Assembly: GCF_000379685.1 (NCBI RefSeq)
Contig: NZ_KB903291.1
Coordinates: 62,001-126,000 of the forward strand
Direction: 5' to 3'
DNA length: 64,000 bases
Origin: Catelliglobosispora koreensis DSM 44566
Lineage (GTDB): Bacteria; Actinomycetota; Actinomycetes; Mycobacteriales; Micromonosporaceae
Of the stretch, positions 1 through 64,000 are shown piece after piece; the stretch's first letter is position 1; the number at the start of each line of letters is the position of its first letter. The notes under the pieces are model-generated. The model was not told the origin of the DNA and did no database searches. It was given only the letters and a program-made list of their open reading frames with translations. Both the position numbers and the translations under genes were made by a program.

Positions 1-1
1 T

Positions 2-706
2 GACGCGGTGCCAACGCTGGCGGCAGCCGCCCTGCACACGTCGCGGATCAGGCTTGGCACGATGGTGGCTTCGCCTAACTTCCGCCACCCGGTGCACTTC
101 GCCCGCGAAATCACCGCTCTCGACGACTTGTCTCAGGGGCGATTCAGCCTCGGCATCGGCTCTGGCGGTGTGGGTTACGACGCGTCCGTCCTCGGGCAGC
201 GTGAGCTAACCGCCCGCAGCCGGCACGAGCGGTTCGCCGAATTCGTTGAGCTGCTTGACACTCTGTTCACGGAACAGCCGCTGACCTGGCGCGGTGAGCA
301 TTATCAGGCGGTCGAGGCTTACACGACGCCTGGCTGCGTGCAGCGCCCCCACGTCCCGTTCATCGTCGCCGCTCGCGGACCACGTGCCGCCAAACTGGCC
401 GCCCGCTTTGGGCAGGGCTGGGTGACAAACGGTGGCCCGGTTGACACCGACGAGGAATGGTGGCGTGGCGTCGCCGGATCGGTGCGTCATTTCAACGAGA
501 CCGGTTCCACGATCGACCGTTACGTGACGTTCGACCCGGCGCCCACTTTTTCGCTGTCCAGTGTGGACTATTTCGAGGAATGCCTAGGCCGCGCAACGGA
601 ACTAGGCTTTACCGACGTCATCACCCACTGGCCCCGTCCCGACGGCCCGTTCGCGGGCTCTGAAGCGGTCCTTGAAGAAGTCGCCTCCCGCCTGGCTACA
701 TATTGA
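2..706 (+). CDS. LLM-class flavin-dependent oxidoreductase, C-terminal part
   Basis: This is the 3' part of a bacterial-luciferase-like (LLM class) F420- or FMN-dependent oxidoreductase; the frame is open through the left edge, so the true start lies outside the window. The visible 235 residues include the family segment [10 protein letters not shown] near the start, then [16 protein letters not shown], which is the usual helix-strand of the TIM barrel that contacts the flavin phosphate. The C-terminal part ([15 protein letters not shown]) matches the last barrel strand of the family. The cofactor and substrate cannot be told from this fragment. Its stop overlaps the end of the convergent lipoamide dehydrogenase gene by 11 bp. 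Confidence 0.85.
556..568. repeat. First exact copy of the dispersed palindrome GTCCANNNTGGAC
   Basis: Exact copies of this 13-bp interrupted palindrome start at 556, 17366, 22235, 26455, 31198, 33248, 36452, 43464, 60112, 60651 and 62150. All eleven lie within genes. Near copies with one mismatch are also frequent, for example at 13955, 31613, 32037, 45137 and 57527. Confidence 0.85.
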
Positions 707-2081
707 TCATGTGGCCTGCGAGGCCGTGGATCGCTTCCTTCACCGCTTCACCAAGCGTCGGGTGCGCGTGTACGTTGCGCGCGACCTCGTGCACGGTGAG
801 GTCCCATTGCTGGGCCAAGGTCAGCTCAGGCAGCAGTTCCGTCACCTCGGGCCCGATCAGGTGCGCGCCAAGGATTTCGCCGTGTTCCCCGTCTGACACG
901 ATCTTCACGAAACCTGCCGTGTCACCGAGCCCGTGCGCTTTTCCGTTGGCGGTAAACGGGAATTTGGCCACCTTGACGTCAAAGCCCTTTTCCCGCGCCT
1001 GAGCTTCCGTCCAGCCAAATGACGCGATCTGCGGCTGGCAGTAGGTAGCGCGCGGAATCATGACGTAGTCGAGCTCCATCGTCTCGGCTTTGCCGATCGT
1101 CTCGGCCGCGATGACGCCCATCGACTCGGCGGCGTGCGCGAGCATCAGCTTGGCGGTCACGTCACCAATCGCGAAGATGTGCGGAACACTGGTGCGGCAA
1201 CGTCCGTCGACGTCGATCGCCCCGCGTTCGGTCAGCTTGACGCCGGTCTTCTCCAGCCCATAGCCAGTGACCCTGGGCGCGAAACCGATGGCCTGCAACA
1301 CCTTGTCGGCTTCGAGCACCTGCTGCGCCCCGTCTTTGCTGACGGTCACACGCACCGAGGAGCCAGTGTCCTCAATGGACTCGACTTTCGTCGACGTGTG
1401 CACGGTGACGCCCAGCTTGCGGTAACGCTTGGCCAGCTCGGCGGAAACCTCGGCATCTTCGAGGGGTACGAGCCGGTCGAGGAATTCGACGATCGTGACC
1501 TCGACGCCGTAACTCCTTAGCACATAAGCGAATTCGACCCCGATCGCACCCGCTCCGGCGATGATGATGCTGCGCGGCAGGTCTCCGGACAGGATCTGCT
1601 CTTCATAGGTGACAACGCGAGACGAAAGTGACGTGCCGGGCAGCAGACGGGTCGTCGCGCCAACGGCGATGATGCAGTTGCCGAAACTGATCGTGTCGGA
1701 GCCGACCTGCAAGGTGTGAGCATCGGTGAAGACCGCGCGCCCGTTGAACTGCGTGATCTTGTTCTTCTTCATCAGGTAGTGGACGCCTTTGACTCGCCCA
1801 TCGGCCACCTGCCGGCTGCGCGTGAAGGCGGCACCGTAATCGACCGAAACCTTGCCGTCGACGTTGATGCCAAACTTGGCCGCTTCGGTCGTGAAGATCT
1901 GCACCAGTTCCGCGTTTCGCAGCAGTGCCTTAGACGGAATGCAGCCGACATTGAGGCAGACGCCGCCCCAGTATTTCTCCTCGACGATGGCAACGCTCAA
2001 ACCCAGCTGAGCGGCCCGCACCGCGGCTGTGTAGCCACCGGGGCCTGCTCCCAGGACGACAACATCAAAGTGTGCGCTCAC
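696..2081 (-). CDS. lpdA: Dihydrolipoyl dehydrogenase (E3)
   Basis: This flavoprotein reoxidises dihydrolipoamide with NAD+ in 2-oxo acid dehydrogenase complexes. The 461-residue length is normal for E3. The FAD-binding GAGPGG is at residues 11-16, the redox-active disulfide is C42/C47 in GGVCLNVGC, the NAD site is [10 protein letters not shown] near residue 175, and the C-terminal His-Glu pair that acts as base is H440/E445 in HAHPTLGEA. The start is GTG at 2081, which forms a GTGA overlap with the stop of the upstream DeoR-type gene, so the two are probably translationally coupled. Kgd, encoded at 41.9 kb, needs such an E3 partner, but no direct link is visible. It overlaps the convergent LLM gene by 11 bp. 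Confidence 0.95.
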
Positions 2082-2863
2082 ACCTGCGACGGTACCTCGG
2101 TCACGATGAGCTCACCGACGGCTTGACGCAACACCTGCTGAGCAGGCTGAGGCAGCCCACTGTCGGTGATCACTACGTGGGCCTCGGCGAGCGCCGCGAT
2201 CGTGGAGATCCCGAGCAGATCCCATTTGGAGTGATCGGCCAGGACGACCAGTTTTTCGGCGGCGGCGACCAGCGCGCGGTCCGTGTCAGCCTCCATCAGG
2301 TTGGGCGTGGTGAAACCGCCGCGCTCGCTGATGCCGTGCACGCCGAGGAACAGCAAGTCCAGGTGGAACGTGCGAATCGCCGCCACGGCAACCGGACCGA
2401 CAAGGGCATCTGAAGGCGTGCGTACGCCGCCGGTCAGCACCACCGTCTGATCAGGCCGCCCTGAGCGGTAGAAGACATCGGCCACCGGGACGGAGTTCGT
2501 CACGACGGTCAGCTCGGGCACGCCCGTCAGCCTCAGTGCGAGTTCCGCTGTCGTTGTTCCCGCCGACAGTGCCACGGCCATTCCCGGGTGCACGAGTTCC
2601 GCTGCACGGGACGCGATCGCGGCTTTCTCCGCCCGATTGCGTACCGACTTGGCCGCGAAGCCAGGCTCCTCAGTGGACCCCGGCCGCACGACGGTCGCCC
2701 CGCCGTGCACCTTGGCCACCAGGCCCTGATCTGCCAGGGTTTCCAAGTCGCGCCGGATCGTCATGTCGGACACGCTGAACTCGGTGACGAGGTCGCTGAC
2801 CCGCACGCCGCCGTGCAGGCGAACGCGTTCCAAGATGGCGGCCTGCCGCTGTTGCGCTAACAC
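2078..2863 (-). CDS. DeoR/GlpR-family transcriptional regulator
   Basis: This 261-residue repressor has an N-terminal DeoR-type winged helix ([13 protein letters not shown], then [19 protein letters not shown], about residues 2-55) followed by a DeoRC sugar-phosphate sensor domain with the family stretch [15 protein letters not shown] and a C-terminal VLADHSKWD motif. I chose the GTG at 2863 because it starts exactly at the conserved helix; the frame stays open further upstream to 3271, but that extension has no domain and lies antisense to the next gene. Codon 2 is the rare leucine codon TTA. DeoR proteins of this type usually sense phosphorylated sugars. Here it is coupled to lpdA, whose expression it may control. 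Confidence 0.88.
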
Positions 2864-2899
2864 ACCACACACCCTATTACCGTCAGCTACGTTCAGCTT

Positions 2900-4078
2900 G
2901 TGGAGACGGGGCACGGCCACAGCCACACCCACGAGCCGGAAGATCTTCCTCCGGCCCCAGCCCGCGTCCGCCACTTGATGCAGGCCATCTTGCTGCCTTT
3001 GGTGGCCGCCACGCTCGTGGGGCTCATGGTCTTCTGGCCCCGTGGGGCCGCGCCCACTTCTAATTCTGGTTCGCGGGTACTCGAAAGAGCACGCATCGAG
3101 TCGGTCACCCCCGTGTGCCCACAGGGCACGCCAGCAACCCCCGGCGGCAGCTGCTCGACAGCGGTGGTCCGCATCGGTGAGCAGACGTTCGACGCCACTG
3201 TCCCGAGTGGACGCAGCGCCCCGGTCGTCAAAGCAGGCGACCGCGTGGTCGTGGCTCAGGCTGGCGGTCAATACGCGGTCGTCGACTTCGATCGCGGCCG
3301 CGAACTCCTCGCCCTGATCGCTTTGTTCGCCGCCGCCGTGATCGCGTTCGCCCGCTGGCGCGGTCTCACGAGCTTGCTCGGCTTAGCGGTCAGTTTCGCG
3401 GTGCTGCTGTGGTTCATCCTGCCCGCGATTCAGCGCGGAACGTCACCGCTGCCGGTTGCGATCGTGGGAGCGGCCGCCATCATGTTCGCCGTCATCTATC
3501 TCACCCATGGTGTCAGCGTCACCACGTCGGTGGCGGTGCTGGGAACCCTTGCCGCCCTTGTGCTCACAGGACTGCTCGGGCTGCTCGTCACGGTCGTGCT
3601 CAAACTCAACGGCAGCGGAACGGACGACACAGCGATCCTGAGCAATATCCTGCCGGGCGTCGACTTACGTGGCCTTCTGCTCGCCGGGATCATCATCGGC
3701 ACCCTGGGCGTCCTCGACGACGTGACCGTGACCCAGACGAGCATCGTCAACGAGCTCGCCCTGCATAACCCAGGCTTGAGCGCGCGTCAGCTATACCGTT
3801 CAGCGCTACGAGTCGGGCGGTCACACGTGGCTTCCGTGGTCAACACGATCATCCTCGCCTACGCCGGAGCGTCGCTGCCGCTCCTGCTCCTGCTCGTCGC
3901 CGGCGGCACAGGCGCGATGAACGTCCTCACGACACAGGCCCTGTCCGCCGAAATCGTCCGCAGCGTCGTCGGCACCCTGGGCCTGATCGCCGCCGTCCCC
4001 ATAACGACCGCTCTAGCGGCATGGATCTGTGCGAAACGCCTCAGCGGCGCAGGCGAGAGCGTTAGCGTGACCTCATGA
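2900..4078 (+). CDS. YibE/F-family multipass membrane protein
   Basis: The 392-residue protein matches the YibE/YibF family of bacterial membrane proteins of unknown function. It starts with a His-rich cytoplasmic tail (GHGHSHTHE, residues 4-12), then one membrane helix, an extracytoplasmic soluble region (about residues 50-135) and seven or so further helices. The conserved family core LGVLDDVTVTQTS is present near residue 272. The histidine tail could bind metal, but that is inference. The start is the GTG at 2900, 36 bp from the divergent DeoR start, so the two genes share a very short promoter region. It is coupled by an ATGA overlap to the next membrane protein. Confidence 0.85.
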   Translation: METGHGHSHTHEPEDLPPAPARVRHLMQAILLPLVAATLVGLMVFWPRGAAPTSNSGSRVLERARIESVTPVCPQGTPATPGGSCSTAVVRIGEQTFDATVPSGRSAPVVKAGDRVVVAQAGGQYAVVDFDRGRELLALIALFAAAVIAFARWRGLTSLLGLAVSFAVLLWFILPAIQRGTSPLPVAIVGAAAIMFAVIYLTHGVSVTTSVAVLGTLAALVLTGLLGLLVTVVLKLNGSGTDDTAILSNILPGVDLRGLLLAGIIIGTLGVLDDVTVTQTSIVNELALHNPGLSARQLYRSALRVGRSHVASVVNTIILAYAGASLPLLLLLVAGGTGAMNVLTTQALSAEIVRSVVGTLGLIAAVPITTALAAWICAKRLSGAGESVSVTS

Positions 4079-4506
4079 CCGACTCTCAAGACACCCCTGA
4101 GGTGCTCGAAGAGTACGAACTAACGGTCGAAGAGGACCGCTACGACGGCTGGGTGCTTTTCGCCGCTCTGCTCATGTTGCTCACCGGCGTCTTCAACTTC
4201 ATTGAGGGCCTGGTCTCCCTCATGAACGACAACTACCGAGCCGTGATCTCGCGCTTCGGCGTGCTCGTTTTCGGCCTCAACGGCTGGGGCTGGATCCACC
4301 TCATCTTCGGCCTCGCGCTGATCGCCATCGGCGTGGGCCTTCTGATGGGCCTTGAGTGGTCGGTGCCCGCCGCGATCGCCGCAGCCGGCGGGACAGCGGT
4401 CCTCCACATGCTCTATCTATTCACGTCGCCATATTGGTCGCTCGTCGTCATCGCGCTGTGCATCGCCGTCATCTACGGCCTGACCGTCAAGTGGCGATCC
4501 GTTTAG
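4075..4506 (+). CDS. DUF7144-like four-helix membrane protein
   Basis: The 143-residue protein has an acidic cytoplasmic N terminus (about 25 residues) followed by four hydrophobic segments. The motifs GWVLFAALLMLLTGVFNFIEG and LFGLNGWGWIHLIFGLALI (each part of longer helices) are typical of the actinobacterial family now called DUF7144, whose function is not known. It begins inside the stop codon of the YibE/F gene (ATGA at 4075-4078), so the two are coexpressed. Its 3' end overlaps the convergent SRPBCC gene by 20 bp. Family name is from recall of the pattern. Confidence 0.8.
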   Translation: MTDSQDTPEVLEEYELTVEEDRYDGWVLFAALLMLLTGVFNFIEGLVSLMNDNYRAVISRFGVLVFGLNGWGWIHLIFGLALIAIGVGLLMGLEWSVPAAIAAAGGTAVLHMLYLFTSPYWSLVVIALCIAVIYGLTVKWRSV

Positions 4507-4930
4507 CTTTCCCTTCAAGGGTTCGCTTGAGGTTGACCATGTTCTCGCGTTCCTGGCGCCGCATGATCCGAATGAAGACCGGGAAGATTAGGCGCATCAG
4601 CAACCCGTTCGGCTCGGCATCGAACGTGGCGGCCAGTCGCGTTCCCGTGCCCTCTGGCGTGAGGTGCCCCGTGAACGTGACAGACACCGGACCGCCGTTG
4701 ACATAAGACCAGTGATGCGGCCGGTCGAACGCCACGCACTCGACCTCAATGTGCTTGCTCTGCTTCCACTTGGCCAAATAGCGCGAGCCCACACCGACTT
4801 GGCCATCAGTGAGCAACTCCATGGACTCCACGCCCGGATTCCATTCGAGTTCACTGCGCAGATCCACCAGGTAGTCGAAGACGTCCTCGGGTGATCGCTC
4901 GATATAGGTAGTGCTTTCTATGACAGTCAT
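4487..4930 (-). CDS. SRPBCC-family lipid/ligand-binding protein
   Basis: The 147-residue protein has the START/Bet v1-like pattern of the polyketide cyclase/dehydrase family: the opening strand TVIESTTYIERSPEDVFDYL, then WNPGVESMELL, a central YLAKWKQ strand and a long C-terminal helix (MRRQERENMVNLKRTLEGK). Such proteins bind hydrophobic ligands in a cavity; no specific reaction can be assigned. I chose ATG at 4930, which overlaps the stop of the upstream membrane-protein gene (ATGA), over longer frames that run antisense. The pair is divergent from a TetR regulator and probably its target. Confidence 0.85.
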   Translation of the reverse strand: MTVIESTTYIERSPEDVFDYLVDLRSELEWNPGVESMELLTDGQVGVGSRYLAKWKQSKHIEVECVAFDRPHHWSYVNGGPVSVTFTGHLTPEGTGTRLAATFDAEPNGLLMRLIFPVFIRIMRRQERENMVNLKRTLEGKAKRIAT

Positions 4931-5313
4931 CGCAGGCTGCTCCATCCGATGAAGATGAGAATCGTGCGGGCCAGCGCGAAAACCGGCCCGAAGGGCAGGG
5001 CGAAGCCCCACCAGAACAAGGCACCAAAAGGCAGCAGGGCCAAGGCGAGATAGGCGCCGCTGCGGTGTCCACGCCAGAGCAGCCAGCCCGCGACCCCTTC
5101 CAGCACGCACACCAGCAGGAACAGTGCTAAGAGCGGAACAGACGTTTTCAGCCCGTGCCGCTCGAACGGCCCGCCTCCATAGGCGGGGAATCCAAACACG
5201 ATCGGGAGGTTCTTTCCGATCATCAAGTTGCGCATGGCAGGCAGCGTGAACACGCCGAACCCGACTGACGTCACCCAGCAAAGAACGGCCGCGATCCGGA
5301 TCGACGCTCCCAT
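4927..5313 (-). CDS. Small four-helix membrane protein, probable TetR target
   Basis: The 128-residue protein has four hydrophobic segments (residues about 5-25, 50-70, 75-95 and 100-122) and no family I can name. The ATG at 5313 is preferred because it has an AGGCGGG-like ribosome site upstream; a GTG at 5340 in the same frame would overlap the palindromic operator. It is translationally coupled to the SRPBCC gene. A membrane protein plus a ligand-binding protein under a TetR repressor suggests handling of a small lipophilic compound, which is inference. Confidence 0.7.
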   Translation of the reverse strand: MGASIRIAAVLCWVTSVGFGVFTLPAMRNLMIGKNLPIVFGFPAYGGGPFERHGLKTSVPLLALFLLVCVLEGVAGWLLWRGHRSGAYLALALLPFGALFWWGFALPFGPVFALARTILIFIGWSSLR

Positions 5314-5338
5314 GAACCCGCCTAGGCTAGAACTAATC

Positions 5339-5357
5339 ACTAGTGGCAGCCACTAGT
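5339..5357. promoter_or_regulatory. Perfect palindrome, probable TetR operator
   Basis: ACTAGTGGC-A-GCCACTAGT is a perfect inverted repeat with 9-bp arms and a single central base. It lies between the divergent membrane-protein/SRPBCC pair (start 5313) and the TetR gene (start 5386), just where a TetR dimer would block both promoters. Extra CTAG half-sites flank it at about 5322-5328 and 5365-5370. Confidence 0.75.
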
Positions 5358-5385
5358 TATCTTGTCTAGTAGTCTCGATGCTGCG

Positions 5386-6111
5386 ATGAGTGATGTCAAG
5401 CGCCTCCCGAACCAGAGCGCAGGCCAGAAGCCAGGTCAGAAGCGCAAAGAGCAGGCTGCGGCGACGCGCCGCCGCATCGTGGACGCGGCTTATCGCCTCT
5501 TCTGCGAGCAGGGCTACGCACTCACCACGATGGAAAGCATCGGCCGCGAAGCCAGAGTGGCGGTCCAGACCGTCTACTACGTGTTCCGCACCAAGGCGCA
5601 CCTGCTCCGCGAGGTCATTGAGGTAACCGCGGCGGGTCTGCCCGAGCCCGCGCCGGTGATGCAACGTGGCTGGATGCAGGAGGCATTGTCAGCACTCGAC
5701 GGCCATCGTGCACTGGCCTTGGTGATCGAGCACGGCGTGGACATCTACGCGCGGATGGCTCCGCTGAGCCAAGCCGTGCACACCGCAGCGGCTTCCGATC
5801 CTGACATCGACGCCCATTGGCAGAACATAGCTGCCGCCAGAAGGACCGGAATGGGCCAGCTGATCACGACTATCGCCGCTCATGGCCACCTTCGGCACGG
5901 CCTGACCCCTGAGCGGGCAGCCGACATCATGTTTGTCATTAACAGCCACGAGACGTTTCTTGGCCTGACCCGTGACGCTGGCTGGACCGTGCCCGAGTTC
6001 AAGGCCTGGCTCTACGAAACGCTCAGTAGCCAGCTCTTCCCACCGCACGGAAAGGTCCCGCCGAACGCCACGAAGGATCTTTCTTTCCACGATCTCGTCC
6101 AGCACCGCTAA
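5386..6111 (+). CDS. TetR/AcrR-family transcriptional regulator
   Basis: The 241-residue protein has a TetR helix-turn-helix: ATRRRIVDAAYRLFCEQGY (part of helix 1), TTMESIGREARVAVQTVYYVF (helices 2-3) and KAHLLREVIE. The rest is an all-helical ligand-binding and dimer domain that I cannot match to a ligand class. A basic N-terminal tail of about 30 residues (QKPGQKRKEQ) precedes the HTH. I chose ATG at 5386; a TTG at 5362 in frame would fall within 5 bp of the operator palindrome and lacks a ribosome site. It probably represses itself and the divergent pair. Confidence 0.9.
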   Translation: MSDVKRLPNQSAGQKPGQKRKEQAAATRRRIVDAAYRLFCEQGYALTTMESIGREARVAVQTVYYVFRTKAHLLREVIEVTAAGLPEPAPVMQRGWMQEALSALDGHRALALVIEHGVDIYARMAPLSQAVHTAAASDPDIDAHWQNIAAARRTGMGQLITTIAAHGHLRHGLTPERAADIMFVINSHETFLGLTRDAGWTVPEFKAWLYETLSSQLFPPHGKVPPNATKDLSFHDLVQHR

Positions 6112-6166
6112 GACTGGTGATCCCCGCGATGGTGCCGCCCCCTGAACGGGCCTTAAAGTCCCGGGC

Positions 6167-6913
6167 ATGAGAGTTGCAGTTGTCACCGGCGCAGGCCGGG
6201 GTATCGGAGCCGGCACCGCTATCCGGCTCGCCGCGGATGGGTTCGCCGTCGCCGTTGTCGACCTGACGCAGGAGCAGGCCGCGGAAACAGTGCAGACGAT
6301 CACGGACAAGGGCGGCAAGGCGATCGCCGTTGGGGCCAACGTCGCCGACGCGGAGAGCGTCAAAGCCGCCTTCGCGAAGATCGCCGACGAGCTGGGCCCG
6401 CCCGTGGTGCTCGTGAACAACGCTGGGGTTCTGCGTGACAATCTGCTGTTCAAGATGTCCGAAGAGGACTGGGACACGGTCATGTCCGTCCACCTGCGCG
6501 GGGCGTTCCTGTGCACACGTGAGGCGCAGAAGTTCATGGTCGAGCAGAAGTACGGCCGCATCGTGAACCTGTCGTCAACGTCCGCCCTTGGCAATCGGGG
6601 CCAGGCGAACTATGCCGCCGCCAAGGCCGGGATGCAGGGCTTCACCAAGACACTCGCCGTTGAACTGGGCCCCTTTGGCGTCACGGCCAACGCGGTCGCG
6701 CCCGGCTTCATCGTCACCGAGATGACCGCCGCGACGGCTGCTCGCGTGGGCGTGGACTTCGAGGCGTTCCAAGCGGCCCGTGCCGCCGAGACTCCTGTTA
6801 GGAGAGTCGGTTACCCCGACGACATCGCGCACACCATTTCGTTCCTGGTCAGTGAAGGTGCTGGATTCGTCACTGGCCAAGTTATCTATGTTTCCGGTGG
6901 TTCTCGCGGTTAA
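6167..6913 (+). CDS. FabG-like short-chain dehydrogenase/reductase
   Basis: The 248-residue classical SDR probably reduces a beta-ketoacyl thioester or similar carbonyl with NAD(P)H. TGAGRGIG (residues 7-14) binds the cofactor, NNAG is at 84-87, and the catalytic S136/Y149/K153 are in place (NYAAAKAG). The closing segment GAGFVTGQVIYVSGG is typical of FabG proteins. The VVDLT stretch after strand beta-2 carries an Asp, which usually favours NAD over NADP. It stands alone between the TetR gene and a secreted hydrolase, so its pathway is not shown by context. Confidence 0.92.
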   Translation: MRVAVVTGAGRGIGAGTAIRLAADGFAVAVVDLTQEQAAETVQTITDKGGKAIAVGANVADAESVKAAFAKIADELGPPVVLVNNAGVLRDNLLFKMSEEDWDTVMSVHLRGAFLCTREAQKFMVEQKYGRIVNLSSTSALGNRGQANYAAAKAGMQGFTKTLAVELGPFGVTANAVAPGFIVTEMTAATAARVGVDFEAFQAARAAETPVRRVGYPDDIAHTISFLVSEGAGFVTGQVIYVSGGSRG

Positions 6914-6955
6914 GATTTTGTTACCAACGAGTATTGTGTTCTAGCTCACCGCATG

Positions 6956-6971
6956 GTTACCTCTCGGTAAC
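6956..6971. promoter_or_regulatory. Inverted repeat upstream of secreted hydrolase
   Basis: GTTACC-TCTC-GGTAAC is a perfect 6-bp inverted repeat with a 4-base spacer, 20 bp before the start of the CocE-like gene and next to its ribosome site AAGAGG (6981-6986). It could be an operator or a 5' UTR hairpin. Confidence 0.45.
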
Positions 6972-6991
6972 TTCTCCCGAAAGAGGTTGCC

Positions 6992-8548
6992 ATGCGGAGA
7001 ACTGTCCCTCTCCTGCTAGCTGCCGTATTGACCGTTGTCGGTTTGGGTGCCCCGGCCCAAGCCGCACCTACCACCGGATTCCGGTTCGTCGACATCGCCG
7101 CGTACCAAGGCGTAGTCCTCAAAGCCAATGTCATCGAACCAACGTCGGCCGGGCGTCATCCGGCCATCGTGTTCCCTTCCAGCTGGGGTCTCAACGACCT
7201 CGAATACCTTGCCCAGGCCCAAAAACTGGCCGAAGGCGGGTACACCGTGCTGTCGTACACTCCTCGTGGCTGGTGGCAGTCCGGCGGTGAGATCGACACC
7301 GCGGGCCCTAAGGACATGGCAGACGTGTCCAAAGTGCTCGACTGGCTCGTGGCCAACACGACCGCTGATGTCAACCGCATCGGCATGGCCGGTGTCTCCT
7401 ACGGCGGTGGCATCAGTTTGCTCGCCACCGCACACGACACCCGGGTCAAAGCCGTCGCTTCGCTATCCGGCTGGACCGACCTCGTCGGATCTCTGTTTGG
7501 CGGCGACACGCGGCGCCTGCAATCCAGTGCGCTGCTTGGGTTCGCGGCTCAGCTCCTGGGCCGTCCGTCAGTGGAACTCAACAACATGCTCGCGGACTTC
7601 TATGCCTACGAAAACGTTGAAGGCATCAAAGCATTCGGGCGCACCCGTTCCGCCGCAACATATCTGAGCACCATCAACGCTCGCCGCCCGGCGATCCTGA
7701 TGGCTAACGCCTATGGCGACTCCATTTTCCCGCCTAACCAGATCGCCGACTTCTTCTCGGCGCTCACCGGCCCGAAGCGGATGGAGCTGCACCCAGGCGA
7801 CCATGCGATCCCTGAACTGACCGGCCTAGCGGGTCTGGACAACGCCGTCTGGACTTCGACTCGCCGCTGGTTCGACCGGCACCTGTCGGGCATCGCCAAC
7901 GGGATCGACACCGAAAACCCGGTCGTGCTCAAGTCTTTGACAGGTGGTGCGTCCGAGTCTTTCGCGAGCTGGGCGGGTGTCCCGGCAACGACGCGGCGGC
8001 TGGGCCTTGGCTCCGTTTCTTTCTTCACGGGTACTGGAGAACTAGGCGGATCACCGTCAAGTGGCTGGACGCGGTCAGCCGAGATCAACCCGGACACGGT
8101 GGCGGCGGGTGGCCTGATCATGCTGTCGCAAGGTCTCCAAGCGCTCACGGGAATCCCGCCGACGGCATGGATTCCGGGTGTCAACCGCATCAATGCCGGT
8201 GTGTGGATCGCCTCCTCCGACAGTGGTTTGAAGGTGCGGGGAACGCCGTCTGTCCACTTGCGAGTCAAGCCGGAACGCAACGAGGGCACGCTCGTGGCCT
8301 ACCTCTATGACATGGATTGGTCGGGCACGGGACGGCTGATCACCCACGCGCCACTGTCGTGGCGTGGCGGTGCCGGGTCTTACCGTGACCTGGACATCCG
8401 CCTGCCGGCGGTCAGCTATGACGTCCCGTCCGGGCACAAGCTCGTGCTCGTGGTCGATGGTCACGACGGTTTCTACCTCGACGACAACGACCTGTTCGCT
8501 ACGGCGACGTTTGGCGGACCGTCCTGGGTCGACCTGCCGATCCGTTAA
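6992..8548 (+). CDS. Secreted CocE/S15-type alpha/beta hydrolase
   Basis: The 518-residue protein carries a Sec signal peptide (MRRTVPLLLAAVLTVVGLG, cleavage near AQAA, residue 25). A peptidase S15/CocE-like alpha/beta-hydrolase domain follows, with nucleophile S136 in GVSYGG and a probable catalytic histidine in HPGDHAIPE. The C-terminal third is the beta-sandwich of the X-Pro dipeptidyl-peptidase C-terminal domain (INAGVWIASS ... LVLVVDGHD). Family members hydrolyse acylated peptides or esters; the substrate here is unknown. The ribosome site AAGAGG precedes the ATG by 5 bp. It is transcribed on its own and followed by a GC-rich hairpin. Confidence 0.88.
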   Translation: MRRTVPLLLAAVLTVVGLGAPAQAAPTTGFRFVDIAAYQGVVLKANVIEPTSAGRHPAIVFPSSWGLNDLEYLAQAQKLAEGGYTVLSYTPRGWWQSGGEIDTAGPKDMADVSKVLDWLVANTTADVNRIGMAGVSYGGGISLLATAHDTRVKAVASLSGWTDLVGSLFGGDTRRLQSSALLGFAAQLLGRPSVELNNMLADFYAYENVEGIKAFGRTRSAATYLSTINARRPAILMANAYGDSIFPPNQIADFFSALTGPKRMELHPGDHAIPELTGLAGLDNAVWTSTRRWFDRHLSGIANGIDTENPVVLKSLTGGASESFASWAGVPATTRRLGLGSVSFFTGTGELGGSPSSGWTRSAEINPDTVAAGGLIMLSQGLQALTGIPPTAWIPGVNRINAGVWIASSDSGLKVRGTPSVHLRVKPERNEGTLVAYLYDMDWSGTGRLITHAPLSWRGGAGSYRDLDIRLPAVSYDVPSGHKLVLVVDGHDGFYLDDNDLFATATFGGPSWVDLPIR

Positions 8549-8568
8549 CGAACCGCTCCACGAAATGC

Positions 8569-8597
8569 GCTGGCCGTCCTGCCCGAGGGCGGCCAGC
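8569..8597 (+). terminator. GC-rich hairpin after the S15-type hydrolase gene
   Basis: GCTGGCCG pairs with CGGCCAGC, extended by three more pairs including one G-U, around a loop TGCCCGA, 20 bp after the stop codon. There is no run of T afterwards, which is common for actinomycete terminators. Confidence 0.55.
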
Positions 8598-8643
8598 GAC
8601 ACCTAAGCAGGATTGGTGTCAGACCTAAGGCCGACGGCCACCC

Positions 8644-9321
8644 ATGCACATCGCGACCATAGAGCGACGCCACCTGCTCGTGGATGACCAGCCGCTCCTG
8701 CTCGCCGGCTTTCGCATGGTGCTGGAGTCACAGCCTGGCTTCACGATCGCCGGTGAGGCAGGTGATGGCGCCCAAAGTGTTTCGATGACCCGTGCGCTGA
8801 AACCCGATGTGGTTCTCATGGATGTACGCATGCCGGTGATGGACAGAATCGAGGCCACCCGTCAAATCGTCGCAAGTGGACTGTCCGCTCGCGTGCTCGT
8901 CCTGACAACGTTTGACCTTGACGAATACGTCTACGCGGCCCTGCACGCGGGAGCGAGCGGATTCCTGCTGAAGGACACGATGCCAGCTGATCTCCTCTCC
9001 GCCATCCGTTCTGTGGCCGCAGGAGACGCCGTTGTCGCACCGCAAATCACCCGGCGCCTGATCGACGCGTTCGCGCCACACTTGCCGCACGCCACAGCTG
9101 AGCCTGCTCACCTGAACACCCTGACCGACCGCGAACGGGAAGTCCTGCACGAAGTGGCACGCGGCCTATCAAACGCCGAGATCGCCGCCCGCCTCGTCCT
9201 GTCCGAAGCCACCGTGAAAACCCACGCCGGGCGGATCCTCAGCAAACTCGGCCTGCGCGACCGCGTCCAAATCGTGGTCTTCGCCTACGAGTCGGGCCTG
9301 ATCTCCCGCGGAAAGCAGTAG
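8644..9321 (+). CDS. Orphan NarL/FixJ-family response regulator
   Basis: The 225-residue protein has a receiver domain with the acidic pair in LLVDDQP, phospho-acceptor D60 in VVLMDVRMP and the conserved Lys in LLKDT, followed by a LuxR-type HTH (TDREREVLHEVARGLSNAEI, then TVKTHAGRILSKLGLRDR). Two details are odd. The N terminus reads MHIATIERRHLLVDDQ, about ten residues longer and more polar than the usual start of such proteins, with only a distant TAAGG ribosome site. The GIEATR motif is changed to RIEATR. No histidine kinase is adjacent. Its stop codon directly abuts the stop of the convergent Tdi1-like gene. Confidence 0.88.
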   Translation: MHIATIERRHLLVDDQPLLLAGFRMVLESQPGFTIAGEAGDGAQSVSMTRALKPDVVLMDVRMPVMDRIEATRQIVASGLSARVLVLTTFDLDEYVYAALHAGASGFLLKDTMPADLLSAIRSVAAGDAVVAPQITRRLIDAFAPHLPHATAEPAHLNTLTDREREVLHEVARGLSNAEIAARLVLSEATVKTHAGRILSKLGLRDRVQIVVFAYESGLISRGKQ

Positions 9322-9780
9322 CTACTCCAGGCGGATGTTGGTGATCGGCGTGCCGGGCGGGAGATCGCGAATCTGGTGGTGGATCTGGCCCATGATGTTG
9401 ACCGTGACGGCGAAGTCGTCGGCCTGAATGTTTTCCACGGCGAACGTGCCACCGAGAACCGGCGGGGGCATGAACCCGTAAACCTGATTCTCCTCAAGGT
9501 GAAGGCCACGGGAGTCAGCGATGACGGCCAGCGCTCCCATGAGATAGCGGTCTTGACCTTGGTCGGAGGCCAGTGCTTCGAGGAGTTCCTCGTGCGTGGG
9601 CCAGAGCAGGCTGAGCGAGCCTTCGAGGGTGTCCAGATACCACCAGCCGTCCGCGGACTCCAGGAACACATCGCCAAATAGCGAGGTGAAGACCGGTTCC
9701 TTGCCGGTTAGGTCAAGGAAGGCCCACGAGTCCAGGGCCGACGCGAACTGCTCGGGCGTGAACGTCTTCGTCAGCTGCAT
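9322..9780 (-). CDS. DUF1851/Tdi1-like immunity-type protein
   Basis: The 152-residue protein resembles the GAD-like/Tdi1 C-terminal (DUF1851) proteins that act as immunity proteins to type VI DNase effectors or as contact-inhibition partners. The diagnostic part is EENQVYGFMPPPVLGG followed by VENIQADDFAVTVNI near residues 95-128. The N-terminal half (FLDLTGKEPVFTSLFGDVF, WWYLDTLEGSLSLLW) matches the GAD-like part. No toxin gene is next to it. It is the last gene of a three-gene run with 7-9 bp gaps behind the SMP-30-like and sugar-transferase genes. The family call rests on motif recall and is moderate. Confidence 0.65.
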   Translation of the reverse strand: MQLTKTFTPEQFASALDSWAFLDLTGKEPVFTSLFGDVFLESADGWWYLDTLEGSLSLLWPTHEELLEALASDQGQDRYLMGALAVIADSRGLHLEENQVYGFMPPPVLGGTFAVENIQADDFAVTVNIMGQIHHQIRDLPPGTPITNIRLE

Positions 9781-9787
9781 CTGACCA

Positions 9788-10780
9788 TCAAAGCATGACC
9801 CGGGCGACGGAACGCTCGGTCAAGGAGCCAAGCCACAGGACGTCCCCCTGCTGGCGGACCCCGGTGACCATGCAATAGCGTCCAGCCGGGCCGTGCAAAG
9901 TCCGCAGCACGTTGCCGTCGATATCGACCTGGGCGGCGAGTCCGTATTTGAGTGGCTGCGGCTGCAGGCTTTCCGGGAGCAAAGCCGCGATCCGCCGCAA
10001 TGACGGATAGGGCAACAGTTTTTCCATGATGGGCAGTCGCGGGCTCGGCAGCGCGATCCAGAACGTCCCGTCCCCCACAGCCGACATGTTGTCCGGATAA
10101 GCCGGCAGATCAAGCAGTTCTGTCCGCTCACCGGTGCTCAAATCGAACCGGAGCAGACGGTGAGTGCTGTCCTCAAGGAGCAGCAGCTGATCCTCGGCTG
10201 GGCTCAGCGCGACCCCGTTGGGAAAGTAGAGGTCCATCGCGATCACTTCGGTCACACCGTCGCGATAGGACAGGAGGCGCCCATTGGGCTGATGCTCGAG
10301 AAGATCCCTTTTCCAAACCGATAGTGGGTACCGGTTAGAGCTGTCCGTGAAGTAGACGGTGCCGTCGGCGGACACAGCGGCGTTGTTACAGAATAGAATC
10401 GGCGTCCCGTCGGCGGTGCTAGTGAGGTCTTCCAGGCCACGATCGGTTAGCCGCAACAATCCCCGGTAGGCATCGCACACGATCAGGGTGCCGTCACGTG
10501 GATCGACCTCAATCCCCAGCGGGCGCCCACCGGTTTCGGCGATCAGTTCAGGCGTCCCGTTTTGCGAGCCCCAGCGCCAAATCCGCCCGTCATCACCACC
10601 AGCGACAAGCCGGCCGTCGAGGTCGACGCAAACGTCTTCAGGGCCGTGGCCTGACGGAAGGTCAAGCAGCTCAACATGATCCAGCGAAGTGTCAGTCGGC
10701 GCCCACACTCCCTCAAGCGCGGGAGGAACCGTTGCCGGAGCCTTGGCCGGGCTGATCCACCTGCGTCCCTTGGGCCTCAT
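9788..10780 (-). CDS. SMP-30/strictosidine-synthase-like beta-propeller protein
   Basis: The 330-residue protein is a six-bladed calcium-dependent propeller of the SMP-30/gluconolactonase/strictosidine synthase superfamily. Repeating blade segments are visible (LDGRLVAGGDDGRIWRW, GIEVDPRDGTLIVCDAYRG, VSADGTVYFTDSSNRYPLS). The motif YFPNGVALSPAEDQLLLLED matches the adipocyte-plasma-membrane-protein/strictosidine-synthase type more than SMP-30. No signal peptide is seen; residues 1-15 are basic. These enzymes act on lactones or esters, but the substrate is unknown. It starts 9 bp after the sugar-transferase stop, so the two are likely in one transcript. Confidence 0.85.
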   Translation of the reverse strand: MRPKGRRWISPAKAPATVPPALEGVWAPTDTSLDHVELLDLPSGHGPEDVCVDLDGRLVAGGDDGRIWRWGSQNGTPELIAETGGRPLGIEVDPRDGTLIVCDAYRGLLRLTDRGLEDLTSTADGTPILFCNNAAVSADGTVYFTDSSNRYPLSVWKRDLLEHQPNGRLLSYRDGVTEVIAMDLYFPNGVALSPAEDQLLLLEDSTHRLLRFDLSTGERTELLDLPAYPDNMSAVGDGTFWIALPSPRLPIMEKLLPYPSLRRIAALLPESLQPQPLKYGLAAQVDIDGNVLRTLHGPAGRYCMVTGVRQQGDVLWLGSLTERSVARVML

Positions 10781-10789
10781 GCCGGCAGC

Positions 10790-12268
10790 TTAGTAAGCTC
10801 CGCGCGCCCTGACTACCGCTCCCACGGTCTTCCACATAATCAGCAGATCCGTCGTGAGCGACCAGTTCTCGACGTAGTAAAGGTCGAGCCGGATGCCGTC
10901 TTCCCAGGACAGGTCGCTGCGTCCACTGACCTGCCAAAGTCCGGTGATTCCGGGTTTGACGAGCAGTCGCCGCGCGACGTCACCGTCGTATTGCGCGACC
11001 TCGCTCGGCAACGGCGGACGTGGGCCGACGAGACTCATTGACCCACCGAGCACGTTGATCAGCTGCGGCAGCTCGTCGAGGGAGTAGCGGCGCAGGAACC
11101 GGCCGACTCCAGTGACGCGGGGATCCTTGCGCATCTTGAACATCAGGCCGTCGGTCTCGTTTTGTTCGGCTAGTGCCGCGAGCAATTGGTCGGCGTTGAC
11201 GACCATCGTGCGGAACTTGTAGACGTCGAACTCTTCGCCGTCTTGGCCGACGCGCTTTTGTCTAAAGAAGACGGGACCGCGGCTGCTGACCTTGATGGCC
11301 AGCGCGATCGTCAGCAGCAGTGGCGAGATGAGCAGCATGCCGATGACGGCGATGAAACGGTCCGTGAGACCTTTGACGATTTTCGCCGGGCCGCTGAGAT
11401 CGGGTGGCTCGACGTGAATCAGCGGCAGGCCAGCGACCGGGCGCGTCCTGATGCGCGGGCCGGCCACGTCGGTCAGTGCCGGGGCGACGACGAGGTCGAT
11501 GCCGCTGCCTTCGAGCTGCCAGCCGAGCCGGCGCAGCCGCGAGGCGGTTAGCTCGGCCGAGGCCGTCACGGCGATCGTGTCCGCACTCGTCGCGGTGGCC
11601 GCTTCGACGATGGTGCGGAACGAGCCAACGACCGGGATCTCGCCCAGCCGTTGCGGTTCTGGTGTCGCCAGTGCGTGCGGGATGCAGGCGCCGACGACTT
11701 GGTAACCCGTCCAGCTCTCGCGGTCTAACTGGTGCACGAGTTCCATCACGTGCGGCACGTCGCCGACGACGAGAACGCGATGTGACCAGCCGGCTCCACG
11801 GGAGCGTGCCTTGTGCAGCGCGCGCCGGGCGACCCACCGGGCGGTCAGCAAACCGGTTGTCCCCATGACGAAAGAGAACCCGAGGAAAAGCCGGGAGATG
11901 TCGTTTTGGATGACGTAGCCACTGATCGCGATGATCCCGGCCAGCCGGAAGCTCGCCTGAAGGACCTGGCGGTATTCCTCGGCGCCGTAGCCAAGCACGC
12001 GGTCGTCGTAGCAGTGCAGGAGCTTTAGCGACAGCAGCCAGAAGAACACGAGCCCGGTCATGACCAAGACGTAGGGAACCTCGGTGCCGATGGGGCCGCC
12101 TTCTTCGGCGAACCGTGCGAAGTAGCCGCCGACGGCCGCCAGAGAGATCACGACAGCATCGATGATCACGATCGTGCGGACGTACCGGCGAAGGTGCGCT
12201 CTCGCGATCGAGACGGCACTCATCCCAGAATTTGTGGTGCCGGAAGTGATGACCGATGCTGCTGTCAC
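10790..12268 (-). CDS. Polyprenyl-phosphate sugar-1-phosphate transferase (WcaJ/CpsE type)
   Basis: The 492-residue membrane enzyme belongs to the exopolysaccharide polyprenyl glycosylphosphotransferases, which move a sugar-1-phosphate onto undecaprenyl phosphate as the first step of surface polysaccharide synthesis. Four or five N-terminal helices (from VRTIVIIDAVVISLAAVGGY) are followed by a CoA-binding-like Rossmann region (HRVLVVGDVPHVMELV). The C-terminal bacterial sugar transferase domain has a helix around residue 310, FFRQKRVGQDGEEFDVYKF, and closes with LVGPRPPLPSE and KPGITGLWQVSGR. No glycosyltransferases, polymerase or flippase lie nearby, so it is an isolated priming enzyme, perhaps serving a distant locus. 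It heads the operon with the SMP-30-like gene. Confidence 0.92.
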   Translation of the reverse strand: MTAASVITSGTTNSGMSAVSIARAHLRRYVRTIVIIDAVVISLAAVGGYFARFAEEGGPIGTEVPYVLVMTGLVFFWLLSLKLLHCYDDRVLGYGAEEYRQVLQASFRLAGIIAISGYVIQNDISRLFLGFSFVMGTTGLLTARWVARRALHKARSRGAGWSHRVLVVGDVPHVMELVHQLDRESWTGYQVVGACIPHALATPEPQRLGEIPVVGSFRTIVEAATATSADTIAVTASAELTASRLRRLGWQLEGSGIDLVVAPALTDVAGPRIRTRPVAGLPLIHVEPPDLSGPAKIVKGLTDRFIAVIGMLLISPLLLTIALAIKVSSRGPVFFRQKRVGQDGEEFDVYKFRTMVVNADQLLAALAEQNETDGLMFKMRKDPRVTGVGRFLRRYSLDELPQLINVLGGSMSLVGPRPPLPSEVAQYDGDVARRLLVKPGITGLWQVSGRSDLSWEDGIRLDLYYVENWSLTTDLLIMWKTVGAVVRARGAY

Positions 12269-12454
12269 CGGGACATCCTCGGACGTGGGACCGGATATGA
12301 GGACTGTTCAGACAGAAAGTAGTCACTTGAGCGCGGGTGATCCAGCGCACCAACAACGAATCGTTGGTCAACAGGCGTGAATACGCAATGAATAGCTGGC
12401 GGACGCACGTGTCAACGGTGGATGCCGTCGTCTTACGCGATCTAGCGTTAACGC
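12269..12454. promoter_or_regulatory. Divergent promoter region of sugar transferase and ddaH
   Basis: This 186-bp spacer separates two divergent genes. It holds a small palindrome AACGA-A-TCGTT (12356-12366) flanked by CCAAC and GGT, giving the wider inverted repeat ACCAAC/GTTGGT. No clear sigma-70 promoter elements are convincing by eye. Confidence 0.35.
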
Positions 12455-13264
12455 ATGCAGAGGCGCTTTCTCATGTGCCGGCCGACACACTTTGCCGTCA
12501 CCTACAAGATCAACCCCTGGATGGACCCAACCGCACCCTACGACACCACTTTGGCCATCAGCCAGTGGGAATCGCTGGTGAGCGCATACGAGAAACTGGG
12601 GCACCAGCTCGAGTTCATCGATCCGCTGCCGGGTCTGCCAGATATGGTCTTCGCCGCCAACGGCGGCACGGTTATCGACGGCAAGATGTACACGGCTCAA
12701 TTCCGCCACGCCGAGCGGGCCGATGAGGCCCCGGCTTACCGGGACTGGGCCGAGCGGGCCGGTTTTGAAGTGCACGAAGCCAAGCAGGTCAACGAAGGCG
12801 AAGGCGACATCCTCGTCGTCGGCGACGTCGTGCTCGCCGGCACGGGCTTCCGCACTTCTCACGCGGCGCACCTGGAAGCACAGGAACTCTTTGGCCGCCC
12901 GGTCATCTCTTTGCAGCTGGTTGACCCCCGCTTCTACCACCTCGACACGGCCATCGCCGTCCTGAGTGGATCGCGCGGGGAGACCCCAGCCAACATCGCC
13001 TACCTGCCGGAGGCGTTCTCGCCCGGTTCGCAGGCCGTGCTGCGCCAGCTGTTCCCCAACGCCGTCATCGCGAACATCGCCGACGCCGAGGTGCTGGGAC
13101 TCAACGCCGTTTCCGACGGCCACAACGTCGTGCTGGCGGTGCAGGCCACGAACCTCATCGAGCAGCTGACCAAGGCCGGCTACAACCCAGTACCCGTGGA
13201 TGTTTCTGAACTTCGGCTTGCTGGCGGCGGACCGAAGTGCTGCACCCTCGAATTGAGGAGCTGA
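12455..13264 (+). CDS. ddaH: Dimethylargininase / arginine deiminase-family hydrolase
   Basis: The 269-residue protein is a DDAH-type amidinotransferase-fold hydrolase that turns N-methylated arginines (or arginine) into citrulline plus amine. It opens with the family start MQRRFLMCRPTHFAVTY and contains PDMVFAANGG, GEGDILVVGD and FYHLDTAIAVL, which carry the substrate-binding Asp and the catalytic His. The nucleophile is C262 in the C-terminal GGGPKCCTLEL. It lies directly upstream of an ornithine aminotransferase gene (6-bp gap). In actinomycetes this pair is common and feeds arginine derivatives into glutamate semialdehyde; whether free arginine or methylarginine is the true substrate cannot be read here. 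Confidence 0.92.
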   Translation: MQRRFLMCRPTHFAVTYKINPWMDPTAPYDTTLAISQWESLVSAYEKLGHQLEFIDPLPGLPDMVFAANGGTVIDGKMYTAQFRHAERADEAPAYRDWAERAGFEVHEAKQVNEGEGDILVVGDVVLAGTGFRTSHAAHLEAQELFGRPVISLQLVDPRFYHLDTAIAVLSGSRGETPANIAYLPEAFSPGSQAVLRQLFPNAVIANIADAEVLGLNAVSDGHNVVLAVQATNLIEQLTKAGYNPVPVDVSELRLAGGGPKCCTLELRS

Positions 13265-13269
13265 GAAAC

Positions 13270-14469
13270 GTGAACCTCACCCCAGGCGCCGTCGCCGATG
13301 CCGAACGCTGGACCGCGCACAACTACCACCCATTGCCGGTAGTGATCACCGAGGCTGAAGGCGCCTGGGTCACGGACATCGACGGTAAGCGCTACCTCGA
13401 TTGCCTCGCCGGTTATTCCGCCCTCAATTTCGGGCACCGGCACCCGCAGCTGATCGCCGCCGCACACGCCCAGCTCGACCGGCTCACGCTGACCAGCCGT
13501 GCGTTCATCCACGACCAGTTCGCGGAGTTCTGCCATCGCCTCGCCCAGCTGACCGGGCAAGACCTGGTGCTGCCGATGAACACCGGGGCTGAAGCTGTGG
13601 AGACCGCCATCAAGGTGGCCCGCAAATGGGGGTACCGGGTAAAGGGCGTCCCCGCTGGAAAAGCGAAGATCATCGTGATGTCGGACAACTTCCACGGCCG
13701 CACCACGACGATCGTGAGCTTCTCCACGGACCCCGAGGCCCGTGACGACTACGGCCCTTACACACCAGGCTTTGAGATCGTTGCCTATGGCGACATTCTC
13801 GCGCTGGAAGAAGCGATCGACGACAACACCGTGGCCGTTCTCCTTGAGCCGATTCAGGGTGAGGCCGGCGTCATCGTTCCGCCGAGTGGTTACCTGGCAG
13901 CGGTTCGGCAGGTCTGCACGGATAACAACATCCTGTTCCTGGCGGACGAGATCCAAAGTGGACTCGGCCGCACGGGCAAGACTTTCGCCGTGGATCACGA
14001 AGGCGTTCAGCCCGACATGCACATCATGGGCAAGGCGCTCGGTGGCGGCATCGTTCCGGTGTCGGCTGTCGCCGCCTCGCACGAGGTGCTCGGCGTGCTG
14101 ACGCCCGGCTCGCACGGCTCGACGTTTGGTGGCAACCCGCTCGCGTGCGCGGTCGGTATAGAGGTCGTCAAGTTGCTGGAGAAAGGCGAATATCAGCAAC
14201 GTTCCGCCGAGCTAGGACAACGCCTGCTTGGCGAGCTGGAGCACCTCGACGGCCTGACAGCCGTGCGCGGCAAGGGTTTGTGGGCCGGCATCGACATAGA
14301 CCCGAAGCTCATGTCGGGCCGCACGGCTTCGCTGGCCTTGCTGGAGCGTGGCGTTCTGGCCAAAGACACGCACGGTTCCACGATCCGGCTAGCGCCGCCG
14401 ATCGTGATTTCGGAAGCCGAAATCGACTTCGCCGTGGATGCCCTGAAGACAGTGCTTAAGTCGGCCTGA
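13270..14469 (+). CDS. rocD: Ornithine aminotransferase
   Basis: This PLP enzyme of class III moves the delta-amino group of ornithine to 2-oxoglutarate, giving glutamate-5-semialdehyde. From the chosen GTG at 13270 it has 399 residues, normal for the family; GAGGAG (13255-13260) sits 9 bp upstream. Family motifs include NTGAEAVETAIKVARKWGY, NFHGRTTTIVSFS, FLADEIQSGLGRTGK with the cofactor-contacting Asp, and MGKALGGGIVPVSAV with the Schiff-base lysine. It forms an operon with ddaH. The 3' end overlaps the convergent FHA-protein gene by 14 bp. Confidence 0.95.
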   Translation: MNLTPGAVADAERWTAHNYHPLPVVITEAEGAWVTDIDGKRYLDCLAGYSALNFGHRHPQLIAAAHAQLDRLTLTSRAFIHDQFAEFCHRLAQLTGQDLVLPMNTGAEAVETAIKVARKWGYRVKGVPAGKAKIIVMSDNFHGRTTTIVSFSTDPEARDDYGPYTPGFEIVAYGDILALEEAIDDNTVAVLLEPIQGEAGVIVPPSGYLAAVRQVCTDNNILFLADEIQSGLGRTGKTFAVDHEGVQPDMHIMGKALGGGIVPVSAVAASHEVLGVLTPGSHGSTFGGNPLACAVGIEVVKLLEKGEYQQRSAELGQRLLGELEHLDGLTAVRGKGLWAGIDIDPKLMSGRTASLALLERGVLAKDTHGSTIRLAPPIVISEAEIDFAVDALKTVLKSA

Positions 14470-15502
14470 AAATCATCGTGGGGGCTTCGGCCACCACCGA
14501 TGAGACGTCCAGTGAACGGGTGCTCGACAGCGCCCCGAGGCGTCCGAACTCAACCCCTGGGAACAGTTCGACGATATCGGAGGCGCCGAGCACCCGGTGG
14601 GCTCCCTTGCTCAGGGCAAGCTCACCGTCGGCCGCACCGCCAAGCCGCACCGTCGTCCCGTTCATGCTCAGGTCGGTGACCTGAATCCCTTGCTGGGTAA
14701 GGGAAACAGACACATGTGAGCGGCTCACCTTCGCGAGCGCCTCTTCGCCCAGCCAGTGTCCTAACACGACACCCTGGCCGTTTTCCGGTGCGCGGCCAAC
14801 GACCACGGGCTGTGCCGCGGTCACCACGAACCGGATGCGGATCACTCCGTCCACCCGCACCGCGAGCACCTGCTGCGGCGGCCGCGGACCGCCGTCTTGC
14901 AATGGTGCGTCATGGCGCGGACAGCTCGGCTGGGCCATGCGCAACCGGGGCACAGGGAGCCCGGCGCTACGCCGCATCGGGCCGAAGAGGCCGCACTCGG
15001 GATCGGGGCACTTCCACCAGCGCGACATCATCCGTGCGCCGACTTGATTGGGGCCGTGCGGGATCGAGGCGCGCGGGTTCAGGACCGCACCACCCGCGCC
15101 GGGCAGTGGCGCCCAGGTCGCCGGCATGGCACGGGAAATGACGGGAAGCCCGGTGAGGTCGGAGATCTCGGCGACGCGCTGCGCCGCCCCCGGCACCACT
15201 TCCACCAGACCGTCATCGCCCCAGCGGCGCATGACCATGCGCTCGTTTGAGGTCAAATCCTGATTGGACAGCAAGGATTTATCGACCACGCAGTAGGCGT
15301 AGACCTGTTCCTCACCCACCTGCCGGGCCAGAGCGTCGATCACGAGCCCCAGCCTCAGGAGGTTGGCTGGGCGTCCTTGACCGCCGTCCAGATCGGCGCA
15401 GTACATCATCTCGGCGACATCGATAACACCCGCACCCAGGGCAGGGTCGGTACCAAGACGGCGCTCTATCGCATCCAGAACCTGACTGACCTCAAACCGC
15501 AT
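14456..15502 (-). CDS. FHA-domain protein with zinc-ribbon and possible PIN/NYN-like domain
   Basis: The 348-residue protein ends in a forkhead-associated domain that binds phosphothreonine: VVVGRAPENG, then KVSRSHVSV and DLSMNGTTVRL (about residues 225-300) hold the Arg, Ser-x-x-His and Asn-Gly signatures. A four-metal-ligand motif CPDPEC ... CPRHD (near 165-195) looks like a zinc ribbon. The N-terminal 130 residues (GAGVIDVAEMMYC, YAYCVVDKSLL, TGLPVISRA) have spaced Asp residues in a Rossmann-like pattern that resembles PIN/NYN ribonuclease domains, which is inference. The ATG at 15502 is preferred over 15544 because the conserved region begins there. Its phosphothreonine target may come from an STPK such as the one at 23.5 kb. 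Confidence 0.75.
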   Translation of the reverse strand: MRFEVSQVLDAIERRLGTDPALGAGVIDVAEMMYCADLDGGQGRPANLLRLGLVIDALARQVGEEQVYAYCVVDKSLLSNQDLTSNERMVMRRWGDDGLVEVVPGAAQRVAEISDLTGLPVISRAMPATWAPLPGAGGAVLNPRASIPHGPNQVGARMMSRWWKCPDPECGLFGPMRRSAGLPVPRLRMAQPSCPRHDAPLQDGGPRPPQQVLAVRVDGVIRIRFVVTAAQPVVVGRAPENGQGVVLGHWLGEEALAKVSRSHVSVSLTQQGIQVTDLSMNGTTVRLGGAADGELALSKGAHRVLGASDIVELFPGVEFGRLGALSSTRSLDVSSVVAEAPTMIFRPT

Positions 15503-15571
15503 GAGCCCGAGACTACCCAATCTGCGCGCGAGTAGCGCCGCCATGCAGCGCGAGGCCGCTCGCCGAGGTCA

Positions 15572-18500
15572 TCACGTCATCCGGGATACGGCGCTACGCA
15601 GCCTAGACAGATCTCTCAGGCGCCTTTCGTAGGTGATTGCCATGCCCACGAGCAGCAGCCCGAACACCGCGAGCGGGATCCACGCGTCCATAAACTGCCA
15701 GACAAGCGCGATCTCGTGCGCGGCCAGTATCAGCAGGGTTATCCCACCGAGCACGAACGGGGCCTGTTTGCGCCAGATTGCCCCGCCCACGACTACGATC
15801 AGGGCACCTGTCCCGAGCAGCAGACGGCGTTCCCAGGCGCCACTCTCGATCAGCACCGCGCCCAGGCTCGGCAGCAGGGCCGCGGCCAAGGCCGGACCGT
15901 AGGCGACCCAGCTCGTCAGGCCACCCTTGCGGGCCGCCGCGAAGATCCCAGCGCCGACGGCAAGCACCGCGACCGGCAGGGTGTAGGCCTCAAGCGTTTC
16001 CACCTGCTGTGCCCGCATGAGCACGATCCACGCGATCGCTTCGACGGCGGCGGCGATGGTGGCCCGCGCGACCGGCTGATGCGCCAATCCCGTCAGTCCA
16101 ATCAGGACACCCCATATCGCCAGGACACCGGCGGCGTGATGCGGAGCGCCTACGCACAGCGAGAGCGCGACCAAGGCCGCCGAATGGGCTGACGCCTCAA
16201 GCGCCGTGCGCGAATCGCGTGCGAACAGGTAGCCAAGGCCAAGCAGGATCGCCGCGACAGCGAGCACCAGATAGGCGGTCACTTCCGGCTCCAGGTCCGC
16301 CGCCTGCCCAATGCTGAGCGCCAGCAACACCTTGGCGACCGCTCCAGCGATCCAGCCCGGGATGCCAATCCGCACCCCGACGAAAGCCATGACGACCGAG
16401 ATCAGGGCCAGCGCCGTGATCGTGGTCCACTGCTTGGGCAAAGACCCGGCTAGGCCTGACAACGTGAGCACGACACCCAGAACGGCAACCGTGGCCTTGC
16501 CTTGCCGCATGGTGGCCACCACGATCCCGGCGAGGCCACCCAGGAGCGAGACCGCGGGAATGACCGGCCAGGGCACACCGCTGAAGGCAAGCCACGCCAG
16601 CGCCGGAAGGATCGCCGCCACGGCGGTGAGCTTCACCGAGCGCGTGTTAACCGCGATCGGCACGAGCAGCAGCGTCAAGGCGACCGTTGACCACAGGCCC
16701 ACCTCTGGCGTGGCCCCGCGTCCTTCCCAGATCCGCGTCACTTGGGCAAAGGGCTCAAGAATCAGCGCGTACCAGACGGGCTTGGCCCACATCAGCGAGA
16801 TCAATCCAGGCAGCAGTGGAGTCCACTTGACCCACGACCACGAGTACCTGAGCCCGGCCAGGGTCATCGCCACCGCGCTGAGCGCCGCGTAGAGCGCCGG
16901 TGACTCGTTGCCGGGAAGGTCCGGCCACAGCAGATAGAGCGCCGTGACCAGCCCGGCCACCACGTGGTAGCCACGGAACTGCCGTCCCGATCCGAGCAGG
17001 GGCACGATCAGCACGAGCACAGCCATCGTGCGCCAAGACGAGACCAGGTCCCCGCCGAAGACAGCGACCAGGGTGAACCCGAGCAACGGGATGACCAGAT
17101 CCGTGACCCCGGCGGCGACGCCGGCCAGTTCGTGCCGTCCATCGATGGTGACCGCCGGGCGCAGCAGTCCCTTAGGCGCGACCGCCGACACGAATAGTCC
17201 GAGCACGGCGACGGCACCGAACACGGCCGCACCGAGCGCTGGCGTCGCCTGCCCGGCCAGAATCGCGTGCCAGACAAGGATCGCGGCCGTCGCCGATTTC
17301 GCGATGAGGCCTAGTCGCCCGGGCACGAGAAGTGCCCAAACGAGCAGTCCCGTGGCGGCGACGAGGTCCACAGTGGACGGTGCCCAGATCGCCACCGGCG
17401 GGGCACCGGGCAAAGCGAACGCCAGGGCGGCGATGCCAAGGATGACAAGGACTTTGCGCGTACGGCCGGCGGGAAGCAGGGCGGAGGCGGCCAGTGCCAA
17501 GGCCAGCGCGACCGGCATCTCCCAGTGATAGGGGCCCTCAAGGAGTTCCATGTCCCCCGCGTGCCACCACGGCACGGCCGCTGCGGCCGTTAGCGCGCCA
17601 CGTGTGAGCGCCCAGCCGAACGAAACCACGCCGGGAAGGCAAAGGGCGACAATGGATCCCCAAGTCGCACCGGCTAGCCAGGGGTTTTGCAGGTAGCGCG
17701 AGAAGCCGAAAATCACCAGGACCGCGGCGAGCGCGGCAGCCGCCGCGGCTAGGACGATGCCCTCGTTGGTGAGCTGATCCACCATGGGCCGCAGGACGGC
17801 CGCGATGCTGGCCAGCACGATGCCTGCGCCAGCAAGCCCGCGGTGGGCCGCTTGACCGCTGACCGCGGCTCCCGCTGCCAGCGCCAGGGCGACCACGACA
17901 ATCGCGGCCGAGGCCTCAAGGCTGTCGTGCAGCAAGAGGCCAGCCGCGCCGAAGGCGAAAGCGGTCAGGAACATGATGCCGTGCATGACCCATGCGATGG
18001 CTTGCTGAGCGGTGTTTCCCGCCGACCGCCAAATGACGAGCACGTTGCCTGCCGCCACCGCGGCGAAAACCATGGCCCAGCCGGGGCTCTGCAGTCCCGC
18101 GTTGCCAAAGTAGAGCGGCAGCACCGGCTGCGCGGTGACGAGAGCGAGATAGAGCGGCCCGCTGAGCTTGAACGCGGTGCCGTAGAAATACCCGGCGACC
18201 GTGGTCACAGCCGCGACCGTGCCCGCGTAGAGGCTGCCATCCATGCGTTGCACGTCAAGGAAGTTCACGTACCAGGCCGCGTAACCGTCCAAGACGATGA
18301 GCAGCATGCCAAGCGAGGCAAAGGTTTCCGCCGTCGCCCGGAGCCTGCGCTTGAGCACGAGCGGCGGAACCGACAGCGTGATGAGGGTGACGATGCTCAG
18401 GATCGCGGCCCGCGCGACGAGGCCATAGTTGGCCCAGGCGACCGCGGTGAAAACGATGGCGGCCGTGCCCAGGAGCAGGCCGCCGAGAATGAACAGCAAG

Positions 18501-18895
18501 TTTTGGACGGTCCTGGGGGCGGCTTCAGCGCGCACCGCAACGGTGGTCTGCTCCGGCGCCGGGCTCCACTTGGGCGCCGCCACCACCGGTGCGGTCATCG
18601 CCGCGAGGTTGACGGTCTGCTGCTCGGCCTGCACGGACTGCTTCTCCGCCGCGACCGCGTTACGCACCAGGGTCGCGTGATTTTCCCGCTGCCGGTGCAT
18701 CTCGGTCAGCCGCGCTGACAAAGCCTCGTATTCGAGCTTGGCGGCCTGCACCTTGGCACTCAGCTCGAGGATCTGCTGGTCCAGCGTGATGACAGCGGCG
18801 GCGTGTGGATCCGGTGCGCGGCCACAGCCGGGGCAGGGCTGCTCCAGCGTGGTCAGGGTGAAGCACACCGGGCACGGGTAGGCGGACTCGTCCAT
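15572..18895 (-). CDS. SCO7613-like giant multipass membrane protein
   Basis: The 1107-residue protein begins with a small zinc-ribbon (CPVCFTLTTLEQPCPGCGR, residues 6-24), then a coiled-coil-like helix (LDQQILELSAKVQAAKLEY onward, about 40-95). Roughly thirty alternating hydrophobic segments rich in Ala, Leu, Val and Gly fill the remainder. This arrangement matches the actinobacterial family around Streptomyces SCO7613, whose role is unknown. The ATG at 18895 gives the cleaner start; one at 18907 is also possible. It sits directly upstream of the FHA-protein gene on the same strand with a 69-bp gap, so the two may be coexpressed. Long frames on the opposite strand here are composition artefacts. 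Confidence 0.82.
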   Translation of the reverse strand: MDESAYPCPVCFTLTTLEQPCPGCGRAPDPHAAAVITLDQQILELSAKVQAAKLEYEALSARLTEMHRQRENHATLVRNAVAAEKQSVQAEQQTVNLAAMTAPVVAAPKWSPAPEQTTVAVRAEAAPRTVQNLLFILGGLLLGTAAIVFTAVAWANYGLVARAAILSIVTLITLSVPPLVLKRRLRATAETFASLGMLLIVLDGYAAWYVNFLDVQRMDGSLYAGTVAAVTTVAGYFYGTAFKLSGPLYLALVTAQPVLPLYFGNAGLQSPGWAMVFAAVAAGNVLVIWRSAGNTAQQAIAWVMHGIMFLTAFAFGAAGLLLHDSLEASAAIVVVALALAAGAAVSGQAAHRGLAGAGIVLASIAAVLRPMVDQLTNEGIVLAAAAAALAAVLVIFGFSRYLQNPWLAGATWGSIVALCLPGVVSFGWALTRGALTAAAAVPWWHAGDMELLEGPYHWEMPVALALALAASALLPAGRTRKVLVILGIAALAFALPGAPPVAIWAPSTVDLVAATGLLVWALLVPGRLGLIAKSATAAILVWHAILAGQATPALGAAVFGAVAVLGLFVSAVAPKGLLRPAVTIDGRHELAGVAAGVTDLVIPLLGFTLVAVFGGDLVSSWRTMAVLVLIVPLLGSGRQFRGYHVVAGLVTALYLLWPDLPGNESPALYAALSAVAMTLAGLRYSWSWVKWTPLLPGLISLMWAKPVWYALILEPFAQVTRIWEGRGATPEVGLWSTVALTLLLVPIAVNTRSVKLTAVAAILPALAWLAFSGVPWPVIPAVSLLGGLAGIVVATMRQGKATVAVLGVVLTLSGLAGSLPKQWTTITALALISVVMAFVGVRIGIPGWIAGAVAKVLLALSIGQAADLEPEVTAYLVLAVAAILLGLGYLFARDSRTALEASAHSAALVALSLCVGAPHHAAGVLAIWGVLIGLTGLAHQPVARATIAAAVEAIAWIVLMRAQQVETLEAYTLPVAVLAVGAGIFAAARKGGLTSWVAYGPALAAALLPSLGAVLIESGAWERRLLLGTGALIVVVGGAIWRKQAPFVLGGITLLILAAHEIALVWQFMDAWIPLAVFGLLLVGMAITYERRLRDLSRLRSAVSRMT

Positions 18896-18988
18896 GCCGC
18901 ACAGCATGCCGCCTTTGATCGCCTCGCACTATCGGGCACCGTACTCAATCTGGTCCCCCCGGCATACTCAATCGCGTATGTTCAGGCC

Positions 18989-19495
18989 ATGATCGTTGGA
19001 GGCCTGGTCTCCGTGCTCACAGGGCTGATCATGCTGATCTGGCCAGAAAAATCGCTGCTTGTCGTCGCTGCCCTGTTTGGGGTGTGGCTTCTGGTCATGG
19101 GCATTCTCAGCATTCTCCGCGCCTTCACGGCCAAGGAACTGTCAACATTCCGCCGCGTCTTCGTCGGGATCGCCGGTCTGCTCTACCTCATCATCGCGGC
19201 GGTCTGCCTACGCAACCTCTTCACGTCGCTAACGCTCCTCGCCGCCGTCATCGGTCTCGTTTGGACGGTTGGCGGCGCGGCCGAGTTGGCGAGCGGCTTT
19301 CCCCGGGTCCTTCCCGTCATCACGGGACTGCTCTCCATGGCGGCCGGCATAGCGGTGTTCCTGTGGCCCAAGCCATCCTTGCTCACGATCGCCGTCGTGG
19401 CCGGGATCGCGCTCGTCGTCATTGGACTCATCCAGGTCATCTACACCCTGGTCATCCGCCGCCGCGCCACCCACGTCGAAATGCCCGCCGCCTGA
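18989..19495 (+). CDS. HdeD/DUF308-like membrane protein
   Basis: The 168-residue protein has six hydrophobic helices arranged as three similar pairs, the pattern of HdeD (acid-resistance membrane protein) and DUF308. The repeated element is visible as GLIMLIWPEKSLLVVAALFG near residue 10 and GIAVFLWPKPSLLTIAVVAG near residue 120. HdeD proteins are linked to acid tolerance in enterobacteria; in actinomycetes the role is unknown. I chose ATG at 18989, which starts at the conserved core, although the ribosome site is weak. The direct repeat TACTCAATC occurs twice just upstream (18942 and 18965). Confidence 0.82.
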   Translation: MIVGGLVSVLTGLIMLIWPEKSLLVVAALFGVWLLVMGILSILRAFTAKELSTFRRVFVGIAGLLYLIIAAVCLRNLFTSLTLLAAVIGLVWTVGGAAELASGFPRVLPVITGLLSMAAGIAVFLWPKPSLLTIAVVAGIALVVIGLIQVIYTLVIRRRATHVEMPAA

Positions 19496-19515
19496 GGCTG
19501 GCGGGCGCCTAGGGT

Positions 19516-19543
19516 GCGGCCACCAACCATGAATGGCGGCCGC
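19516..19543 (+). terminator. Hairpin after HdeD-like gene
   Basis: GCGGCCACCA pairs with TGGCGGCCGC in nine of ten positions around an 8-base loop, 20 bp after the stop codon. It lacks a T-tract. Confidence 0.5.
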
Positions 19544-19585
19544 GCACTGGCGTTTGCGTCAGCCCAGGTCATACCACTTGTTTTG

Positions 19586-19661
19586 GCCGCATTTGCTCTG
19601 CACCCATTGAGGCACAAATATGCAGCGCGCTCGGCCTGTATGGGTGCAGAGCAAATGCGGC
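19586..19661. repeat. Long inverted repeat with 22-bp perfect arms
   Basis: The left arm (19586-19607, beginning GCCGCATTTGCTC) and right arm (19640-19661, ending GAGCAAATGCGGC) are exact reverse complements over 22 bp and enclose 32 bases. Inside the loop AGGC and GCCT can add to the stem. The A+T content is higher than in the surroundings. There is no T-run, so it is not a standard terminator; it resembles the ends of a short palindromic mobile repeat. Confidence 0.8.
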
Positions 19662-19735
19662 GCGAAAGCAGTTGCACGCTGGGGTTTGAGACGCGCTGGG
19701 CGCTGTATAAAACACGGATGCGGGCAGCCGGTTCT

Positions 19736-19815
19736 TGGACGCGCGGACCTTGAGGGCCTCGCGGGAGGAACGGCCGTTACCACGGCGGACATCGGAAATC
19801 GGGTTAAGGCTCTTG
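19736..19815. repeat. Dispersed repeat Y, copy 1
   Basis: About 75 bp here match 61581-61655 with a few substitutions and two short gaps; the best block is GGCCTCGCGGGAGG followed by ACGGCCG, CCACG, CGGAC and TCGGAAAT. The right end runs over the stop codon of the patatin gene. Read on the minus strand both copies share the peptide pattern SISDVRRG-GR-SREA, so it may be a decayed coding fragment or a structured element. Confidence 0.65.
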
Positions 19816-20628
19816 CCCTGACAGATAGTCCCGAGACGCGGCGTAGGCCGTGGAGACGCGATGGCGCACGCCGGCGGTGTCGCGGTAGGCCCACGGGCTT
19901 TCGTCGCCTTCTCCTCCGCCGGGCAGCAGATGGACCGTGACACCCGGTGGCGCGGAAGCGACTTCGTCGGCGAAGCGAGCCCGGCGCGCGAGTTCTAACG
20001 CGACGGCCGCCGCTTCCCACGGCCGTTCCGGTGGCGTGAGCGGACGGTCGGCCCGGCCGACCTGAAGCACGTAAACCGTTGTGGCGCCTAGGTCTACGGC
20101 CCGGCTCACAGGCGAGGGCCGAACGATCGAGCCATCGATGAAGTGTTCGCCATCAACGGTGGCGGGCGGAAGCATGCCGGGAACGGCGGCGGCGGCCATG
20201 ATGGCGGGCAGGACAGGGCCTTCGGTGAACCAGTGTTCGGCGGCCCGCTCAATGCTCGCGGCCACCAGGTGCGTCGGAACCTTGAGGTTGTCGAACATGA
20301 GGTCTGGCCCCAGGTGCCGTTCGAGCATGCGCCGCAACGGTGCTGGGTTGTGCAGATGGGTTCGGGTGGCGAAGCGGCGCATCTGCCTGGGCACGGAGTC
20401 GCCGTAAACCTCATTGAGCTCTGGGCTGGCCCACAACCGGATCAAGTCGTCAATTACCGCGGGCGTCGGATCGAGGGCGACCATTGCCGCGTTGATGGCG
20501 CCGATCGAGGTCCCCACGAGAATGTCTGGCGTGATCCCGGCCCGGAAAAGGGCACGCAGCATGCCAACCTCGACGGCTCCGAGCACTCCCCCGCCGCCGA
20601 GCACGAACCCAACCGGCCCTGCCCCCAC
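19804..20628 (-). CDS. Patatin-like phospholipase
   Basis: The 274-residue protein is a patatin-type serine lipase with a Ser-Asp dyad. The oxyanion loop GGGG is at residues 11-14, the nucleophile S41 is in GTSIG and the aspartate D165 is in FIDGSIV (the DG motif). These enzymes release fatty acids from phospholipids or neutral lipids. No signal peptide is present, so it is probably cytoplasmic or membrane-associated. The start is GTG at 20628, just 15 bp after the hairpin that ends the upstream chitinase gene. Its C-terminal codons overlap a dispersed repeat. Confidence 0.9.
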   Translation of the reverse strand: MGAGPVGFVLGGGGVLGAVEVGMLRALFRAGITPDILVGTSIGAINAAMVALDPTPAVIDDLIRLWASPELNEVYGDSVPRQMRRFATRTHLHNPAPLRRMLERHLGPDLMFDNLKVPTHLVAASIERAAEHWFTEGPVLPAIMAAAAVPGMLPPATVDGEHFIDGSIVRPSPVSRAVDLGATTVYVLQVGRADRPLTPPERPWEAAAVALELARRARFADEVASAPPGVTVHLLPGGGEGDESPWAYRDTAGVRHRVSTAYAASRDYLSGQEP

Positions 20629-20643
20629 ACCATCACAATAAAG

Positions 20644-20683
20644 GAGCCGCCGGCGTTGCCTGGTGGTTCAACGCCGGCGGCTC
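20644..20683 (-). terminator. Terminator of the chitinase gene
   Basis: A perfect 15-bp stem (GAGCCGCCGGCGTTG and its complement) with a 10-base loop is followed on the minus strand by CTTTATT, which gives a U-rich tail. It lies 58 bp after the chitinase stop and just before the patatin start. Confidence 0.85.
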
Positions 20684-20692
20684 TGTTTCTCA

Positions 20693-20724
20693 CCCGCCGT
20701 GCGACCTGCTGTCAGCACGGCGGG
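20693..20724 (-). terminator. First of two tandem hairpins after the chitinase gene
   Basis: CCCGCCGTGC pairs exactly with GCACGGCGGG around a 12-base loop, 17 bp after the chitinase stop. Together with the next hairpin it forms a double terminator. Confidence 0.6.
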
Positions 20725-20741
20725 CGGTGTTCACGGGCGGC

Positions 20742-23351
20742 TCAGACCAGGAGCCAGAGTGCTGGTGTGGTAGCGGGTTCCCAGCCCACCAGCGAGGTGT
20801 GGTTCTGCCGGCAGGAGTAGTTCTTGCCCAGGTAACTGACCCGGGTGCCGACGGTGTAGGCGGTGCCCGGTGCCCACGCCGGATATTGGCCAGTGGCCGT
20901 AGGCGTTGGCGTCGGGCTGGAGGTGGGACTCGCCGTCGGAGAAGTGGTCGGCGAGGTCGTGGGTGACGTGGTCGGCGAGGTCGTGGGCGAAGTCGTTGGG
21001 CCACAAGGACCGTCATCGCGCCACGGCTTGCCGTCCCCGACGTTGAGGTCGGGCCGGTTGTTCTGGTTCCACCACTTCGCCGTGTAGTGCCGGCCGTTGT
21101 AGGAAACCTGCTGGTTCGTGTAGATCGTCGAGGAGTTCCAGGCCGGGGCGGTGCAGCCGGGCGGCGGCGAACTCGTGGGCGAACCGGTGGGGCTGCTCGT
21201 GGGGGAAGCGGTCGGCGACCCGGTCGGCGACCCCGTTGGTGTCACACCACCGCGGCCATAGTTGACCGCGAGATTGTAGGTCGTGCCACCAAACGTCAGC
21301 GTGTAGTTCGTCGGACCGGAAATCGGCAGCTGGTAGTTGAGCGTGAACTCAGCGAAGGAACCAGGAGCGATCGACAGGTACGACGGGATGGTCACCTTGG
21401 CATGATGGAAATCGCCTTTAAGGCCACCGATGTTGTTGCCCGTGTGTCCAGGCGTCACGGCCATGCTCCAGCCGGACTGCTGGCTCATGTTGCCCGGCGC
21501 CGACGTCCCGTAGTCGAAGTCGAGCACGGATCCACCGGGGATCGTGACGGTGGAGTTGTTGACGACCCGCAGTTCCGGGTTGATCGGGTAGTTGGAGTCA
21601 CCGAGGGCGAATCCGCCGATCTGCACGTCGACGTTCAAAGTGGACGCTGGCATCGGTGTGTTCGACTTCGAGGCGCCATACGGTCCCGCTGCCGTGAGCT
21701 TGCTGTGCAACAGGTTCGTGAGCGTGTTGCCCATCCGGTATTCGCCAGCCGCGCTGTTGTAGGCGTAGTCGCCGGCGAGTTCCCAGATCATGATGCCGCC
21801 GAGGCCCTTGCTCGCCACGTAGTCAGCCTTGGCACCGAGGGACTGCTCGTCCTCAGTGGACAGGAAGACCTTCTTCGTGTTGTTCCACAGCCAAGGGGCG
21901 ACTAGTGCGCTGGAGTAGTGCCGGGTGTAGGTGCCCGTCAGGTCGTCGGCCGGGTCGGTGCCCGGAGTGAGCCCGTAGGCGGCACGGTAGGACCCGGCGA
22001 TTCCGTTCTCCAGGTTCTTCGCGTGCCACATCGGGTTCGACCCGGCCGGCTCCTCCACACCCGCGGTGTTCAGGTCGTGCCAAAGATTGTCGATGCCGAT
22101 CGCGCCATCACCGCAGGGCGACTGTGTGCCCGGCGGGCAGTTGGCCGTCTTCGCCGCGGTGCCCCACAGGCCGTTGGTGCCACCGGTGACGTTGCGGTGG
22201 CCGCGGGTGTAGTACGGGACGCCGATGTTGATGCGTCCACTTTGGACAGCGCCACGGAAGTAGTGGTAGGCCCAGTCGGTGTTCAGGTAACCGATGCCCT
22301 GGTAGGCACCGTAAACACCGCCGGCGGTCAGTTCGTTGTCGTCACCGTTGTCATACAGAGCCGCGTTCGGGCCAACGAACTTGTTCCAGGCACCGTGCAA
22401 GTCGTACGACATGATGTTGATGTAGTCCAGGTACTGCGTGGTCTGGTAAGCCTCCATGCCGCGCAGCAGCCAGCCACTCGCCGGTGCGGCGACGGTCAGC
22501 ATGTAGTACTTGCCGTCGGCGGCGGCGGCCGCGTCGAGCTTCTCACGCAGGGTCTTCATCAGCACGGAGTATGACGCGTTGAGCCCTGCCCGCTTGGCAT
22601 TGGCCTGAGCGAAGTCGAGCGGGTTACCGGCGTCGTTATTGGACGTCGGGTACTCGTAGTCGATGTCGACGCCGTTGAAACCGTAGGTACGGATGAAGTT
22701 GACCACCGAGTCGGCGAAGGTGTTGATACCAGCCGTGTTCACGGTGTTGCTGGACGTCGTGGTCATCCGGTAGAAACCGCCGGAATCCACGCGCGTGCCG
22801 GCGTCGTTGAAGAAGCCGCCGGTCTCGGCCCATCCACCGACGCTGATGAGGGTCTTAACGTTTGGGTTGGCCTTCTTGTACTTGTTCAGCAAGTTGAAGT
22901 GACCGGTGTAGGAGTAAGCCGGATCCATCTCGGCACCCACGACTCCCGGCCAAGTCATGTTCGTGGCGGGGTTGTTGGTGGCGGTGGGTGTGCCGACCGA
23001 GATCTGGTTCGACGCGTTCACGTGAGCGAAGGCGTAGTTGATATGGGTCACCTTGTCCCACGGGATGTTGCTGGCCAGATAGGACGGACGGCCGTCCTTG
23101 CCGTGCCGCCACGACGTGAAGTAGCCGATGACGCGGCGCGGGTGACCCGCTCCCATCGTCTCGCGCCCGGCGGAGTCATATGCGGTGCAATAGGGCGTCG
23201 CCACTCCGGGGGTGCGATAAAGCCCGTCGGGACGACATGTCTCATGGTCTACAGCGGACGCGGCGGAGGCCGACATGACCACCGCTACGGCGGTTGCCGC
23301 CAGCCCGGTCACCACTGCGGTGACAAGGTTTATTAAGGGTTTGCGCTGCAT
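20742..23351 (-). CDS. Secreted GH18 chitinase with two CBM5/12 modules
   Basis: The 869-residue extracellular enzyme hydrolyses chitin. A signal peptide (residues about 1-34, ending SASAASA) precedes a GH18 barrel with substrate strand SVGGW (170-174) and the catalytic GVDIDYE, where E233 is the acid. The first residue of the usual DxxDxDxE is Asn (N226). The barrel ends with GLGGIMIWELAGDY. A beta-sandwich of about 120 residues follows, then an SPT-rich linker, a CBM5/12 module with the chitin-binding WWNQNNRPD motif, a second linker of TTSP repeats, and a final CBM5/12-like module ending in WLLV. I chose ATG at 23351 because AGGAG lies 9 bp upstream; GTG at 23357 is too close to it. Confidence 0.95.
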   Translation of the reverse strand: MQRKPLINLVTAVVTGLAATAVAVVMSASAASAVDHETCRPDGLYRTPGVATPYCTAYDSAGRETMGAGHPRRVIGYFTSWRHGKDGRPSYLASNIPWDKVTHINYAFAHVNASNQISVGTPTATNNPATNMTWPGVVGAEMDPAYSYTGHFNLLNKYKKANPNVKTLISVGGWAETGGFFNDAGTRVDSGGFYRMTTTSSNTVNTAGINTFADSVVNFIRTYGFNGVDIDYEYPTSNNDAGNPLDFAQANAKRAGLNASYSVLMKTLREKLDAAAAADGKYYMLTVAAPASGWLLRGMEAYQTTQYLDYINIMSYDLHGAWNKFVGPNAALYDNGDDNELTAGGVYGAYQGIGYLNTDWAYHYFRGAVQSGRINIGVPYYTRGHRNVTGGTNGLWGTAAKTANCPPGTQSPCGDGAIGIDNLWHDLNTAGVEEPAGSNPMWHAKNLENGIAGSYRAAYGLTPGTDPADDLTGTYTRHYSSALVAPWLWNNTKKVFLSTEDEQSLGAKADYVASKGLGGIMIWELAGDYAYNSAAGEYRMGNTLTNLLHSKLTAAGPYGASKSNTPMPASTLNVDVQIGGFALGDSNYPINPELRVVNNSTVTIPGGSVLDFDYGTSAPGNMSQQSGWSMAVTPGHTGNNIGGLKGDFHHAKVTIPSYLSIAPGSFAEFTLNYQLPISGPTNYTLTFGGTTYNLAVNYGRGGVTPTGSPTGSPTASPTSSPTGSPTSSPPPGCTAPAWNSSTIYTNQQVSYNGRHYTAKWWNQNNRPDLNVGDGKPWRDDGPCGPTTSPTTSPTTSPTTSPTTSPTASPTSSPTPTPTATGQYPAWAPGTAYTVGTRVSYLGKNYSCRQNHTSLVGWEPATTPALWLLV

Positions 23352-23379
23352 GGCCACACGCTCCTGCGCGATTACCTAA

Positions 23380-23394
23380 TAGGAAAGTTTGCTA
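23380..23394. promoter_or_regulatory. Imperfect palindrome upstream of chitinase
   Basis: TAGGAAA-G-TTTGCTA is an inverted repeat with one mismatch in 7-bp arms, 29 bp before the chitinase start. An adjacent CCTAATAGG (23375-23383) is also palindromic. The position suits an operator for chitin induction. Confidence 0.45.
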
Positions 23395-23460
23395 AAAGTT
23401 AATCCTGTGACGGCGGCCACGCAAGAGGTGTACTCAGATGTTTAAGGCTCCGTTAGGCCT

Positions 23461-25188
23461 TCATGACGCCAGATCGTGAATGACGAGGTTGCTGAATGTC
23501 ACGTCGTAGGGCAGGTTGCCTGGGTTGACCGGCACGGAGATCCCGAGACGCACCGAGCCCTTGTCAAACGACGAATCCAGCACGGACATCATTTCCTGTC
23601 CGTTGTGGAAGATGGCGATCTGGCTGCCGCGAAGCACAATCTTGACCTTGAACTTGGTCTTCATCGGTATCGGGCTGGCCAAGTCTTTCGTTCGCACGAC
23701 GGGTTGCTGATTGTCCTGGTGCAGATAAAGGGCATAGCGGTTGTGGCAGACCTCAAGCAGATAGCCACGCAGGTTGGAGAACCTGGTCCAGATGGCGGCG
23801 CAGGCTTCCGGCTTATGCAGCGACACATCGACTTCAGCGCTCATGTCCCGCAACTCATCCATGGCACCCGGGCAGCGATAAGTGCCGGGACGCTCGATGT
23901 GTGCGGTCATGCCGTTCTTGACCGTGCATTTGCCAAGCGGCATCTCGTCTTTGGACTTCCAGGACGCCGTGTCAGAGGCCAGGGAGACCTCGATGAACGC
24001 GGGTTTCGCCGTCTGCACAGGCGTGGCGGTGGGAGAAACCGCCGGGGTGACTGATGGCGAAGGTGTCGCCGTTGGCATCGGAGTCGGAGTGTCCAAGACC
24101 GACGGTGTGGAAACCGGGCTCAGCCCAAAGTCAAACGGGGGGCGGATCGCTCCGCTGAGGAAGCCGCCAACGGCAGCGGCCAGCAAGACGGTGGCGGCGG
24201 TCAGCAACGGGATCGCCACCTTGCGGCGCTTGCGCGGAGCGTGTGTCACCACTTCTGCCACGGCGACCCCGGGAGCCAGCCGCGTGGTGTCGGTGGAGAC
24301 GGGAGCCACGGTCACGACGGCCTGCTTGCTGGCGGCTTCGATCCGGGCACTCGTGCCAACGAGCTCGTCAAGCAGCTCGCGCGCGGTCGGCCGGTCGGCC
24401 GGGTTCTTCGCTAGCGCCCGCTCAACCAAGTCACGGATCAGCCCGGTGAGCCCGCTGAGATCGGGCGGCTGCGTCAGGATGCGGGCCGCGGTCTCGATGC
24501 CATTGCCCCCGGAGAACGGGGTGCGCCCGGTGCCCGCGAAGCAAACGACGGCACCCCAGGAGAAGACGTCGGCCGCCGACGTCAGCGGCAGGTTCAGCCC
24601 CGGGTCGAGCCTTTCCGGTGCCATATAAGGGATCGTGCCGATCAGCTGGTTGGAGCCAGTGTCGGTCAGCGCCGTGCCTTCGGGCGCCCTGGCGATGCCA
24701 AAGTCGATGACCTTCGGCCCGGCAAGGGACAGCAACACGTTGGCGGGCTTAAGGTCACGGTGGATCACTCCGGCACCGTGAATGCCGGTGAGTGCCGTCG
24801 CCACGCCGATCGCCAGACCGTGCAGGTTGGCCGGGCTAAGCGATCCTTGCTCCTGAACGACCCGGTTGAGCGACGGCCCTTTGACGAACTCGACGACAAG
24901 GTAAGGCGGGTCGAAATCTGAGTCGGCGTCAAGCACCTCAGCCGTGCAGTAGGCGGGCACCTGCTTAGCCCGGGCCACTTCGCTGCGAAAGCGCCGCCGA
25001 AAGTCGGGGTCGCTGGCGAGATCGTGACGGATCATCTTGAGTGCCACGAGCGGGCCGTCAGGCTTCTGGGCCAGGTAGACGCTGCCCATGCCGCCCTCGC
25101 CGAGCCTTCTGAGCAACGCATACGGCCCGAGCTCGGCCGGGTCGGATTGCCGCAGGGGCCGTCCAACCGAGGCAGCAACGCCAGTCAT
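23461..25188 (-). CDS. Transmembrane serine/threonine protein kinase
   Basis: The 575-residue Hanks-type kinase has all key residues: GEGGMGSV (30-37), K51 in VALK, HRDLKPANV with D145 and N150, and DFG at 162-164. The kinase domain ends near residue 280. A juxtamembrane segment is followed by one helix (VAIPLLTAATVLLAAAVGGF, about 330-350). An outer linker rich in Pro, Thr and Ser comes next, then a C-terminal beta-rich domain of about 180 residues with two Cys pairs (KCTVKN, YRCPG, EACAAIW, LEVCHN) that resembles a concanavalin-like fold. The start is ATG at 25188; the longer frame to 25242 adds no homology. It lies between a sensor-kinase gene and the chitinase gene. Confidence 0.92.
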   Translation of the reverse strand: MTGVAASVGRPLRQSDPAELGPYALLRRLGEGGMGSVYLAQKPDGPLVALKMIRHDLASDPDFRRRFRSEVARAKQVPAYCTAEVLDADSDFDPPYLVVEFVKGPSLNRVVQEQGSLSPANLHGLAIGVATALTGIHGAGVIHRDLKPANVLLSLAGPKVIDFGIARAPEGTALTDTGSNQLIGTIPYMAPERLDPGLNLPLTSAADVFSWGAVVCFAGTGRTPFSGGNGIETAARILTQPPDLSGLTGLIRDLVERALAKNPADRPTARELLDELVGTSARIEAASKQAVVTVAPVSTDTTRLAPGVAVAEVVTHAPRKRRKVAIPLLTAATVLLAAAVGGFLSGAIRPPFDFGLSPVSTPSVLDTPTPMPTATPSPSVTPAVSPTATPVQTAKPAFIEVSLASDTASWKSKDEMPLGKCTVKNGMTAHIERPGTYRCPGAMDELRDMSAEVDVSLHKPEACAAIWTRFSNLRGYLLEVCHNRYALYLHQDNQQPVVRTKDLASPIPMKTKFKVKIVLRGSQIAIFHNGQEMMSVLDSSFDKGSVRLGISVPVNPGNLPYDVTFSNLVIHDLAS

Positions 25189-25269
25189 TTGATTCGTATC
25201 CCCGAGCGCAAGAAAGGTAACCAACCGGGGACAGCATGCCATTGCGGCGCCTTTATTGCAGCCCTGCGT

Positions 25270-26646
25270 TCAGCTCAAAACAGCCAAGGGCAGCGTGATC
25301 CGGAATGTCGCACCCCCGCCTTCGGTTGGGACACACACCACGGAACCGCCATGGGCCGCAACAAGACCGGACACAATGGATAGGCCCAGGCCAGAGCCGG
25401 TCGCCGGGGACCTTTCGTGATCCCGGGCGCGTGCCGGATCGACGCGATAGAACCGCTCGAACACCCGCTGAGCGTGTTCCGGCGCGATGCCGGGTCCTCG
25501 ATCTGCCACTTCCAGAAGCGCCTTGCCCTTGTCCACCCCAACCCGGACGGTCACGGGCGTTCCGGGCGGCGTGTGCGAGAGCGCGTTGGTGACCAGGTTG
25601 GTGACGATCTGCCGCAGCCGGTCCTCATCGCCGATCACGACAGGAGGGTCATCGCCAACGAGTTCCAAATCGACCGGGTGCCCTTCAATCGCATCAGCAG
25701 CAATGGGTACCAAGTCAACCTGATCCTGGCGCAACGGCCGCTCTTCGTCGAGGCGGGCGAGCAGCAAGAGGTCTTCGACGAGCACGCCCATGCGGGTCGC
25801 CTCGGACTCGATGCGGGCGATGAGCGCCGACACTTCAGCCGGGTCGGTGACCGCTCCCTGGCGGTAAAGCTCCGCTAGCCCGCGGATGCCGGCCACGGGC
25901 GTGCGCAGTTCGTGTGAGGCGTCGGAAACGAACCGCCTTAGCCGCGCGACGTTTCCTTCGATCTCGTCGAGCATGCTGTTCAACGTGCCCGACAAGCGGC
26001 CCATCTCCGTCGCGGGCGCGGCGAGCGCTGGTACCCGCCGGGAAAGGTCTTTGCCCGCGACGATTTCCTCGGCCGTTTGCTCCACTTCGGTCAGTGGGCG
26101 CAAACCAACGCGCACGACGGCGACGCCGAGCAGGGCTGAAAGGCCAAGCACCGTCAGCATGACGACCAATTCGATCCCCACGAAGCGGGCCATCGTCCGT
26201 GCGGTTCCGGACATGTCGTAGGCGATAACCAAGATCCCGCTGCCGTTGTCGAGATCCGTAATGATCACGCGATATCCGGGGTGGTGCCGCTCACCGTCCA
26301 CATAGAACGGTTTATCCCGCTGGGTGGGCAGTTCCGGGAGGATCAGCTTCTGGTCGGGCGCCGCGAACTCCCATTTGATGGTGCCGTCGGCATTTCGCAC
26401 CTGCACGACGTAGGCGTCGAGCAGGTCCCGTTCGCGGTCAGACAACACCGGAGCGTCCACATTGGACGCATCAAATGCCTGCAGTCGCTCCTGTGCGTAG
26501 ATCAGCTGCTCGTCAACGCGCGCGGTGAGGTACTTACCGAGCAGGTGCCCGCTGGCGATTCCGGCGCACGAGAATCCCGCCGCGACCAGGGTCAGCACCC
26601 CGGCGAGCAGCCGTGACCGCAGCGACCAGCGCTTGGGCCGCTTCAC
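25270..26646 (-). CDS. Sensor histidine kinase, MprB/TcrY-like (system 1)
   Basis: The 458-residue kinase has an N-terminal helix (about 12-34), an extracytoplasmic sensor of about 120 residues, a second helix (about 157-180), a HAMP linker, and a HisKA box with phosphorylated H245 in SDASHELRTP. An HATPase domain with NLVTNALSHTPPGTP and GSGLGLSIVSGLV follows. The start GTG overlaps the stop of the response regulator (GTGA at 26643-26646). It is clearly paralogous to the kinase at 33763-35223, including the shared GLAELYRQGAV after the His box. The signal is unknown; the adjacent divergent RND pump is a plausible target. Confidence 0.93.
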   Translation of the reverse strand: MKRPKRWSLRSRLLAGVLTLVAAGFSCAGIASGHLLGKYLTARVDEQLIYAQERLQAFDASNVDAPVLSDRERDLLDAYVVQVRNADGTIKWEFAAPDQKLILPELPTQRDKPFYVDGERHHPGYRVIITDLDNGSGILVIAYDMSGTARTMARFVGIELVVMLTVLGLSALLGVAVVRVGLRPLTEVEQTAEEIVAGKDLSRRVPALAAPATEMGRLSGTLNSMLDEIEGNVARLRRFVSDASHELRTPVAGIRGLAELYRQGAVTDPAEVSALIARIESEATRMGVLVEDLLLLARLDEERPLRQDQVDLVPIAADAIEGHPVDLELVGDDPPVVIGDEDRLRQIVTNLVTNALSHTPPGTPVTVRVGVDKGKALLEVADRGPGIAPEHAQRVFERFYRVDPARARDHERSPATGSGLGLSIVSGLVAAHGGSVVCVPTEGGGATFRITLPLAVLS

Positions 26647-27326
26647 TGCCGTGGCAGCCTTAGCGAGTAGCCGAAGCCGCGCAAGGTGTGGATCAGTTGC
26701 GGCTCAACGATGTCGACCTTGCGGCGAAGCATCGAAATATAGGACTCAACGATGCGAGCGTCGCCACCGAAGTCGTAGCGCCATACGTGATCGAGGATCT
26801 GCGCCTTGCTGACGACCCGTTCTGAGTTCACGAGCAGATAGTGCAGCAGTTTGTACTCGGTGGGCGACAGCTTGATCAGCTTGCCATCCCGGGTCACGTC
26901 GTGCGTTTCCTCGTCCATTTCGAGGTCGGCGAAGCGCAGCACCGGTTTGTCGGCGGGGGCCGCGTAGGTGCGGCGCAGCACGGCCTTGATCCGGGCGACG
27001 ACCTCTTCGAGACTGAACGGCTTGGTGACGTAGTCGTCCCCGCCGACGGTCAGTCCAGTGATCTTGTCTTGCACCCCGTCACGGGCCGTGAGGAAGAGCA
27101 CAGGGATGTGCCTTCCGTCGGCACGCAACCGCCGCACGACTTCGAATCCATCGACGTCAGGCAACATCACGTCAAGCACGAGCAACTCCGGCTTGAAGGC
27201 GGCGGCGACCTTGAGGGCTTCCGCCCCGGACGCGGCCGTCCGCACGTCGAAGCCCACGAAACGCAGGCTGGCTGACAAAAGCGACACGATGGTCGGTTCG
27301 TCGTCTACCACAAGCAGTCGCTGCAC
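26643..27326 (-). CDS. OmpR-family response regulator (system 1)
   Basis: The 227-residue regulator has a receiver domain with phospho-acceptor D52 in LLVLDVMLPD and a C-terminal winged helix (LSPTEYKLLHYLLVNSERVV, then ILDHVWRYDF, ESYISMLRRKVD). It is a paralogue of the regulator at 35220-35909. Upstream, between it and the divergent RND pump, are two CTGAAAG-like elements spaced 11 bp apart, the phase expected for an OmpR-type dimer. It is translationally coupled to its kinase. Confidence 0.94.
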   Translation of the reverse strand: MQRLLVVDDEPTIVSLLSASLRFVGFDVRTAASGAEALKVAAAFKPELLVLDVMLPDVDGFEVVRRLRADGRHIPVLFLTARDGVQDKITGLTVGGDDYVTKPFSLEEVVARIKAVLRRTYAAPADKPVLRFADLEMDEETHDVTRDGKLIKLSPTEYKLLHYLLVNSERVVSKAQILDHVWRYDFGGDARIVESYISMLRRKVDIVEPQLIHTLRGFGYSLRLPRQ

Positions 27327-27377
27327 GTGGCCAAGTGTGCCCTCAGGGTGAGCGCCACTCCAAGATCTTGTGGGTAA

Positions 27378-27395
27378 CTTTCAGCTTTGATTCAG
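27378..27395. promoter_or_regulatory. 11-bp-phased direct repeat, probable operator of system 1
   Basis: CTTTCAG (27378-27384) and GATTCAG (27389-27395) repeat with an 11-bp period; read on the minus strand they are CTGAATC and CTGAAAG. The site lies between the divergent regulator and RND-pump genes. The same heptad occurs upstream of the paralogous regulator at 35.9 kb. Confidence 0.6.
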
Positions 27396-27429
27396 CCAAC
27401 CTTGCTGGTTCATTTGGTTGGGTATCCCG

Positions 27430-30400
27430 GTGTCTTTCCTAGCCAGGCTTAGTCTCGCCAATCGCGGGCTGGTCGCGCTCATCACCATCGCCATTCTCGG
27501 CTTCGGTGTCGCGACCGTTCCGCAGCTCCGCCAGCAAATGCTGCCCGACCTGCAGTTCCCCAGCATTTCCGTGATCGCCTCCTACCCGGGTGCCACGCCT
27601 GAGATCGTCGAACAGCAGGTGTCCATCCCGATCGAGCAAGCGGTCTCCGGGATCGACGGCGTCACGATGATCACGAGTGCGTCCCGCAACGGGTCCTCCA
27701 CCGTGTGGGTGAACTTCGACTACGGCGTTGATGTCAAGGACATCTCCGCCGACATCGAGCAGGCCCTGTCCCGCATCGACAGTCGTCTGCCCGCCAACGT
27801 CGACCCGACGGTGTTCGCGGGAACGTCCGACGACCTTCCGGTCATCGTGCTGGCAGCCAGCGGGGGCGACGACGAAGCTCTGGCGAAACGCTTGCGGGAC
27901 AAGGTCGTCCCGGAGCTCAACAAGATCGATGGCGTACGCGAGGCGACCGTCAACGGAGCCCGCACCCGCCAGGTGACGATCAGCCTCGACCCGGTCGCAC
28001 TGGCCGCTAAGGGACTCACGATCCAGTCGGTGACGACGGCCCTGACGGCAAACGGCGTCGCGAGTGCCGGTGGCGTGATCAACGAGAACGGCCTGTCCTA
28101 CTCGGTCGCGATTGGCGGGCGGTTCACCTCGCTCGACCAGATCCGTGAGCTCTATCTAGCACCGCCCGCGGCGCCTGCCGCAGCAGGGCAAGCTCCAAAA
28201 GCGACAGTCGCCGTGAGCACCGTTCAGCTCAAGGAAATCGCCAAGGTCGAGTCTGTCGCCACGGATGCCACGACGCTAACCCGCACCAACGGCCAGCCAA
28301 GCGTCGGTGTCTCAGTGACGGCGATCCCCGGGTCCAACGTCGTGGCCATTTCACAGGCCATCAACGAAAAGCTCCCCGAGCTCAAGGGCGACGGTGAACT
28401 GACCGTCATCTTCGACCAGGCTCCCGAGGTCGAGCGCTCGATCGAAAGCCTTACCACGGAAGGGCTTTTGGGCCTGCTGTTCGCGGTTCTGGTGATCCTG
28501 TTCTTCCTGCTGTCCGTCCGGTCAACCCTGGTAACAGCAGTTTCGATCCCGGTCAGTGTGGTCATCGCCCTGATCGCGTTGTGGATGGCTGACTATTCGC
28601 TCAACATCCTGACCCTGGGCGGTCTGACCATCGCGATTGGACGTGTGGTAGACGACTCGATCGTGGTGCTGGAGAACATCAAACGGCACCTGGCCGGTGG
28701 CGAGGAGAAGAAGCACGCCATCCTCACCGCGGTCAAGGAGGTCGCGGGTGCGGTCACGGCTAGCACGCTGACCACGGTCGCGGTGTTCCTGCCGATCGCT
28801 TTGGTCGGCGGATTCGTGGGCCAGATCTTCGGCCCCTTCGGCCTGACCGTCACGGCTGCCCTTCTCGCCTCGCTCATCGTCTCGCTGACGATCGTCCCGG
28901 TGATGGCTTACTGGTTCGTCAAGCCGCCAAAAACGGCCAAGATGGATGAGGCTGAAGCCAACGGGCGCTTGCAGCGGGCGTACACGCCCGTGCTGCGCTG
29001 GTCGCTCAAGCACCGGGCCGTGACGTTGCTCCTGGCTCTCCTGATCGCTGGTGGCACAGGCTTCCTCGCGACGCAGATCGACACGAGCTTCATCGGCGGC
29101 TCCGGCACGACGCTGAACATGTCCCTGCAAATGCCAAGCGGCACAAGCCTTGCCACGACTGACGCGGCGGCCAAGAAGATCGAGCAGATCCTTGCCGACT
29201 CCGACGACGTGACCTCATACCAGGCGACCGTTGGCGGGGGCGGCAACCCGTTCGGTGGCGGGGGCGGCAACACGGCCCGCGCGAGCTTCAACATCACCAT
29301 CAAGGAAACCGCCGACAGGCAGGCCGTCATCGACGACCTCCGCACGAAGGCCGAGGCCCTCGGCAAGGACGTCGGTGAAGTGACCGTTGGCGGTGCTGGT
29401 GGAGGAGGAGGCGGCTTCGGATCGTCTAATCTGGAGGTTGAGATTCAGGCTGGCGATGAAGCCACGTTGCGTGCCGCGACCAAGCAGGTGCGCGACGCCG
29501 TCGCCGGGCTAGCCGATGTCACTGATGTCAAGGACGACCTCGCCGCCAACACCGAACAGGTCCAGATCACGCTCAACCGGGCCGCCGCGGCCAACATCGG
29601 CCTGACCGACGCCTCGGTGGGACAGTTTGTCGGACAAGCCTTTAGGGGTACTCAGATAAGCCGTCTCGTTGTCGACGGGGTCGAACAGCCGGTCGTCTTG
29701 CGGACCGGTGCCGCACCGGCCGACCTCAACGCGCTCAAGGCATTGCCGATCGGGCCGGGGCTCAAGCTCGGTGACGTGGCGAAGGTCGAAATCGTGGGTG
29801 CCCCGGGCATCATCAATCGCGTTGACGAGGTGCGCACGGCTAGCGTCACCGCGACCCCGACCACGGAAGCGCTCAACGTCGTCAACCAGGCTTTGTCGGA
29901 CAAGCTGAAGTCGCTGGCTTTGCCGGCGGGTGCTACGTACACCATTGGTGGGGTCACCCAAAGTCAGGCGGAAGCGTTCGGCGACCTCGGCCTCGCGATG
30001 GTCGTGGCGATCGGGCTCGTCTTCCTCGTCATGATCGCGACGTTCCGTGGAATCGTGCAGCCGCTGATCCTGATGGTCTCGATTCCGTTCGCGGCCACCG
30101 GTTCGCTGGGGATGCTCTTCATTACCGGGCAGCCGCTGGACCTTCCAGCCATGATCGGTCTGCTGATGCTCATCGGCATCGTGGTCACCAACGCCATCGT
30201 GTTGCTGGACCTGATCAACCAGTACCGCAAGTCTGGAGTGGACACCTACGAATCGATCATCGAAGGTGGCAAGCGCCGCCTGCGCCCGATCCTCATGACC
30301 GCCGTGGCGACGATTTTCGCGTTGCTGCCCATGGCTTTCGGGCTCACCGATTCCAGCGCGTTTATTTCCCAGCCGCTCGCGGTAGTAGTGATCGGCGGGC

Positions 30401-30528
30401 TCGTCACCTCGACGCTCCTGACGCTCGTGCTCGTGCCGGTGCTGTATTCACTGGCCGAGGGCTTCAAGGGCCGGGTGCGCCGCAAGCCCGCCGCCACGCC
30501 TGAAGTGCGCGAGCCGGCCACGGTATAG
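27430..30528 (+). CDS. RND-family efflux permease (HAE1/SwrC type)
   Basis: The protein of 1032 residues is an RND transporter with the usual two halves of six helices separated by large porter loops. Recognisable parts are the start LARLSLANRGLVALITIAI, GRVVDDSIVVLENI in the proton-relay helix 4 and the second-half equivalent GIVVTNAIVLLDLINQ. The first porter loop of the second half contains two glycine runs, GGGGNPFGGGGGN and GGAGGGGGGFGSSN, which is unusual. No membrane-fusion or outer-membrane partner is present, as expected for a Gram-positive cell. I prefer GTG at 27430 over TTG at 27418, because related proteins begin at this point. It is divergent from two-component system 1. Confidence 0.92.
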   Translation: MSFLARLSLANRGLVALITIAILGFGVATVPQLRQQMLPDLQFPSISVIASYPGATPEIVEQQVSIPIEQAVSGIDGVTMITSASRNGSSTVWVNFDYGVDVKDISADIEQALSRIDSRLPANVDPTVFAGTSDDLPVIVLAASGGDDEALAKRLRDKVVPELNKIDGVREATVNGARTRQVTISLDPVALAAKGLTIQSVTTALTANGVASAGGVINENGLSYSVAIGGRFTSLDQIRELYLAPPAAPAAAGQAPKATVAVSTVQLKEIAKVESVATDATTLTRTNGQPSVGVSVTAIPGSNVVAISQAINEKLPELKGDGELTVIFDQAPEVERSIESLTTEGLLGLLFAVLVILFFLLSVRSTLVTAVSIPVSVVIALIALWMADYSLNILTLGGLTIAIGRVVDDSIVVLENIKRHLAGGEEKKHAILTAVKEVAGAVTASTLTTVAVFLPIALVGGFVGQIFGPFGLTVTAALLASLIVSLTIVPVMAYWFVKPPKTAKMDEAEANGRLQRAYTPVLRWSLKHRAVTLLLALLIAGGTGFLATQIDTSFIGGSGTTLNMSLQMPSGTSLATTDAAAKKIEQILADSDDVTSYQATVGGGGNPFGGGGGNTARASFNITIKETADRQAVIDDLRTKAEALGKDVGEVTVGGAGGGGGGFGSSNLEVEIQAGDEATLRAATKQVRDAVAGLADVTDVKDDLAANTEQVQITLNRAAAANIGLTDASVGQFVGQAFRGTQISRLVVDGVEQPVVLRTGAAPADLNALKALPIGPGLKLGDVAKVEIVGAPGIINRVDEVRTASVTATPTTEALNVVNQALSDKLKSLALPAGATYTIGGVTQSQAEAFGDLGLAMVVAIGLVFLVMIATFRGIVQPLILMVSIPFAATGSLGMLFITGQPLDLPAMIGLLMLIGIVVTNAIVLLDLINQYRKSGVDTYESIIEGGKRRLRPILMTAVATIFALLPMAFGLTDSSAFISQPLAVVVIGGLVTSTLLTLVLVPVLYSLAEGFKGRVRRKPAATPEVREPATV

Positions 30529-30547
30529 CCCTAGCCAAACCGACTAC

Positions 30548-30597
30548 GCGGGCCAGCACCCGCGAGGGGCCGCCTCCCCTCGCCCGTGCTGGCCCGC
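30548..30597 (+). terminator. Long GC-rich hairpin between RND pump and glpK
   Basis: GCGGGCCAGCAC (30548-30559) pairs with GTGCTGGCCCGC (30586-30597), and after a short internal mismatch GAGGGG pairs with CCCCTC. The stem of about 20 bp starts 20 bp after the pump stop codon. Confidence 0.7.
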
Positions 30598-30658
30598 GGC
30601 TTCGCGTGCCGGGCCGTGAAACGTGCGGTCGCGTGGGTCCTTTGAAAGACTGTCGCGC

Positions 30659-32101
<1,443 letters not shown>

Positions 32102-32110
32102 CGAAAGTTA

Positions 32111-32161
32111 GGGCGGTAGGTGAGATGACCAACCCCCGGAGGCCACCTCTACCCACCGCCC
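32111..32161. terminator. Imperfect hairpin between glpK and htrA
   Basis: GGGCGGTAGGT (32111-32121) pairs with ACCCACCGCCC (32151-32161) in ten of eleven positions. It lies in the 95-bp gap between two convergent genes and could end both transcripts. Confidence 0.45.
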
Positions 32162-32196
32162 CTTGGGGAGGAGGCACAGGTCGTGTGCGCTTACCG

Positions 32197-33699
32197 CTAA
32201 GACGCTTCCCGGAGCGTCACGGTTGCGGTCTTCTGCTCACCATTCCGGGTATATTCCACCGTCACCTTCTGGCCGACGGTGCCCGATTGGACGGCTGAGA
32301 CCAGGTCATCGGAGTCATTGACGACCTTGTCCCCGAATTTCGTGATGACATCGCCCTGCTGGAGCCCTGCCTCAGCGGCCGGGCTGTTAGGCGAGATCGC
32401 GCTGATCTTCGCGCCGCCCGTTTCCTCGGCCGTCACGGAGACGCCCAGGAATGGGTGACTAACCTTCTGCCCCTTCATGAGCTGCTCGGCCACGGTCTTG
32501 GCCTTGCTGCTCGGGATGGCGAATCCGACACCGATGTTGCCTTCGCCCTGTCCGCTCGTGGCGATGGCGGTATTGATGCCGATGACATTGCCGTTCATGT
32601 CGACCAGCGCGCCACCGGAGTTACCCGGGTTGATCGGCGCGTCGGTTTGCAGCAGTCCGGACAGTGAGGTGCCGCTCTCCCCGGCCCTGATCGTCCGTTC
32701 CTTGGCGCTGATGATGCCCTTCGTCACGGAACCCTGCAGGCCCAGTGGGCTTCCGACGGCAAGCACCGTGTCGCCAACGTTGACCTTGCCGCTGTCGGCC
32801 AGTGTCGCTGGGGTCAGGCCCGTCGCTTCGGCCTTGACCACGGCGAGATCGGTTCTCGGGTCAGTGCCGACGACTTTGCCCTGAATCTTCTTTCCATTCG
32901 AGAGAGTCACCGAAACGGACCCTCCCCGTGCCGACTCGACCACGTGGTTGTTGGTGAGGATGTAACCGTCCTCGGTCAGGATGACCCCCGATCCCTCACC
33001 CGACCCGGTCGCGATCGAGACCACGCTCGGCTGGATCTTGGCGGCTACACCTGCGACCGAGTTCTCATTGACCACCGGAGCCGTGTCCGTGCTCATCGGA
33101 AGGTTGATGCCGTCACCGTTGTTGATCGCGGTCGCGATCACGGCGCCGGTGATGCCAGAGCACAGCGCCAGCACACCGGCCGCGGTCACCCCGGCGATCG
33201 CCTTCACCGCCGTGGGCACCCGCTTCTTCGGCGCCGCGTTAGGCGGTGTCCACGTTGGACTGTGCGGCCCGGATACCGGCGTCTGCCCCACCACGTATCC
33301 ACTTGGGCCATATCCCGCACCAGTCGTCGGGGCGGCCTGCCCAGCCGCATATCCCGCACCCACACCGGCAGCCGCATAAGCGGGCCCCGAAACCGGCTGC
33401 GATGCCGTTCCGCCGCCCGCGCCGCTCGTCGGCGTTTGCCCCGCCGGGAGGCTTTCGCCGGCGCCGTAAGCCGCGCTGCCGAAGGCCGGCTGCGATGCCG
33501 GGTGTGTGGGCGGTGTGGATTCACCGGAGGCCGAAACCGCATATGCCGCACCGGCTGCGGGGGTAACGGCCGTGTCGTCCGTGCCTGCTCCCGGCGTCGT
33601 GGACGAACTCGGCTGCCCCACCGCGGCGGCCGGTTCACCCGCCGGGGAGGTCCAGCCCTCGGCTGGCGGCTGGTTGCCTGGCTTATCGATCTCGCTCAT
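32197..33699 (-). CDS. Membrane-anchored HtrA-like serine protease (PepD type)
   Basis: The 500-residue protein has a cytoplasmic N-terminal region of about 155 residues rich in Pro, Ala, Gly and Thr, then one transmembrane helix (about 165-190). An S1C trypsin-like protease domain follows with the triad in ILTNNHVV (His), RTDLAVVKA (Asp) and PGNSGGALV (Ser). A C-terminal PDZ domain (HPFLGVSVTAEE, SPAAEAGLQQGDVI) closes the protein. It degrades or refolds damaged envelope proteins. The gene lies 63 bp downstream of the system-2 regulator and kinase on the same strand, the same order as mprA-mprB-pepD in mycobacteria, so envelope-stress control is likely. Confidence 0.94.
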   Translation of the reverse strand: MSEIDKPGNQPPAEGWTSPAGEPAAAVGQPSSSTTPGAGTDDTAVTPAAGAAYAVSASGESTPPTHPASQPAFGSAAYGAGESLPAGQTPTSGAGGGTASQPVSGPAYAAAGVGAGYAAGQAAPTTGAGYGPSGYVVGQTPVSGPHSPTWTPPNAAPKKRVPTAVKAIAGVTAAGVLALCSGITGAVIATAINNGDGINLPMSTDTAPVVNENSVAGVAAKIQPSVVSIATGSGEGSGVILTEDGYILTNNHVVESARGGSVSVTLSNGKKIQGKVVGTDPRTDLAVVKAEATGLTPATLADSGKVNVGDTVLAVGSPLGLQGSVTKGIISAKERTIRAGESGTSLSGLLQTDAPINPGNSGGALVDMNGNVIGINTAIATSGQGEGNIGVGFAIPSSKAKTVAEQLMKGQKVSHPFLGVSVTAEETGGAKISAISPNSPAAEAGLQQGDVITKFGDKVVNDSDDLVSAVQSGTVGQKVTVEYTRNGEQKTATVTLREAS

Positions 33700-33762
33700 G
33701 GTGTCTAGTCTTCCCTCGGGTACTGATGTATCTCTGGTTTTGCCCTGTATCTCAGCTGTGAA

Positions 33763-35223
33763 TCACAACGATTCATCGACCGCCGCGTCTATTGGCAGTC
33801 TCACGATGAACGTCGCGCCCTGCTCAGGTGTGCTCTGCACCTCAACCTTGCCGTTATGAGCCGCGACGAGTGCCGCCACGATCGCCAGGCCTAGGCCCGT
33901 GCTCACGTGACCGTCGGCACGTCTTGTCCGGGCGGCGTCGGCGCGATAGAACCGCTCGAACACCCGGTCGGTCTGTTCTGGGCTGAGCCCCGGCCCGTGA
34001 TCGGCCACTTCCAGCACAGCCTCGTCAGCGTCTCGGTAAAGCCGGACCTCCACGGGAGTGCCCTGTGGCGTGTGCGCCAAGGCGTTGCCCATGAGGTTGT
34101 TGATGACTTGGCGCAGCCGCGCGTCGTCACCGAGCACGATCAGTTCGCCGGAGTCCGGAGCGACCGACAGCGTGATCTCGCGATCAGGTGCTAGAACCTG
34201 TGCCGCCTGAACGGCTTCGATGGCGAGGACGCGGAGTTCGACCGGCAGCGCGCGCACAGGACGCTCTTGTTCCATGCGGGCCAGCAGCAGCAGGTCTTCG
34301 ACGAGCAGTCCCATGCGCCGGGCTTCGTCTTCGATGCGCTTCACCAAGGCTGCCGTGTCTTCGGGACTGCCGACCGCGCCTTGACGGTAAAGCTCGGCGA
34401 AGCCACGGATCGTCGTGAGTGGAGTGCGCAACTCGTGCGAGGCGTCCGCGACGAACTGCCGCATCTTCTCCTCTGAACGCAGCGCCCGGTTCTCCGACTC
34501 GTGTGAAGAGGTGAATGCTTGCTCGATTTGCGTCAGCATGGCGTTGAGCGAGCGGGCGAGCGAGCCAACTTCGGTCTTGGGTTCTTCGGCTCCCTCTTCA
34601 GGGTCGGGCACCCGTCGCGTGAGATCGCCCCCGGCGATCGCCCCGGCGGTCCGCTCGATCGTCGCTAGGGGACGCAGGCTGCGCCGCACGAGATCCGTGC
34701 CCAGGGAGGCCGCCATGATGAGCGCTGCCGCGCCACCGTAGATAGTCGTTTGCAGCACTCGCTTCTTCAGGCCGTCGACTTCGTTGGTGCTCTTGGCGAC
34801 CAGGAAAAGCCGGCCGTCGGAGAACGCCGAAATCATCATGCGCCACTTGTGTTTGCGGTCCTGCGAGTAGACGATCCGGTATTCCCCAAGCGATTTGCCC
34901 AGAGCTTCAGCGTTTTCGGTGAAGACCGGGCGCTCGTTTTCCGGCAAGCCGCTGTAAGCGCTGAAGTGCCACTCCGACCCCGGGTTGGGGTAGATGATGA
35001 TGTAGTCACTCGGCAGAGGCAGTTTTTGTGTGCTGGAAATGACCGCCGGGGGTGCCTGCTGCAATTGTCCCGCAGCGGCAAGGAGGTCCGAGTCCACTTT
35101 GTCGGTGAGGTAGCGGCCGATAGCCAAATTGCTCGCGACTCCAATGAGGACGATCGCGAACGTCAGCAACAGCATCACCAAGGCGACGAGCTTGATGCGC
35201 AGCGGGACCCGGTTCAGCTTCAT
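33763..35223 (-). CDS. Sensor histidine kinase, MprB-like (system 2)
   Basis: The 486-residue kinase has a helix at about 10-32, an extracytoplasmic domain of about 130 residues, a second helix (about 160-178), HAMP, and HisKA with H263 in FVADASHELRTP. The ATPase domain has NLMGNALAHTPQGTP and GLGLAIVAALV. It overlaps its regulator gene by ATGA. Together with the downstream HtrA it matches the mycobacterial MprAB-PepD envelope-stress module in order and type; the name is inferred from synteny, not proven. Confidence 0.93.
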   Translation of the reverse strand: MKLNRVPLRIKLVALVMLLLTFAIVLIGVASNLAIGRYLTDKVDSDLLAAAGQLQQAPPAVISSTQKLPLPSDYIIIYPNPGSEWHFSAYSGLPENERPVFTENAEALGKSLGEYRIVYSQDRKHKWRMMISAFSDGRLFLVAKSTNEVDGLKKRVLQTTIYGGAAALIMAASLGTDLVRRSLRPLATIERTAGAIAGGDLTRRVPDPEEGAEEPKTEVGSLARSLNAMLTQIEQAFTSSHESENRALRSEEKMRQFVADASHELRTPLTTIRGFAELYRQGAVGSPEDTAALVKRIEDEARRMGLLVEDLLLLARMEQERPVRALPVELRVLAIEAVQAAQVLAPDREITLSVAPDSGELIVLGDDARLRQVINNLMGNALAHTPQGTPVEVRLYRDADEAVLEVADHGPGLSPEQTDRVFERFYRADAARTRRADGHVSTGLGLAIVAALVAAHNGKVEVQSTPEQGATFIVRLPIDAAVDESL

Positions 35224-35909
35224 GCGGTTGGTTTACGCAACACGTAGCCCACGCCGCGCAGGGTCTGGATCAGGCGGGGCTGCACGTTGTCGACCTTGCG
35301 GCGCAGGTAGGAGATGTAGGACTCGACGATGTTGTCGTCACCCCGGAAGTCGTAATTCCAGACGTGATCGAGGATCTGAGCTTTACTGAGCACGCGGTTG
35401 GGGTTGTGCATGAGGTAGCGCAACAGTTTGAACTCTGTCGGCGACAGCTGCACCAGGTTGCCCCCGCGGTGGACCTCGTGGGTCTCCTCGTCCAGCTCAA
35501 GGTCAGCGAACGACAGCTTCGGCGTCGCGGCCGACTCGCCGGTCGTGCGGCGCAGGACCGCCCGGATGCGGGCGGTCAGCTCTTCGAGACTGAACGGCTT
35601 CGTCACGTAGTCGTCCCCGCCGAGGGTCAGTCCACGGATCTTGTCATCCGTCCCGTCACGGGCCGTCAAGAACACCACGGGCACCCGGTCGCCATCGGCG
35701 CGCAGTTTCTTGATCACGTCGAAGCCGTCGAAGTCTGGGAGCATCACATCGAGCACGACAAGATCAGGGCGCTGCTGGGACGACGCCGCGAGCGCGGCGC
35801 TTCCGCTGGTCACCGCCCTGACTTCGAATCCGGCGAAGCGCAGGCTTGCGGATAGCAGCTCGAGAATATTCGGGTCGTCCTCGACCACCAGCAGGCTCGC
35901 CTCAGGCAT
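35220..35909 (-). CDS. OmpR-family response regulator, MprA-like (system 2)
   Basis: The 229-residue regulator has phospho-acceptor D54 in LVVLDVMLPDFDG and a winged-helix output domain (LSPTEFKLLRYLMHNPNRVL, VESYISYLRRKVDNV). It is closely related to the regulator at 26643-27326. Three CTG-heptads in exact 11-bp phase lie 34-66 bp upstream of its start, a likely autoregulatory site. The gene starts the three-gene set regulator, kinase, HtrA. Confidence 0.94.
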   Translation of the reverse strand: MPEASLLVVEDDPNILELLSASLRFAGFEVRAVTSGSAALAASSQQRPDLVVLDVMLPDFDGFDVIKKLRADGDRVPVVFLTARDGTDDKIRGLTLGGDDYVTKPFSLEELTARIRAVLRRTTGESAATPKLSFADLELDEETHEVHRGGNLVQLSPTEFKLLRYLMHNPNRVLSKAQILDHVWNYDFRGDDNIVESYISYLRRKVDNVQPRLIQTLRGVGYVLRKPTA

Positions 35910-35942
35910 GAACCCATCTAACCCCGGTTCTCTACGCCCTCG

Positions 35943-35975
35943 CTGAGGCTTTCCTGAAAGCTCTCTGTGAGATCG
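35943..35975. promoter_or_regulatory. Triple 11-bp-phased repeat, probable operator of system 2
   Basis: CTGAGGC (35943), CTGAAAG (35954) and CTGTGAG (35965) are spaced exactly 11 bp apart, one helical turn. GCTTTC-CT-GAAAGC (35948-35961) is in addition a perfect palindrome. The site lies upstream of the system-2 regulator and shares the CTGAAAG heptad with the system-1 site. Confidence 0.65.
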
Positions 35976-36015
35976 ACGCAGCCGCTTATACCTCTATTTC
36001 CGGACATCACCCATT

Positions 36016-36056
36016 CGTGCATGCACGGAAGTAGTACAGGTCACACAAATTGTGTG
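36016..36056. promoter_or_regulatory. Two palindromes upstream of cell-wall hydrolase-like gene
   Basis: CGTGCATGCACG (36016-36027) is a perfect 12-bp palindrome and CACACAA-A-TTGTGTG (36042-36056) is a perfect 7-bp inverted repeat. Both lie within 76 bp of the start of the secreted lysozyme-like gene and could bind a dimeric regulator. Confidence 0.5.
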
Positions 36057-36091
36057 GTCAGCGCCTGTAGTCGCCTGCCTATCGTCGGCAA

Positions 36092-36832
36092 ATGCCAAGT
36101 TCCCCCGGAAGTCACAGGCATAAACGCTCAAGACGTAGTCATCGTGGTAGGCATCGCGCCCATTCCCGATCGGCGGTCCCCTTACCGGGGCTTGTCCTCG
36201 CGGGTTGCCTCATCGGCAGCGCGGCAGTCTTCACCGGCAGCGTCTCAGCAACAGAACCTGTGGAACAACAGCTCGCCAACAGCGATCTAACGTCCTTCAT
36301 GGCGGACCGCACGACCGAGGAAAAGACCACCTCCCGGTCCTTTGAGCGCACGTCCCCTACCCCGAGCCCGAGCCCTTCCCCCACGCCGACGGGCCCTCCC
36401 GCCCCGGTCGCCGGGCTCAATGTGACCCAGATGAAAAACGCGGGAATCATTGTCCAAGTTGGACAGCAGATGGGCTTGCCGAAGCGGGCCATCATCATCG
36501 GCATGGCGACGGCGATGCAGGAAAGCAATCTCTACAACAACGCCAGCGAGGCCGTGCCAGAGTCGTTCAACTACCCCCACGAAGGCAGCAGCGTCGACCA
36601 CGACTCGGTCGGCGTGTTCCAGCAGCGGCCAAGCTCAGGCTGGGGAACCGTGGCAGACCTCATGCGCCCCGAATATCAGGCGGCGAAGTTCTTCACCAAG
36701 CTCATCAAGCTTGACTGGGAGAACATGTCGCTGACGGCGGCGGCCCAGGCCGTGCAAATCTCGGCCTACCCCAACGCATATGCCAAGCACGAGTCACGCG
36801 CTACCCAGATCGTCAGCGCTTTCGGGCTTTAG
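36092..36832 (+). CDS. Secreted lysozyme/transglycosylase-like protein
   Basis: The 246-residue protein has a very basic N terminus, a hydrophobic segment (LVLAGCLIGSAAVFTGSV, about 34-52) that acts as signal peptide or anchor, then a PSPSPSPTPTG linker. A C-terminal domain of about 130 residues has the pattern IIIGMATAMQESNLYNN, DHDSVGVFQQRPSSGWGT and AAQAVQISAYPNAYAKHE. This is the lytic-transglycosylase-like fold common in secreted actinobacterial proteins, with the Glu of QES as probable catalytic acid. Activity has rarely been shown for this subfamily. The stop overlaps the convergent MBL gene by 4 bp. Confidence 0.78.
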   Translation: MPSSPGSHRHKRSRRSHRGRHRAHSRSAVPLPGLVLAGCLIGSAAVFTGSVSATEPVEQQLANSDLTSFMADRTTEEKTTSRSFERTSPTPSPSPSPTPTGPPAPVAGLNVTQMKNAGIIVQVGQQMGLPKRAIIIGMATAMQESNLYNNASEAVPESFNYPHEGSSVDHDSVGVFQQRPSSGWGTVADLMRPEYQAAKFFTKLIKLDWENMSLTAAAQAVQISAYPNAYAKHESRATQIVSAFGL

Positions 36833-37644
36833 GCCTTCGCCACAGCGGGTTCAAAGCTAGCCAGCAATTCCTCTAGGGCGCGCTGGTCCGGTCCGGCAAA
36901 GGGCCGGGCCCGCGGAGCCAGGGTCAGCATGTCGGCGAACTGCCTGGTGCGGTTAAATGCCGGTGGCAGGTGGCTGCTCAGAAGAGCCGACGGATCCATA
37001 GCCACGATCGGATCGATGGTCTGCTGAAACTTCACTGGGTCGACCGTGTGCACCCAAGGGCTATCGGCTGCGGCCCAAAGCAATTGCCCCTCGCGCAGGT
37101 CAGCCTCGGGCACCTCACTGACATCGGCGGCGCTGGCCAGCTCAGCGCTCGGCAGCGGTGCCCCGAAACAGTCTGAGCTGAAACACACCCCGGTCGCGCT
37201 TTCGGTAAAGCCCATCGTGGCCGGGCTATCGAACAGTGGCGGCCGGAACACCGACAATTCGCGGTCACCCACTGAAAGCGATTGCCCGGGATTGATGAGG
37301 TAAACCCGGTCCAGGGGAATCTCCCACTCGGTCGACATGATGCCAATACAGGCGAAGTTTCCGGCCAAGCGCGCCTTTGGGGCAGCTTCCAGCAGCTTCA
37401 TGAGCCCGCCTGTGTGATCACGGTCGGGATGGGTGATGAAAATCCAACGAACATCGGCCGGATCAAGCGCCGAAGAAAGCGTTTCCAGGAAGGCATCCGC
37501 CTTACCTGGCAGGCTCAGCCCGGTGTCGATCACGACAGGTTCGGCGGAATGCAGAACAAAAGCGTTGACCGGCAAGAATCCTATGCCCGGAACCATCATT
37601 TGATCGTTGAGAACAGTCACGTCAGCATTGCGATAGACGTTCAT
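36829..37644 (-). CDS. MBL-fold metallohydrolase with ODP-like metal motif
   Basis: The 271-residue protein has the metallo-beta-lactamase fold: VVIDTGLSLPG, then FITHPDRDHTGG, SSDCFGAPLP and LLSSHLPPAF. The usual HxHxDH is replaced by HPDRDH, that is with Asp at the second His, which is close to the HxExDH of flavodiiron/ODP-type oxygen-sensing proteins. GVCFSSDCFG also fits that group. It therefore may hold a diiron rather than dizinc centre, which is inference. No flavodoxin domain is attached. It stands alone between convergent and same-strand neighbours. Confidence 0.82.
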   Translation of the reverse strand: MNVYRNADVTVLNDQMMVPGIGFLPVNAFVLHSAEPVVIDTGLSLPGKADAFLETLSSALDPADVRWIFITHPDRDHTGGLMKLLEAAPKARLAGNFACIGIMSTEWEIPLDRVYLINPGQSLSVGDRELSVFRPPLFDSPATMGFTESATGVCFSSDCFGAPLPSAELASAADVSEVPEADLREGQLLWAAADSPWVHTVDPVKFQQTIDPIVAMDPSALLSSHLPPAFNRTRQFADMLTLAPRARPFAGPDQRALEELLASFEPAVAKA

Positions 37645-37707
37645 ATTCCCATCGTCGAACCCTCGCGAGCACCGCGCAGCAGATCGCGCGAGAACGAGCC
37701 GTAAGTC

Positions 37708-38631
37708 CTAAGGCAAATCGGCCAGATCAGCGGCAGGAAGCCAGTCTCGGTCGGGATCGAAGCTCACGGAAGGCTTCAGCAACTCCAGCAACGGTGGCAA
37801 CAGGGGATGCGGGTTGTCCGCCCGCCAGAGGATCGACCACGGGAGGTGGGGCGTGGGCGACAACGGAATCCGCACGACATCGGGCGGCAGAGCCCACCAG
37901 GCGCCCACCGGGGTCACGCGTTCAGGGTGCCGTCGTAACTCGGCAAGGGTGTGCTCCACGCCGAGATTGAGCGGTGTGCCGCTGATGGGGACACCGATCG
38001 CGGCCGCGTAGGACCGTAACAGCCCGACCAGTTCGGCTGGGGTGTCACCGAACGGGATCCACAAGCCTTGCTCTCGCAACGTTTCCTGGTCCAGGAAGGG
38101 TTTTGCGGTTAGCGAGTGTCCACTTAGGACAGCCGCCGCGATCGGCTCCAGGCAAATGAACCGCCGGGTCAGGCCCTCGGGAACCACGAGATCATGCGGC
38201 CGGCCCCAAGCCATATCGAGCTCTCCGCGCGCCACGGCCTCCATTGCCGACGCCAGGCTCCGTCGCATGCTCAATTCAAAGACCAGATGGGGGTACGCCG
38301 AAGCAAGCTCGCCAAGCAACGTGAGTGGCCGGTGCACGGGTCCCCAGACATCCACCTTGAGCGGCAACGGTTGCGCGCGCACGGCGAGGGCGCCCTGTGC
38401 TGCCACCGTTAGCAGTTCCCGTGCGTAGGGCAAAAACCGCTCCCCTGCCACCGTCAGCGAAACCTTCTGATGCTGGCGCAGCAGGAGCACCTCGCCAAGG
38501 GTTTGTTCCAGGCGCGAGATGCGTTTGGACAGCGCTTGCTGCGTCAGGTAAAGCCCAGCCGCCGCCCGCCCGAAGTGCTGCTCGTCAGCCGCACGCACGA
38601 ACGCCCGCACCTGTCCTAGATCCAGATCCAC
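37708..38631 (-). CDS. LysR-family transcriptional regulator
   Basis: The 307-residue protein has a LysR winged helix (LGQVRAFVRAADEQHFGRA, then LTQQALSKRISRLEQTLGE, about residues 4-50) and a periplasmic-binding-like effector domain. I chose the GTG at 38631, because it starts at the conserved region; the longer frame runs over the divergent promoter. It is divergent from an alpha/beta-hydrolase gene, and two inverted repeats lie between the starts, the classic LysR arrangement. The inducer is unknown. Confidence 0.9.
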   Translation of the reverse strand: MDLDLGQVRAFVRAADEQHFGRAAAGLYLTQQALSKRISRLEQTLGEVLLLRQHQKVSLTVAGERFLPYARELLTVAAQGALAVRAQPLPLKVDVWGPVHRPLTLLGELASAYPHLVFELSMRRSLASAMEAVARGELDMAWGRPHDLVVPEGLTRRFICLEPIAAAVLSGHSLTAKPFLDQETLREQGLWIPFGDTPAELVGLLRSYAAAIGVPISGTPLNLGVEHTLAELRRHPERVTPVGAWWALPPDVVRIPLSPTPHLPWSILWRADNPHPLLPPLLELLKPSVSFDPDRDWLPAADLADLP

Positions 38632-38649
38632 GGCACCTACCCTGCCCCG

Positions 38650-38688
38650 ACAACCATCGGTTGTGCAAATAGCGAACATAGTTGTTCG
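38650..38688. promoter_or_regulatory. Two inverted repeats in the LysR/hydrolase divergent promoter
   Basis: ACAACC-ATC-GGTTGT (38650-38664) and CGAACA-TAGT-TGTTCG (38673-38688) are perfect inverted repeats about 23 bp apart, centre to centre, between the LysR start (38631) and the hydrolase start (38721). They fit the recognition and activation sites used by LysR proteins. Confidence 0.55.
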
Positions 38689-38720
38689 ACTTTGCCGGAC
38701 CCGCGAGGTCAACTAGACCC

Positions 38721-39500
38721 ATGACGATCACAGGACACGCGGCTGGAGTGCCGTTCCTAGCTATACCTCCCGCGAACAACCCGGAAAACAAGCCGCTTGT
38801 CGTTGTCTGGCACCTGCTCGACGCGCCCCGCACCGAGGTCGCGATGGCGTCGGCGTTGCCGCTCAACGGAGTTGACGCGTGGCGCGTTTACCTCGGCCTC
38901 CCGTTGACGGGCAGCCGTGGCCCCGCCGGCGGATTCGACGAGTTCATCAAACTGGCTATGGAAGATGTCATTACGAATATCTACGAACCGCTGACAACGC
39001 AAGCGGTGTCAGAGTTTCCGGCAGCGCTCGCCGCGCTTCGCGAGCAACTGCCCGTTAACGAGCACCTGAGTCTCGTGGGCGGATCGATCGGGTCGATGGT
39101 GGTGCTGCGCGTGCTCACCGAAACCGGAGTCAAGGTCGACAAGGTCGCGCTCGTGAGCCCGGCGATCCAGCTGGCCGGGATGATCAGCACGGCCGAGAAG
39201 GGCTTTGGCATCACCTATCCGTGGACCGAAGCGACGCGGGCAGTCGCCGCACACCTCGACTTCCCCGCCAGGGCAAGCGAAATCACCCTCCCGGTGCTCA
39301 TCGTGGCGGGCGAGCAGGATGAGCCCGGCTTCACCGGCCCGGCTGAACAGCTGTGGTCGAAACTGCCGGCTGGCTCTTCGTTCGTGAAAGTTCCCGGCAT
39401 GGGTCACGCCCTCGCCGAGGAGCCGGGCATGGAAGCCGCGCCGCAGACGGCGAACGCCGCTCAGGTCGACGCGATCGTTACGGACTGGCTGTCGCGTTAG
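38721..39500 (+). CDS. Alpha/beta-hydrolase
   Basis: The 259-residue protein has the alpha/beta-hydrolase fold with the nucleophile in LVGGSIGSMVV, a later VLIVAGEQDEPG strand that carries the acid, and GMGHALAEE with the catalytic His. No signal peptide is present. The start ATG at 38721 fits the conserved beginning MTITGHAAGVPFLAIPP. It is probably controlled by the divergent LysR regulator. Its 3' end overlaps the convergent acyltransferase gene by 23 bp. The substrate is not known. Confidence 0.85.
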   Translation: MTITGHAAGVPFLAIPPANNPENKPLVVVWHLLDAPRTEVAMASALPLNGVDAWRVYLGLPLTGSRGPAGGFDEFIKLAMEDVITNIYEPLTTQAVSEFPAALAALREQLPVNEHLSLVGGSIGSMVVLRVLTETGVKVDKVALVSPAIQLAGMISTAEKGFGITYPWTEATRAVAAHLDFPARASEITLPVLIVAGEQDEPGFTGPAEQLWSKLPAGSSFVKVPGMGHALAEEPGMEAAPQTANAAQVDAIVTDWLSR

Positions 39501-40320
39501 GACGGTGCACCCGCGCCGGAGACAGCCGCCGTGCTGAGGACCGCCGAGAGCCGGAAAGCGGCAGCGGTTCGTCCATGAGCACGGTGATGCTCAGGCCACG
39601 GGCCCGCACCACCCGCCACAGCGAGTGAAGCAGCGTTTCGTCGTCGACGAAAGCGGCCGCGGGCGTGCTGAAAAGCAGCGTGAATCGTTGCACCGGCGCG
39701 CCCGCGTCAATGGCGGCCTGCAGGAACGCGGGCCGCCAGACGGCCGGGTGCGCACCGCACGTCGTCGTCCCCTCCGGAAACACTTGGACGGTCTGCCCAC
39801 CGCGTAGCGCCGCCGTCACCTCGCTGACCGTCCCCGGCAACGTCTTAGGCCGGGACCGGTCCACGAAGATCGTTCCCGACGCCTTAGCCAGACGCCCAAT
39901 GACCGGCCAGGCAGCCACGTCATGCTTGCCCACCAACCGAATGCCGGGGCCACCAGACCGCCGTGCCGCCTGACGCTTTCCGGGCTCCGATAGCGCTTCG
40001 GCCGCCGGCCGGCCTGCCACGTCATCCGGTTCGCTAGCCAGCGCCATCATGAGCACAATGTCGAGCCACGACACATGGTTGCCCGCGAGCAAAACACCCT
40101 TACCGATCGGGGCGCCGACGAGGCTCCAGCGAATGCCCATGGCACGCAACAAACGCCGCGCCGTCAACGCCGCTTTCGCGGGCCGCACCACAGCCGCTAA
40201 TAGCACGGCGGCCGCGGCGAGCAGCCGGGCGACTGTCGTGAATAGACCGACGGTCCGCTGAGCGGGCGGCAGGCACGCCTTGCCACACGGGCAAGGCGGC
40301 CGCCACAACGTCGCGCTCAT
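39478..40320 (-). CDS. PlsC-family acyltransferase, probable OlsA
   Basis: The 280-residue enzyme has the 1-acylglycerol-3-phosphate acyltransferase motifs NHVSWLD (H82, D87) and FPEGTTT, and two hydrophobic stretches (25-50 and around 85). Since its gene starts inside the stop of an OlsB-like gene (ATGA), it probably adds the second, ester-linked fatty acid to lyso-ornithine lipid, the OlsA reaction. The N terminus holds a small Cys cluster (C10, C12, C16 in PPCPCGKAC) that is not usual for PlsC. A role in ordinary phosphatidic acid synthesis is the alternative. Confidence 0.82.
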   Translation of the reverse strand: MSATLWRPPCPCGKACLPPAQRTVGLFTTVARLLAAAAVLLAAVVRPAKAALTARRLLRAMGIRWSLVGAPIGKGVLLAGNHVSWLDIVLMMALASEPDDVAGRPAAEALSEPGKRQAARRSGGPGIRLVGKHDVAAWPVIGRLAKASGTIFVDRSRPKTLPGTVSEVTAALRGGQTVQVFPEGTTTCGAHPAVWRPAFLQAAIDAGAPVQRFTLLFSTPAAAFVDDETLLHSLWRVVRARGLSITVLMDEPLPLSGSRRSSARRLSPARVHRPNATASP

Positions 40321-41057
40321 GACTTTAAGAAGTGTTCTAGGTACTTGGGGTTCACCCTCTCGATGCCGAGCAGCACGAAGAAGTCAGCGCAGCCGAAAGC
40401 CGGGTCGTAGGCTGGTTCGCCACAGACCCAGGCACCCAAGCGCAGGTATCCGCGCAGCAACGACGGCACATCGGTGAGCGTGCCGGGCTGCTCCGGCGTC
40501 GGCGCCGCCCACGGAAGGTGCGGCTTCACGCGCAACTCCGGCGGGGACAAGTGCTTGCGGAAGGCGAGGTCGCGGACGGCGGCCGCCTGAGTACCCCCAT
40601 CGGAAAGCGAGACCGACGCGCAGCCGGCCAGGTAGCGATAACCGAAGGTGTCCAGGTATTTCGCGATTCCGGCCCACATCAGGTTGATGACGGCACCGGT
40701 GCGGTGATCCGGGTGCACGCAGCTGCGGCCCGCCTCGACCAGCTGATCGCGCAGCACGGTGAGCGCGCTCAGGTCGAATTCGCTGTCGCTGTAACGCCGG
40801 CCGAGCCAAATCGCCCGCTGCGGGGACAGCAGCCGGTAGGTGCCCACGACTTCACCCGTGCTGTCTTCCCGCACGATCAGGTGGTCGCAATAGGCGTCGA
40901 AGTCGTCAACGTCAATGCCGGTCGGGTCGAGCTGTGCGCCGAGTTCTTCGGCGAACACGCGATACCGCAGCCTCTGGGCGGCCTCGACGAGGTGTGCGTC
41001 ACCCGCGATCAGCGCGGAGTAGCCGGTGGGGGCCTTGGTCAGCAGCAAAGTGCTCAT
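40317..41057 (-). CDS. GNAT-fold N-acyltransferase, probable OlsB
   Basis: The 246-residue protein matches the ornithine-acyl-ACP N-acyltransferase family (OlsB), which attaches a 3-hydroxy fatty acid to ornithine. Diagnostic parts are LRYRVFAEELGAQ, FDAYCDHLIVRE, VGTYRLLSP, EFDLSAL, AGRSCVHPDHRTG and LFG-like AGCASVSL. I chose ATG at 41057; the frame is open further upstream but runs antisense to the next gene. It is followed at once by a PlsC gene, the usual olsB-olsA order. The product would be a phosphorus-free membrane lipid; regulation by phosphate is not visible. Confidence 0.82.
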   Translation of the reverse strand: MSTLLLTKAPTGYSALIAGDAHLVEAAQRLRYRVFAEELGAQLDPTGIDVDDFDAYCDHLIVREDSTGEVVGTYRLLSPQRAIWLGRRYSDSEFDLSALTVLRDQLVEAGRSCVHPDHRTGAVINLMWAGIAKYLDTFGYRYLAGCASVSLSDGGTQAAAVRDLAFRKHLSPPELRVKPHLPWAAPTPEQPGTLTDVPSLLRGYLRLGAWVCGEPAYDPAFGCADFFVLLGIERVNPKYLEHFLKS

Positions 41058-41107
41058 GGGGCCGAGGGTGACGGCCGCACGTGACATTGACGTGAAATGC
41101 TCTCCCC

Positions 41108-41794
41108 GTGGAGCCCAACAACAACCTTCTTGTCGTGGACGCCCGTTATAACGGGCCGCCCGGAACGGGTAACGGCGGCTGGACGGCCGGTTTGATCGCC
41201 CGCTTCCTGCACGATGGCCTGGCCGAGGTGACGCTCCAGAAACCTCCGCCCCTGGACACGCCACTCACGGTGATCGATACCGGGCACGGCTTGCGGGTGA
41301 CGTCACCCGATGGTGCGGTGATCGCGACCGCTAAGAGTCGCGTTGACGACATCGCCCCGGTGCCGGCGGTCTCGCACGACGAAGCCGTCGCCGTTTCCCG
41401 CAACTACGCAGGGTTCGAACAACACCACTTTCCGCGTTGTTTCGTGTGTGGCCCAGCGCGTGAAGACGGCTTGAAGGTCTACCCGGGCAAGACCGCCGAT
41501 GGGCGCACCGCCTCGATCTTCAAAGTTCCCGAAGACGTCAGCGACCTGACCGTTTGGGCTGCTCTCGATTGTCCCGGCGGCTGGACCGTCATCGACGAAA
41601 CGCACCCTTGGGTCCTCGGCCGCATCAGCGTGGCGGTCAATGAAATCCCCAAGCCTGGCCAGGAGTGCGTGGTTATGGGCCAGTTGCTCAGTGAGGTCGG
41701 TCGCAAGGCGGTCGTGCGCACAACGCTCTACTCACCTGAAGACGCCGTGCTCGCGCGGGCTGAGGCGGTCTGGATCGCACTGCCCCCTGTGTGA
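41108..41794 (+). CDS. Hotdog-fold thioesterase-like protein
   Basis: The 228-residue protein looks like a double hotdog domain of the actinobacterial acyl-CoA thioesterase-like group. Clear family marks are FNGPPGTGNGGWTAG-like text near residue 14 (YNGPPGTGNGGWTAGLIA), HFPRCFVCGPAREDGL near 110 and the closing VVMGQLLSEVGRKAVVRTTLY. The cysteine pair CFVC is conserved in this group. It starts with GTG and is divergent from the OlsB-like gene with a 50-bp spacer. The substrate is unknown. Confidence 0.75.
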   Translation: MEPNNNLLVVDARYNGPPGTGNGGWTAGLIARFLHDGLAEVTLQKPPPLDTPLTVIDTGHGLRVTSPDGAVIATAKSRVDDIAPVPAVSHDEAVAVSRNYAGFEQHHFPRCFVCGPAREDGLKVYPGKTADGRTASIFKVPEDVSDLTVWAALDCPGGWTVIDETHPWVLGRISVAVNEIPKPGQECVVMGQLLSEVGRKAVVRTTLYSPEDAVLARAEAVWIALPPV

Positions 41795-41868
41795 TCGATC
41801 ACAACCGGGCGTGGCGTAGCCTTGAGGCCGGCTTTCTAAGTACTCGTTAAGAACGGGCGGAATTAGGC

Positions 41869-44800
41869 GTGTCGACTCAGCAGGACAACCCCCTGGCGAG
41901 CTTTGGTACGAATGAATGGCTGGTCGAGGAGATGTACCAGAAGTACCTCACCGACCCGGCCAGCGTAGATCCCGCCTGGCATGACTTCTTCGCTGACTAC
42001 AAACCAGCGGTCGACTCAGCCAAGCCAGCCCCGGCCCAGGCGGCGCCAGCGGCAACCACTCCAGCTCCGGCGGCGGCTCCCGCCGTACCAGCTGCTGCTC
42101 CTGCGAAGCCCGCACCGGCGAAAGCCGCACCGGCCCCCGCGGCTAAGGCTGCTCCCAAGCCGGCCGTGACCGGTGAGCCCAGGGTCGCCAAGAACGTTCC
42201 GTTGCGCGGTGTCGCGGCGAAGATCGTTGAAAACATGGACAACTCATTGAGTGTCCCGACGGCGACCAGCGTGCGGGCCGTCCCGGCCAAGCTGCTGGCC
42301 GACAACCGGATCGTCATCAACAACCACCTCGCCCGCGGGCGCGGCGGAAAGGTCTCGTTCACGCACCTCATCGGCTATGCCCTTGTCCGCGCGCTGAACG
42401 TGCATCCCGAGATGAACAATTCGTTCGCCGTGATCGACGGCAAGCCGAACATGGTCTCCCCGGCGCACGTCAATCTGGGCATCGCGATCGATCTGTCCAA
42501 GCCGGACGGTTCGCGGCAGCTGGTCGTCCCGTCGATCAAGGCCTGCGAGCAGATGGACTTCCGCCAGTTCTGGCAGGGCTACGAAGACATCGTGCGCCGG
42601 GCCCGCCGCAATGAGCTGACGATGGAAGACCACACCGGAGCGACGATCTCGCTGACCAACCCTGGTGGCATCGGCACCGTCCACTCACAACCGCGGTTGA
42701 TGACCGGGCAGAGTGCGATCATCGGCGTTGGCGCGATGGAATATCCCGCACCGTTCCAGGGCATGAGCGAACAGCAGCTCGCTGAACTGGCCGTCAGTAA
42801 GATCATCACGCTCACGAGCACCTATGACCACCGTGTGATCCAGGGCGCCCAGTCGGGTGAGTTCCTGAAGGTCATGCACGAGCTGCTGCTCGGCGAGCAC
42901 GGCTTCTACGACGAGATCTTCACCGCGCTGCGCATTCCTTACGAGCCGGTGCGCTGGGTGCGTGACGTTCCCGAGGGACAGGTCGACAAGACCACCCGTG
43001 TCATGGAAATGATCCGGGAATACCGCGTGCGCGGCCACTTGATGGCCGACACCGACCCACTGGAATACGAGATCCGCCGTCACCCGGATCTCGACATCCT
43101 CGAGCACGGCCTGACCCTGTGGGACCTCGACCGGACGTTCTCGGTCGGCGGTTTCGCGGGCAAGGAGAAGATGCTCCTGCGCAACGTGCTCGGCGTGCTG
43201 CGTGACTCCTACTGCCGCCGCGTCGGCGTGGAATACATGCACATCCAGAACCCTGAAGAGCGGCAATGGATTCAGGAACGCGTCGAGAAGAAATACGAGA
43301 AGCCGTCGCCGGAAGAGCAGCGCCACATCATGGCGCGGCTCAACGCGGCTGAGGCGTTCGAGACGTTCCTCGCCACGAAATACGTTGGGCAGAAGCGGTT
43401 CTCGCTCGAAGGCGGCGAGTCGCTGATCCCGCTGCTCGACGAGATCCTGCAGGCCTCAGCCGAGTCCAAACTGGACGAGGTCGTCATCGGCATGGCCCAC
43501 CGTGGCCGGCTGAACGTGCTGGCCAACATCGTCGGCAAGCCTTACGAGAAGATCTTCAACGAGTTCGAGGGACACCTGGACCCTAAGAGTGTTCAGGGTT
43601 CTGGCGACGTCAAGTACCACCTGGGCATGACGGGCAAGTTCACGACGCCTGACGGTTCCGGCGTGACCACCGTTTCGGTGACGGCCAACCCGTCGCACCT
43701 GGAAGCCGTCGACCCCGTGATGGAAGGCATCGTCCGCGCCAAGCAGGACCGCCTTGACTTGGGGCCCAACGGTTTTACCGTGCTGCCACTGCTCGTTCAC
43801 GGTGACGCCGCGTTCGCGGGACAAGGCGTGGTCGCCGAAACGCTGAACCTGTCGCAACTGCGCGGCTACCGCACCGGCGGCACCGTCCACGTTGTCGTCA
43901 ACAACCAGGTCGGCTTCACCACCGCTCCTGAATACAGCCGGTCTTCTTTGTACTCAACCGACGTCGCCCGCATGATTCAGGCGCCGATCTTCCACGTCAA
44001 CGGCGACGATCCCGAAGCCGTCGTGCGCGTGGCGCGGCTCGCGTTCGAATACCGCCAGGCCTTCAACAAGGACGTCGTCATCGACCTCGTGTGCTACCGC
44101 CGTCGCGGGCACAACGAAGGCGACGACCCGTCAATGACCAACCCGCAGATGTACAGCATCATCGACGCCAAGCGTTCCGTGCGAAAGCTCTACACCGAGG
44201 AGCTGATCGGCCGCGGTGACATCACGGTCGAGCAGGCTGAGGAAGCGTTGCGCGATTACCAGAACCAGCTCGAGACGGTCTTCAAGGCCACCCGCGACTC
44301 GGCCAACGGCATCTCCAGCCGGCTGACCCGCGCGCGGGAGGCGGAGCCGGAACCCGTTGTCGCCACGGCGATCCCGGCCGATCTGGTCGCGAAGATCGGA
44401 GCCGCGCACACGGCGCTGCCGGAGGGCTTCACCCCGCACAAGCGAGTCCAGCAGCTGCTGGAGCGCCGCGCGAAGATGGCTGTCGAAGGCGACATCGACT
44501 GGGGTTTCGGCGAAATCATCGCCTTCGGTTCTCTGCTGGCTCAGGGTGTGACGGTGCGCCTGTCCGGTCAGGACAGTCGCCGGGGCACCTTCGTGCAGCG
44601 GCACGCCGCCATTGTCGACTCCAAGACCGGCGGAGACTTCCTGCCGATCGCTGGCCTGGCCGGAAACGACGCCCGGTTCCATGCGCACGACTCGCTCCTG
44701 TCGGAATATGCCGCGCTCGGCTTCGAATATGGCTACTCCGTGGAGAATCCGGACGCGCTTGTCCTGTGGGAGGCGCAGTTCGGGGACTTCGTCAACGGCG

Positions 44801-45519
44801 CCCAGTCGGTCATCGACGAGTTCATCTCTTCCGGTGAGGTCAAGTGGGGCCAGAAGACCGGCGTCACGATCCTGCTGCCGCACGGTCACGAAGGCGCCGG
44901 CCCTGACCACACGTCAGGCCGCCCTGAGCGGTGGCTTCAGCTGGCCGCCGAAGACAACATGCGTGTTGTCGTGCCGTCCACTCCGGCCAACCACTTCCAC
45001 TTGCTGCGCCGTCAGGCCCTGTCCCCCAAGCGCAAACCGCTCGTGGTCTTCACGCCGAAGTCGCTGCTGCGCCACAAGCTTTGTGTGTCATCGGTTTCCG
45101 ACTTCACGACAGGCACGTTCCAGCCGGTCATCGGTGATTCCACGGTGGACGCCGCCTCGGTCAAGCGCGTGCTGCTGTGCTCGGGCAAGGTCTACTTCGA
45201 CCTCATCCAGGCTCGTTCCGAGCGGGGCATCACCGACACCGCGATCGTGCGCATCGAGCAGCTCTACCCGCTGCCGATCGAGGAAGTTCGCGCGGAGCTG
45301 GCCCGTTACAGCGGCGCGACCGACTTCGCCTGGGTGCAGGAGGAGCCGGCCAACCAGGGTGGCTGGTCGTTCGTGGCGCTCAACCTGCTGGAGCACCTCG
45401 ACGGCGTGCGCCTGCGCCGCATCTCCCGCCCGTCAGCCGCCGCGCCGTCGGTTGGCTCGGCCAAACTGCACGACATCGAGCAGGCCGCCCTGCTCGAAGC
45501 CGCTCTGCCAAAGGTCTAA
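41869..45519 (+). CDS. kgd: Multifunctional 2-oxoglutarate dehydrogenase/decarboxylase (E1o-E2o fusion)
   Basis: The 1216-residue enzyme of the TCA cycle decarboxylates 2-oxoglutarate with thiamine diphosphate. Order of parts: an N-terminal [16 protein letters not shown] segment; an Ala/Pro-rich linker (about 45-100); a catalytic E2-type acyltransferase domain with [14 protein letters not shown]; then a long E1 part with [46 protein letters not shown] (ThDP/Mg) and [14 protein letters not shown]. It lacks the lipoyl domain, as usual for actinobacterial Kgd/OdhA, and needs E2p and E3 (Lpd) partners. In relatives it is inhibited by GarA-type FHA proteins. The start is GTG. A 58-residue DUF6104-type gene follows after 5 bp. 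Confidence 0.97.
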
Positions 45520-45524
45520 TCACG

Positions 45525-45701
45525 ATGTATTTCACCGATCGCGGGATTGAGGAGCTGACGGAACGCCGGGGTTCCGAGGAGGTCACGATTGAGTGGCTCG
45601 CCGAGCGCCTGCGCGATTTCATCGACCTCAATCCCGAGTTCGAAACCCCGATCGAGCGCTTCGCGACCTGGCTAGCGCGCCACGACGAGGACGACGACTG
45701 A
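45525..45701 (+). CDS. DUF6104-family small protein downstream of kgd
   Basis: The 58-residue acidic protein (MYFTDRGIEELTERRG, ending ARHDEDDD) matches a small actinobacterial family regularly found directly after kgd. The ribosome site AAGG lies in the last codons of kgd, so it is translated from the same message. Function unknown; the conserved linkage suggests a role with the 2-oxoglutarate dehydrogenase. Confidence 0.8.
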   Translation: MYFTDRGIEELTERRGSEEVTIEWLAERLRDFIDLNPEFETPIERFATWLARHDEDDD

Positions 45702-45721
45702 CGCTGCCGGGACAGTCTGCG

Positions 45722-45976
45722 TCACGAGCGAACGCGCCAGTTCCGCCCGGAGGTCTCGTCAAAGAACTCAATCTCGTCGCCCAGCTCCTCCGCGAGCCTC
45801 TTTGCGATCCGGAACCCGTCTTGGGCAAATGCCCGCTTATCGCCTGCGTCCAGGATCGTGTCCTGGCGGCGATACCAGTTCATGAGATCGCAGGCCAGCT
45901 GAGGCGACAGGTCCAAGCTCGCGGGATCGACATAACCCGCGGCGGTCACCACCTTGATCAACACCTGATCGATCAT
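45722..45976 (-). CDS. Hypothetical 84-residue protein
   Basis: A small, mainly helical protein (MIDQVLIKVVTAAGYVDP, QLACDLMNWYRRQDTIL, GFRIAKRLAEELGDEIEFF) with actinobacterial composition. No family is recognised. A purine-rich GGGGGA precedes the ATG by only 2 bp. It is convergent with the kgd unit (20-bp gap). I judge it a real gene from its amino-acid pattern, with moderate certainty. Confidence 0.6.
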   Translation of the reverse strand: MIDQVLIKVVTAAGYVDPASLDLSPQLACDLMNWYRRQDTILDAGDKRAFAQDGFRIAKRLAEELGDEIEFFDETSGRNWRVRS

Positions 45977-46012
45977 ATCCCCCGGCTAGGGCAACCTATT
46001 GCTTCTGGTGAA

Positions 46013-46060
46013 GGGAGGATTTCCTCCACACCATCGCATTACTGTGGAGGAATTCCTCCC
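46013..46060. repeat. 18-bp inverted repeat containing Shine-Dalgarno-like sequences
   Basis: The arms (46013-46030 and 46043-46060) match in 17 of 18 positions around a 12-base loop. Each arm is itself nearly palindromic, GGAGGAATTCCTCC, so several foldings are possible. It lies upstream of the 84-residue gene. Confidence 0.65.
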
Positions 46061-46098
46061 TCACACAGCAGCACATACATGCGCGCAAACGCGGCCAG

Positions 46099-46138
46099 CG
46101 CGTAAGTGCCCGCGCGGACAGGCGCGGGCACTTACGCG
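46099..46138. terminator. Strong perfect hairpin, terminator of membrane-protein gene
   Basis: A perfect 17-bp stem (46099-46115 with 46122-46138; central part GTAAGTGCCCGCGC) closes a 6-base loop GGACAG. It lies 7 bp after the stop of the minus-strand membrane-protein gene. Confidence 0.75.
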
Positions 46139-46144
46139 AGGAGG

Positions 46145-47104
46145 TCAGGCGGCGGCGAGGCGGCGGCGTTTGTAGGCGACGGCGGCCACGAAGAGCCCGA
46201 CGCTCCACAGTGGCCAGATGGCCATCGGCACCACGGTGAACGAGGTGGTGCCGATCAGCTCACGCATCTCGAGCGAGGAGAGGAAGCTGATGCTCGCCTG
46301 CATCACGATGATGGCGACCAGGGTCGCGGGGACGAACGCTAGGTTGATGGGCACGCGCCAGCCGAACATCCTTGTGCCCCAAGGCTGGACGAGGCCGAGG
46401 GTGAGGATCGAGCCCACGACGGCGAAGGCGCCGAGGCCCGCGCCCGCCCACACCGCACCGCTTTCTCGGAGTTCACGGAGCCCTTCAGTGCTCACACCGA
46501 GCGGAATGCCGAGCAGCCAAGCGAAACGGCTAACGGCGTAGAGCGACGGGATGATTGCCGCGACATAGGCGGCGACGCGACCCCAGCGGACGATACGGTC
46601 CGTCTGTCCACTTTCGACAGTCGACGTGCCGCGCTGCCAGGCGAGCAGCGTCCGGGCGAGCAGGATGCCACCGAGGACGCACCACATTTGGTGAAACAAA
46701 GGGAGGTTGAAGAGGCTGGAGATCTCCAGCTTGCCGTCGAACATGCCCAGCGGCCCGCCGATCAGCAGCATCGGGGCGTAGCCAGCGAGCATCAGCAAGC
46801 GAATGTCCGGGACCACGAACAGCAGCAGTGCCACCATCAGCCATCCAAAAGCCAGAACAGCCTTCCGTGGTACTCCATGGAGCTTGGCCGAATACCGGCC
46901 GCTAATGGCGAACGCCATAACAGCCGTCGCCAGCGCTAGGACCGCCGCGATCGGGGCCAGGGTGCCGGCCGGGATAGTCCGGATCGGGTTGAGACTGTTC
47001 TCGATGTCTCCCGTCCCCGCCGGGTATCCGCCCGTGAGCGACCAGACGAGGCAGGCGATGGCGTAAAGACCGGCCCAGATGGCGGCGAAGTAACTCTTCT
47101 GCAT
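46145..47104 (-). CDS. Multipass membrane protein of unknown function
   Basis: The 319-residue protein has about eight hydrophobic helices, the first at residues 5-24 (FAAIWAGLYAIACLVWSLTG), and a short basic C-terminal tail (YKRRRLAAA). I recognise no named family. It lies 63 bp downstream of a NarL-type response regulator on the same strand and may belong to that system's operon; such systems often sit beside small transporters or sensors. It ends at a strong hairpin. Confidence 0.7.
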   Translation of the reverse strand: MQKSYFAAIWAGLYAIACLVWSLTGGYPAGTGDIENSLNPIRTIPAGTLAPIAAVLALATAVMAFAISGRYSAKLHGVPRKAVLAFGWLMVALLLFVVPDIRLLMLAGYAPMLLIGGPLGMFDGKLEISSLFNLPLFHQMWCVLGGILLARTLLAWQRGTSTVESGQTDRIVRWGRVAAYVAAIIPSLYAVSRFAWLLGIPLGVSTEGLRELRESGAVWAGAGLGAFAVVGSILTLGLVQPWGTRMFGWRVPINLAFVPATLVAIIVMQASISFLSSLEMRELIGTTSFTVVPMAIWPLWSVGLFVAAVAYKRRRLAAA

Positions 47105-47167
47105 GCCTTAACGGTCGCGAAAACGCCCAAAGGTTGGCTCCCACGCAATCGTGAACCGTCTCCCCCG

Positions 47168-47812
47168 CTAGGGGGAACTTCCCGGCGATACAAACCCGGA
47201 TTCGTAGGCCGCGATGACGGCCTGGGTGCGATCGCGTGCGCCGAGCTTGGAAAGGACGTTGCCCACGTGGGTTTTCACGGTCTCCAGGCCGAGCACGAGC
47301 TGTGCGGCGATCTCCGCGTTCGACAGGCCGTTGGCCATCAACCGCAGGATCTCAGCTTCACGCTCAGTCAGTTTCGCGGCGAGCTTCAAACCAGGCGAGC
47401 GCGCGGCGGCGAGCCGGCGAATCGCGGCCGGGAAGAGAAGACTGTCGCCCCGGGCCACAACCCTAATAGCCTCAACGACTTCTTCCGGGCGGGCCCGCTT
47501 GAGCAGGAATCCGCTGGCACCAGCGCGCAACGCGTCGTAAACGTAATCGTCGTTCTCAAATGTCGTGACGACGATGATGTGCGGCGGGTTCGCCGAAGTC
47601 GCCAGCAGATGCTTGGTGGCTTGCAGCCCATCGACTTTCGGCATGCGCACGTCCATAAGCACGACATCAGGCCGGTGCTTGGCCACGAGCGGTGGAACGT
47701 CAGCTCCATCGGCGCCCTCGGCGACCACTTCCAGATCTGGCGCGCCGTTGACGATCACGCGCAGTCCGACGCGCACGAGTTCGTCGTCGTCGACGATCAT
47801 GACGCGAGTCAT
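47168..47812 (-). CDS. NarL-family response regulator
   Basis: The 214-residue regulator has a receiver domain with VMIVDDDELVRVGL and phospho-acceptor D54 in VVLMDVRMPKVDG, and a LuxR-type HTH (TEREAEILRLMANGLSNAEI, TVKTHVGNVLSKLGARDR). The ATG at 47812 overlaps the kinase stop (ATGA). Its direct partner is the kinase just upstream. Targets may include the adjacent membrane-protein gene. Confidence 0.93.
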   Translation of the reverse strand: MTRVMIVDDDELVRVGLRVIVNGAPDLEVVAEGADGADVPPLVAKHRPDVVLMDVRMPKVDGLQATKHLLATSANPPHIIVVTTFENDDYVYDALRAGASGFLLKRARPEEVVEAIRVVARGDSLLFPAAIRRLAAARSPGLKLAAKLTEREAEILRLMANGLSNAEIAAQLVLGLETVKTHVGNVLSKLGARDRTQAVIAAYESGFVSPGSSP

Positions 47813-48972
47813 AGCGGCAGCCTCACGTCGACCGTCCATTTGCCATCGTCGCCTCCCGCGTGAATCGTGCCGCCCAAAAGCGTTACGCGCTCACGCATGC
47901 CCTGCAGGCCACGACCGTTGGCACGAGCCCGGTTGCCCACGGTGTTGGTGATGGTGAGGCGCAGATCGTCTTGCACCACAATGTTTAGCTCCGCGGGCTG
48001 ACCGTCCCCATGCTTAGCGGCGTTTGTCAGTCCTTCTTGGACGATCTGGTACGCCTCACGGGAAATCATCGCCGGTACGCGGGCAAGGTCACCCTGAACC
48101 GCGACGTCAAGGTCCCGCAACGTCCGCTGTGGCGTGACCGTGCCGCCTTCGCGCAACAGGCCGAGCACGTGATCGAGGTCTGCCATGGCAGCACGGCCGG
48201 TCTCCTCGATGGATGAGAGTGCTTGTGCGACAAAAGCATCGTCTTGGCCCAGCAGCTGTTTAGCCGCTGTCGCCTGCAATGTGGTGCGCGTTAAGGCGTG
48301 CCCGATCGAGTCGTGTAGCTCGCGGGCGAGCCGGTTGCGTTCGGCGAACTGACGGGACTGGGCTTCCAGCGCCACGATCCGTTCCGCCGCCGACGGGCCG
48401 AGCAGCGCCGGGGCCATGAGTTTCGCCAGAGCCCCAAGCCCAGCGACCGCGAACGCCGTGACCACAAGGAGCAGCACGCCAATCGCCGTGAGCCAGCCCG
48501 TGTCGTGCTCGTCGAGCGGGCCGATCCGCAACCCTGCCATTGCCTCTTTGGCCGCACCAAACTGCTGCAGGATCAACGCGAGCGCCATTGGCATGGCGAT
48601 CAGGAGCACCAGCGCGACCACGCCACCCGCGAGCAGGTGCATCGCGAACCACAGCGCCGAGCGCAGCCGGCTCTCCCGGTCGAGCCGCACCCCGGCGGGC
48701 TGATCGGGCAAGTCAACGTCGAGCAGCGAGCGCGCCGCGACGATCTGCAGCGCTCTCGTGCCGCTGAGGAAGGCGGGCACGGACGCGATGACAATAGTCA
48801 CGGTGAGCAGCGCGATGATCATCCCGAGCTGCGCGCCCTCTTGCGTGAACATCATCGCGAACATGGCGGCCAGCAGGGCATAAGGCAACGCGATCACGCC
48901 GCCGAGCAGAAGGTAGACCCCACGCCGATAGGTGCTGCCGCTCGACAGCGACTTCAGGACCGCTGCTCTCAT
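47809..48972 (-). CDS. NarL-type sensor histidine kinase
   Basis: The 387-residue kinase has four or more N-terminal helices (first at about 20-42) and only short outer loops, so it may sense the membrane itself. The HisKA_3 box has H220 in RLARELHDSIGHALT, and the ATPase part has GLTNAAKHGDG and GRGLQGMRERVTLLGG. The ATG at 48972 is the start that fits the first helix; the open frame extends further upstream but runs antisense to pta. It is translationally coupled to the regulator and divergent from pta with a 39-bp spacer. Confidence 0.92.
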   Translation of the reverse strand: MRAAVLKSLSSGSTYRRGVYLLLGGVIALPYALLAAMFAMMFTQEGAQLGMIIALLTVTIVIASVPAFLSGTRALQIVAARSLLDVDLPDQPAGVRLDRESRLRSALWFAMHLLAGGVVALVLLIAMPMALALILQQFGAAKEAMAGLRIGPLDEHDTGWLTAIGVLLLVVTAFAVAGLGALAKLMAPALLGPSAAERIVALEAQSRQFAERNRLARELHDSIGHALTRTTLQATAAKQLLGQDDAFVAQALSSIEETGRAAMADLDHVLGLLREGGTVTPQRTLRDLDVAVQGDLARVPAMISREAYQIVQEGLTNAAKHGDGQPAELNIVVQDDLRLTITNTVGNRARANGRGLQGMRERVTLLGGTIHAGGDDGKWTVDVRLPL

Positions 48973-49011
48973 GCGATCGAGTCTGCCCCACGGCTCCTGG
49001 ATCACTAGGCT

Positions 49012-51072
49012 ATGGGTGTGGCGAGGAGTGTCTACATCACAAGCCTGGAAGCTGGCGGCGGAAAGTCGGCCATCGCGCTCGGGGTGGCTGAAGTGCTCAG
49101 CCGCCGGGCGGGCCGGCTGGGCGTTTTCCGGCCGTTCACGCGCGACGAGCGCGATCCGGTCATCGACCTCATCGAAAGCCGGTACCAAGCGGTCAGCGCC
49201 ACCGGCCCGAGCTATGAGCGCGCGGCCCAATTGCTGAGCGCCGCGAGGCGGGACAGTCTCGTGAGCGAGATCGTGGACGCCTATCACACGCTCGACCGCG
49301 AATGCGACGTCATCATTGTCGTCGGCACCGACTACGGGCACGACCTCACCGGCCACGACGAGCCCGCTCTGCCGGAGGAAGTCGGGCTGAACCTGCTGCT
49401 GGCCTCCGAGCTCGGCGCTGGTGTGCTGCCGGTGGTGCGCGGCGATGGGCGGTCCGCGCACGATGTTGCCGATGCGGTCAGAGCGGCGTATTACGCCTGC
49501 GAAGGGCTTCCGGTGCTCGCCGTGATCGCGAACCGGACCGACGCGCGCGTCAATGTGGACCTTCCCGTTCCCGTCTACTCGATCCCCTTCCTGGCCGCCA
49601 TTGCCGCCCCGACCGTGGCCGAGATCCAAGTCGCGCTCAATGCCGTGGCCGTGCACGGGGCCACCGATGCCGCCTTGTCGCGAGATGTCGTGGATGCCTT
49701 GGTGGGCGCGGCATTAGTACCCTCGTTTTTGGACAATCTGCGCGACAACTGCCTGGTGGTCACGCCGGGCGACCGCTCAGATCTCATCGTCGCGACGGTG
49801 GCCGCGCATCACGCCGGTCAGGCCTCGGTCGCTGGATTGCTGCTGACACTGGGAATTGAGCCTGATCCACGGGTCATTAATCTGGTGAGCAAATTCCGCG
49901 TAGAGCTGCCCATTTTCGTCGTCGGTTCCGATAGCTACGACACGGTCGCCGCACTGACCGGGCTCGAAGGACGTTTGCGCCCCAACAACCCACGCAAGGT
50001 GATGGCCGCGCTCGGGCACTTTGAGTCCCATGTGGACAGTGTGGAACTGGCCGCCCGCATGGACTTGGCCCGCTCGGATCGCGTGACCCCGCTGATGTTC
50101 GAATACGAGCTGATCGAGCGAGCGCGTTCGGACCGGCGCCATGTCGTTCTCCCGGAAGGCAGCGAGGAGCGCATCCTGCGCGCGGCGGAATCCCTGACGC
50201 GCCGCGGTGTGTGCGACCTGACGTTGCTGGGCAACGCTCCCGCCATCGAGAAGCGCGCGCGTGAGCTGAGCCTCGATCTCGACACCGTGCGCGTCGTCGA
50301 CCCGGCCACACATGAGCGGTGGCGCAACGAATTCGCGATCGAATACGCCCGTTTGCGCGCGCACAAGGGCATGACCCGCGATCTGGCCTACGACCTGATG
50401 ACGGACGTGAACTACTTCGGCACCATGATGGTCCACACCGGACGTGCTGACGCGATGGTTTCCGGCAGCGTGCACCCGACGGCCGACACGATCCGGCCTG
50501 CCTTTGAAATCATTAAAACCTCCTCTGGGGTACGCGTTGCCAGCAGCGTGTTTTTCATGTGCTTGCCCGATCACGTGCTGGTGTATGGCGACTGCGCGAT
50601 CAACCCCGACCCCAATCCGGAAGAGCTTGCCGACATCGCGATCTCCTCGGCCGACACGGCGGCCCGCTTCGGCGTAGAGCCCCGCATCGCCATGCTGTCC
50701 TACTCGACGGGTGTCAGCGGGCACGGAGCCGACGTCGACAAGGTCGCCCTGGCAACGAAACTCGTGCGGGAGCGCCGCCCTGATCTGCTCGTCGAGGGCC
50801 CGATCCAATACGACGCTGCCGTCGACGCCGGCGTCGCCGCGACGAAACTCCCGTCAAGTGAAGTCGCCGGCCGCGCGACCGTGCTCATCTTCCCCGACCT
50901 GAACACGGGCAATAACACTTACAAGGCCGTGCAACGCTCCGCTGGCGCGATCGCTATCGGCCCGGTCATGCAGGGCCTGCGCAAGCCCGTGAACGACCTG
51001 TCCCGCGGGGCAACCGTGCGCGACATCATCTCCACGGTCGCCATCACCGCCATCCAGTCCCAAATCGACTAG
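49012..51072 (+). CDS. pta: Phosphate acetyltransferase, long form
   Basis: The 686-residue enzyme interconverts acetyl-CoA and acetyl phosphate. It is the long type: an N-terminal P-loop-like domain (VYITSLEAGGGKSAIALGVA, about 1-210), a DRTGG domain (about 215-330, with TPGDRSDLIVATVAAH), and the catalytic C-terminal PTA domain (about 360-680) with VVLPEGSEERILRAAE, DAMVSGSVHPTADTIRPAF and NTGNNTYKAVQRSAGA. The N-terminal parts usually serve regulation. Unlike the common pta-ackA order, the acetate kinase gene lies 1.7 kb downstream behind two unrelated genes. Confidence 0.96.
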   Translation: MGVARSVYITSLEAGGGKSAIALGVAEVLSRRAGRLGVFRPFTRDERDPVIDLIESRYQAVSATGPSYERAAQLLSAARRDSLVSEIVDAYHTLDRECDVIIVVGTDYGHDLTGHDEPALPEEVGLNLLLASELGAGVLPVVRGDGRSAHDVADAVRAAYYACEGLPVLAVIANRTDARVNVDLPVPVYSIPFLAAIAAPTVAEIQVALNAVAVHGATDAALSRDVVDALVGAALVPSFLDNLRDNCLVVTPGDRSDLIVATVAAHHAGQASVAGLLLTLGIEPDPRVINLVSKFRVELPIFVVGSDSYDTVAALTGLEGRLRPNNPRKVMAALGHFESHVDSVELAARMDLARSDRVTPLMFEYELIERARSDRRHVVLPEGSEERILRAAESLTRRGVCDLTLLGNAPAIEKRARELSLDLDTVRVVDPATHERWRNEFAIEYARLRAHKGMTRDLAYDLMTDVNYFGTMMVHTGRADAMVSGSVHPTADTIRPAFEIIKTSSGVRVASSVFFMCLPDHVLVYGDCAINPDPNPEELADIAISSADTAARFGVEPRIAMLSYSTGVSGHGADVDKVALATKLVRERRPDLLVEGPIQYDAAVDAGVAATKLPSSEVAGRATVLIFPDLNTGNNTYKAVQRSAGAIAIGPVMQGLRKPVNDLSRGATVRDIISTVAITAIQSQID

Positions 51073-51091
51073 GCAAAAGGGGCTTGTGCAC

Positions 51092-51139
51092 GAGGTTCGC
51101 TATCGGTGAGACTGCTTGTCTTTTGGAACCTCTCGATAG
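51092..51139 (+). promoter_or_regulatory. Two interlocked inverted repeats in the lipoprotein leader
   Basis: GAGGTTC (51092-51098) pairs with GAACCTC (51126-51132), and CTATCG (51100-51105) pairs with CGATAG (51134-51139). The pairs interlock, and the second one reaches into the AGGA ribosome site just before the ATG at 51146. They could form alternative RNA hairpins. Confidence 0.4.
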
Positions 51140-51145
51140 GACCTC

Positions 51146-51769
51146 ATGCGTACCACTGCTTTACGCACAGCGCTTTCGGCCGTCTTGCTCGCTCTCGCCG
51201 CCGGCTGTGGCGGTACTGATACCCCACCAGCCGCGACCCCAACGACACCAACGGTTCAGGCGACGAGCTCGCCGATGCCAACACCGGCCGCGTCCCTGGC
51301 ACGATCGGTCTTCGCGATCAAAGCACCAGACTCGCTCGGTGGCCGTAAGAAGCTCACCGACGCTACGCACACCCAGCTTGTCTCCCAGACAGAAGCGACG
51401 ATCAAGTCAAGCAGCACGGGTCTCGCGACCGCTGTCGTTGGCTACTACGGCACCGCGGACCCGGCTAAGAACAAGATGTACATGTTCGGGGCGACGATGA
51501 CGTTCACCGTCGACTCCTTCTCGTTCGCGCGCAGCCTCGCCGACATCACGAACACCGCCGGCAAACTGACCAATATCCAGAAACCGGCTCAAGGCGACCT
51601 GGGCGGCACGGCGGAGTGCGGGCAAGTCACGATCGAGAAGATGCCGACGGCGGTGTGCGGCTGGTACGTGGACAAGCACATGGTGTTTGTCATGTATTAC
51701 AACCACCAAGTCGGCGACCTTGTCGCAGAGCTGCCTAAGCTGCGGGCCGAGATCGAAGTCGCTGCGTGA
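51146..51769 (+). CDS. Secreted lipoprotein of unknown function
   Basis: The 207-residue protein has a lipoprotein signal (MRTTALRTALSAVLLALAAG, with the lipobox LAAGC and Cys 21), a Thr/Pro-rich spacer (about 24-50) and a folded domain of about 150 residues with a Cys pair (TAECGQ, TAVCGW). No family is recognised; similar proteins are frequent in actinomycetes as genes of unknown role. A structured leader precedes it. Its 3' end overlaps the convergent endonuclease V gene by 35 bp, the longest such overlap in the window. Confidence 0.8.
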   Translation: MRTTALRTALSAVLLALAAGCGGTDTPPAATPTTPTVQATSSPMPTPAASLARSVFAIKAPDSLGGRKKLTDATHTQLVSQTEATIKSSSTGLATAVVGYYGTADPAKNKMYMFGATMTFTVDSFSFARSLADITNTAGKLTNIQKPAQGDLGGTAECGQVTIEKMPTAVCGWYVDKHMVFVMYYNHQVGDLVAELPKLRAEIEVAA

Positions 51770-52430
51770 CCAGAGCCTCGCGCGAGGCATGGTCAGCGAA
51801 ACGAGTGGTTTCGGGGAGACGGTAGCGCGGGGCTAGCTCAAGGGTGAGCGCGACCGACGTGTCCAGGTCGATCAGATGCCCAGCGGAGACGAAGACAGGC
51901 TTGACGCCGGGCTGTGTGCGCACGGCACGGCCGACGACTTCGCCCTCGTGCACGAGATCGGCGGTCGCGCCACGCTGCGGCGCAGGTTCACTGAACGTCC
52001 CCACGAAGGCGGTCTTCCCCACGCCGAAAGCCGCGATCCCTGTCACCACCCCGAGATGGCAGGCCAGGCCGAACCGGCGCGGATGGGCGATGCCGTAACC
52101 GTCACACACGAAGACGTCGGGAGTGACCGTCAGTTTCTTCATCGCCTCTAGCAGGATGGGCACTTCGCGAAAGCCCAGAAGGCCTGGGATGTAAGGGAAC
52201 TCGGCGGCTCCGGCGACGGTCACCAGCTCGGCCAGCTCCAGCGACGGGAACGCGAGCACGGCGATCGCCGCCACCAACCGGTCGTCACCGACGGCGTAGG
52301 ACACGTCCACGCCGGCGACCAGCTCCGGCGGCCTTGCCAGCCCTGTGCTCACGTCAACCCGCTCGCGCAGCGACTCTTGCAACGCGACGGCTTCGCTCTC
52401 GTTCACAGCGCCAAACCTAGCGCGGCTCAT
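51735..52430 (-). CDS. nfi: Endonuclease V (deoxyinosine repair)
   Basis: The 231-residue enzyme nicks DNA near deoxyinosine and some mismatches. Motifs are LVAGVDVSY with metal ligand D42, the strand-separating PYIPG (79-83), E89 in FREVP, and the second metal Asp D110 in VCDGYGIAHPRRFGLACHLG. I chose ATG at 52430, since upstream of it the frame runs through the 61-bp tandem repeat, which is not part of the family. It is divergent from ackA. Confidence 0.93.
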   Translation of the reverse strand: MSRARFGAVNESEAVALQESLRERVDVSTGLARPPELVAGVDVSYAVGDDRLVAAIAVLAFPSLELAELVTVAGAAEFPYIPGLLGFREVPILLEAMKKLTVTPDVFVCDGYGIAHPRRFGLACHLGVVTGIAAFGVGKTAFVGTFSEPAPQRGATADLVHEGEVVGRAVRTQPGVKPVFVSAGHLIDLDTSVALTLELAPRYRLPETTRFADHASREALVTQRLRSRPAA

Positions 52431-52450
52431 GCGCCATCCTCTGCGCGGCC

Positions 52451-52572
52451 TTCGCTCCTGCGACGCGACGTCTTCGCCCTCGTTCTCATCGCGGCTCACG
52501 CATACGCAGCCTTCGCTCCTGCGACGCGACGTCTTCGCCCTCGTTCTCATCGCGGCTCACGCATACGCAGCC
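52451..52572. repeat. 61-bp tandem repeat, two exact copies
   Basis: The unit starting TTCGCTCCTGCGACGCGACG and ending CATACGCAGCC occurs at 52451-52511 and 52512-52572 without change. A degenerate piece precedes it (GCGGCTCATGCG at about 52423) and a partial third copy starts at 52573. The 61-bp period is not a multiple of three, so it is unlikely to be coding. Confidence 0.9.
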
Positions 52573-52621
52573 TTCGCTACCGCCTGTGCTTCCTATTGCG
52601 AGGTTCGTGTAGGCGCTTCAT

Positions 52622-52708
52622 CGTGATCCACAGCCACGGGCGTGATCGACATCCCCGGAGGCGTGATCCACAGGCGGTTTGATCACGTCCCAGGGGATGT
52701 GGATCACG
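52622..52708. repeat. Dispersed stem-loop repeat X, copy 1
   Basis: This 87-bp element aligns without gaps to 61404-61490 at about 80% identity. It begins CGTGATCCACAGCC and can fold into two stacked stems: outer 52641-52656 with 52693-52708 (15 of 16 pairs) and inner 52660-52668 with 52681-52689. The 12-base loop ends in GCGGTTT. It lies about 75 bp before ackA. Confidence 0.8.
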
Positions 52709-52782
52709 CGTCGGGGCAAGCACGGACGATGGCGGGTGAAAGTCGGCCGCCCGCGTGGGCGTGGTCAGTTAAGGTCAATCAC

Positions 52783-53847
52783 GTGCGGGTGCTGGTGCTG
52801 AATTGTGGATCGTCCTCGGTCAAGTGGCGTCTGTTCGACGGCGAAGCCGCGCTGGCGGGTGGTCTCGTCGAGCGGGTCACCGACCACACGACGGCGCTGC
52901 GCCAGATTCTGGGCGAGGTCACTGACGTTCAAGCCGTCGGGCACCGCATGGTCCACGGTGGACTGCGGTTCAGCGCCCCGGCGCTCATTGACGACGAGGT
53001 CGTGGCCGCTGTTACCGAGCTGATTCCGCTGGCGCCGCTGCACAATCCGCCAAACCTGGCCGGGGTGAAGGTCGCCCGTGAGCTGATGCCCGGCATCCCT
53101 CAGGTCGCTGTCTTCGACACAGCGTTCCATCGCACGATCCCGCCCGTGAACGCGACCTACGCGATCGATGCGGCGACCGCGGCCGAGCACGGCATCGTGC
53201 GCTACGGCTTTCACGGCACGTCACATGCTTACGTATCAAGGAAAACCGCCGCCTTGCTCGGCAAGGATCCGGCTCACGTCAACGTGATCACCCTGCATCT
53301 CGGCAACGGCGCGAGTGCTTGCGCCGTCAAGGGTGGCCGCAGTTTCGCCACGTCCATGGGACTGTCGCCGTTGGAGGGACTCGTGATGGGCACCCGCAGC
53401 GGTGACATCGACCCGGCCATCGTCTTTCATTTGCACCGCGTCGCCGGGATGCCACTGGACGCTATCGAAACCATGCTCAATCGTCAGAGCGGACTGCGCG
53501 GTCTGTGCGGCGACAACGATATGCGGGAAGTCCTGAAGCGCAGAGAGTTTGGCGACGCCAGTGCCGCTTTGGCCTTCGACGTCTACACCGCCCGGATCAA
53601 GCAATACGTGGGGGCTTACTACGCCTTGCTTGGCCGGGTGGACGCGATCACGTTCACGGCCGGCGTCGGCGAAAATGCCCACGAGGTCAGGGTCGCCGCA
53701 CTGTCCGGATTGGACAGACTGGGCGTCAGCGTTGAGCGTGACGGCAAGGGCGTGATCTCTCCACCGGGGGCCGCGGTAGCGGTCTGTGTCGTGCCCACTG
53801 ACGAAGAGCAGGAGATCGCGACCCAGACCGCCGCCCTATTAGCGTGA
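52783..53847 (+). CDS. ackA: Acetate kinase
   Basis: The 354-residue enzyme phosphorylates acetate or makes ATP from acetyl phosphate. Motifs are VLVLNCGSSSVKW, GHRMVHGGLRF, FDTAFHRTIPP, YGFHGTSHAYV, VITLHLGNGAS, GLVMGTRSGDIDP and FTAGVGENAHEVR. It is about 40 residues shorter than typical AckA, mainly in the N-terminal region before GHRMVHGG; all active-site segments remain. The GTG at 52783 has AAGG 8 bp upstream. It works with pta encoded 1.7 kb upstream. The stop overlaps the convergent MDR gene by 9 bp. Confidence 0.95.
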   Translation: MRVLVLNCGSSSVKWRLFDGEAALAGGLVERVTDHTTALRQILGEVTDVQAVGHRMVHGGLRFSAPALIDDEVVAAVTELIPLAPLHNPPNLAGVKVARELMPGIPQVAVFDTAFHRTIPPVNATYAIDAATAAEHGIVRYGFHGTSHAYVSRKTAALLGKDPAHVNVITLHLGNGASACAVKGGRSFATSMGLSPLEGLVMGTRSGDIDPAIVFHLHRVAGMPLDAIETMLNRQSGLRGLCGDNDMREVLKRREFGDASAALAFDVYTARIKQYVGAYYALLGRVDAITFTAGVGENAHEVRVAALSGLDRLGVSVERDGKGVISPPGAAVAVCVVPTDEEQEIATQTAALLA

Positions 53848-54798
53848 GTGGTCGAGGACAATCTTGCCAAAGACGTCGCCACCGTTGAGGCGCTCAAAGG
53901 CGGCCCGTCCCTCGGTGAAGCCGTAGACACCGTCAACGATCGGGCTGATGCCCGTGCTCACGACCAAATCGAGCAGATCGGCGAGCTCCTGCCTAGTACC
54001 CATTGTTGATCCAATGATTTCTTGTTGCAGGAAGAAAACGCGGCGCAGGTCGACCGTGGCCTGGTGTCCTGAAGTGCTTCCGGACACGACGATGCGGCCA
54101 CCGGGCTTCGTGCTCTTGACCGAGTGGTCAAACGTGGCCGCGCCGACGGTCTCGATCACGACATCCACCCGCTCGGGCAGCCGTGCACCGGACTCAAAAG
54201 CTTGGGCCCCAAGGGCTTCGACGCGCTCGCGCTTGTCGGCGTCGCGGGAGGTCACGTAGACACGAGCGCCCATGGCGTGGGCCAGAACGGTCGCGGCGGT
54301 GGCTACGCCACCTCCCGCTCCCTGCACCAGCACACTGCCTTCCTTGGGCAACCGCCCCCTGGTCACCAGCATCCTGTAGGCGGTCAGCCAAGCGGTGGGA
54401 AAGCAAGCGGCGTCGGTGAACGACATCCCGGCGGGCTTGGGCACGACATTGCGCTTGGGCACGGCAACCAGGTCGGCCAGCGTTCCCGGATGCTTCTCGG
54501 ACAGGAGCGTCCGCTTTGGATCAAGGGTCTCGTCTTCACCCTCGCCGATGACGGCGTGCACCACTACCTCGTTGCCATTGGCGTCGATGCCCGCCGCGTC
54601 ACAGCCCAGGATCATGGGGACCTGTTCCTCGCTGAGCCCGACCCCGCGCAGCGACCACAGATCGTGGTGGTTGAGCGCACTCGCCTTGACCTGAACGATG
54701 GTCCAGCCCTCGGGAACCTGCGGTTCGGGCCGCTCCCCGACCACGAGACCGGCCAGTGGGTCATCAGGGTTGATCGATGAAGCGTAGATCGCGCGCAT
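53839..54798 (-). CDS. MDR-family NADP-dependent oxidoreductase
   Basis: The 319-residue protein is a medium-chain dehydrogenase/reductase of the zinc-independent quinone-oxidoreductase-like group. It has the GroES-like N-terminal part (VKASALNHHDLW, GCDAAG), the cofactor site VLVQGAGGGVATAATVLA, and KPGGRIVVSGSTSG. The zinc-ligand Cys residues of alcohol dehydrogenases are absent. The ATG at 54798 is the family-typical start MRAIYAS. It is divergent from the ECF sigma gene. The substrate is unknown. Confidence 0.88.
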   Translation of the reverse strand: MRAIYASSINPDDPLAGLVVGERPEPQVPEGWTIVQVKASALNHHDLWSLRGVGLSEEQVPMILGCDAAGIDANGNEVVVHAVIGEGEDETLDPKRTLLSEKHPGTLADLVAVPKRNVVPKPAGMSFTDAACFPTAWLTAYRMLVTRGRLPKEGSVLVQGAGGGVATAATVLAHAMGARVYVTSRDADKRERVEALGAQAFESGARLPERVDVVIETVGAATFDHSVKSTKPGGRIVVSGSTSGHQATVDLRRVFFLQQEIIGSTMGTRQELADLLDLVVSTGISPIVDGVYGFTEGRAAFERLNGGDVFGKIVLDHSR

Positions 54799-54828
54799 CC
54801 CTGACGCTAACATTCGGCGGGCCCGTGC

Positions 54829-54854
54829 AACCCCTGGCACGGGTGTGACGTATA
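54829..54854 (+). promoter_or_regulatory. Possible ECF-type promoter of the sigma-factor gene
   Basis: AAC at 54829-54831 (in GCAACCCC) and CGT at 54849-54851 (in CGTATA) are 17 bp apart, the spacing of ECF sigma promoters, about 25 bp before the sigma start. Self-activation would be usual for this class. Confidence 0.4.
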
Positions 54855-54878
54855 TGGCGTGAGCTGAAGGGAGACCGC

Positions 54879-55367
54879 ATGAGCTGGGAGTCTGATTTTG
54901 CCGAGTATTTCAGCGTCCGGGCTGTCTCATTACGCCGCGTCGCGTATGGGCTGTCCGGGGACTGGCACTTGGCTGAAGACCTGACTCAACACACGTTCTT
55001 GCAGCTGTATCGCCACTGGAAACGGCTGGATAAGTCGACGCTCGACGCCTATTCCAGGAAGACGCTCGTGAATGCGTTCCTATCGCACAAGCGGTCACGC
55101 AAGCGTGAGCAAATGATGGCTGAGGTGCCGGATCAGGCCGTGATGGCGGCGCAAAGCGCCGGTTTGGAGTTGCGGGAGGCACTAGACCTGCTGCCGCCCA
55201 AGCAACGCGCGCTGGTCGTGCTACGCCACCTGGAGGACATTTCCGTCGCTGAGGCTGCCGAGCTGCTGGGCATCGCTGAGGGAACGGTCAAGAGTCAAAC
55301 CGCCCGCGGCCTGGACAAGTTGCGTGCCGCGCTACGGACACCAGCATTCAATGGGGACCAGTCATGA
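54879..55367 (+). CDS. SigE-family ECF RNA polymerase sigma factor
   Basis: The 162-residue protein belongs to the actinobacterial SigE-type ECF sigma family. Region 2 contains LRRVAYGLSGDWHLAEDLTQ and YRHWKRLDK; region 4 contains LDLLPPKQRALVVLRHLEDI and AEGTVKSQTARGLDKLR. GAAGGGAG precedes the ATG. The last codons overlap the next gene by ATGA, which encodes a membrane protein that probably serves as its anti-sigma factor or sensor. Confidence 0.92.
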   Translation: MSWESDFAEYFSVRAVSLRRVAYGLSGDWHLAEDLTQHTFLQLYRHWKRLDKSTLDAYSRKTLVNAFLSHKRSRKREQMMAEVPDQAVMAAQSAGLELREALDLLPPKQRALVVLRHLEDISVAEAAELLGIAEGTVKSQTARGLDKLRAALRTPAFNGDQS

Positions 55368-56113
55368 AAGATGATCTGCAACGTTTCGTTCAGGATGGCG
55401 AACCGCCCATGGGGCTAAACGCTAACGCCATCATCAGCAAGGGCCGCCGGCAACGGCACGTTCGCCTCGGCTTGGGCCTAGGCACGGGCGCTCTCGCCAG
55501 TGCGCTCGCCTTTTCCAGCATCTTTCTCCTGCTTCCGCCCGGCGGAGAGGGCACACCCCCGTTTGGCTTCCCCACGCCTTCGCCGTCGTCTTCTGGTGCG
55601 GTGTGTGCGCTGCCAGCGGTGATTTCGACAGCGTCGCCTGACCCCACCATTTCCGTGCCGCCGGGAAACACGGCAGACGAGCTGAAGATCCGGCCAACCT
55701 ATGACTTCAAGGCCTGGGCCTCGGGCACGGGCAGCGACCTGAGCTGCTTCATGTATGGCTGGATGAAAACACAGCTGCCGCAGGCGGCCGCGGTGCCGGA
55801 CAAGCCGTGGAATGGCGTGCCGCCTTACGGTTTCGCCGCGGTCACCTCGGATGGCAAGGTGCGCTACGAGTCAGAGACACACGTCGGGGGTGGGCGGTTG
55901 TTCGTGACCGTTTGCCACGAGTCGGACTTCCCCCGGCCAGCAGACGTGCCGCAGACCGGGTTCGCCCACCGCGTCGAGTCTTTCGATGACGGGGCCTTCT
56001 TGTTCTACGCGTGGACAGGCACCACGTTTTTCCAGGTCGCGGGCAGCAGCCCGGTCACTCCGGAGATGTTGCTGGGCTTGGTTCAAGCTCCCGAGATGGA
56101 CGCCTTTAAGTAG
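55364..56113 (+). CDS. Membrane protein cotranslated with the ECF sigma factor
   Basis: The 249-residue protein has a short cytoplasmic N terminus of about 40 residues with a basic stretch (KGRRQRH), one transmembrane helix (about 44-62, LASALAFSSIFLLLPP), a Pro/Ser-rich linker, and an extracytoplasmic domain of about 150 residues with three Cys. The layout is that of an anti-sigma factor, but the cytoplasmic part is too short for a classical zinc anti-sigma domain, so the role is inferred from coupling. It overlaps the convergent hydrolase by 8 bp. Confidence 0.75.
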   Translation: MKDDLQRFVQDGEPPMGLNANAIISKGRRQRHVRLGLGLGTGALASALAFSSIFLLLPPGGEGTPPFGFPTPSPSSSGAVCALPAVISTASPDPTISVPPGNTADELKIRPTYDFKAWASGTGSDLSCFMYGWMKTQLPQAAAVPDKPWNGVPPYGFAAVTSDGKVRYESETHVGGGRLFVTVCHESDFPRPADVPQTGFAHRVESFDDGAFLFYAWTGTTFFQVAGSSPVTPEMLLGLVQAPEMDAFK

Positions 56114-56885
56114 CCTTCGTGGTTTGCAGGATGAGCGACGCGACCAGATCGGGGGCGTCGCTCATCGGCACATGCCCACAGTTGGGCAGTGTCTCGTGAC
56201 GGGCCTCCGGCAGCTTCTCAGCGGCTCGGGAAGCTTGATGTGGCAAGAAAATCCAGTCCTTCGCTCCCCAGGCGACCGTCACAGGAACCGTTGGCGTCCC
56301 GCCGAACTGGTAGTCCACGGAAGCTTTGACGACGGACTGATAACCCTTGCCCCGCCGCATCGCTAGAGCGTCTTCGTAGACACGTTGCAGCGCAAGACGA
56401 TCCGGGTAGGCAACGATGGGGCCGAAGGACAGCTTTCTGATCAGTGACGTGCGCAGCGCCACCTTCATGACCGGACCGGGCAGGAAAGTGTTGTAGCGCA
56501 TGGAAGTCAGGATGCGCAGGGCGCGTCTGCGCTCGGGCTCGTTGTAGAAGCCAGCGGGCGAGAACGCGGTGGCCGAGGATACGAGGCCGGCAGCGGCGAG
56601 CTCGAGCGCGATGGCGCCGCCGAGACTGTTGCCGGCCACGTGCGGCTTGTCGAGCCCTTCCTGCGCGAAGTATTCCCCCACCCGGGCGACGGTCTCGGCC
56701 ATGCCTTGGGGCATGCCACCGTCGGGCACCGGTGACTTGCCGAAGCCGGGCAGGTCGATCGCGATCACCTCGTGATGCGGGGCGAGAAGATCTAGTACCG
56801 GCTCCCACGCCTGCCACCGGTGCCCGATGCCGTGGATGAGCACTAGCGGCGTACCACTTCCCGCCTTGTGCGCGTTAACCAACAC
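56106..56885 (-). CDS. Alpha/beta-hydrolase of the oxidation cluster
   Basis: The 259-residue hydrolase has the oxyanion text LVLIHGIGHRWQAW, the nucleophile in VAGNSLGGAIALE, the acid strand VTVAWGAKDWIFLP and the His in LPNCGHVPMSD. The GTG at 56885 is the start that fits the family; it overlaps the end of the SDR gene by 11 bp, so translation is probably coupled. In a cluster with a Baeyer-Villiger-type monooxygenase it is well placed to cleave the ester or lactone product, which is inference. Confidence 0.86.
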   Translation of the reverse strand: MLVNAHKAGSGTPLVLIHGIGHRWQAWEPVLDLLAPHHEVIAIDLPGFGKSPVPDGGMPQGMAETVARVGEYFAQEGLDKPHVAGNSLGGAIALELAAAGLVSSATAFSPAGFYNEPERRRALRILTSMRYNTFLPGPVMKVALRTSLIRKLSFGPIVAYPDRLALQRVYEDALAMRRGKGYQSVVKASVDYQFGGTPTVPVTVAWGAKDWIFLPHQASRAAEKLPEARHETLPNCGHVPMSDAPDLVASLILQTTKAT

Positions 56886-57738
56886 TGTGCCTCCCAAAGG
56901 ACCGGCCGAGCCCACGCACTTCCTCTTCCATCTGCGGCACCAGGTCTTTACCCGCGCTGCGGGTGATGAGGCGGTCGCCCAAGCCGCTGAGCACCACGGT
57001 CCGCAGCGCTTGCATCAAGCCGATGGAACGGGGGATGAACACCCGCCGCTTGCGCTTTTCCAGCGCTTTGACGATCGCCGTGGCGCACTCTTCCACCGAG
57101 ATTTCCACCGAAGCCGGCCACGGCATCTTCTTGCGCGCGTGGCGATAACTCGGCAGGTCTTCCTTGAAGCCGCGTACCAGATCGGTGTTGATCCAAATTG
57201 GATGCGCTGTGCCCACACCGATGCCCAGGTGTTTGGTTTCCAGCCGCAGCACGTTGCCGAACTGTTCCACGCCGGCCTTGGACGCGCAGTAGGCGGCCAT
57301 TCCGGGCAGAGCGGTGAACGACGCGGCAGAGGCGATCAGCAGGGCATAACCCTTGCTGGTCTTCAGATGTGGCAGCGCCGCGCTGACGGTCCTGATGACG
57401 CCGTTGAGGTTGATGTCGATGGTGCGCACGATGGCCTCGACCGGGCATGTGTTCACGGTGCCGATGTTGGCCACGCCAGCGTTGGCCACGAGGTAGTCGA
57501 TGCCGCCATAGGCCTCCACCGTGGACGCGACAGCCAGGTCAAGGCCGGCCTGATCGGTCACGTCACACTCGAACCAGTGCGCGTTGAGCTCTTGGCCCAA
57601 TGCTTTCAGGCGCTCGGGCTCTAACCCAGCCAGCGCGACTTTAGCGCCTCTCGCGGCGGACAGTCTCGCGACCGCTTCACCAATGCCGCGGGCCGCGCCC
57701 GTGACGAAGACGGTCTTACCTTGCAGGGGTGAGTTCAC
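56875..57738 (-). CDS. Short-chain dehydrogenase of the oxidation cluster
   Basis: The 287-residue SDR has TGAARGIG (13-20), VANAG, and the catalytic Ser and YxxxK in YCASKAG. A C-terminal extension of about 60 residues (PRSIGLMQALRTVVLSGLGD onward) is typical of the SDRs found near FMO genes in actinobacteria. GGAG lies 7 bp before the GTG at 57738. The start lies inside the end of the FMO gene (23-bp overlap). It could oxidise an alcohol to the ketone that the monooxygenase then uses. Confidence 0.88.
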   Translation of the reverse strand: MNSPLQGKTVFVTGAARGIGEAVARLSAARGAKVALAGLEPERLKALGQELNAHWFECDVTDQAGLDLAVASTVEAYGGIDYLVANAGVANIGTVNTCPVEAIVRTIDINLNGVIRTVSAALPHLKTSKGYALLIASAASFTALPGMAAYCASKAGVEQFGNVLRLETKHLGIGVGTAHPIWINTDLVRGFKEDLPSYRHARKKMPWPASVEISVEECATAIVKALEKRKRRVFIPRSIGLMQALRTVVLSGLGDRLITRSAGKDLVPQMEEEVRGLGRSFGRHSVG

Positions 57739-59194
57739 GGCTCGCTCCAACGGGCGAATAGTCTTTGGCACGGAAACGCTTGAGCCGCAAGCGGAAAGTC
57801 GTGACGAATCCGGGCCACAGGGTCGAGTTGCGTCCAGTGGCGTCTAGATACCAGCTTTGGCAGCCGCCCGTGGACCACACGGTGCCTTCCATTTTGCGGT
57901 CCACTTCGAGCGAGTCGCGCAGCTGAGCGTCCGGAGTGGGCTCAATCGCGTGAATCTTGTTGCGCCGCATGTACTTCAGCGCCTTGATGATCTGGTTGAG
58001 CTGGCTCTCGATCTGGATGACGACCGAGGTGTGACCGAGTCCTGTGTTGGGCCCGAGCAGGAAGAACAGGTTAGGGAAACCAGCGACCGTGGTGCCGAGA
58101 TAGGCCCGCATGGTCGGATCCCACCGCTCGGCCAGGGTCTTGCCGTCACGGCCGCGGATGTGGTGCATCACCGGCATATCCGTGACGTGAAAGCCCGTGC
58201 CCAGGATGATGGTGTCCGCTTGGTGCTCAGAACCGTCAGCGGCAACGACCCGGTCTGGCTTGATGTGCGTGATCGCCGACGCGACAAGGGAAACGTTTGG
58301 CTTGCTGAACGTCGGCCACCAGTCATTGGACAGCAGCACCCGCTTACAGCCCAGGACATACTTCGGCGTCAGCTTGGCTCTTGTCACCGGATCCTTGACG
58401 TCTTTCTTGAGCGTCGCGAGCGCGATCTTCTGGCCGAACTTGTTCACCCTCGGGTGGAAGAAGCCAACTCCCATGAGTTCCCGGGTCCAGTAAAGGACTC
58501 CCCGGGTCAGACGTTGTGCTCCGGGGACATGGCGGTAAACGAAACGCTCCGCTTTGGTGATGCGGCGCGACATCCGGCGCATCGTCCACGCCGGTGTCCG
58601 CTGAAACACGGTGACGTGACCGGCTTTGGGCTGAATCGCTGGTACGAACTGAATCGCTGACGCTCCCGTGCCCACGACAGCGACGTTCTTTCCCGTCAGG
58701 TCATAGTCGTGCTGCCAGCGGGCCGAATGAAACACCTTGCCCTGGAAGCTGTCGAGCCCAGGGATGTCGGGAATGGACGGTTCGCTCAGTGGACCGGTGG
58801 CCGAAATCAGCACGCGCGCACGGTATTCGCCCTGCGACGTTTGCAGCACCCACTGCTGCTCCGCCTCATCCCACGCGGCGTTGGTGATGGCGTGGCCACA
58901 GCGCACGTGCGGGCGTACACCCTGGTGGTCTGCGGTTTTCAGGAGATAGTCCCAGATCTCCTGCTGCCCGGAGAACGTGTCGGACCAGTTGGGGTTGAGG
59001 GCGAACGAAAACGAGTAGAGGTGCGAAGGCACGTCGCAGGCACAGCCTGGATAGGTATTGTCCCGCCACGTTCCGCCAATCTCGTCCGCCTTCTCAAACA
59101 CGAGGAAGTCGGTAAACCCTTTCTGCCGCAAGCGGATGGCGGCACCGAGCCCGCCAAAGCCGGCCCCAATGATGGCGACATCGGTGTATGTCAT
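57716..59194 (-). CDS. Flavin-containing monooxygenase, Baeyer-Villiger type
   Basis: The 492-residue enzyme has the FAD motif GAGFGG (10-15), the BVMO fingerprint FQGKVFHSARW near residue 155, and the NADPH motif VGTGASAIQFVPAI. It would insert oxygen next to a ketone or oxidise a heteroatom, as EthA and MymA do in mycobacteria. The ATG at 59194 lies inside the stop of the small DUF4873-like gene. Its order with SDR and hydrolase suggests a ketone-to-ester-to-acid sequence. No natural substrate can be named. Confidence 0.92.
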   Translation of the reverse strand: MTYTDVAIIGAGFGGLGAAIRLRQKGFTDFLVFEKADEIGGTWRDNTYPGCACDVPSHLYSFSFALNPNWSDTFSGQQEIWDYLLKTADHQGVRPHVRCGHAITNAAWDEAEQQWVLQTSQGEYRARVLISATGPLSEPSIPDIPGLDSFQGKVFHSARWQHDYDLTGKNVAVVGTGASAIQFVPAIQPKAGHVTVFQRTPAWTMRRMSRRITKAERFVYRHVPGAQRLTRGVLYWTRELMGVGFFHPRVNKFGQKIALATLKKDVKDPVTRAKLTPKYVLGCKRVLLSNDWWPTFSKPNVSLVASAITHIKPDRVVAADGSEHQADTIILGTGFHVTDMPVMHHIRGRDGKTLAERWDPTMRAYLGTTVAGFPNLFFLLGPNTGLGHTSVVIQIESQLNQIIKALKYMRRNKIHAIEPTPDAQLRDSLEVDRKMEGTVWSTGGCQSWYLDATGRNSTLWPGFVTTFRLRLKRFRAKDYSPVGASRELTPAR

Positions 59195-59424
59195 ACTCGC
59201 ACTCCTCGAACGAGAACCCCGCCCCACGGATCAACTTCGGCCAGCCGCAGCGATATGCCGCCAAGCTTGACGACGCGCACCCCATTGCGCAGCAACGCCA
59301 CCACCGCTTCGTGCGGCTGAATCCGCCCGCTGACATGAACCTTGCCGTCGACCGGCTCAACCCGCTCGGTCAGCTCGACATCGACTTCGTATTCGCCGTG
59401 CGCACTTTCCAGTAAGAGCTTCAT
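59191..59424 (-). CDS. DUF4873-like small protein
   Basis: The 77-residue protein (YEVDVELTERVEPVDGKVHV, then HEAVVALLRNGVRVVKLGG and LAEVDPWGGVLVRGV) resembles DUF4873, a beta-rich domain often fused to or next to FMO-type monooxygenases in actinobacteria. It overlaps the FMO start by ATGA, so the two are made together. Function unknown; a partner or substrate-binding role is plausible. Confidence 0.7.
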   Translation of the reverse strand: MKLLLESAHGEYEVDVELTERVEPVDGKVHVSGRIQPHEAVVALLRNGVRVVKLGGISLRLAEVDPWGGVLVRGVRV

Positions 59425-59554
59425 GTCCGACGCTCGCCGTGGTCCAGACCGTCCCTCCCACGAGGGCCGGCGACGGCTGCGGAGCAGCTTCGGCGCCGCA
59501 CGATAGGACAGCGCGAAGCACCTTCTTTTTCTCCGCGCGTCCCAAGCTCGCCGG

Positions 59555-60211
59555 TCATGGTGCCGCCCTTTCCGCCGGCGCCGCGAAGCTGGCCGGCATA
59601 TCAGCTGCGGCTTTCACACCCTCGATGCCGTGCCATAGCAACGTGGTTAGGTAGTCGGTGAGGGCCTCGCGGCGCATGGGCCGGTTGCGTGCCATCCACC
59701 AGTCGCCCACGGTTTGCACGAGCCCGACGATCCCGACCGCCCATGGCTCGGCCGGCCCGGCGTCGAGCCCGAGGGCGCGCAGCCGGTCACCGATCACCCG
59801 CGACAGTCCAGTCGCGACAGTCTGCGAAGCGCCGTTGATGAGGTGATGCACGCCCGGGACGTCGGCTTTCATGAGGCAGCGGTAAAGCTCGGCCTGATCC
59901 TCGATCGCCCCGAGGTACGCGTCGATGGTGGCCGCGATCAGCTCCCGTTCCTCGCGAACGGACTCGATCGCCGGCGTCACGACCGCGAGCACCTGCTGTG
60001 CCACGAATTCACCGACCGCCAGCCAGAGCTGGGTTTTGTCCGCGAAATAGCGGTACAGCACCGGTTTGCTGACCCCGGCGACCTTAGCCACCTGGTCCAT
60101 GTCCACCGAGGGTCCATAGTGGACAGCCGCCTCGATGGCGGCACCAATCAGCTCAAGCCGGCGATTCTCGCGATGCTCGGCCCATCTCTGTTTTCTGGCA
60201 TTGACTTGCAC
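59555..60211 (-). CDS. TetR-family regulator of the oxidation cluster
   Basis: The 218-residue regulator has a TetR HTH (RRLELIGAAIEAAVHYGPSV, then DQVAKVAGVSKPVLYRYFAD) and a C-terminal ligand domain. The GTG at 60211 is the start nearest the conserved region and leaves the operator free; longer frames would read through it. The site between it and the divergent diiron oxygenase gene is a 27-bp inverted repeat. It heads the minus-strand genes for the DUF4873-like protein, FMO, SDR and hydrolase, 130 bp further on. Confidence 0.9.
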   Translation of the reverse strand: MQVNARKQRWAEHRENRRLELIGAAIEAAVHYGPSVDMDQVAKVAGVSKPVLYRYFADKTQLWLAVGEFVAQQVLAVVTPAIESVREERELIAATIDAYLGAIEDQAELYRCLMKADVPGVHHLINGASQTVATGLSRVIGDRLRALGLDAGPAEPWAVGIVGLVQTVGDWWMARNRPMRREALTDYLTTLLWHGIEGVKAAADMPASFAAPAERAAP

Positions 60212-60213
60212 GA

Positions 60214-60240
60214 TACTTTTCGTAACAGTTACGAGAAGTA
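60214..60240. promoter_or_regulatory. Inverted repeat, probable TetR operator
   Basis: TACTTTTCGTAA-CAG-TTACGAGAAGTA has 12-bp arms with 11 matches. It fills the 47-bp gap between the TetR start (60211) and the diiron oxygenase start (60259), so one repressor dimer pair could control both. Confidence 0.8.
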
Positions 60241-60258
60241 ACGTCAAGGGAGGACGAC

Positions 60259-61137
60259 ATGATCCCTCGGGAGCAAACCGCGGAACGGCTGCTCCAGGTC
60301 TCACTGCGCAACCAGTACGACCCCCTGATAGACATTGATTGGGATGCCCCGCTCGACCCGGACAGGTTCTGGATTCCGCCCACGCGAAGCAGCCTTTATG
60401 GCACGTCCTTGTGGGACGGTCTCACCCACGCGCAGCGGGTGGAGCTGACCAAACACGAGGTGACCAGTGCCGCGTCGGCAGGGCTGTGGTTCGAAACGAT
60501 CCTGATGGAGATGCTGATCAGGTTCTACTACGACGCCGACCCGACGACACAGCACGCGCAATACGCCCTGACCGAGGTCGCCGATGAGTGCCGGCACAGC
60601 ATCATGTTCGGGCGGCTGATCTCGCGTGCGGGCACCCCGGTCTATCCACCGTCCAAAGTGGACCATGCGCTCGGCAAGTTCTTAAAAGCCACCGCTACTG
60701 GACCGCACATGTATGCGGCGATCCTCATCGCCGAGGAAATCCTCGACGCGTTCCAGCGTGAAATCATGAGCGACGAAACGCTACAGCCCTTGATCCGCAT
60801 GGTTTCCCGGGTTCACGTGATCGAAGAAGCGCGTCACATCAAGTTCGCCCGCGAGGAACTGGTTCGCCAGGTCGAAGCGGCCGGACCGGTGCGCTTGGCT
60901 TACTCGCGCGTTGTCATCGCAAGAGCGGCATACTCCGTGGCCACCCGTCTCGTGCATCCCCAAGCCTACGAAGCGGTCGGCATCCCGGCAGCAGTCGGTT
61001 CCAAAGCCGCCCGAGCGAACCCACACTTCCGCTCCACCCTGAAATGGGCGGCCTCGCGCATCACGCCAACGTTATTGGAACTAGGCCTGATCGGCGGCCC
61101 CAGCCGTCTCCTATGGACCCGCGCCGGCCTGCTCTAA
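60259..61137 (+). CDS. AurF-like diiron oxygenase
   Basis: The 292-residue helical protein matches the p-aminobenzoate N-oxygenase (AurF) type of ferritin-like diiron enzymes. Iron ligands come from four helices: the Glu of GLWFETILMEML, EVADECRHSIMF, IAEEILDAFQRE and VHVIEEARHIKFAREE. In known members the substrate is an arylamine or a fatty-acid-like compound; mycobacterial relatives have no assigned substrate. It is divergent from the TetR gene and shares its operator. Two TTA leucine codons, rare in such genomes, occur in it (in FLKA and TLLE). Confidence 0.88.
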   Translation: MIPREQTAERLLQVSLRNQYDPLIDIDWDAPLDPDRFWIPPTRSSLYGTSLWDGLTHAQRVELTKHEVTSAASAGLWFETILMEMLIRFYYDADPTTQHAQYALTEVADECRHSIMFGRLISRAGTPVYPPSKVDHALGKFLKATATGPHMYAAILIAEEILDAFQREIMSDETLQPLIRMVSRVHVIEEARHIKFAREELVRQVEAAGPVRLAYSRVVIARAAYSVATRLVHPQAYEAVGIPAAVGSKAARANPHFRSTLKWAASRITPTLLELGLIGGPSRLLWTRAGLL

Positions 61138-61139
61138 CC

Positions 61140-61340
61140 CTGTCCCTACCCCGCCTGTCCCTACCCCGCCTGTCCCTACCCCGCCTGTCCCTACCCCGCC
61201 TGTCCGCCTCTGCCCCTGTCGGCCTTGCCCCTGTCGCTGTCCCCGCAACTGCAACTGCCCTGTGCCTGCCTCTTGCAACTGCCCCTGTCCCTGCCTGCCC
61301 TGCCCTACCTCTGTCCCCGCAACTGCAACGCCCCTGCCTG
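61140..61340. repeat. C-rich low-complexity tract with 15-bp tandem repeats
   Basis: CTGTCCCTACCCCGC is repeated four times without change (61140-61199). Degenerate CTGCC/CTGTCC units follow, including a 19-bp exact direct repeat starting CTGTCCCCGCAACTG at 61237 and 61311. The plus strand is strongly pyrimidine-rich. It starts right after the stop of the AurF-like gene. Confidence 0.9.
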
Positions 61341-61403
61341 CCGGCATCGACGTTGCGCGGCGCGGCGCCTCGCTGCAGGGCTCTACTTGGAGCCTCACTT
61401 AGT

Positions 61404-61490
61404 CGTGATCCACAGCCCTACCCGAGATCCACATCCGTTGAGACGTGATCGAAAAGCGGTTTGATCACGTCTCACGGGATGTGGATCAGC
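61404..61490. repeat. Dispersed stem-loop repeat X, copy 2
   Basis: This is the ungapped 87-bp partner of 52622-52708. The inner stem is perfect over 12 bp (61439-61450 with 61463-61474), the outer stem pairs 61426-61436 with 61477-61487, and the 12-base loop ends in GCGGTTT as in copy 1. Confidence 0.8.
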
Positions 61491-61580
61491 AAAGGCCCGG
61501 GATGCGCGGAGAAATCAAAGCGCTCCGCGCCGTCCCATCGTGCGGCGCAGCAGGCAGGATCGCGCGGCGCAGCACGGCAG

Positions 61581-61652
61581 GGATGCGCGGACATGGCGGC
61601 CTCGCGGGAGGGACGGCCGAGACCACGACGGACGTCGGAAATAGAAAGGCTC

Positions 61653-61655
<3 letters not shown>
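61581..61655. repeat. Dispersed repeat Y, copy 2
   Basis: This stretch matches 19736-19815. Like copy 1 it lies directly at the 3' end of a minus-strand gene, here touching the stop codon of malic enzyme. Conserved blocks are GGCCTCGCGGGAGG, ACGGCCG, ACGGACGTCGGAAAT and AAGGCTCTT. Confidence 0.65.
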
Positions 61656-62807
<1,152 letters not shown>

Positions 62808-62859
62808 CCGCCAAACGATACGCCCGGAGCTTCGTAAAACAATCGAGCTGTGCAAGTGT

Positions 62860-63180
62860 TCACTTGCTGGGACGGAAAAATCGTGGATTCGGCCAGTACC
62901 GGCAGACCACCCGGCCGATCACCTCCGCTGCGCCAAACGTCCTGGAATCGTCCGTCGCGAATTCGTTGTCCCCTTGCACCCACCACCCGCCGTCATGTGG
63001 GCGGACTGCCCGTTTCACCACGAGGAGTCCGGGGCGTGCGCGAAAATGGGCCACGACGATGTCACCCGGCCTGATTGGACGCCCACCGTGACGCACGAGC
63101 AGCATGTCGCCGTGTCTGAGCGTGGGCACCATAGACGGCCCGTTAACCAGCACGGCGAAGAGCGGGAGTAGGGTCGGCAC
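62860..63180 (-). CDS. sodX: Nickel superoxide dismutase maturation protease (S26 type)
   Basis: The 106-residue protein is a minimal type-I signal-peptidase-like enzyme. S16 in NGPSMVPTL and K56 in LLVVKRAV form the Ser-Lys dyad, and GDNEFATDDSRTFG is the third conserved box. Its place, divergent from sodN with a 38-bp gap, is the usual setting for SodX, which trims the leader of nickel SOD so that the first histidine can bind Ni. The start is GTG at 63180. Confidence 0.92.
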   Translation of the reverse strand: MPTLLPLFAVLVNGPSMVPTLRHGDMLLVRHGGRPIRPGDIVVAHFRARPGLLVVKRAVRPHDGGWWVQGDNEFATDDSRTFGAAEVIGRVVCRYWPNPRFFRPSK

Positions 63181-63218
63181 GGGATCATTGTGCCGTCAGA
63201 TCTTTATGGAGGATCCTC

Positions 63219-63614
63219 ATGAGCTTGTTCCGTCCAAGCATTGTCGCTAACGCACACTGCGACCTGCCTTGTGGCGTTTATGACCCGGCCCAGGCCCGCA
63301 TCGAGGCTGAGTCGGTCAAAGCAATCTGCGAGAAGTACCAGGCGAACACGGACCCCGAGTTCCGTACCCGCGCCTTGATCATCAAGGAGCAGCGTTCAGA
63401 ACTCGTCAAGCACCACCTTTGGGTGCTGTGGACCGACTACTTCAAGGCTCCGCACTTCGAGAAGTACCCGCAGCTGCACCAGCTGTTCAACGAGGCGACC
63501 AAGCTCGCGGGGGCCGGCGGCTCCAAGGGCCAGGCCGACCCAGCGGTCGCTGAGCAGCTCCTGTCGAAGATTGACGAGATCGCGAAGATCTTCTGGGAGA
63601 CCAAGCAGGCATAA
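63219..63614 (+). CDS. sodN: Nickel superoxide dismutase
   Basis: The 131-residue precursor has a 12-residue leader (MSLFRPSIVANA) and then the nickel hook HCDLPCGVYDP, where His13, Cys14 and Cys18 become His1, Cys2 and Cys6 of the mature enzyme. The rest is the four-helix bundle of NiSOD (ESVKAICEKYQANTDPEFRT, KHHLWVLWTDYFKAPHFEKY). It removes superoxide in the cytoplasm. GGAGG lies 8 bp before the ATG. It is followed by a clear terminator. Expression is usually nickel-dependent; no operator is obvious here. Confidence 0.97.
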   Translation: MSLFRPSIVANAHCDLPCGVYDPAQARIEAESVKAICEKYQANTDPEFRTRALIIKEQRSELVKHHLWVLWTDYFKAPHFEKYPQLHQLFNEATKLAGAGGSKGQADPAVAEQLLSKIDEIAKIFWETKQA

Positions 63615-63628
63615 CAAGCCAGTAACTG

Positions 63629-63666
63629 AGGCGGCCGGCAAGCGTATGCACCGGCCGCCTTGGTTT
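63629..63666 (+). terminator. Terminator of sodN
   Basis: AGGCGGCCGG pairs exactly with CCGGCCGCCT around a 12-base loop and is followed by TGGTTT, 15 bp after the sodN stop. Confidence 0.85.
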
Positions 63667-63679
63667 ACGCTCGGTATTG

Positions 63680-64000
63680 GTGAGCCAGCAAATTATTCCG
63701 AGGGAACCGGCATCAGAGGTCGATGACGTGGTCGCCGTTACTGTGCCCGCTGATGGCGGATGGCTGGGCATACTGCGCACTGCGACCGCTGGCCTGGCCG
63801 CACGCCTCGGGTTCCCGGGCGACAAGATCGAAGATCTGCGCATAGCCGTCGATGAGGCATGCGCCATGCTGCTCGTGCTGACCCCCACTGACGGTGACCT
63901 GACGTGCCGGTTTGAGATAGGTGCCGAGACGCTGACCGCTGCCGTGTCCGCGCCGTTGCGCGAGGGTGCCAACCTTCCCGATCCGTCGTCGTTCGCCTGG
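63680..64000 (+). CDS. RsbW-like anti-sigma regulatory factor, 5' part
   Basis: A frame open from GTG at 63680 to the right edge encodes 107 residues with the pattern of a GHKL-type serine kinase anti-sigma factor: VAVTVPADGGWLGILRTATA, GLAARLGFPGDKIEDLRIAV and DEACAMLLVLTP. The DEACA box is the ATP-binding N-box of the RsbW/SpoIIAB type. In actinomycetes such genes usually precede a SigB/SigF-type sigma gene, which would lie just outside the window. The end is missing. Confidence 0.82.
   Translation, partial: MSQQIIPREPASEVDDVVAVTVPADGGWLGILRTATAGLAARLGFPGDKIEDLRIAVDEACAMLLVLTPTDGDLTCRFEIGAETLTAAVSAPLREGANLPDPSSFAW

What the first reader, a model, noticed from the sequence alone, without database searches (positions are those of the whole stretch)
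52622..61490. Dispersed two-tier stem-loop element X with conserved loop
Two 87-bp copies (52622-52708 and 61404-61490) align without gaps at about 80% identity. Both keep the same architecture: a 5' CGTGATCCACAGCC segment, an outer GATC-ACATCC stem, an inner CGTGATC/GATCACG stem and a 12-base loop ending GCGGTTT. Substitutions often preserve pairing. One lies upstream of ackA, the other between convergent genes. This suggests a structured RNA or a non-autonomous mobile element that is not a known insertion sequence.
Basis: seen in the sequence. Interest (0 to 1): 0.65.

Follow-up and report, generated by a model that had tools for sequence, protein, structure and literature searches.

The report
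Genome-specific palindromic mobile DNA repeat family
The two look-alike stem-loops belong to a family of roughly 75-90 palindromic DNA repeats seen in this bacterium's genome only, which look like old miniature mobile elements recognised as DNA rather than a folded RNA; their mover and function are unknown.

Summary
Both 87-bp copies are present, align without gaps (79% identical) and fold far better than shuffles. They belong to a family of 74 type I copies plus about 14 of a cousin (type II) in the window's own 7.69-Mb genome. It was not found, beyond scattered single chance-like matches, in 353 other genomes of the family, 396 of the order, or viral, plasmid and phage collections.

The RNA interpretation fails. 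Over 74 copies the arms pair no better than when dealt at random between copies (82.7% against 83.6%). Conserved instead are GATC boxes (GTGATC-nACA-kCC) on a 19-21-16-21 bp ruler with free spacers. The element is polar: an extra box at one end, a loop in either orientation (29:28), and a G/purine-rich, tandem-repeat-prone tract beyond the other end. Copies favour convergent intergenic regions (31 of 65, about 10% expected). One sits in frame in a TPR gene within a 138-bp insertion that 14 of 14 compared homologues lack.

Best reading: an old, lineage-specific, non-autonomous palindromic mobile element (MITE/REP-like), read as duplex or hairpin DNA by a lost or unidentified enzyme. No target duplication, RAYT gene or end tag was found, and the partner search was incomplete, so it is filed in no named family.

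The parts
52616..52708 (+). Type I element, copy 1 (one-sided: extra box on the left)
52616..52622 (+). Outer end CTTCATC of copy 1 (family end CTTnRTC; its inverse complement ends the other side in two-sided copies)
   Evidence: sequence; profile of one-sided copies
52623..52635 (+). Box A1 GTGATCCACAGCC (extra unit)
52642..52654 (+). Box A2 GTGATCGACATCC, 19 bp after A1
52660..52689 (+). Inner hairpin GGCGTGATC-CACAGGCGGTTT-GATCACGTC, GATC 21 bp after that of A2, inverted GATC 16 bp further
52695..52707 (-). Box A2' (GGATGTGGATCAC on +), GATC 21 bp after the inverted GATC
61398..61490 (+). Type I element, copy 2 (extra box on the left; between convergent genes)
61405..61417 (+). Box A1 GTGATCCACAGCC of copy 2, preceded by the end CTTAGTC at 61398-61404
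61424..61436 (+). Box A2 GAGATCCACATCC of copy 2
61440..61473 (+). Inner hairpin GAGACGTGATC-GAAAAGCGGTTT-GATCACGTCTC of copy 2
61476..61488 (-). Box A2' of copy 2 (GGGATGTGGATCA on +)
52444..52578 (.). 61-bp tandem repeat (2.2 copies) next to copy 1
61080..61350 (-). Strand-biased (C/T-rich on +, G/A-rich on -), tandem-repeat-laden tract next to copy 2
61537..61590 (.). 22-bp tandem repeat (2.4 copies) on the other side of copy 2

Best explanation
A lineage-specific family of small non-autonomous palindromic DNA elements (about 93 bp one-sided, about 118 bp two-sided), now mostly old and diverged. Shown: dispersal to about 85 places in one genome; flanks that are mostly unrelated from copy to copy; a fixed ruler of GATC boxes; a polar end structure with the loop in either orientation; presence inside an in-frame insertion in one gene; a purine/G-rich, tandem-repeat-prone tract on the side without the extra box. 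Inferred: an enzyme now lost or unrecognised bound the phased GTGATCnACA boxes, or the hairpin they form in single-stranded DNA, and copied or pasted the element. The loop's two orientations suggest that the stem-loop was opened and rejoined as DNA, like flip and flop of a hairpin end. Intergenic space at gene 3' ends tolerates the insertions, so they survive there. Slippage or repair at the hairpin may have grown the neighbouring tandem repeats.
For: Copies: 74 type I and about 14 type II places. Other genomes: at most 2 matches in each of 353 of the family, against 119 in the own genome; at most 3 in each of 396 of the order, against 162. Insertion: in TPR protein P0001, 46 residues that include the core are absent from 14 of 14 compared homologues: 11, one of them (L136) poorly aligned, and 3 more (search). 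DNA-level recognition: no covariation; the 19-21-16-21 ruler is intact in 52 of 57 one-sided copies, and the other 5 have lost a GATC with the remaining spacing kept. At least one extra box is nearly always kept: left 29, right 28, both 14, none 3. Polarity and loop orientation. Convergent bias: 31 of 65 against 9.8% by length; 32 of 67 against 10.2% in a regional control. Flank tract: GC skew >= 0.35 in 44% of 55 flanks, against 0.7% of 7980 control windows (either sign) and 1.3% of 223 windows of nearby intergenic DNA. Tandem arrays in 30 of 70 and 21 of 74 flanks, against 17 of 1320 control windows.
Against: No autonomous partner was found, and the search for one was partial: of 274 boxes with up to 1 mismatch, 240 lie in the element places, 6 elsewhere in the fetched loci and 28 in DNA that was not fetched, against about 11 expected. 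Of 9 type I pairs closer than 10 kb, reading frames were looked at between 3, and no transposase was seen there. The only Y1 transposase match in the genome is an 85-aa remnant. No target-site duplication was defined: the best direct repeat at the TPR insertion is 6 bp, chance level. That insertion (138 bp) is longer than the 66-bp core, and its extra DNA was not matched to other copies. No second genome of the genus is held, so no DNA-level empty site could be shown, and one gene carries the insertion argument. Mean identity is 81%, best pair 98.5% over 66 columns, so recent movement is not shown.
Confidence: 0.6

Rival explanations
1. A binding-site array for a host chromosomal protein (nucleoid-associated, segregation or replication-control protein). 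The phased GATC boxes are the functional unit, kept by selection at scattered sites.
For: Box sequence and 19-21-16-21 spacing are rigid while the 5-nt spacers are free. By eye only two copies lack an extra box, and both overlap genes (C1:357584, C2:321297). Density differs between contigs (chi-square 44.5, simulated p 0.001), and no listed element lies within about 185 kb of dnaA at C13:315662.
Against: Not found in the relatives searched, unexpected for a core chromosomal function. One copy is inside an insertion in a coding gene. Flanks are mostly unrelated between copies.
Confidence: 0.17
2. Bidirectional transcription terminators or mRNA 3'-end stabilisers, perhaps Rho-assisted: a C-rich inward strand followed by a strong hairpin, placed between convergent genes.
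For: Tenfold odds for convergent intergenic regions. Strong hairpin on both strands. The strand running into the hairpin is C-rich and G-poor.
Against: No T-run; the terminator scan listed none at either copy's hairpin and its total of 8 is near the shuffled mean of 5.8. The flank skew is the same whether the neighbouring gene points at the element or away (0.34 and 0.35). 28 of 65 copies are in tandem and 6 in divergent regions. Pairing is not maintained. The bias also fits insertion tolerance.
Confidence: 0.13
3. A structured non-coding RNA or cis-regulatory RNA family.
For: Stable, unusual fold in the two window copies; fully paired 5-nt spacers are somewhat commoner within copies (8 of 74) than across copies (5.0%).
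Against: Covariation at or below shuffled level in 40 and in 74 copies. The loop lies in either orientation. Best Rfam match in the stretch is 26 bits against a gathering score of 70. No fixed relation to gene strand.
Confidence: 0.05

Closest known systems
[quoted passage not shown] review PMC10969869, two passages seen, otherwise recalled)
   Same: Small, non-coding, inverted-repeat structure, many dispersed intergenic copies, occasional in-frame fusion with genes
   Different: No target-site duplication defined and no autonomous transposon with matching ends found (search incomplete); an array of phased boxes round a hairpin whose loop lies either way, rather than two terminal repeats round a filler
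REP / BIME / REPIN elements with RAYT transposases (PMC3733652 and PMC3116915; passages seen)
   Same: Dispersed extragenic palindromes, paired subtypes at short distance (type I with type II), hairpins in single-stranded DNA
   Different: No GTAG; CGTC occurs only inside the inner stem, paired with GACG, not as an end tag; about three times longer; no RAYT gene found in the genome. 'Actinobact' occurs 0 times in PMC3733652; PMC12306157 (passages) does count REPs, by its own criteria, in three other Actinomycetota
Rickettsia palindromic elements (RPE; one passage of PMC10969869)
   Same: Palindromic elements of about 150 bp found in frame inside protein genes
   Different: Here 3 of 74 copies were seen to overlap a likely coding frame; RPEs are said there to be in genes unusually often
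Intrinsic or Rho-dependent terminators (recalled)
   Same: Hairpin between convergent genes, C-rich approach strand
   Different: No T-run, no strand logic relative to genes, sequence rather than pairing conserved

Membership tests
MITE | Short, no coding capacity of its own, many dispersed copies | tested here: met
MITE | Terminal inverted repeats | tested here: inconclusive
   extra end box inverted at both ends in 14 of 74, one-sided in 57 of 74
MITE | Target-site duplication | tested here: inconclusive
   only a 6-bp direct repeat, chance level, at the one mapped insertion
MITE | Ends shared with an autonomous transposon | tested here: inconclusive
   none seen, but 28 of 274 boxes lie in unfetched DNA and only 3 of 9 close element pairs were inspected for reading frames
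REP/REPIN with RAYT | GTAG (or CGTC) tetranucleotide as an end tag of the stem | tested here: not met
   no GTAG in the profiles of 29 and 26 copies; CGTC is inside the paired inner stem, not at an element end
REP/REPIN with RAYT | RAYT (Y1 transposase) gene in the genome, flanked by the repeats | tested here: not met
   one PF01797 match, an 85-aa remnant, not at an element place
Structured RNA family | Base pairs kept by compensatory change | tested here: not met
   82.7% of cells paired against 83.6% in shuffles; 498 of 500 shuffles at least as high
Structured RNA family | Discrete transcript | not testable with these tools
   no RNA data available
Intrinsic terminator | GC-rich hairpin followed by a T-run | tested here: not met
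   and the sequence (the two window copies only)
Rickettsia palindromic element | Frequent in-frame insertion in protein genes | tested here: not met
   3 of 74 type I copies seen to overlap a likely coding frame; one shown as an insertion against homologues

The most novel reading that the evidence does not exclude
A new class of mobile palindrome that spreads without a RAYT or a terminal-repeat transposase. A phased array of GATC boxes is extruded or copied as hairpin DNA, its loop is resolved in either orientation (flip/flop), and polar repair at its open end lays down a strand-biased, G-rich tandem-repeat tract that lengthens its intergenic regions several-fold.
Probability: 0.15. Interest if true: 0.8.

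Novelty: new variant of a known kind. Interest (0 to 1): 0.45.

Why it matters
No description of this family turned up in the listings searched. Its anatomy is unusually readable: a rigid box ruler, a loop in either orientation and a polar repeat-prone tract, which narrow the mechanism more than the usual 'dispersed repeat' label does. If an enzyme that reads it is found, it would add a route for non-autonomous palindromes besides RAYTs and MITE transposases. It also cautions against calling conserved stem-loops RNA: here the conserved fold comes from conserved DNA boxes.

Tried and rejected
Structured RNA: rejected after covariation tests on 40 BLAST-chosen copies and then on all 74 type I copies, to lessen the bias of that choice. 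Against this: fully paired 5-nt spacers are a little commoner within copies (8 of 74) than across copies (5.0%), while mean spacer pairing is lower (2.41 against 2.64 of 5).

RAYT/REP: rejected for lack of end tag and gene. DnaA-box array (TGATCCACA resembles TTATCCACA; recalled): set aside because the inner pair keeps GTGATC, not CACA. Integron attC sites: considered from memory only, not tested. Intrinsic terminators: rejected for the two window copies. Target-site duplication at the TPR insertion: only a 6-mer. A second insertion test (L043, C-terminal tail encoded by the element) was uninformative because homologues' C-termini vary. A third coding overlap (L102) was not compared with homologues.

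Matches elsewhere, told in full: at up to 2 mismatches 142 of 396 other genomes of the order have 1-3 pattern matches and 34 of 353 of the family have 1-2, while the reversed-pattern control is nearly always 0; so the patterns are somewhat commoner than the control. Seven of the family matches were read. Five genomes of one genus share a single hairpin in near-identical surroundings, without the GATC boxes, and the other two have no boxes either. The rest were not inspected.

Limits: the gene caller was a simple codon-usage script trained on the window. The position-weight matrix and covariance model came from 40 copies most like copy 1. The covariance scan of the own genome was capped at 150 scored matches; the pattern scan listed 79 distinct places with up to 1 mismatch, all among the 85, but more diverged copies could be missed. 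Box and place lists show the first 100 rows only. The 400-kb control came from 20 round-number stretches and held no element, so a regional control was added. Nine of 74 copies (inside genes, or without a gene call on one side) were left out of the context test; one-sided copies only (57, or 55 with enough flank) were used for the flank tract. Searches used different scripts and gave 28/28/15/3 and 29/28/14/3; the third 'none' in each (C4:103642, C2:423290) has a degenerate extra box by eye. The collections may leave out the window's own and very near genomes. Papers were seen as listings, and as passages for PMC3733652, PMC12306157, PMC10969869 and PMC3116915; none was read whole.
Full report
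WHAT WAS CHECKED. They align without gaps over 87 bp at 79.3% identity and fold far better than shuffles. A BLAST search of the window's own genome (G000, 7,686,688 bases in 44 contigs; window = C42:62001-126000) gave 78 matches, counting both strands of the palindrome. A covariance model gave 150 scored matches, its cap. A pattern scan of the hairpin gave 119 matches, none in the reversed control. Fetching these places and scanning them gave 85 distinct places: 74 of the window's kind (type I) and 11 of a cousin (type II). Three more type II copies were read by eye, about 14 in all. The 79 distinct places listed with up to 1 mismatch are all among the 85.

ANATOMY. Read from the end with the extra box, type I is: CTTnRTC - GTGATCCACAkCC (A1) - 6 nt - GTGATCCACAkCC (A2) - 5 nt - GACGTGATC - 12-nt loop - GATCACGTC - 5 nt - GGmTGTGGATCAC (A2'). 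Successive GATCs are 19, 21, 16 and 21 bp apart. Of 57 one-sided copies 46 show exactly this, 6 more show it with an additional GATC, and 5 have lost one GATC with the other distances kept (recounted from its list). The extra box is left of the loop in 29, right in 28, on both sides in 14 and absent in 3 of 74; another script gave 28, 28, 15 and 3. By eye only two copies lack it, and both overlap genes. Independent loss at the two sides would leave about 13 copies with none, so an extra box seems needed. Everything else in the element has one polarity while the loop lies either way, so the central loop is inverted in about half the copies (profiles of 29 and 26 copies, two with short flanks dropped).

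NOT AN RNA FOLD. In 40 copies, and then in all 74, covariation measures are about at or below shuffles that re-deal the 3' arms among copies: in the 74, 82.7% of cells paired against 83.6%, 498 of 500 shuffles at least as high. The structure does exceed slid versions, as expected since the consensus itself is palindromic. The five spacer pairs between the two tiers pair slightly less within than across copies (2.41 against 2.64 of 5), though fully paired spacers are somewhat commoner (8 of 74, against 5.0%). A slight avoidance of perfect pairing would fit the known instability of long perfect palindromes (recalled). The best Rfam match in 52400-61900 is a microRNA family at 26 bits, gathering score 70.

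DISTRIBUTION. In 396 other genomes of the order no genome has more than 3 pattern matches, against 162 in the own genome; in 353 others of the family none has more than 2, against 119. Single matches, mostly at 2 mismatches, do occur, in 142 of 396 and 34 of 353 genomes; seven of the latter were read and none has the boxes. By BLAST none of 40 relatives matched. Exact patterns gave nothing in the genome collection or viral contigs, and BLAST nothing in plasmids or phages. Only this genome of its genus is held.

EVIDENCE FOR INSERTION. One copy (C1:357584) lies in frame in a TPR-repeat gene (L084:2101-3411, minus strand; protein P0001, 436 aa). All 11 homologues first compared, from 10 other genomes, lack 46 residues (138 bp) there; one of them, L136, aligns poorly. 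Three more were then checked, including one that the search had aligned across the place and a paralogue in the own genome; all three lack it too. The insertion holds the 66-bp core plus about 72 bp. A 6-bp direct repeat flanks it, at chance level. Two more copies overlap the 3' parts of likely coding frames (L043, L102); L043 was not informative and L102 was not compared. Among the flanks of the 57 one-sided copies, a BLAST of all against all gave ten matches: most are another repeat (family Y), two are one related pair of composite loci, and one is 24 bp long.

SURROUNDINGS. Copies prefer regions between convergent genes: 31 of 65 classifiable type I copies, against 9.8% by length in a 400-kb control (p 6e-15). 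With other intergenic regions of the same loci as control it is 32 of 67, against 10.2% by length. Regions with an element are long (median 603 bp against 157), in part perhaps because longer regions are likelier targets. On the side without the extra box, the first 50 bp of the outward strand are 49% G, 66% purine and 9% T; the GC skew is 0.35 or 0.34 whether the next gene runs with or against it. Skew of 0.35 or more is found in 44% of 55 flanks, against 0.7% of 7980 control windows and 1.3% of 223 windows of nearby intergenic DNA. Tandem arrays occur in 30 of 70 flanks on that side and 21 of 74 on the other, against 17 of 1320 control windows. In the window, 6 of the 9 tandem-repeat rows lie beside or in the two copies. 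Copy 2's strongest tract is on its extra-box side, so the polarity is a tendency.

TYPE II. It has the same boxes round a CCCGAAAAGGGTGATC core. Of 8 type II cores listed by the genome-wide pattern scan at up to 1 mismatch, 7 lie within 240 bp of a type I; over all 14 seen it is 13, but those loci were mostly fetched for their type I copies. This recalls the pairing of REPs in dimers (PMC3733652, passages).

PARTNER. Of 274 boxes with up to 1 mismatch (11 in the reversed control), 240 lie in the element places, 6 elsewhere in fetched loci and 28 in unfetched DNA, so a partner with such ends is not excluded. Nine type I pairs are closer than 10 kb; reading frames were listed between three of them. 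One pair (contig C7, 1.1 kb apart, extra boxes facing inward) frames a 322-aa protein with AbiEi_4 and DUF559 matches (nuclease-like, recalled). It has no relative in the other fetched loci, so this is only a lead. The other two pairs frame no transposase recognisable by eye. The one Y1 transposase match in the genome is an 85-aa remnant.

MECHANISM. The best-supported reading is a small palindromic mobile element that a trans-acting enzyme recognised through phased boxes or a DNA hairpin. Shown: dispersal, mostly unrelated flanks, one insertion, fixed ruler, loop either way, repeat-prone polar flank. Inferred: the enzyme, the hairpin intermediate, and growth of the tracts by slippage or repair. 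Termination and protein-binding functions remain open and do not exclude mobility.

COMPARISON. It works like a MITE or a REP/BIME, but tested defining features of RAYT-linked REPs (end tag, gene) are not met, and the target duplication and partner of a MITE are not shown. It resembles Rickettsia palindromic elements in its in-frame copy, not in frequency inside genes. It is therefore reported as a new variant of the palindromic repeat kind, not as a member of a named family. That it is undescribed rests on the searches only.

Noticed in passing
window 61591-61665 (+), 19755-19814 (+), 59413-59465 (-): A second dispersed repeat (family Y, about 45-70 nt, GGCCTCGCGGGAGGGACGGTCGnnACCACGGCGGACATCGGAAAT): 3 in the window and 24 matches in 21 further fetched loci, none in the 400-kb control (my note misstates this count).
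   Followed up: partly
L088, L021, L033, L094, L024, L098, L077, L086, L097, L016, L032, L040, L099, L101: Type II palindrome (CCCGAAAAGGGTGATC core) that lies within 240 bp of a type I copy in 13 of the 14 seen.
   Followed up: partly
L083 243-1211 (+), contig C7: A 322-aa protein with AbiEi_4 and DUF559 matches lies between two type I copies 1.1 kb apart whose extra boxes face it; a possible lead for a partner enzyme.
   Followed up: partly
L048 1486-1743 (-): An 85-aa remnant matching the C-terminal part of Y1 (IS200-like) transposases, the only such match in the genome.
   Followed up: partly
L157-L161: Five genomes of another genus share one conserved hairpin GTGATCCRCTGTCATYTTGATCAC in near-identical surroundings, without GATC boxes.
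   Followed up: partly
window 52642: The ackA reading frame stays open into copy 1, so an automatic gene call may start ackA inside the element; the likely start is near 52789.
   Followed up: no
G000 contig C13, dnaA at 315662: No listed element lies within about 185 kb of dnaA, and contigs differ in density (C4 and C23 high, C34 and C40 low).
   Followed up: partly
starts of contigs C1, C7, C11, C44 and the end of C4: Elements lie within about 500 bp of several contig ends, so the assembly may break in their repeat-rich flanks.
   Followed up: no
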